The position numbers and the translations under genes are program-made. A stretch of 24,459 nucleotides of DNA from a virus: positions 1-24,459 of the IMG/VR virus record IMGVR_UViG_3300017708_002368. The stretch is one strand, 5' to 3'. Positions 1 to 24,459 of the stretch are shown one piece after another; positions within the stretch are counted from its first letter, which is position 1; each line of letters begins with the position of its first letter. Below the pieces are notes generated by a model, which made no database searches, was not told where the DNA came from, and saw nothing but the letters and a program-made list of their open reading frames with translations.

Positions 1-83
1 ATAATCAAAACTCTATCATGTGGTTTTAATTTAATTTCTTGATCCTCTTCGTTAAGGTTATTTAAGATATCCAAGTATTCCAT
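1..83 (-). CDS. Unknown protein, N-terminal fragment
   Basis: An ATG at 83 opens a frame that runs off the window after 27 codons. The fragment begins MEYLDILNNLNEED and is acidic, then turns basic and hydrophobic (IKLKPHDRVLI). It starts five bases after the stop codon of the recombinase gene, so it is probably co-transcribed with the replication block. In T4, uvsX is followed by genes 40 and 41 (helicase), but nothing in these 27 residues supports that identity. The function cannot be assigned from this fragment. The start is chosen because it is the first ATG after the upstream stop and the frame stays open to the edge. Confidence 0.6.
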   Translation of the reverse strand, partial: MEYLDILNNLNEEDQEIKLKPHDRVLI

Positions 84-88
84 GTTAT

Positions 89-1162
89 TCAAGGTTCTTG
101 TGTATATGTTGAGATATCTGTTAAATCATGCTCTTCTTCTACTATATTAAAACTAGACCCTCCCATGATATCAGACCATTCTTGAGTTCTAGCTTTTTTA
201 TAGTTATTAAGAGATGTAGGTGTATCTTTAATAAATCCATGAGGAGTCATGATAATTCTTCCTCTAGTAGTTACACCATTAATATGATTCTTCTCTACCT
301 GAACGTTTACTCGTTTAGCAAATTCTACTTGCTTACCATCCTTGATTGCTTTAATCTTAGAAGTACCAGCAGACATAATATTTCCAAAAGTAACTACAAA
401 TGTAGCATCATACCACATCGAGTATCCTCCTTTATTCATCAACTTAGGTTGACCCATAGGAGACTCAGGCTTCATAGCCCATACTTTATTAATACAAACT
501 AATGTATTGGTATACTTAGATGACTCCTTACGAGATAGAACTATCTTCTGATTTACATTATTTGCAAATTGAGTAGACATTGCTCCTGCATTCCATTCAT
601 TATTATTCTTATTAGAACGTATTGATAGATCACAAGGAATACTACCAATAGAATCCCATAAGAAAAGAAGATCATATGGTAAATTACCATTAGATTGCTC
701 ATCAATTATATCCATAATAAAAGATGCTACATCTTCTATTGAGTTAAGGGTTTCTCTATCAACATAAATAAAGTTTCCTGAGTAACCAATTACTTCACCA
801 GTTTCTTCATCTATTTCACTATCTACCTGCAATCCCATCTGCATTGCATGCTCCCAGTTCCATTTCATCTCTGTTACAATAATGACTGGAAGGATACCTC
901 GCTTCTGTGCTGATACCGCTGCTTCTAATAGAGCAGTTGTTTTACCAGTATCTGAATGGCCTCTTAATAGAACAATATGTCCCATAGGAATACCTGGTAC
1001 TGATAGAATATCTTGATAAGCATCAGATAGCGGTACCCATTGTTGTTCTTTGAACTTTACATTTCCTGCTAATCCTTTCTTTTGTTTAAACTTACCTAAA
1101 TCGAATTTCGACTTGATTTCCGAAGACACGGCCTCGGATAAAGACTTTTTACTTTTTGCCAT
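89..1162 (-). CDS. uvsX: UvsX/RecA-like recombinase
   Basis: This 357-residue protein has a RecA-fold ATPase core. The Walker A motif is GHSDTGKT at residues 68-75. A glutamate follows strand two in VTEMKW (E98), at the place of the RecA catalytic glutamate. The Walker B strand LLFLWDSIG has its aspartate at 170. The MNKGGYSMWYDATFVV stretch (about 243-258) matches the region after DNA-binding loop L2. The C-terminus is acidic (VEEEHDLTDI), as in phage and bacterial recombinases. The family forms ATP-dependent filaments on single-stranded DNA and drives strand exchange; in T4-like phages this starts recombination-dependent replication with gp32. It lies 16 bases downstream of the gp32-like gene, which fits a shared transcript. 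UvsX is favoured over host RecA because of the phage context and divergence. A related DnaB/KaiC-type ATPase is less likely. Confidence 0.85.
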   Translation of the reverse strand: MAKSKKSLSEAVSSEIKSKFDLGKFKQKKGLAGNVKFKEQQWVPLSDAYQDILSVPGIPMGHIVLLRGHSDTGKTTALLEAAVSAQKRGILPVIIVTEMKWNWEHAMQMGLQVDSEIDEETGEVIGYSGNFIYVDRETLNSIEDVASFIMDIIDEQSNGNLPYDLLFLWDSIGSIPCDLSIRSNKNNNEWNAGAMSTQFANNVNQKIVLSRKESSKYTNTLVCINKVWAMKPESPMGQPKLMNKGGYSMWYDATFVVTFGNIMSAGTSKIKAIKDGKQVEFAKRVNVQVEKNHINGVTTRGRIIMTPHGFIKDTPTSLNNYKKARTQEWSDIMGGSSFNIVEEEHDLTDISTYTQEP

Positions 1163-1178
1163 AAAATACTATTATTAA

Positions 1179-2033
1179 TTAAAACGGAGCGTCCTCTTTC
1201 TTGTTACCTGGTTCTTCTTGAAATAAATCATCGAACATATCTGCTTTACTTTTCTTTGCAGCAGCAGGTTCTGAATGATTAGAAGATGGTGGTGGTGGAA
1301 TGAAAGATGGTTCTGCAGTTGTAGTTACATTGGTTGGTGTTGCTACAGTACCAGCTTCAGTATCTCCTCCGTCCGGATTAATATAATTTTGAAGATTTAT
1401 CTTCATAGTATCAAAAGGAAGTGGTTTAAATACTTCTAGTGGGTTAGGTTGAGTACGTAAAAACTCTTCTGCTAATTTAGCATCTTCATGAACAGGTGAC
1501 TGATTCATAGAAGGATTTACAGTAGTTTTAGGGTATCCTCCTGAAGGATCTCGTACTAAATTAATTTTAATATCTCGACCATTATAAGCATCAGTATAAT
1601 CTCCTACTTCTTCATCTAAGATTAACTGTAGAAGTGATTCATATACCATTTTACCAAATCCCCATAGCTTAACTCCTTCATTTTCTTCTCCACGAACAAT
1701 AACAGGAGCATAGATACGTACTTTAGGATCTAAAGTTTTAGCTAATCTCCAGTGTTCAGAGTTATTAGATTGACGAAGCTGCTTTACAAATTCAGCAATA
1801 GGATCTTTTTCTCCCCAATTAAGTGGTGATACCATCATTTTAGATCCAATACCGTAATACATTTTCATTTCTGAGAATGGTGATCCAGCATTAAATACAG
1901 ATGGAAGAATCCTAACTTTGGAATTACCTTCAGCAGGTTTCCAGAAATAATTTGGTCGATTATTATTATTGGCTTGACCATTACCTTGATTCTGCATAGA
2001 CTGCAGTTTCTGACGAATTGCGTTTAAATCCAT
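1179..2033 (-). CDS. 32: gp32-like single-stranded DNA-binding protein
   Basis: This 284-residue protein is the T4 gp32 type. It has a short basic, Asn/Gln-rich N-terminus (residues 1-27) suited to cooperative contacts. An OB-fold core starts at about NYFWKPAEGNSKVRILPS, with the conserved-looking KVRIYAPVIVRG and VKLWGFGKMVYESLL around residues 104-135. A proline/threonine-rich linker (about 223-260) leads to an acidic tail. The protein should coat single-stranded DNA during replication and organise polymerase and recombinase. Two oddities are visible. It has no cysteine at all, so the zinc-binding site of T4 gp32 (His plus three Cys) is absent; that place reads SPLNWGEKDP. The last residues, EDAPF, resemble the acidic-Pro-Phe tip of bacterial SSB. 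It lies between an unknown 155-residue gene and the recombinase. Confidence 0.8.
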   Translation of the reverse strand: MDLNAIRQKLQSMQNQGNGQANNNNRPNYFWKPAEGNSKVRILPSVFNAGSPFSEMKMYYGIGSKMMVSPLNWGEKDPIAEFVKQLRQSNNSEHWRLAKTLDPKVRIYAPVIVRGEENEGVKLWGFGKMVYESLLQLILDEEVGDYTDAYNGRDIKINLVRDPSGGYPKTTVNPSMNQSPVHEDAKLAEEFLRTQPNPLEVFKPLPFDTMKINLQNYINPDGGDTEAGTVATPTNVTTTAEPSFIPPPPSSNHSEPAAAKKSKADMFDDLFQEEPGNKKEDAPF

Positions 2034-2070
2034 TTTTATAACTTTTTAAGATGAAACAATTTTTTATAAC
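2033..2070 (-). repeat. 11-base direct repeat flanking the gp32 leader
   Basis: AGTTATAAAAA occurs at 2061-2071 across the stop of the 155-residue gene and again at 2033-2043 at the ATG of the gp32-like gene. The leader between is AT-rich and without clear pairing. T4 gp32 represses its own translation by binding an AU-rich unstructured leader, so this may be an operator; that is inference. Confidence 0.3.
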
Positions 2071-2531
2071 TCAATTATTTGATATATTTTTGTCTTTAAC
2101 ATTTTTAAACCACCCTGTTGAGTTAGCATGATGGTATTTCTATAGTGGTTCCATTCAATAGGAAATTTAGTATCAACTACTCCACCGTTTAATTTTTTAA
2201 TCAATTCATTTAATGCATTGATTGTATACAAGGTATTTGTATGCTTTTTTCGATGCACTAAAATAGTATTATAAGGGATAGCGCTAACATTAGCATTTTC
2301 TACATTGTAAGTAATTACATACTCTTCGCTATCTTCTACAGATAGTACAAATAACTTGCTGTACTTAATTTCGTATTCTGTGGTTATACTTTTTAACCTA
2401 TCCTCTAACTCCTCCAGAGTAACGAATGTACAAAATAATTTATTATTCACGTCTATTTCACTATTGATTTTATCATAATCATATCGATTATAAATATCAA
2501 CTTGCGACTCTATAACTAAATTCTCCTCCAT
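2064..2531 (-). CDS. Unknown protein in the replication block
   Basis: This 155-residue acidic, soluble-looking protein has no membrane segment or motif I recognise. The N-terminal half is rich in Asp/Glu and Tyr, and it contains only one cysteine. The C-terminal half contains INALNELIKKLNG and ends in a mixed hydrophobic stretch. It starts four bases after the polymerase-like gene stops and ends 30 bases before the gp32-like gene starts. In T4 the neighbours of gene 32 are genes 59 (helicase loader) and 33 (late-transcription co-activator). By position those roles are possible, but I see no sequence feature that supports either. The ATG is preferred because it is followed directly by an acidic reading frame and sits next to the preceding stop. 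Confidence 0.7.
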   Translation of the reverse strand: MEENLVIESQVDIYNRYDYDKINSEIDVNNKLFCTFVTLEELEDRLKSITTEYEIKYSKLFVLSVEDSEEYVITYNVENANVSAIPYNTILVHRKKHTNTLYTINALNELIKKLNGGVVDTKFPIEWNHYRNTIMLTQQGGLKMLKTKIYQIIEL

Positions 2532-2535
2532 AACT

Positions 2536-3792
2536 TTAACATTTTATAAGATTACCATAATTTTTACCATTTTTACACTTTATTTTAAGATTAAATATAC
2601 GAAAAATTTCTTTAATTTTCTCTACTATTTCCTCTTCTTTTTTATCTACATCTAATAAAATACTATCGTAAGTATATAAAACAACCTTAGTTTGTTTACC
2701 TCGAAGTATCTTTAAGATATCATATAAGATAAGAACATTATTTGAAGTTTCCAAATTTTGCAGCAAGTAATTCATTAATTTTAATGAATTCATTTGCGGA
2801 TGATCTTTCTTTAAAAATCTATAATTAGATATTGGACATTCTATATAGCCTTTTGAATTAAATTCAGACCATAAATTATTAGAATATTTTTTTACTTTCT
2901 GGAAGAATGGAATATGTTCGTATTCAGATTTTATTCCTCCATATATTTGCTGAAATGTTAATTGTTTTGCTTTATCATATGATGTTTGATATACAGATGC
3001 AAAATATTCATGTATATCTTCAACTTCAAACTTATAATTAAGTAACTGACAAAGTAAAAGTACATGATAAGAAGAAACATCTATTTCTACAAAATAATCA
3101 TTTCTTGGTATAAAGCAATCCCTACTACCATTATCTTTATTTAAGGCAGCATAATTTACTTTCTTAAATGTATTAGATGGTCGAGTTGTTAGAGTTGTAT
3201 AATTATATTGAGTAAAAACAAAATCCTCTTTATTTTTATAAAAATGTTTTTCAAATAATTGTTTATTTATTTTTATACCACTTGACTCAATAACTGAGAA
3301 TACTAATGGTACTTTATTATTATAAAATGAATTATAATCAGTATCAATATGATCACTAATCTCCTCATACTTAGCTTCATAGTACTCATATATCTTTACT
3401 ATAGGGCAGTTTGAGTTAGATATTTTTCTTCTTTGAAAATCTTGTATAATTAAAGGGTAATCTATTTGTAACTCTTTGTAATTTATTTGTATATCAAATA
3501 GATTTCTATGTTTAAAGTTATGTAATAGTTTCTTTTTATCATAACAATAAAACTTAGATATTCCTTTAAGAAAATCTACTACATCTTTTTGTTCTAGATT
3601 ACAAGTTTCATAATGATTTACTGGTAAGATATATCCTTTTTTGTCGGTAATGGATCTAATATAATAACCTACTATTGATTGTTGGCAAGGATGATTATTA
3701 TAAAAATCGGGGATTACCTCTATATATAAGTCATTTCTACCAATATTAATAAAAGTATCAAACTGTTTTTTATTCTCTACCAACCAGTACAT
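2536..3792 (-). CDS. Reduced family A DNA polymerase
   Basis: This 418-residue protein carries the ordered motifs of a PolA palm and fingers. TRPS at residues 203-206 and FKKVNYAAL correspond to the TGRLSS/NLQNIP segment. Motif A is VEIDVSSYH (Asp238), followed by a DIHEYFA segment like the PolA DIH. The O-helix is KAKQLTFQQIYGG, where Lys276, Phe280 and Tyr284 align with E. coli Lys758, Phe762 and Tyr766. Motif C is TYDSILLDV (Asp376), which replaces the usual HDE. Residues 1-105 have the order of a DnaQ-type 3'-5' exonuclease domain (LYIEVIP, then GYILPVNHYE), but the metal-binding acidic residues are missing. The residue at the place of conserved Arg754 is Tyr272. It is much shorter than E. 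coli Pol I (928). It probably copies phage DNA, as T4 gp43 (family B) does, though a repair role or loss of activity cannot be excluded. Confidence 0.72.
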   Translation of the reverse strand: MYWLVENKKQFDTFINIGRNDLYIEVIPDFYNNHPCQQSIVGYYIRSITDKKGYILPVNHYETCNLEQKDVVDFLKGISKFYCYDKKKLLHNFKHRNLFDIQINYKELQIDYPLIIQDFQRRKISNSNCPIVKIYEYYEAKYEEISDHIDTDYNSFYNNKVPLVFSVIESSGIKINKQLFEKHFYKNKEDFVFTQYNYTTLTTRPSNTFKKVNYAALNKDNGSRDCFIPRNDYFVEIDVSSYHVLLLCQLLNYKFEVEDIHEYFASVYQTSYDKAKQLTFQQIYGGIKSEYEHIPFFQKVKKYSNNLWSEFNSKGYIECPISNYRFLKKDHPQMNSLKLMNYLLQNLETSNNVLILYDILKILRGKQTKVVLYTYDSILLDVDKKEEEIVEKIKEIFRIFNLKIKCKNGKNYGNLIKC

Positions 3793-3815
3793 ACTTAAAG
3801 ATACGAAAAATATCT

Positions 3816-4841
3816 CTAATAACCACCTCCTCCAGTAGAGTAGTTAGAAGAAAAACTAGTGCTGGTTTCTCTACGAGGAGTACCACTAGTTCCTAAATCT
3901 ATTGTAGTGGTATTTGTATATGAAATTTTATTAGTTTCATCTGTAGTTGGTTTGTCGGTAGTACTATAATCTTTACCTCCCATTGTACCATCTTCATAGA
4001 TTTGCATTTTATAAGATTTACACCAATATGCCTTTTTTATTACTGCATTCCATTTATTGCAATGATTTCTTTTTCTAAAAATGCAATTTGCACAATTTTG
4101 ATTAGCTGGGACTTCTGGATTAGCAATAGTATTATGATTACCAAATTGATAAGCAGGAGGGAGATTATCAGGAATTGATGTATAATCAATATAATTTCTT
4201 TTACCATTTACATAAATTATACCTATTTTATCTGAGAAATATTGATCCCAATCATCTCTAAAAAATGAAAATAATCCGTAAAAATTTCTACTATTTTCTA
4301 AATTACGTACTATATTTTTATTTATTAAAAAAATATCTTCTCTTTTTTTATTAGATATAGACCATCTTACCTTTATACCTCTATACAAAGTTTTGTTAAT
4401 TTTACTAGAGTTATTATTTAATAGTTCATAGTCTTCTTTGCTAATTTCATATAAAGTATTTTGATTTCTTTTTTTTGTAAAGTATCTAAAAAAGAATCCA
4501 TTAGTATAGTCATTTTGTGTTGGTTTAGTAAAGGTTGCGTTTGGCTTACGTATTGGTTTAAATTTATTTTCAGTAATAGTGTCATAAACTGATGTAGTAG
4601 GACCTGTTACCCTTTCAGGAAATACTAATGGTATATTTTCTAATTCATCTTGAGGTACTTCGATATCAAGAGGAATTAATCTTTGATTAGGTCCATCACT
4701 AGGGGTTCTACCTGTATATTTTTGACCTGTTGATTTTTTCCAATAATATCCTATATAAACAATATAATCAGGTACAGTAACAAATTCATTACCAGAAGTA
4801 AATAAATTAGATTTAATTTGATTTTTTGGTATATAGGTCAT
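3816..4841 (-). CDS. Putative baseplate protein with a four-cysteine cluster
   Basis: This 341-residue protein is hydrophilic, with an aromatic N-terminal part (DYIVYIGYYWKKSTGQKYTG) and low-complexity Thr/Ser and Gly stretches at the end (…STGGGGY). All four cysteines sit in one short segment: 250, 253, 261 and 274 (C-x2-C-x7-C-x12-C), with WC at the last. This is close to the spacing of high-potential iron-sulfur proteins and could bind a 4Fe-4S cluster or zinc. I do not recognise the rest. It follows the two hub genes with a 16-base gap, so a baseplate or tail-tip role is the natural reading, but this rests on position only. It is the last structural gene before the replication block. Confidence 0.65.
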   Translation of the reverse strand: MTYIPKNQIKSNLFTSGNEFVTVPDYIVYIGYYWKKSTGQKYTGRTPSDGPNQRLIPLDIEVPQDELENIPLVFPERVTGPTTSVYDTITENKFKPIRKPNATFTKPTQNDYTNGFFFRYFTKKRNQNTLYEISKEDYELLNNNSSKINKTLYRGIKVRWSISNKKREDIFLINKNIVRNLENSRNFYGLFSFFRDDWDQYFSDKIGIIYVNGKRNYIDYTSIPDNLPPAYQFGNHNTIANPEVPANQNCANCIFRKRNHCNKWNAVIKKAYWCKSYKMQIYEDGTMGGKDYSTTDKPTTDETNKISYTNTTTIDLGTSGTPRRETSTSFSSNYSTGGGGY

Positions 4842-4843
4842 AT

Positions 4844-4855
4844 ATTATAAATATA
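4844..4855 (-). promoter_or_regulatory. TATTTATAAT element before the cysteine-cluster gene
   Basis: Coding-strand TATATTTATAAT, two bases before the ATG. This is one of nine similar elements, nearly all in gaps before virion genes. Too close to the ATG for an ordinary -10 box, so it may act in the RNA (initiation or processing) rather than as a promoter. Confidence 0.4.
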
Positions 4856-4857
4856 AA

Positions 4858-7800
4858 TTATCCAGAAACTAAATCACCTCCAAATATAAATATTTGGTTT
4901 AAATCTACTGTATCACCGAGAGTAAAATAAGAAAGTACCTGTTTCCAATAACTATCAGGTACTACTTGACATCCTGCACTCCATTGACCTACCTTAGCTC
5001 CACCTCCTGCTCTGTGGAAAAACATACCATACCGGCCGTTTTTAATTGTGTGTTTATCAAAGATTAAATCCCTATTAGGGTCTCTATATACATCATATTT
5101 TTTTTTATCTCTAAAATAAGGCAGTTTTGATAAAGCTTTTTGAGATCCATCATTTTTATATAACGGTGTATCAGTTAGTTTATGACTTTGTAAAACTTGT
5201 TGATTTTCTCTCATTGCTCCTGTACCAGCAGATGCTGCTAAATTTTTCCACCAGTAAGCTCCTGGAATAGTTGATGCGGGGGCTATATAGACTATTTCAC
5301 CGTTAATTACTACACAACATAAATCAGTAAATTTATCATCAATTATTTCATCTGTTCTAATCCAAATAATTCCTTTTTCAGTAGGATATGTAAATCCTAA
5401 TTCTTGAAATTTGGCTTTAGTAATTCTTGTTAAATCTGCAGCTGATGCGCCTCCTAATACTGTTTCTAATGAAGGAGAGGTTTGACCAGGGTATAGTGAA
5501 GATGCTGCTCCACCAGCAATATTAGCTGCTCCTGCTCTTATATCAGATCTAGCCTGGAATAATTTTTGTTGAGCATTAAATTCAGCATCATTTAGTTCTT
5601 GTTGAGCTTCAGCTATAATTGATGCTAGTTTATCTGCTGTTATTTCAGCTAAACTTTTAACCGGTATATTACTGTCGGTTGGTATACTGAATGATTGTAA
5701 TTTAGTTATCCATTCTTTATTATTTATCTCGTGAGTATAACCTTTTAATATAAAATCTAATGTATCAGAATACTGTGTTGGTAAAAATGATGAATTAATA
5801 GTATAAGTTTGGAATACTTTTATACCTGATAATCCGTCAATTGTTAAATCTAAACTAATTGGTATTATTCCATTAGCAGGTGATGTACCTCCTTGATCTC
5901 TATTTACAATAGCTGTTAAAGCTTGTTCAGTAGTAAGATATTTAGTTAATGCATTTTTAGTTTGCTCTATATATTTAGCTTTTACCTTTTCATCGTTTTG
6001 ATAAAGTTTATTAGCTAATGTCATTAATTGGTTTAAATTATCCTGAAGGGTTTCTTTAGCGCTACCAGCATTTTTTTCATTAGAGGTAGATACAACTAAT
6101 GCTGGTAATACAGTATCTTCTAAACCTTTATTCCAGCTAGCAAAATTAGTGGCATCAAATCCAGGTGTATAGCCTGCATCTTGAGCTCCTATAGTAATTA
6201 TAGTTTCTAATTCTTTTGGTATTTTAGTTTTTATACCAAAGTCTTTTACCATACTTGCTAATTTCTCATCTTTGGAAAAACCATAGACTTCAAATTCAAC
6301 ATTGTCTACTTCATTGATTCCATTGTTTACTAAATTTTGTATTTTTTTTCTACCAGGAAAAGGACATTCATCTATTATAAATGCTATACCAGTTTCTTCA
6401 TCTATTTTTACAGCTAAGCGATTTATACTACCTAATGCTTCATTAATTTTAAATAAAATTTCTTCTACATGATCCTTTACTGATATTTTAGCATCTTTAT
6501 TTTTAGCTGAGTTGTAACATAGTTCTGCTAAGAAATTCATTTGCAGATATATATTCATTATATCACCTACCATAAAGCCTCCTTTACTTACTTTAAAATC
6601 CCTATAGTGGTCCTCAGTTAATATTGGAGCAGGACCACCTACATTTTTAACTAAGCAAACAAGAGGATCTGCAGATATTTGAAATGGATGAGTATTACAA
6701 AAAAATCTATCTTGCCTATTATCAAATTTAATAGGACTATTTTGTGTATCTACAATACTTGATAAGCCTGTTTTATTAGAGTCTTTATCAATAAATCCTA
6801 AAGTAAATTTATTTAGAATATCAAGATAGTATCCTAAGCTAATATATTTATCATCTGTAAATCCCAAACCTAGAGTATCATCTTCTGATCCTTGAACTTT
6901 AATATCAAAAATATCTGCAGGTTTAGATTTAGTAAAATCAGGTTTATCTTTATTAATATTATCTAAATAGTATTTCCATGGATTACCTCCACCTAAAGAA
7001 CTTCTATTAGCGAAAGATCCGCCCCTTGAAGAATTATATAATCCATCATAAAACATATATAATATTCCATTTATATCTGTAATATCTTTAGCATTTTTTA
7101 AAAATTTCTTATCTATATCTGGTACTTCAGGAGGATCGGGTTCTTCATCTCCTCCAAATAAAAAAGAGAAAAAATTTGTAAATACTCCAATTATAGAGTC
7201 TACTAGACTACCACCGACTTCTCCATCTTTAGGAAAAACTTTTTTAGTATTAATATAAAAACTATCCATTAAGTCACCATAACTAATAATGGTTAAGTTA
7301 ATACTATATACTCCATTTTTATCAAGTTTAAAATCAAAATTAGTTACTTTTCCTACTATACCATCATAATGTCCTTGATATTGTATTTTAGATGCTAATA
7401 TTGAATTTTGAATAGCTTGTATATTATCATCAGCTTGATCATTTATTTTTTCTGCTTCTTGTTTTGCTTTACCTTCTAATGATTCATATGCTTCATCTGA
7501 AGCATTTACTATTTTTTTATTATAAAAAATTAATTGAGAAGTATCAATTTTAAAATTATTATCCTCAAACCAATACTTATCAATTATAGTACCACCAGTA
7601 TTTCTTACTTCACCACTCCTTGAAATATAAAGATTATGTCCAAATTCAACTATTACTGTATATCCTAATCTTAAGTATAAGAGTTCTATAATATCAAATT
7701 GTTGTTTATTATATGCTTTAATACTAAGTTGAGCTTCTTTTAGATTACCTAATCTACCTTTTGTTCTAACTCTTAAATTGGTGATACCAGGCATTGGTTT

Positions 7801-8154
7801 ATATCCGAAATCAGTACCTCCTATACCATAAGCTCCAGAGAATCCTTTTCCTATTCCTGCTCTTGTATTATTTGTACCCACAGCGGTCCCGCCAAATAAA
7901 ACAAAATTTTTAGCTAGCTTTCTTCCAGTAAATTGATTAAGACCAGATCTAGATAGTTTTTTTGCTCCTTCATTAGTTACCTTAACAGATGATGCCATTT
8001 TAATCCATGGTTTTCTATTATTTACATAATTTATTTCTTCAGAAGATCGATTAGTAGATTTACTTAATATTTTTTGTCTATTAAGTATGGAACGTTTTGT
8101 CCATCTATACATCCCCTCTCCTATAGAACATGGATTTGTACCTGCTATTGACAT
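4858..8154 (-). CDS. Baseplate hub protein with L,D-transpeptidase-like domain
   Basis: This 1098-residue protein is paralogous to the next upstream gene over about residues 1-885. Shared landmarks are PWIK, a GYKPMP segment near residue 120, YNKQQFDIIELLYLRLGY, NTKKVFPKDGE, FGGDEEPDPPE, NGILYMFYDGLYNS, DDKYISLGYYLDILNKFT and GDIMNIYLQMN. That part fits a gp27-like tail hub. The last 180 residues are different. They contain VYRDPNRDLIFD and then FFHRAGG…VGQWSAGCQVV, with His1047, Ser1059 and Cys1062, the arrangement of the YkuD/L,D-transpeptidase fold. The domain probably cuts or rearranges peptidoglycan peptides during penetration. A helical joint (LNDAEF…ARSDIRAGAA, about 855-877) precedes it. 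It starts 13 bases after the preceding hub gene, so the two are probably translated from one message. Confidence 0.78.
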   Translation of the reverse strand: MSIAGTNPCSIGEGMYRWTKRSILNRQKILSKSTNRSSEEINYVNNRKPWIKMASSVKVTNEGAKKLSRSGLNQFTGRKLAKNFVLFGGTAVGTNNTRAGIGKGFSGAYGIGGTDFGYKPMPGITNLRVRTKGRLGNLKEAQLSIKAYNKQQFDIIELLYLRLGYTVIVEFGHNLYISRSGEVRNTGGTIIDKYWFEDNNFKIDTSQLIFYNKKIVNASDEAYESLEGKAKQEAEKINDQADDNIQAIQNSILASKIQYQGHYDGIVGKVTNFDFKLDKNGVYSINLTIISYGDLMDSFYINTKKVFPKDGEVGGSLVDSIIGVFTNFFSFLFGGDEEPDPPEVPDIDKKFLKNAKDITDINGILYMFYDGLYNSSRGGSFANRSSLGGGNPWKYYLDNINKDKPDFTKSKPADIFDIKVQGSEDDTLGLGFTDDKYISLGYYLDILNKFTLGFIDKDSNKTGLSSIVDTQNSPIKFDNRQDRFFCNTHPFQISADPLVCLVKNVGGPAPILTEDHYRDFKVSKGGFMVGDIMNIYLQMNFLAELCYNSAKNKDAKISVKDHVEEILFKINEALGSINRLAVKIDEETGIAFIIDECPFPGRKKIQNLVNNGINEVDNVEFEVYGFSKDEKLASMVKDFGIKTKIPKELETIITIGAQDAGYTPGFDATNFASWNKGLEDTVLPALVVSTSNEKNAGSAKETLQDNLNQLMTLANKLYQNDEKVKAKYIEQTKNALTKYLTTEQALTAIVNRDQGGTSPANGIIPISLDLTIDGLSGIKVFQTYTINSSFLPTQYSDTLDFILKGYTHEINNKEWITKLQSFSIPTDSNIPVKSLAEITADKLASIIAEAQQELNDAEFNAQQKLFQARSDIRAGAANIAGGAASSLYPGQTSPSLETVLGGASAADLTRITKAKFQELGFTYPTEKGIIWIRTDEIIDDKFTDLCCVVINGEIVYIAPASTIPGAYWWKNLAASAGTGAMRENQQVLQSHKLTDTPLYKNDGSQKALSKLPYFRDKKKYDVYRDPNRDLIFDKHTIKNGRYGMFFHRAGGGAKVGQWSAGCQVVPDSYWKQVLSYFTLGDTVDLNQIFIFGGDLVSG
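6802..6859 (-). repeat. 58-base near-identical segment, copy in the L,D-transpeptidase-type hub
   Basis: This segment encodes part of YISLGYYLDILNKFT and is identical to 10193-10250 except for one base. The surrounding paralogous sequence is clearly more diverged at the DNA level. Confidence 0.7.
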
Positions 8155-8167
8155 ATTTTTTATTTAT

Positions 8168-11100
8168 TTAAGTTGTTGAATAATAGCTTGGTAGATAAGA
8201 TGGTTGTTTACCTGTTTTATCGATTCTAGATCCTATTAATGCAATAGCCATGGTAGCAACTGATACTTTAGATGTTGATGGATTGGGTCCTTGACCCCCA
8301 TAATATGCTCCTTTACCTGTTCCAGTAGCGGCATCTCCAACTATAGTTCCGTTTGATAATTTTATAACTGGCATTGATGCAAACTCATATCCTAAATCTT
8401 GAACAGCATCTGAAAGATCTTTTAGAGATCCTTCATTTTTACCTAATAAATAATTTCCTGCAGATCTTCTTTTTTGTGTAAATAAATAATCTCCTAATGC
8501 CTCTTGATTTTCTACATTAAATATTTTAGATTTAAAATCTGGGTTTTTTGATAAGAAGCTTTTCATAGTACCAGGAATAATTTGATATTTACCAGTAGCA
8601 AATCCTGCTCCTTTACCTGTTTGTCTTTGAAATTTAGTATTAATCCAATTAAAGGTTTGAGTTGTTATATCAGATATTCCACCAGCAGAGTATGCTTTTA
8701 AACCATCAGTAGATGCTCCGCTTCCTCCACTTACTCCGTAATTAAATATACCATAATTTCCTCTAGATTCAAATTTAGCTACTAAGTTTTTAACTCTTTG
8801 TATACTTCCAGGACTAGCTGTCTTAGCTAAGGTAAGATTATCAGCATTAATTTCTTGACCTACTCCTTGACCTAAACCTAATCCGCCTGCACCTCCGCCT
8901 AATCCTACTCCTCCAGCAGCTCCACCTCTAACAGCTGATCTTGAATCAAATAGGCTTGATTGTGCTGCAAATTCCGCATCATTTTTTTCTTGTTCAGCTT
9001 CAGATATAATAGTAGCTAATGTACTAGCATCCATCTTATACCATGGTTCATCTAGAGGTTTTTCTTGTGGAGAAGGGATAGAAAAAGATTCTAATTTAGT
9101 AGTCCATCCATTTTGATCTACTTGATGTGAATATTTTTTTAAAATAAAATCAAATGCTTTTGGATATGAAGCTGGTAGAAAACTGTTAGGAACTGTATAG
9201 GTTTGAAATACTTTCATACCAGATAATCCATCTATAGTTAATTCTAAACTTATTGGTAAAAATCCTGTAAGTGGTGATGATCCTCCAGTTTCTTTTTGCT
9301 CTGCAGCATGAACTGATTGTTCAGCCATTACTACTTCTCTTAATACATTTTTAGTTTGACTTGTATATTTTAATTTTACTTTTTCATCATTCTTGTACAG
9401 CTTATTAGCTAAGCTAGATAAACTATTTAGTTTTTCTTTATATTCATCTTTATAGCTTGCTAAATCATTAGAATTTTGAGTAGCTACTATTAAGCTTGGC
9501 ATTACAGTATCTTCTAATCCTTCATTCCAATTAGCAAATGAAGTTGAATCGTATCCTGCAGTTATTCCTGTTCTATTTTTACCGATAGTAATCATAGTTG
9601 ATAAACTATTATCAATTTTTGATTTTATACCAAAATCTCTAACAAATGATCCTCTATCTCCTTCAAATCCATATACTAAAAATTCTACCGGTTTAGGATT
9701 ATTAGCTCCTGGATTAATATAATCAGTAATTAATCTTCTACCTGGTATTGGATTTTCATCAAAAATATATAATTTACCAGTATTCTCATCGCATTTTACT
9801 CTAAGTCGATTTAATCCTCCTAATGATTCAGATACAGCATTTAATATAGTTTCTATATGATCTTTTACTGTTATTTTAGAGTCTTTATTTTTTGCTGCAT
9901 TGTAACATAATTCAGCTAAATAATTCATTTGAAGATATATGTTCATAATGTCTCCTACTAAAATACCATTTTTTCTTACTTTAAAATCTCTATATTGATC
10001 ATCAGTAATAATACTAGCAGGAGCTCCTGTATTTTTAATTAAGCATATAGTAGGATCTCCTGATATTTGATAAAAACTAGTATTACAGAAAAAAGTATCT
10101 TGACTATTATCAAACTGTATAGGACCATTTTCTGAATCTGCATTAGGTTCAAAACCTGTAATACCTTCAGTACCAGCTTCAATAAATCCCATAGTAAATT
10201 TATTTAGAATATCAAGATAGTATCCTAAACTAATATATTTATCATCTGTATATCCTTCCCCTTTTTCATCATCTGCAGAACCTACTGTCTTTATATCAAA
10301 TATATCAGCCGGACTAGTACCTTTGAACGCTGCTGTGTTATCCTCATTTACATTTTCTGTATAAAATTTCCAGGGGTTTCCTCCTCCTATATTTTTTCTG
10401 TTAGCATATGGAGTACTTCTTAAAGAATTATATAATCCATCATAAAACATATAAAGTATTCCATTAACATCTGTAACATCTTTAGCATTTTTTAAAAACT
10501 TCCTATCTACATCTGGTATTTCAGGAGGGTCGGGTTCTTCATCTCCTCCAAATAAACTAGAAAAGAAATTTACTGCTTTACCTATTAAACCTTCAACTAA
10601 ACCTTTACCTATTTCTCCATCCTTAGGAAACACTTTTTTAGTATTTACAAAAAATCCATCTACCAAATCACCATATGTAATAACTTTTAAAGTTATTTGA
10701 TATACTCCATTACTATTTAAGTCCCAACTAAAATTAGATATTTTTCCTATCATTCCCTCATAGTTACCTACATATCTTTTTTTAATATCTAGTAGTAATT
10801 TTTGAGCTTCCATTATATTTTTTTGAACAGCAGCATTAGCTCTTTTAGAAGCTAAATTTCTTAAATCTTGTGCTTTAGCTCCTAATTTATCATCAGCTCC
10901 TAAAGCTTTTGAAATACCTCCTACCTGATCAGATGCTGTTTGATATCTACCAGCTAATCTGGAAGTATTATTTATAGAGGAAATAGTTTCAGCAGGTATT
11001 TCAAAAAATGCATTATCAAACCAAGTTGTATCTGTCATTGTAGGACCCATTTGTCTAACTTGATTATTATTAGTAACATATTGATTGTTACCAAATTCTA

Positions 11101-11617
11101 ATAGTACGGAATAACCTAACCTTAGATAAAGTAATTCTATAATATCAAATTGCTGTTTATTATATGCAAATATTTTTATTATAGCTTCTTTTAAACCTCC
11201 ATAATTACCTTTAGTTGATATAGTTACTGATTCGATAGCTGGCATTGGTTTATATCCGAAGTCTTTTCCACCTATACCGTAAGCTACATCATTTCCTAAA
11301 CCTATACCTGATCTGAAGCCTTCTCCTAATCCGTTTCCTGTATTAATTGATACACCGTTAAATAACACAAAATTTTTAGCTAGATTTCTTCCTCCACCAT
11401 ATTGCAATAAACCAGTTTTTGCTAGTTTAGCAGTATCTTTTACACTTACAGAAGAGGCTAATTTAATCCAAGGTTTTTTATTATTAAGAAAATTTATCTC
11501 TTCAGGAGTTCTGTTTTCTTTTTTACCATAGATTTTTTGTCTTGCGTCAACTTGTTTCTTAACCCATTTTAGCATCCCTTCTCCTGGTAGAGATGGATTT
11601 GCACCTATTGTAGACAT
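8168..11617 (-). CDS. Baseplate hub protein with lysozyme-like domain
   Basis: This 1149-residue paralogue of the following hub gene is alike over about residues 1-900 (same order of GYKPMP, QQFDIIELLYLRLGY, FPKDGE, GGDEEPDPPE, YISLGYYLDILNKFT and MNIYLQMN). A glycine-rich linker (about 903-920) leads to a lysozyme-fold domain. This begins with KFESRGNYG, where Glu950 is the likely general acid. It continues with FATGKYQIIPGTM (about 1006-1018) and the helix DAVQDLGYEFASMP (about 1070-1083), an order resembling the lambda R / GH104 transglycosylase group. It should cleave glycan strands of peptidoglycan. In T4 this job is done by gp5; no separate gp5-like spike with a beta-helix is present here. 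A TATTTATT element lies directly before the ATG. The exact glycosidase family is uncertain. Confidence 0.78.
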   Translation of the reverse strand: MSTIGANPSLPGEGMLKWVKKQVDARQKIYGKKENRTPEEINFLNNKKPWIKLASSVSVKDTAKLAKTGLLQYGGGRNLAKNFVLFNGVSINTGNGLGEGFRSGIGLGNDVAYGIGGKDFGYKPMPAIESVTISTKGNYGGLKEAIIKIFAYNKQQFDIIELLYLRLGYSVLLEFGNNQYVTNNNQVRQMGPTMTDTTWFDNAFFEIPAETISSINNTSRLAGRYQTASDQVGGISKALGADDKLGAKAQDLRNLASKRANAAVQKNIMEAQKLLLDIKKRYVGNYEGMIGKISNFSWDLNSNGVYQITLKVITYGDLVDGFFVNTKKVFPKDGEIGKGLVEGLIGKAVNFFSSLFGGDEEPDPPEIPDVDRKFLKNAKDVTDVNGILYMFYDGLYNSLRSTPYANRKNIGGGNPWKFYTENVNEDNTAAFKGTSPADIFDIKTVGSADDEKGEGYTDDKYISLGYYLDILNKFTMGFIEAGTEGITGFEPNADSENGPIQFDNSQDTFFCNTSFYQISGDPTICLIKNTGAPASIITDDQYRDFKVRKNGILVGDIMNIYLQMNYLAELCYNAAKNKDSKITVKDHIETILNAVSESLGGLNRLRVKCDENTGKLYIFDENPIPGRRLITDYINPGANNPKPVEFLVYGFEGDRGSFVRDFGIKSKIDNSLSTMITIGKNRTGITAGYDSTSFANWNEGLEDTVMPSLIVATQNSNDLASYKDEYKEKLNSLSSLANKLYKNDEKVKLKYTSQTKNVLREVVMAEQSVHAAEQKETGGSSPLTGFLPISLELTIDGLSGMKVFQTYTVPNSFLPASYPKAFDFILKKYSHQVDQNGWTTKLESFSIPSPQEKPLDEPWYKMDASTLATIISEAEQEKNDAEFAAQSSLFDSRSAVRGGAAGGVGLGGGAGGLGLGQGVGQEINADNLTLAKTASPGSIQRVKNLVAKFESRGNYGIFNYGVSGGSGASTDGLKAYSAGGISDITTQTFNWINTKFQRQTGKGAGFATGKYQIIPGTMKSFLSKNPDFKSKIFNVENQEALGDYLFTQKRRSAGNYLLGKNEGSLKDLSDAVQDLGYEFASMPVIKLSNGTIVGDAATGTGKGAYYGGQGPNPSTSKVSVATMAIALIGSRIDKTGKQPSYLPSYYSTT
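10193..10250 (-). repeat. 58-base near-identical segment, copy in the lysozyme-type hub
   Basis: Partner of 6802-6859, with one mismatch. It may mark a recent exchange between the two genes or strong constraint on this part of the hub fold. Confidence 0.7.
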
Positions 11618-11618
11618 A

Positions 11619-11630
11619 CTAATAAATATT
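11619..11630 (-). promoter_or_regulatory. TATTTATT element before the lysozyme-type hub gene
   Basis: Coding-strand AATATTTATTAG, one base before the ATG, in a 27-base gap. It keeps the TATTTAT part but not the final AAT. Confidence 0.3.
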
Positions 11631-11644
11631 AAAACTTTAAAAAA

Positions 11645-12091
11645 TTAATACCCTCCTGATGATATTGTTTGACCAATACCTGAAGAACCGTTAGATATAC
11701 CATTATTACTTGTTGGAGTAGATATTGTTGCTTGACCATTACCCAATCCTGATTTATTTCTAGTAATATTTAAATTATAATCTAAAACTAGATTTGTATT
11801 ATTAATTCGATCAAATTCTCCTAGTATACTATTAACTCCAGATGGCACTCTAATTCTTTTTTCAGTAGGAGGAAATATTGTAAATAAATCCATTCCAGGA
11901 TTAGCTATAGCTATAATCCACCATAAAGATTGATCTTTATAAAATCTTAACGCTAAAGTATCTAATCTATCAGTTTCAGTAGCATACATATAAGTATCAT
12001 TTTCTGAAAGAGGTATTTCAGGATATCTTATATTTCTGTATGCTCTTTCTCCTGTAGGAGCAAAAATGAATGGTATATTATCATATCTCAT
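11645..12091 (-). CDS. 53: gp53-like baseplate wedge protein with LysM domain
   Basis: This 148-residue protein has IRYPEIPLSENDTYM followed by a LysM-like unit at about residues 34-84: DRLDTLALRFYKDQSLWWIIAIAN, then LFTIFPPTEKRIRVPS. The YxD-LWW-I-IAN pattern is typical of LysM units in phage baseplate proteins such as T4 gp53 and the P2 gpX group. The C-terminal third is a low-complexity Asn/Gly/Ser tail. The protein probably helps to join the baseplate wedge to the hub or tube. It starts three bases after the stop of the 946-residue gene and ends 27 bases before the first hub gene, inside the baseplate block. The family assignment is from motif and context; a general tail-X protein is the alternative. 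Confidence 0.75.
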   Translation of the reverse strand: MRYDNIPFIFAPTGERAYRNIRYPEIPLSENDTYMYATETDRLDTLALRFYKDQSLWWIIAIANPGMDLFTIFPPTEKRIRVPSGVNSILGEFDRINNTNLVLDYNLNITRNKSGLGNGQATISTPTSNNGISNGSSGIGQTISSGGY

Positions 12092-12094
12092 AAC

Positions 12095-14935
12095 TTAAAC
12101 TGGGCTGTAGGTTGAACTAATATAGTTAGTATTAGGATTGTTTAAAATAAATGCTCTACCAGAATCAAATTGATCAGATAATTTTTGAGGTCGGAAATCA
12201 TGTATACAAGTAAATTCAAAATTACTTACTTCTATAATATGACATAATTGTGGACCTTCTTGAGTACCGCTTTGATTTATTCCTAATTCCCAAGAATTAC
12301 CCTGTTTCATTTTGAATGAAATAGCTTTAAAGAATCCTGGTTGTTCTACAACATAATCACCTATAGTTAATGTAGAAAGATTTCCTCTATTATATCCTGC
12401 TGATGAATAATCTCCTGCTAGAGTAGATGCTAAGAAATTTAACTTTTGATACATAGGTAAAAGCTCTCCTTTAGATTGAGCAGCTAATACCCAAGATGTA
12501 GATATATTTCTTTCAAATCCCCCTTTGTAATTATAAAATTTTTCTGATCTACCTACATAGTCTAATGAATCCCATGCTGATGTATATTTATCATCTATAT
12601 CCTTAAGAAAAGCTCTAAAATGTATATAATCTTTTTGTCTAGGATTATCATTATCTATAATTCCTATTCTAAAGTTTACTAAATCTTTTAATGTTGATTT
12701 TGCTTGCTCTGCTTTATATACTTTAGAAGCATTGATTTTATCTAATACATCTGAGGAATTTAAAGAGGTAAATCTTTTAAAAGGGGATTGTTTATTACTT
12801 CCGACAACCTTACTATCTGTTCCTCCTGGATTACCGTATCTTACTCTTGTATCTTTTCTTCCATTTGTAGTATCATAGCTACTTGCGTATGTATTGAATT
12901 TTTTTACACTTTTTCTAAAATCAGGAGTTATTTGTGGAACAGATGTTGGATAATTACCATCTGTAGTTCCTTGTCTTGATTTAGATTTTATTTGATCAAG
13001 TGTTAATTGTTGATCGTATTGTTTGTTAACTGTTCTTACTCCAGTAGGACTATTTTTATTATCTGTAGCTAAGTTAGAACCATTTAAAGAATTATTATTT
13101 ACACCAGAATTGCTTTGTATACTATTATATGCGCTTTGAATTTTTTCTTGAACGCTTATAGTATTATTTGTATTTTGAGAAGATGGTGGAGAAAAAGTAT
13201 TTGTTTCTACTCCTGGTAGTATAATTGGTGCATTTTCATTATCAGTACCAACTCTTATATTATTATTTGTTTGGAATCCTGCTCGATCTGATATATTTTT
13301 TTTAATATCATATTTCCTTACTATACCATCTCTTACTTTTTTATCTTGATATAGTTCTTTTAATCGAATACCATTTTTATCTGTATTAGTACTTGTTGAT
13401 ATAATATTATTACTAATATTAAAATTTACAATTGATGATGGATTAATATAATAATCTCCAGCACTTGGTTTTAATAATGATACAGTTTGTGGGGAACCTT
13501 CAGGATCAGTTGCTAAATTAAATGTTAATCCATTACCTAGTCCCCATGTATCAGTATTATTTCCATCTAAATTATATAAATTAATATAGGGAACACCTGG
13601 AAGTATTTTATTATTATATAGATTTTTTAAGGATATAAAAGAAGATTTACTAGATACATCTATTGGAGTTGTGAAATTTCTATCTATTATTTCAACTGGG
13701 GATTGGAAATAAGTACCTGTTAAGTTAATATTACTATTAATAGGAGCAGCAAATTGATTAGTTGCTTTATTTATTATAGTATTTGTAATTCCAAACTTGT
13801 TACCTTCAGGTCCAGGAAATTCTTTTATAATTGGTGATAAATCTTCATTTACAAAAAATTGTAAATATAGATTATCAATTGAAGAGATAGTTGATCTTTT
13901 ACCACTTATATCTCTTGGAGTATTAAATTTTATATCTTCTGTAGGGTCAGGAATTGGAGTAAATAGAGTGTTTTCTATTTTTATATTTGTAGTTAATATA
14001 CCTCCAACCACAGTAGTAGCTGCTTTTGGATTAACATTTACTCCTAGACCCCACATGTTTGTATTATTACCAGTAAGACTAAATGTATTTTCTATGTTAA
14101 AATTATCTTCAGTAAGATATCTATTTTCATTTATAAGCTCTAAACCTAAACCGGATTTTTTATCAGTAAGATTAGTTGGTGTTGTAAAGTTTGGTTGCTC
14201 TAGATCAAATGAAGTTTTAAAAAAAGTACCTTCAGTATTAATATTTACTGTAGTCTTCCCTCCTAGTGGTGAAGTAGAATATTTTAATAATGTATTTCCT
14301 TCTCCTGTATTTGATCCTGGACCACCGTTATATTCTAAAACAACTGGTGTATTGTTATTATCACTAACTTTAAATACATCTAATGTTCCTTCAGGTGCTC
14401 CATTATCTGTAAATAGAGCTTGTTGTAATCCGAATATTCTGCTATCAGATGGTATACCGTTATTGGATTTACCTTGTACTACATCATTATATCTATTTAA
14501 TCCAGTTCCTAAAAATAAACCAAATCTTTCAGTATGGAAACCAGAGAAACCCCTTTTAGCTTGTTCTACAGTGGATAGTGGTGAATAAACACCTTGGTTA
14601 AGTGCTCCTCCTGTGTATCCACTGCCAAAGGAAGCAGGAGTTTTAGGTGATATTTTTGATAATAATCTTTGTTTAGATACAAATAAAAAACCTTGAGGAC
14701 TTTTTCTATCAAATAATAAATCAGCTAATCTATTAGAATCCTCAACAGCGGTAGTAGCTGCATTTAAACCTCCTCTTAGTAGTGCATCCGTACTTGAACC
14801 TCTTACTAAAGTTCTATCTATTGATTGTTGTATATAGGGTTGGTTAGACGAGCCATCTCCTGGTCTATCTTTACCGAATTTCTTTTGTCTAAGATCGGTC
14901 TGTGTTCCGTTTTTGAACGATTTTAATAACCCCAT
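12095..14935 (-). CDS. Large baseplate protein, tube-initiator-like C-terminus, internal repeats
   Basis: This 946-residue protein is in three parts. Residues 1-200 are basic then mixed. Residues 236-530 hold diverged repeats: GTFFKTS…NFTTP…GNNTNMWGLG (about 236-298), a weaker unit at 323-357, and GTYFQSP…NFTTP…GNNTDTWGLG (about 407-467). An Asn/Ser/Thr-rich stretch follows (about 555-740). Residues 750-920 form a compact domain: DYIHFRAFLKDIDDKYTSAWDS, YVGRSEKFYNYKGGFERNIS, ELLPMYQKLNFLAS, LTIGDYV and IEVSNFEFTCIHDFRP. This C-terminal domain resembles, from memory, the baseplate proteins on which T4-like tubes start (gp48/gp54). Its place between the tape measure and gp53 supports that. It starts eight bases after the stop of the 114-residue gene. 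The exact role is inferred. Confidence 0.65.
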   Translation of the reverse strand: MGLLKSFKNGTQTDLRQKKFGKDRPGDGSSNQPYIQQSIDRTLVRGSSTDALLRGGLNAATTAVEDSNRLADLLFDRKSPQGFLFVSKQRLLSKISPKTPASFGSGYTGGALNQGVYSPLSTVEQAKRGFSGFHTERFGLFLGTGLNRYNDVVQGKSNNGIPSDSRIFGLQQALFTDNGAPEGTLDVFKVSDNNNTPVVLEYNGGPGSNTGEGNTLLKYSTSPLGGKTTVNINTEGTFFKTSFDLEQPNFTTPTNLTDKKSGLGLELINENRYLTEDNFNIENTFSLTGNNTNMWGLGVNVNPKAATTVVGGILTTNIKIENTLFTPIPDPTEDIKFNTPRDISGKRSTISSIDNLYLQFFVNEDLSPIIKEFPGPEGNKFGITNTIINKATNQFAAPINSNINLTGTYFQSPVEIIDRNFTTPIDVSSKSSFISLKNLYNNKILPGVPYINLYNLDGNNTDTWGLGNGLTFNLATDPEGSPQTVSLLKPSAGDYYINPSSIVNFNISNNIISTSTNTDKNGIRLKELYQDKKVRDGIVRKYDIKKNISDRAGFQTNNNIRVGTDNENAPIILPGVETNTFSPPSSQNTNNTISVQEKIQSAYNSIQSNSGVNNNSLNGSNLATDNKNSPTGVRTVNKQYDQQLTLDQIKSKSRQGTTDGNYPTSVPQITPDFRKSVKKFNTYASSYDTTNGRKDTRVRYGNPGGTDSKVVGSNKQSPFKRFTSLNSSDVLDKINASKVYKAEQAKSTLKDLVNFRIGIIDNDNPRQKDYIHFRAFLKDIDDKYTSAWDSLDYVGRSEKFYNYKGGFERNISTSWVLAAQSKGELLPMYQKLNFLASTLAGDYSSAGYNRGNLSTLTIGDYVVEQPGFFKAISFKMKQGNSWELGINQSGTQEGPQLCHIIEVSNFEFTCIHDFRPQKLSDQFDSGRAFILNNPNTNYISSTYSPV

Positions 14936-14943
14936 TTTTCATT

Positions 14944-15288
14944 TTAAAAAGCTTGAGCGCCTTCTGGTGGATTATCTCTATAGGTTCCTTTTGAAAAAGT
15001 ACTATTCAAAGCTTTAGTTCTTGGTGTAGAGAAAGCTGATTTAGGTGTAACACCATTAGTATCTAATACTGAAGGATTAGGTAATAAATTTGGTACACCA
15101 TCAGAATATTCCTGATAGTTTTTATTTACATTAATAAAGTCACTACCATTTAAAGAGTATCCAGCTACTCCATCCATTTTACCATGAAGAGTTGATTCTT
15201 GAGAAGATGCTGCTAATTTTGAATTAGGACCTCCGTTGTTTTTTGATAATACACTTTGTCCGGTAATTAATTTGTCTTTAAGTCCCAT
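14944..15288 (-). CDS. Small unknown tail-region protein
   Basis: This 114-residue protein is rich in Asn, Ser, Gly and Pro, has no cysteine and no clear hydrophobic core, and so may be largely extended. It begins MGLKDKLITGQSVLSKNNG, which faintly echoes the start of the following 946-residue protein (MGLLKSFKNGTQTDL). It lies between the tape measure and that baseplate gene, with a TATTTATAAT element and AAAGGA before its ATG. A minor baseplate or tail-tip component is plausible. I do not recognise a family. Confidence 0.65.
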   Translation of the reverse strand: MGLKDKLITGQSVLSKNNGGPNSKLAASSQESTLHGKMDGVAGYSLNGSDFINVNKNYQEYSDGVPNLLPNPSVLDTNGVTPKSAFSTPRTKALNSTFSKGTYRDNPPEGAQAF

Positions 15289-15296
15289 TTCCTTTT

Positions 15297-15308
15297 ATTA
15301 TAAATAGT
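15297..15308 (-). promoter_or_regulatory. TATTTATAAT element before the 114-residue gene
   Basis: Coding-strand ACTATTTATAAT, eight bases before the ATG. AAAGGA between it and the ATG is the nearest thing to a ribosome-binding site in this part of the window. Confidence 0.4.
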
Positions 15309-15321
15309 TCAATATATTTTT

Positions 15322-18300
15322 TTAATCTAATTTACTACCTACTTGAATAGCCTCATCTATTCTTTCCCCATCTATATAAACTGCTGTATCTTTATCTAGT
15401 AACTTATTTAATATTAATTTCATATCTCTCATCTCATTGATCATAGTTTCTAATTTTAGATCTTTATCTTTATCTTCATCTTTTTCTGAGAATGATCCTA
15501 ATAATTTACTAACAAGAAGTAATCCAGGTCCTGCATTAGATAATGCAAGCAATCTACCTATTACAGGCATAGCTAAGAATCCTGCAGCTCTCATTGTTGA
15601 TAAACTGTCGGCGATACTCTTAATAGCAGCAGCAGTCATAAATAGGGGTGATGAGAATCCACCTATTTTATTCATAAACTCAGTAGTTTGTGATAGACCT
15701 GTACCTAGCTGTCCTATTTTAGGACCTAGTTCCGCAAAATCTTCTAAATCATCTAATATTCCTCCTCCAAAGAATGCTGCAAAGCTTGACCCTGCCATAG
15801 CTACACCAAATGCACCTAAACCGACCGATGCAGAAAGTAAAGCAGGTCCTAATAATGCCATTGAAGCAACGTTTTTAGGAGTTATACCTTTAAACATAGT
15901 TATAAATCCATCAGCTACTGCTTGAATAATAGGCGGAAATGCAGACATTACATTTACTACAACATCACCAAATGCTTCTATTACAGGAGTTAATAATGAT
16001 AATGCATATGCAAATGGAATCATTGCTGTACCCAATGCTCCCATTAATCCTATTCCTATTAATGCATTTGTAGCAGTCGCTGGATTACCAAATGTAGTTA
16101 AACCAGTTGATAAAGCTGTAAAGTTAGTTTGTAATGCAATACCTAAACCTGGTATAGCCATGAATCCTAAAAATGGTATAGCTAATGTTCCTAATGCTAA
16201 TGCTGGTCCTGCTAATGCTACTGCTCCTATACCAACAAAAGTAGTTGACATTTTATTTAAACCTGCTGCTAAACCTGTAAAGTTTTGTTTTAATAAATTT
16301 AGTGGAGTTAATCCCATAAATAATAAAAATGGTATAGAAGGAAGAGCTAAAATAAAAGCAGGACCTGCTAAGGCCATTGCTCCTATTCCTGCAAATACTT
16401 GACCTGCTCCCATTTCTTTTAGACCTGCAGCAAGATCAGTAAGAAAAGCTTTCGTTCCTCCTCCTTGACCAGCCGTGATTGATTTAGTATCTTTAGCAAC
16501 ATCACCTACTTTATCTGCTCCTGAAGGTACTGCATCTTTAGCTCCACCTCCTCCAAACATCCCTTTTATTTTCTGACCTAACTTGCTTCCGCTTATTTTA
16601 TCTTGTAGTTTTCCTAAACTTGGTATTAATTGTTTTACTATACCTACTCCTTCTTTAAATCCAGAAGTTATTGCTCCTACACCAGAAACAATTTTTGGTA
16701 ATATCGACACTGCTGCTACTCCAAGTATTGCTTTAAACATTAGAGTATTAGACATTAAAGAGGTTATCTTACTTAAGATGGGTACTAATAAAGATGCCAT
16801 TTTTTCTAATGACTTATTTAGTTGCTCTTGAGCAGATAATCTTTTAGCTTCTTCTACACTAATACCAGCAGCTTTAGCAGCTTGTTCTTCTGACATACCA
16901 GCACTAAGTTTTTGTTGATATATCATATCAGCTACTTGATCTGTAGACATCCCTAAGGATTTAGCTATAGCTTGTTGCTCCATTCTACTACCAGATTGGA
17001 ATGAATTTAGAATTTCTTGATTACCGGCAATTTCCTTACCAAGAGTTTCCATATCGTTCATCATAGCAGCTGATCTTGCTCTTTCTAAGTTAAGAGATTT
17101 ACCAGTTAGAAGTTCTGCTTCCATTTCAGCTTCTAAAGAAGATTCAATATTTAGAAGATTATCTGCAATACCTTCCATATCTTTTAAACTCAAACCCATA
17201 GATCTAGCTTGAGCAGCAGCTGCTGTTAGTGCTTTAGTAGAATCTCCCAATGATAATGATACTGCTCCGGATGCATTACCTACATCTTCCATTACCTGAC
17301 CAATATTAACAGCAGATTTGTTAGTTTTAATAAACTCTTTAGTTGTTTTGAATGCTTGAGCAGTATTATTTTTCATATTGCCTCCTGAAGCTTGAGTCCT
17401 AAGAGCCATTTTGGCTGTAGCTTCTGCTGATAAGCCCATCTGTTGAGTTAGTTCAGCTGCTTCAGTTAATGTTTCTTTACTAAAGGCTGCATCTACATTA
17501 ATTCCTAATTCTTTACTTAAAGCACCAATAGTTTTTAAATAATCTATAGATGATAGTAGATTCATATTAGCAGCGCTAATTTGAGTTGCATTTTGACCGC
17601 TAAGGTTTCTAATTTTCTTTTGTTCTTCAGATGCTGCATTTAATGTTTGAACTAACTTCCCAACTATCATTAAAGGTATAGCATTTGCAAATGCAGTACC
17701 CATTTGTTTAACTCGCTCAGTTCCTATCTTAACAGTATCTCCAAAAGTAGCTGCTCTATATGTTGTATTACCAAATTCATCGGTGACTGCTAGCATATCC
17801 TTTTTAAAGGTATCCATATGGCTTTCAATATCATCAAAGCCCATTTTATCTGCAAGATCTCCTAAACCAAACTGTTTTAATACTCCACCAATACCTTGCA
17901 TAGTACCTTCAAGTACTCCTCCTGCTTTATTTAAATTTTTAAATCCTTGTTCTTGACTTTTTAATACTCGATTTTGCTGTTGAAGTTCCTGAGAGGTTTC
18001 TAAAGTATTAAATGCTAATTTTTCTGCTTCTGTTACATTAGACATAAGAGCATCTGCTGCCTCTGTTGCTAATCGTGCTTGCTCTTTTAATTCTTCTGAT
18101 ACTCCCTCACCTAAACTTTTAATTTGTTTTTCTAAATCTCTTGCTTGTCTGCTTGCTTCCACAGCAGCTTTAACATCTCCTACACGACCTTCTAATATTA
18201 TTCCAGCTTCTTTCTCCATTCGTGCTGAATTCTCTGCATTTTTTGCTATATCAGTCTGAACTTCATTAATATTTTTATAATCTTTTAGCTGTTTTGAAAG

Positions 18301-18495
18301 AGTTGTAGCTGATGAATTTAATAAACTAGCTAATTGTTTTTCAGCAGTAGTTCGTTTTGTACTTAATCCTAATAGCTCTCTAGAATCGTCATTAAGAGTT
18401 CTTGTATAATCTACAATTTGTTGAGTTGCAGTTAATTGCCTTTCTTGCTCTTTATTAAACTGCTTTTGATTATTTAACTCTTCTCTAGAGGCCAT
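15322..18495 (-). CDS. Tail tape measure protein
   Basis: This 1057-residue protein has the usual build of a tape measure. A long Gln/Lys/Glu-rich helical N-terminal half has coiled-coil character (residues 1-190) and Ala/Met-rich helices to about 560. A central hydrophobic, glycine/alanine-rich region (about 575-990) contains several segments long enough to cross a membrane, such as FAGIGAMALAGPAFILALPS and similar repeats. The charged C-terminus includes KDEDKDKDLKLE and VYIDGERIDEAI. It sets tail length and is injected ahead of the DNA. By the usual relation of about 0.15 nm per residue, the tail would be near 160 nm long. It is the T4 gp29 counterpart. It follows the gp26-like/chaperone pair, as in many tailed phages, and its ATG sits three bases from a TATTTATAAT element. 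Confidence 0.88.
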   Translation of the reverse strand: MASREELNNQKQFNKEQERQLTATQQIVDYTRTLNDDSRELLGLSTKRTTAEKQLASLLNSSATTLSKQLKDYKNINEVQTDIAKNAENSARMEKEAGIILEGRVGDVKAAVEASRQARDLEKQIKSLGEGVSEELKEQARLATEAADALMSNVTEAEKLAFNTLETSQELQQQNRVLKSQEQGFKNLNKAGGVLEGTMQGIGGVLKQFGLGDLADKMGFDDIESHMDTFKKDMLAVTDEFGNTTYRAATFGDTVKIGTERVKQMGTAFANAIPLMIVGKLVQTLNAASEEQKKIRNLSGQNATQISAANMNLLSSIDYLKTIGALSKELGINVDAAFSKETLTEAAELTQQMGLSAEATAKMALRTQASGGNMKNNTAQAFKTTKEFIKTNKSAVNIGQVMEDVGNASGAVSLSLGDSTKALTAAAAQARSMGLSLKDMEGIADNLLNIESSLEAEMEAELLTGKSLNLERARSAAMMNDMETLGKEIAGNQEILNSFQSGSRMEQQAIAKSLGMSTDQVADMIYQQKLSAGMSEEQAAKAAGISVEEAKRLSAQEQLNKSLEKMASLLVPILSKITSLMSNTLMFKAILGVAAVSILPKIVSGVGAITSGFKEGVGIVKQLIPSLGKLQDKISGSKLGQKIKGMFGGGGAKDAVPSGADKVGDVAKDTKSITAGQGGGTKAFLTDLAAGLKEMGAGQVFAGIGAMALAGPAFILALPSIPFLLFMGLTPLNLLKQNFTGLAAGLNKMSTTFVGIGAVALAGPALALGTLAIPFLGFMAIPGLGIALQTNFTALSTGLTTFGNPATATNALIGIGLMGALGTAMIPFAYALSLLTPVIEAFGDVVVNVMSAFPPIIQAVADGFITMFKGITPKNVASMALLGPALLSASVGLGAFGVAMAGSSFAAFFGGGILDDLEDFAELGPKIGQLGTGLSQTTEFMNKIGGFSSPLFMTAAAIKSIADSLSTMRAAGFLAMPVIGRLLALSNAGPGLLLVSKLLGSFSEKDEDKDKDLKLETMINEMRDMKLILNKLLDKDTAVYIDGERIDEAIQVGSKLD

Positions 18496-18497
18496 AA

Positions 18498-18508
18498 TTA
18501 TAAATATC
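18498..18508 (-). promoter_or_regulatory. TATTTATAAT element before the tape measure gene
   Basis: Coding-strand GATATTTATAA, followed by TT and the ATG. The 24-base gap holds nothing else recognisable. Confidence 0.4.
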
Positions 18509-18519
18509 TACTAATCAAA

Positions 18520-18825
18520 TTATTTATAGCTAGGAGCAGAACGACCAGGCATTCCTTTAGGTTCAGCAGCTTTAAATTGAGAACGATTAATTTTACCTTC
18601 AGAGTCTACTAAAGTAGATGATGTACTAGTATTACTAGACTTATCATATTGCTTACGCTCGTTTTCATAATGTTCTTGTATTTCATGATAAACGTACTTA
18701 CGTAACCATATAGGCATGTTATATACAGTATCTAAATCATATCCACCCTTCCCATAGAAAACTATCTGATGGAGAACTGTAAATAGATTTTTTCTATATT
18801 GAGCTGCGTTACTCGAGGTCAGGAT
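18520..18825 (-). CDS. +1-frame tail chaperone extension of the gp26-like gene
   Basis: The first ATG of this frame is at 18717 and would give a 65-residue protein starting MPIWLRKYVYHEIQEHYENE. The frame is open upstream to 18924, and the residues before that ATG look like real protein: NAAQYRKNLFTVLHQIVFYG, then KGGYDLDTVYN, in register with MPIWLR. No ATG, GTG or TTG lies in the upstream part and no good ribosome-binding site precedes the ATG at 18717. The frame is +1 (or -2) relative to the gp26-like gene and overlaps its end. The best reading is a C-terminal extension made by frameshifting, like the gpG-gpGT tail chaperones next to lambdoid tape measures. The coordinates given assume a slip at TTTT (18826-18829). 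Initiation at 18717 or at an unusual codon is the alternative. Confidence 0.6.
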   Translation of the reverse strand: MLTSSNAAQYRKNLFTVLHQIVFYGKGGYDLDTVYNMPIWLRKYVYHEIQEHYENERKQYDKSSNTSTSSTLVDSEGKINRSQFKAAEPKGMPGRSAPSYK

Positions 18826-19534
18826 AAAAGAACTGCGGAGTAATTGGGAGGTTGATACCTTTAACGAGTTCTTCTGGAAAAAAAAATAAATCGATATCTG
18901 GAGAGATTTCTTTAATATAAGATCTTAATGCTCTGGAGTCCATTGCTAGTAGAGTATTATCTACAAATGAACGAACTGCTTTTGGAGTATCATCACCATC
19001 TACTGATGTAATAATATACTTTAATCTAGTTGATAGTTCAAAAGCATCTTTACGTACTCTTTTAAGACCTTTGATTTCATTATCGATAGCTCTTTCATCT
19101 TTATGAGTTAAAAGCTTAAATGTAATAGGTACTTTAGAATGCGGTAGAAGAAAGTCAAAATTATTAACTCCTTTCTCTACTTCTTTATGTAATTCCTTTT
19201 CTTCGAATTCTGATAGATCTACAGTAAATTCTTTTCCTGAATATTCAAATGAATATTCTTTACCATAAGATAAGATACGAGCGGCAATCATAATACCGTT
19301 TTTATCACCAATCAAAAGATCTTCGTATTTAATATCTGAAATGATTAAGGATTGCATTAGTTTATCTAATACAATTCCTTTTTCGATATATGTTTGATTT
19401 GTTAGAATATCTTCTTCTCTAGCAGTCATATATTTCATCTCAATCTCTCCTTTAGCAAGAGGATTTTCAGCATCATATAATACTCCTTTAGAAGGTAGTG
19501 TCACGATTTCCGTAGGAAACTTAGGTGCGGCCAT
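18809..19534 (-). CDS. 26: gp26-like baseplate hub / tail assembly protein
   Basis: This 241-residue protein fits the T4 gp26 baseplate-protein family. It starts with PTEIVTLPSKGVLYDAENPL, continues with GEIEMKYMTAREEDILTNQT (about 29-48), has an acidic/aromatic middle and ends INLPITPQFFYPDLE. Members are needed to assemble the hub and appear to act beside the tape measure. In this phage the gene lies two positions before the tape measure, and its 3' end overlaps a second frame that seems to extend it. It contains a nine-base T run (coding strand) at 18886-18878, encoding FFF, and a TTTT at 18829-18826, seven to eight codons before the stop. A TATTTAATAA-like element lies about 20 bases before the ATG. 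The family assignment is from remembered motifs and context. Confidence 0.72.
   Translation of the reverse strand: MAAPKFPTEIVTLPSKGVLYDAENPLAKGEIEMKYMTAREEDILTNQTYIEKGIVLDKLMQSLIISDIKYEDLLIGDKNGIMIAARILSYGKEYSFEYSGKEFTVDLSEFEEKELHKEVEKGVNNFDFLLPHSKVPITFKLLTHKDERAIDNEIKGLKRVRKDAFELSTRLKYIITSVDGDDTPKAVRSFVDNTLLAMDSRALRSYIKEISPDIDLFFFPEELVKGINLPITPQFFYPDLE
18826..18829 (-). other. TTTT, possible +1 slip site near the end of the gp26-like gene
   Basis: The gp26 frame reads CAG TTC TTT TAT CCT here. TTT followed by T allows an exact +1 re-pairing of tRNA-Phe. This site keeps the family-like ending LPITPQFF and would give a fused product of about 337 residues, so I prefer it to the T9 run upstream. 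Confidence 0.4.
18878..18886 (-). other. T9 run, possible slippage site
   Basis: On the coding strand this reads TTA TTT TTT TTT CCA in the gp26 frame. A tRNA-Phe on the last TTT could move forward one base to TTC, giving the frame that continues through the downstream 65-residue protein. RNA polymerase slippage on the same run is also possible. Use of this site would replace the last 20-odd residues of the gp26-like protein. Confidence 0.35.
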
Positions 19535-19553
19535 AAATTTTATTTTTTAAAAC

Positions 19554-19567
19554 TATTATTATTAAAT
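19554..19567 (-). promoter_or_regulatory. Variant element before the gp26-like gene
   Basis: Coding-strand TATATTTAATAATA, about 20 bases before the ATG. It has one exchange in the core compared with the common form. Confidence 0.25.
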
Positions 19568-19587
19568 ATAACTAATTATTGCTAACT

Positions 19588-20076
19588 TTAGAAGTTAAGC
19601 ACGCAATAATCAGGAGTTACTGTCATTGTCAATTCTTGTGCCTCTCCTTCACTAGCCCAATCATACTCTCCGAATGCAGCATCTTTAATATATGCTCCTT
19701 TAATAATCCATTCGGAAACGATATCACCAACAGGTCCAAGAACGTTGAAAGTTAAATCTTTTTTATAGAAATCAGAATATCCATCTCTACCAGTAACAGA
19801 TTCATGGTGTAGACGTACCCACTCCATTACAGCCTGAGCTCCAGAGGGTGTGATTGGATCATATAATGTAATACCGATATCTGACCATTTAGTCATTCCT
19901 TTAATTTTACGATATACATTAATGTGATTCAAAGTCACCTCACCATTTTCTACCTTGATCTCCCCTACTTTCTTTACCATGAAAGTTGGAAACCCGTCCA
20001 TGAACATAATAAACCTATTCTTCTGTTTTGGTTCAAATGCGGTAAAAAATATTTCGTTACTGTCTAATACTGGCAT
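19588..20076 (-). CDS. 19: Tail tube protein
   Basis: This 162-residue protein matches T4 gp19 in size and pattern. The N-terminus, AFEPKQKNRFIMFMDGFPTF, is the typical opening strand of the tube fold. It is followed by NHINVYRKIKGMTKWSDIGITLYDP, the segment GAQAVMEWVRLHHESVTGRDGY, and KGAYIKDAAFGEYDWASEGEAQELTMTVTPDYC near the end. Hexameric rings of this protein form the inner tube through which DNA passes. It lies immediately after the sheath gene (49-base gap), the usual gp18-gp19 order. A TATTTATAAT element lies 19 to 30 bases before its ATG, which would suit separate, strong expression of an abundant protein. Confidence 0.9.
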   Translation of the reverse strand: MPVLDSNEIFFTAFEPKQKNRFIMFMDGFPTFMVKKVGEIKVENGEVTLNHINVYRKIKGMTKWSDIGITLYDPITPSGAQAVMEWVRLHHESVTGRDGYSDFYKKDLTFNVLGPVGDIVSEWIIKGAYIKDAAFGEYDWASEGEAQELTMTVTPDYCVLNF

Positions 20077-20094
20077 GTTCTATATTTAATGTTC

Positions 20095-20106
20095 TATTAT
20101 AAATAG
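20095..20106 (-). promoter_or_regulatory. TATTTATAAT element before the tail tube gene
   Basis: Coding-strand CTATTTATAATA, 18 bases before the ATG. At this distance a -10-like role (TATAAT) is sterically possible. Confidence 0.45.
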
Positions 20107-20125
20107 TCGATAACTAATTTTTTAT

Positions 20126-22141
20126 TTATTCTGGAAATTCAGCTCCTGTAGGTAAGATGTTGAAATCTAAGATGATGAATTCGGCGGTTCTAGTTGGTTG
20201 GATAAATATCTGACCTACTAATTGGTTTCTATCGATTACATCAGCTGTATTATTTGTTTCATCCATTACTACTTTGAAGGCAAATAATCCCTGTCTTTCT
20301 TGAACTGAAGCTAAGTAAGGATTAACTTGTGCTAAGAAGTTATTTCTTGTAGCTACTGTATTCTGTTCGAATACTAAGTTATCTGCTACTCCAGAAATAA
20401 ATCCTTTAAGTGCGATTAATAATCTTCTTACATTTACTCTATCTAATGCTGAGGCTTTTTTCTGAGTAGTCTTTTGTCCGAATACTACTACACCTGCGTT
20501 AGGGAAGGTAGCAATAGGATTAATATTATTATCATAAAGATCATCTCTATTACCTTGTGTTAATCTTCTTTCTGCTCTGATTACCCCTGGTAGTGAACCT
20601 CTGTTAATTCCTGCTGGAGCAAACCACGGTTCAGCGACTGAATCATTAAAGGCAAATACTCCTCCCATCATTGCTGATGCTGGTACGAATACTGTGGCTG
20701 CAGAATCTGGATCTACAGTTTGTAGCCATGGCCAATAAACCGCAGCATAAGAGGTATTTAAGTTAACAGTTGCTCCTGTTACATCAAGAATGTTCTTACC
20801 GTAAAATACTGGATCTTGAATAGCCATAAAGTCTCCTCTAGATCTTGCATTATCTCTAATTTGAGTTAATTGACTGGAATGGTTACCACTTTCTATATAT
20901 AATCCAGGTGTTAATAAAAGATTATATCTATAAGAATCTTTATTATTTAAAAGATTAATAGCATTATCATAATCAGATCCTATAAGTCCTTGTGTATCCG
21001 TTGAATTAATAGTTTCATAATAATTTCCTGCTCTTTCACTTGGAATAATATCTCCTGAAGCGCTCTCGAAAGATCCGCTTTGATTAACTGGTAGAGAGCT
21101 AGTAAGTTCATTTTTAGGCGTACCGTTATTATCAAAGTAGTTAGGAGTAAGTTTACTTACACTTTTAACTCTTACAAATTTAGATCTATTAGCAAATGAT
21201 CCACTAACTTGTAGATAAAATTCTCCTGAGTCAGAAAGTAAGGTTTCTGTAATATCACCTATTCTTTTACTAATAAAGTCTTGAGAAAAAGGATCTAAAT
21301 TTACATTTGTAAATGACTCCAAAATAACTTTTTCATTTGTTAAATCATTCCCTCTTCTAATTAATACTGTGAATGTACCTGATGAAGAATTGGCTGCAGT
21401 GATTTCATATCTAAGATTATCCTTAGTACCTGATGGTAGTAAACCGTTAGAGCCTTGTGAGGAGGTACTATTTTGTATAATACCTTCTGATAATGTTTCT
21501 AATTCAAATGGTTCAGCATTTACTAGATCATCTAAAGTTAAAGTAATAGTTAGATCTGAACCATCCCCAGTAGTTGCACCAAGAGATTGAGATGTAATAG
21601 TAATTGTTTCACCGACGACAAATCCCGTTCCTGCGCTACATGAAATTTGAGTAGCTGTTGTACCACCTACTGCAGTTGTAATACTTGCTGTAAATAATGC
21701 TCCATTACCAGATGTAGCTGAAGCAGAAATTGCAAAAGTACCACCTGCAGCTGATCCTGAGAAAGAGCTTAACGATGTTAATAATTCGTTAATTCCTGTT
21801 TTAATCTCTCCTGTGATAGCGTTACTATCAATCTTAGTGCTAACGGCTGGTGTAAATGATCCGGAAGTTACTCTTGTTACTAGTAGTGTAGTACCTCCTT
21901 GTTGGAAATAATTATATGCAGCAATTGATGTTAAATATGTATATTGATTACTACCACTTTCAAAGGTAGATCCAAAGGTATTTAAATATTCTGAATATGA
22001 TGTAACGAGTCTTGGTCTTTCTACAGGTCCTTTTACAGCGGGACCAATAATTGCTGTTCCTGCTTCTAAAGGTTGATTTTGAATAAACGATAGATCATTT
22101 TCTCTCGCTAGTACACCAGGTGATATAAGTACGTCAGCCAT
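20126..22141 (-). CDS. 18: Tail sheath protein
   Basis: This 671-residue protein is close to the 659 residues of T4 gp18. The N-terminus has SPGVLARENDLSFIQNQ and GTAIIGPAVKGPVERP, typical of sheath proteins. Between about residues 95 and 230 lies an inserted Ser/Thr/Gly-rich beta-type segment containing GFVVGETITITSQSLGATTG. The C-terminal half holds the conserved sheath core: YWPWLQTVDPDSAATVFVPA, GGVFAFNDSVAEPWFAPAG, DRVNVRRLLIALKGFISGVA, FEQNTVATRNNFLAQVNPYL and FIQPTRTAEFIILDFNI near the end. It polymerises around the tube and contracts on infection. It precedes the tube gene, and a TATTTATTAA element lies about 20 to 31 bases before its ATG. Confidence 0.92.
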   Translation of the reverse strand: MADVLISPGVLARENDLSFIQNQPLEAGTAIIGPAVKGPVERPRLVTSYSEYLNTFGSTFESGSNQYTYLTSIAAYNYFQQGGTTLLVTRVTSGSFTPAVSTKIDSNAITGEIKTGINELLTSLSSFSGSAAGGTFAISASATSGNGALFTASITTAVGGTTATQISCSAGTGFVVGETITITSQSLGATTGDGSDLTITLTLDDLVNAEPFELETLSEGIIQNSTSSQGSNGLLPSGTKDNLRYEITAANSSSGTFTVLIRRGNDLTNEKVILESFTNVNLDPFSQDFISKRIGDITETLLSDSGEFYLQVSGSFANRSKFVRVKSVSKLTPNYFDNNGTPKNELTSSLPVNQSGSFESASGDIIPSERAGNYYETINSTDTQGLIGSDYDNAINLLNNKDSYRYNLLLTPGLYIESGNHSSQLTQIRDNARSRGDFMAIQDPVFYGKNILDVTGATVNLNTSYAAVYWPWLQTVDPDSAATVFVPASAMMGGVFAFNDSVAEPWFAPAGINRGSLPGVIRAERRLTQGNRDDLYDNNINPIATFPNAGVVVFGQKTTQKKASALDRVNVRRLLIALKGFISGVADNLVFEQNTVATRNNFLAQVNPYLASVQERQGLFAFKVVMDETNNTADVIDRNQLVGQIFIQPTRTAEFIILDFNILPTGAEFPE

Positions 22142-22160
22142 TGTTTGTTTTTAATTTATA

Positions 22161-22172
22161 TTAATAAATATC
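22161..22172 (-). promoter_or_regulatory. TATTTATTAA element before the tail sheath gene
   Basis: Coding-strand GATATTTATTAA, 19 bases before the ATG, followed by an A-rich leader. It lies in the longest gap of the window (66 bases). Confidence 0.4.
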
Positions 22173-22207
22173 TTTTGTTATGGCAAAACATTTATTTGTA
22201 AAACTTT

Positions 22208-22465
22208 TTATTCTTTTATAATTTCTCCGGTTTGAGTGTTAATAACTACATCTCCATATTTCTTTTTTAACTCTTCAGAAATATTTTGAATTTTACTATC
22301 TATACTTTTTAATTCCTCTAAGGCATGATCTTTTTTATCTAAAAAGAATTTTGATTGATATTCAAAATTACCTACATTATTAATTAATACAGATTGTTCT
22401 TCTTGCAACTTTTTAACAGAATCTAATTCTTGATCTGTGATTTTTGTAACTTCTTGTTTAATCAT
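22208..22465 (-). CDS. Small coiled-coil protein
   Basis: This 85-residue charged protein is predicted by eye to be mainly helical. Heptad-like hydrophobic spacing runs through ITDQELDSVKKLQEEQSVLI and ALEELKSIDSKIQNISEELKKKYG, followed by a short tail VVINTQTGEIIKE. The general form, two helices and a KYG-containing turn before a TGEI end, is one I have seen in unassigned phage proteins of virion gene clusters. It sits 66 bases before the sheath gene. It could be a chaperone or a minor tail component. No catalytic motif is present. Confidence 0.65.
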   Translation of the reverse strand: MIKQEVTKITDQELDSVKKLQEEQSVLINNVGNFEYQSKFFLDKKDHALEELKSIDSKIQNISEELKKKYGDVVINTQTGEIIKE

Positions 22466-22477
22466 AAAAAAAATTTA

Positions 22478-22487
22478 TTATAAATAT
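22478..22487 (-). promoter_or_regulatory. TATTTATAA element before the coiled-coil gene
   Basis: Coding-strand ATATTTATAA, 12 bases before the ATG, followed by an A/T-rich leader. Confidence 0.4.
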
Positions 22488-22512
22488 AAGAAAATTTTTA
22501 TAATAGTTAAAA

Positions 22513-23415
22513 TTAAATTGATACCTTTACTGTTGCTCCATCTCTATATAAACGACCTACTACTCCAGGATCAGAAGTTGGAAGATTAGTAAAATTAATT
22601 TGATTACTCGATATAGATAAGGTACCACCAGTTATATCTCCACTACTACTAATATTACCTCCATAATCTACACTAAAATTAGATGTAGTTAAGCCAGTAA
22701 TATTTTTATTAATTACAAATGCAGGATTAGAATCATTTACTGTTGAGGTTGCACTGATTGCAAATGGTCTTGTGTGGAGTTGTTGATTTGGAAATGCTGA
22801 TGATGAAAAATACCCTGCATATGATGATGTTTGAGATAATGCTGTAAGTCCTCCTCTATATTGTAATACTATACCAGTACCGACCTGGTCATGTTCACCT
22901 AGATGTAATTCTAATTCTCCTTGAGCATTTGTAAATATTCCACCTGGCTCATAAGCAACATAAAAATTATTCATGTTAAGTGCTGGTGAACCTAAACCAG
23001 ATAAATCTCTCTTACCAAATGTCATGGAAAGTTCGCCTTCTGTTGCATTAGAGCCTGTTATATATTTTAATCCAAATAACTGGTTAGGTATAGTTGTACT
23101 AAAAACTGTTCCTGTTCCTTGACCAAAATAAGATTGTAAAGCACCTTTACCTGTATCTGGGGAAGTTTGAACTATAAATGAACCTGTATTAGGTGCTCCA
23201 TTTAAGAATTCAAATTGAGCAGATTCATTTACCTCTAAAGTTAGATTTGATGCAGCTGAAGCTAAAATATTAATTGATCCTGTAGTAGTTGATGAACCTG
23301 ATAGTGTAAGATCATAGGCATCAGCTCCTGTTAGAGCGTCAATAGATTGAGTAACTTGAGCAGCGGTTGCAAGAGCGCCATCTGTAACTCCAACTTTAGA
23401 TAATTGTTTAGCCAT
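22513..23415 (-). CDS. Fibre-like virion protein
   Basis: This 300-residue protein is rich in Gly, Ser, Thr and Asn, with little charge and no cysteine. It begins MAKQLSKVGVTDGALATAAQ, followed by beta-strand-prone stretches such as SGSSTTTGSINILASAASNL. It contains GKRDLSGLGSPALNMNNFYV in the middle and ends GVVGRLYRDGATVKVSI. The ending R-L-Y-R-D-G-x-x-V-K-V-S is of a type often seen at the end of phage fibre or decoration proteins. It shares a transcript direction with the LamG protein upstream and probably belongs to the external appendages. There is no receptor-binding or enzymatic motif that I can name. Its ATG follows a palindromic TATTTATAAATA. Confidence 0.62.
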   Translation of the reverse strand: MAKQLSKVGVTDGALATAAQVTQSIDALTGADAYDLTLSGSSTTTGSINILASAASNLTLEVNESAQFEFLNGAPNTGSFIVQTSPDTGKGALQSYFGQGTGTVFSTTIPNQLFGLKYITGSNATEGELSMTFGKRDLSGLGSPALNMNNFYVAYEPGGIFTNAQGELELHLGEHDQVGTGIVLQYRGGLTALSQTSSYAGYFSSSAFPNQQLHTRPFAISATSTVNDSNPAFVINKNITGLTTSNFSVDYGGNISSSGDITGGTLSISSNQINFTNLPTSDPGVVGRLYRDGATVKVSI

Positions 23416-23420
23416 TACTT

Positions 23421-23432
23421 TATTTATAAATA
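23421..23432 (-). promoter_or_regulatory. TATTTATAAATA palindrome before the fibre-like gene
   Basis: This copy is a perfect palindrome, so it reads as TATTTATA and as the T4 late promoter core TATAAATA on either strand. It ends five bases before the ATG. Confidence 0.4.
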
Positions 23433-23455
23433 GTTAGAAATATTAATCAATTATA

Positions 23456-23695
23456 TTATTCAACTTCAGGATCTGATTTCCATTCATCGCTTTTTACTAT
23501 AACAAGTATTTCATTATAATTATGTAAAGTCTTATCATTGAGAGAATTGATTGTATTTGGCATATCTCCTTCATATTTCACAATTGCTTTATCTCCGTCG
23601 ACATTGTGTATGGTTGTTTCAATACTTGTTGTAAGTAGTTGACTATAATTCAATGTTACCAAGTCTGATGTATTTACTATCACATAGGTTCTCAT
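23456..23695 (-). CDS. Small unknown protein in the appendage cassette
   Basis: This 79-residue acidic protein begins MRTYVIVNTSDLVTLNYSQL and ends EILVIVKSDEWKSDPEVE. The middle part (IVKYEGDMPNTINSL) suggests a small alpha/beta fold. Its ATG overlaps the stop of the LamG gene as ATGA, so translation is very likely coupled to that gene. The overlap and the lack of a spacer suggest that the product acts with the LamG protein, perhaps as a chaperone or a small fibre subunit. The family is not recognised with certainty. Confidence 0.65.
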   Translation of the reverse strand: MRTYVIVNTSDLVTLNYSQLLTTSIETTIHNVDGDKAIVKYEGDMPNTINSLNDKTLHNYNEILVIVKSDEWKSDPEVE

Positions 23696-24414
23696 AATCC
23701 GTATCTGTCTTTTGTAGCATTATAGTTTTGTAAGGCTTCTGCTGCACTCAAAACTCTGTCATATATTTTAATTGTAGATATGCGTCCATCTAGATAAAAT
23801 CCTGGTCTGTTACCACCAGCAAAGATATTTTGTGATGTTGCAAAACTTGTAGCAGATGCAGTTCCTTGTTTAAATAAAGAACCATTTAAATACATTTTTG
23901 CTCCATTTGTATTTGTTGTTCCGTCCCACAAGCAAACTAAATGATGCCATACATTTAGTGATGGATAAGTACTTCTAATATTTACTGGATATCCTGATCC
24001 ATTACTTACAACAAAAATTAAACTACTTCCATTACCGAATACATCCCAATCTCTTTGACTAGCACTTCCTCTGGTTCTACCTTTTGTTATAATTCCATCT
24101 TGTTTATTAGATGACTGGAACCAAATATCAAAAGAAGCTGGATAGGTTTCAAGGATGGATGGTTGACCAAAATCTACTTGGTCATCTACCCCATCAAACT
24201 CAAAGTAGCCGCCTTCTGCTGAATTGTAAGCTGCGCCATTATTTATTGAACCGTTATTACCATTTATTACATCAGTCCAAGTAGTACCTGAACCTGGATA
24301 GCTATTTTCATCTCCTGCATCAACTCTGAATATTAAACCATCAGTAACGATATTTTCACCTGGGGATGATTCTGCTTTAGCTGTTGTGCTAAAAAATGCT
24401 GATATCATTGACAT
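23692..24414 (-). CDS. LamG / concanavalin-like adhesin
   Basis: This 240-residue protein consists almost entirely of one jelly-roll lectin-like domain. It contains GLIFRVDAGDENSYPGSGTT and WTDVINGNNGSINNG. The strand GGYFEFDGVDDQVDFGQPSI follows, then FDIWFQSS, WHHLVCLWDG, KMYLNGSLFKQGTA and LDGRISTIKIYDRVLSAAEA, and it ends LQNYNATKDRYGL. This is the order of LamG/pentraxin domains, which bind sugars or glycoproteins. In a phage tail cluster it probably serves in host-surface binding. The ATG overlaps the stop of the upstream frame (TAATG), with GGAAG about ten bases before it. A second ATG two codons later could also serve. The early AFFSTTAKAES stretch looks a little like a cleavage site but lacks a basic start, so I do not call a signal peptide. 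Confidence 0.75.
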   Translation of the reverse strand: MSMISAFFSTTAKAESSPGENIVTDGLIFRVDAGDENSYPGSGTTWTDVINGNNGSINNGAAYNSAEGGYFEFDGVDDQVDFGQPSILETYPASFDIWFQSSNKQDGIITKGRTRGSASQRDWDVFGNGSSLIFVVSNGSGYPVNIRSTYPSLNVWHHLVCLWDGTTNTNGAKMYLNGSLFKQGTASATSFATSQNIFAGGNRPGFYLDGRISTIKIYDRVLSAAEALQNYNATKDRYGL

Positions 24415-24459
24415 TATGTAGCTTCCTGATTAATTGTAGCTAATGCTATACCATTTCTC
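24414..24459 (-). CDS. C-terminal end of an upstream gene
   Basis: A frame entering from the right edge runs 14 codons (RNGIALATINQEAT) and stops at a TAA that shares one base with the ATG of the LamG gene (TAATG). That arrangement matches the tight coupling elsewhere in this cluster and makes a real coding end likely. No function can be read from so few residues. Confidence 0.45.
   Translation of the reverse strand, partial: RNGIALATINQEAT

Follow-up and report, generated by a model that had tools for sequence, protein, structure and literature searches.

Tandem gp27-type hub genes of an uncultured contractile-tailed virus carry two different putative wall enzymes

The stretch of DNA considered here, which we call the window, is a 24.5 kb fragment of the genome of an uncultured virus (an IMG/VR record), and it holds a contractile tail module on the minus strand. 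The gene order runs from sheath, tube and a phrog_150 gene to a 1057-aa gene, a gp25-like wedge gene, two hub genes, a 341-aa gene and finally genes of DNA metabolism. PHROG matches to the sheath, tube and phrog_150 "baseplate hub" genes (18809..22141, minus strand) place the hub pair within the contractile tail module. The 1057-aa gene occupies the position of the tape measure gene in relatives, and the wedge gene that adjoins the hubs (11645..12091, minus strand) matches phrog_7145, baseplate wedge, with E 9e-7. Sheath, tube and gp25-like genes are found upstream in the order looked for around a gp27-type hub, and relatives are ordered alike.

Immediately downstream of the hubs lies the 341-aa gene (3816..4841, minus strand), which is conserved in the hub family. 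The product of the window's gene has a cysteine cluster, CANCIFRKRNHCNKWNAVIKKAYWCKSY, that is common to a second contig, L001, and missing in four more distant aligned relatives; in the counterparts from L003 and L004 an HxH-type stretch, YHIHPEKGPMVGAVH, replaces this region. The cluster may bind metal, possibly in the manner of an iron-sulphur or spike-tip site. The neighboring 418-aa protein (2536-3792, minus strand) gives a weak match to DNA polymerase A (E 6e-4, under the cut-off), and similar genes follow the hub modules of L001, L002 and L004.

The downstream hub copy, P0001 (1098 aa; 4858-8154, minus strand), and the upstream copy, P0002 (1149 aa; 8168-11617, minus strand), are encoded in the same direction with 13 bases between them. 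An earlier note, made from the sequence, had described two adjacent genes of these lengths whose products are alike over about 890 residues and then diverge after a common "NDAEF" helix, and this description holds: BLASTP aligns the two proteins from residue 1 to shortly beyond the helix with 494 of 901 identities (55%, E = 0), and finds no similarity C-terminal to it. Such likeness is far above chance, and the DNA is also 70% alike over 1920 bases. The NDAEF motif starts at residue 855 of P0001 and 879 of P0002; in the latter, alignment, sequence and structural model place it in a long C-terminal core helix (residues 864-900; 8918..9028, minus strand), after which the tails differ, and alignment and sequence locate the same helix in P0001 at 5527..5637 (minus strand). 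Identity is distributed along the whole core, with a minimum at about residues 183-270, as would be expected if both proteins occupied the same site in the baseplate. The two are paralogues arising from a tandem duplication. An assembly artefact was considered as the source of the pair and rejected, given that the copies are just 70% alike in DNA and that L001, an independent contig, is arranged alike.

The part common to both proteins is, according to its predicted structure, a gp27-type baseplate hub. A Pfam scan of P0001 and P0002 finds no curated family in either, and PDB sequence searches with the hub core and with both tails return noise only, so that comparison of folds was needed for core and tails. 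The full-length AlphaFold2 model of P0002, a monomer whose input alignment comprised 59 sequences, has good confidence across most of residues 10-850; two MAFFT alignments in which hub cores were mixed with tail relatives (A8 and A9) were misaligned and left out of the folding. The best VIA match to the core is the hub of A-1(L) (Z 13.1, 261 residues, rmsd 3.2), T4 gp27 follows with Z 11.6, and the gp27 double-barrel fold is recovered with Z 11-13 over 220-300 residues against the A-1(L), PVC, T4, Mu, P1 and pyocin R2 hubs. Nearly all of the top 50 VIA structures are hubs, whether baseplate hubs from phages and injection systems or VgrG proteins from T6SS, and Foldseek concurs. The hub-type common part that the earlier note had supposed is thus borne out in prediction, which was run on P0002 and gives the N-terminal fold expected of it. 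Model, VIA and a profile family of 59 hubs delimit the core of P0002 to residues 1-897 (8927..11617, minus strand), and 55% identity to the modelled P0002, together with membership of the same profile family, extends the assignment to residues 1-871 of P0001 (5542..8154, minus strand).

Beyond the helix, P0001 ends in a predicted domain of the L,D-transpeptidase fold (residues 905-1095; 4870..5442, minus strand), assigned from a model, VIA and an alignment of 27 relatives. The model of this tail (pLDDT 83, pTM 0.84) retrieves solved L,D-transpeptidase-fold proteins in 50 of 50 VIA rows, with Z up to 8.9 and rmsd 3.4 over 128 residues, and its best Foldseek match is 8qzg, a 1,3 L,D-transpeptidase (E 4e-4). 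The predicted catalytic residues His1047 (5014-5016), Ser1059 (4978-4980) and Cys1062 (4969-4971, all on the minus strand) are, with Gly1061, invariant in the alignment of 27, and the His ... Ser-x-Gly-Cys motif looked for in a YkuD fold is accordingly present. The match to Pfam YkuD (PF03734) reaches 15.4 bits (E 0.03), below the curated cut-off of 23.4; judged by its model, the tail is a relative of the YkuD fold and no curated YkuD member. It belongs to phage family phrog_3000, and elsewhere the domain is mostly a free lysin-like protein of ~180-225 aa, crAss-like phages included, with several of these free relatives carrying peptidoglycan-binding domains. Scanning viral contigs with the tail alone found nothing; alignments were needed. 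Among the single hubs described below, L023 (8228-11284) and L039 (3092-6463) carry a C-terminal DUF5675, which in L039 has a short His ... Ser-x-Gly-Cys stretch in common with the P0001 tail (hhalign E 0.0015, probability 17%).

Enzymes of the L,D-transpeptidase fold variously cut peptides, trim them or, as the true cross-linkers do, join them, and the evidence for the P0001 tail therefore reaches as far as "peptide-bond enzyme" and no further. We regard it as a putative cysteine enzyme, of a kind that acts on peptides, with stem peptides or cross-links as its substrate. Of what the earlier note had said of this tail, the Cys-type L,D-transpeptidase-like domain stands on the model, the VIA rows and the invariant His, Ser and Cys; as that note had further supposed, the domain may degrade the wall.

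The tail of P0002 opens with a Gly/Ala-rich linker of low pLDDT (8813..8926, minus strand), followed by what alignment A12 and hhalign identify as a lambda-R-like lysozyme domain (residues 938-1120; 8258..8806, minus strand), a putative glycan-strand enzyme of a kind that cuts sugar chains. The predicted catalytic residue, Glu950 (8766-8768), is conserved in at least 90% of the 37 relatives in A12, and the AxGxYQ motif is invariant. The tail profile matches lambda R in hhalign (85.9%, E 5e-6) over 69 columns that cover the GxYQ and WAS motifs, the lambda R counterpart of Glu950 falling outside the match. The full-length model does not resolve the fold of this tail, which is therefore called a lysozyme on sequence grounds. 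Here, too, a scan of viral contigs with the tail alone found nothing and alignments were needed. The lysozyme-like domain with Glu950 that the earlier note had placed at the end of P0002 is upheld; all four residues that it had named in the two tails are found at the positions given, and neither C-terminal domain matched a non-enzymatic binding module.

Relatives of the P0002 tail mostly sit within larger proteins, of up to ~1450 aa, and at least one of these is an annotated phage tail protein, the late-control-D protein of cyanophage S-CAM7 (L094, 5092-6990). This protein places the lysozyme domain family of P0002 on a gpD-type tail protein and, unlike P0002, combines its lambda-R-like lysozyme domain with an Amidase_5/CHAP domain in a single chain.

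How common is such a pair? We surveyed some 80 hub loci, the best 80 of 405 relatives; among these best 80, two hub genes occur in the window and L001 only, and the ~70 other hub loci, with 16 large records (51-172 kb) among them, have one. No genome with the hub was found in the genome collection searched. The single hubs (L002-L088), including that of Flavobacterium phage immuto (L009, annotated "carboxypeptidase"), belong to the hub family of the window pair, with their genes ordered alike and an enzyme slot at the C-terminus, and differ in having one hub gene where the window has two. The host group is probably Bacteroidota, judged solely from one cultured relative, phage immuto. The tails of single hubs include M15, M23, CHAP, Amidase_2, Phage_lysozyme2, GH19, DUF5675 and others, and one chain (L002, 9992-13414) has Phage_lysozyme2 inserted mid-chain and an M15 peptidase at its end. 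The varied tails and the L002 chain together identify the hub C-terminus as a swap slot, and indicate that two activities have been reached by more than one route.

The second pair lies on L001 (7.8 kb), the only close relative of the window pair, which has the same two hub genes in the same order and a matching gene after them; its upstream copy lacks the start, where the contig ends. In a tree of 59 hub cores the upstream copies of window and L001 join (100/98), as do the downstream copies (100/100), and the tree places a single duplication before the split of window and L001, with divergence and then enzyme replacement to follow. Core identity between orthologues is ~70%, and both copies have been under purifying selection (dN 0.207, dS 0.951; dN 0.230, dS 0.896). 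In L001 the tail of the upstream copy is GH19 (E 1.1e-7) and that of the downstream copy M23 (E 8.8e-14), each match scoring above its curated cut-off. That orthologous tails are diverged forms of one enzyme was rejected (hhalign 0.3% and 0.5%). In window and L001 alike, then, the upstream tail is glycan-type and the downstream tail peptide-type, though both enzymes differ. What is new here is this retention of a tandem hub pair in a second virus, where unrelated enzymes fill the same two roles. The class pattern is drawn from just two pairs (n=2). Glycan-type tails make up about a quarter of the classifiable ones in the hub family, at which rate the chance of two complementary pairs is ~1/7; statistical support for enzyme complementarity is weak, and we do not claim it.

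We think it rather probable that these are paralogous gp27-type hubs from one ancient duplication, each with a different wall enzyme in its C-terminal slot, and that both are made and incorporated together. A tandem duplication of the hub gene would have been retained in a lineage of contractile-tailed phages, and the slots filled by a putative lysozyme upstream and a transpeptidase-fold enzyme downstream. Because the genes follow each other in tandem and in one direction at a distance of 13 bases, and neither an invertible nor a regulatory element was noticed there, both proteins should be made together. They would then be assembled jointly, and the tandem genes and conserved core point most simply to a mixed trimer of P0001 and P0002 in one hub, by which one tail could bring glycan and peptide activities to the wall at injection. 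Against this account as a whole stand the ~70 relatives, among the best 80 of 405, that do with one hub gene, as well as the small number of pairs, the YkuD match under cut-off and a VIA Z that is moderate. A stronger form, in which the mixed trimer is obligate and kept because it equips every tail with both a glycan-cutting and a peptide-cutting enzyme, each swapped freely within its role, is possible, and we lean slightly against it.

The same gene arrangement bears on the idea that each virion instead builds a homotrimer of one copy, giving a population with two kinds of tail that hedges against differences in host walls. The presence of two complete hubs with separate enzymes would suit such a bet, as would the very frequent swapping of the enzyme slot in the family, which selection of the enzyme by the type of host wall would predict; yet tandem, co-directional genes with nothing noticed to switch them argue against it, as does the fact that nothing known separates the two copies during assembly, and we consider it unlikely. 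It is also improbable that the duplication is neutral or transient and the complementarity a coincidence of frequent tail swaps. Swapping is indeed rampant among single hubs and two complementary pairs by chance are just mildly unlikely, but the duplication is older than the split of the two viruses, and both copies are intact and under purifying selection.

An old duplication with both copies conserved in two lineages might also mean that the copies have specialised for separate, perhaps stacked, baseplate sites, each as a homotrimer. To our knowledge, solved hubs form one trimer ring. The hub of A-1(L), a homotrimer in one ring, is a case in point (PMC10966104). Since the whole core, NDAEF helix included, is kept in both copies and suggests the same surroundings, we hold separate sites to be quite unlikely. 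Least probable is that the P0001 tail does not open the wall but closes or reshapes cross-links at the site of puncture: the fold has true cross-linking enzymes and Foldseek ranks a 1,3 L,D-transpeptidase first, but the carboxypeptidases Bd1075, Pgp2 and Csd6 are among the top VIA rows, the L001 downstream copy bears an M23 peptidase, and relatives of the tail occur as free proteins of lysin-like kind, several of which bind the wall through domains of their own.

Contractile-tail hubs are treated as homotrimers. A retained hub pair with unrelated, role-conserved enzymes would be a natural test of whether phage hubs can be heteromeric, and of whether wall opening at entry requires the cutting of two bond types. 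In this family the C-terminus of the hub is a general slot for enzymes, and its contents list the entry enzymes of uncultured phages whose hosts are probably Bacteroidota.

In the literature searched, we found no multi-enzyme or mixed-trimer hub described for two tandem phage hub genes. The multi-enzyme phage hub as such is already known: gp15 of Anabaena myophage A-1(L) (PDB 8kea) carries several wall enzymes on one chain, with two domains assayed active (PMC10966104). It is the nearest structural match of the window core, is likewise gp27-type, and also has a C-terminal peptidase domain, but all of its enzymes ride on one homotrimer chain, whereas P0001 and P0002 have a single enzyme domain each, on two paralogous hubs. 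T4 shares the gp27 fold and a tail tip that delivers lysozyme; its hub, however, is enzyme-free and its single lysozyme sits on gp5, while the window hubs carry enzyme domains of their own. In type VI secretion, VgrG paralogues have different C-terminal effectors, and mixed trimers have been inferred from genetics (PMC8668125 and references therein). Like the window hubs, these are gp27-like (and, in VgrG, trimeric) paralogues with different C-terminal domains; they differ in serving a secretion system whose effectors are mostly toxins against rivals, where the window would supply a virion with a wall-opening pair from tandem genes. The window pair resembles the A-1(L) type of multi-enzyme hub only if both chains act together, in which case two chains would do here what A-1(L) does on one.
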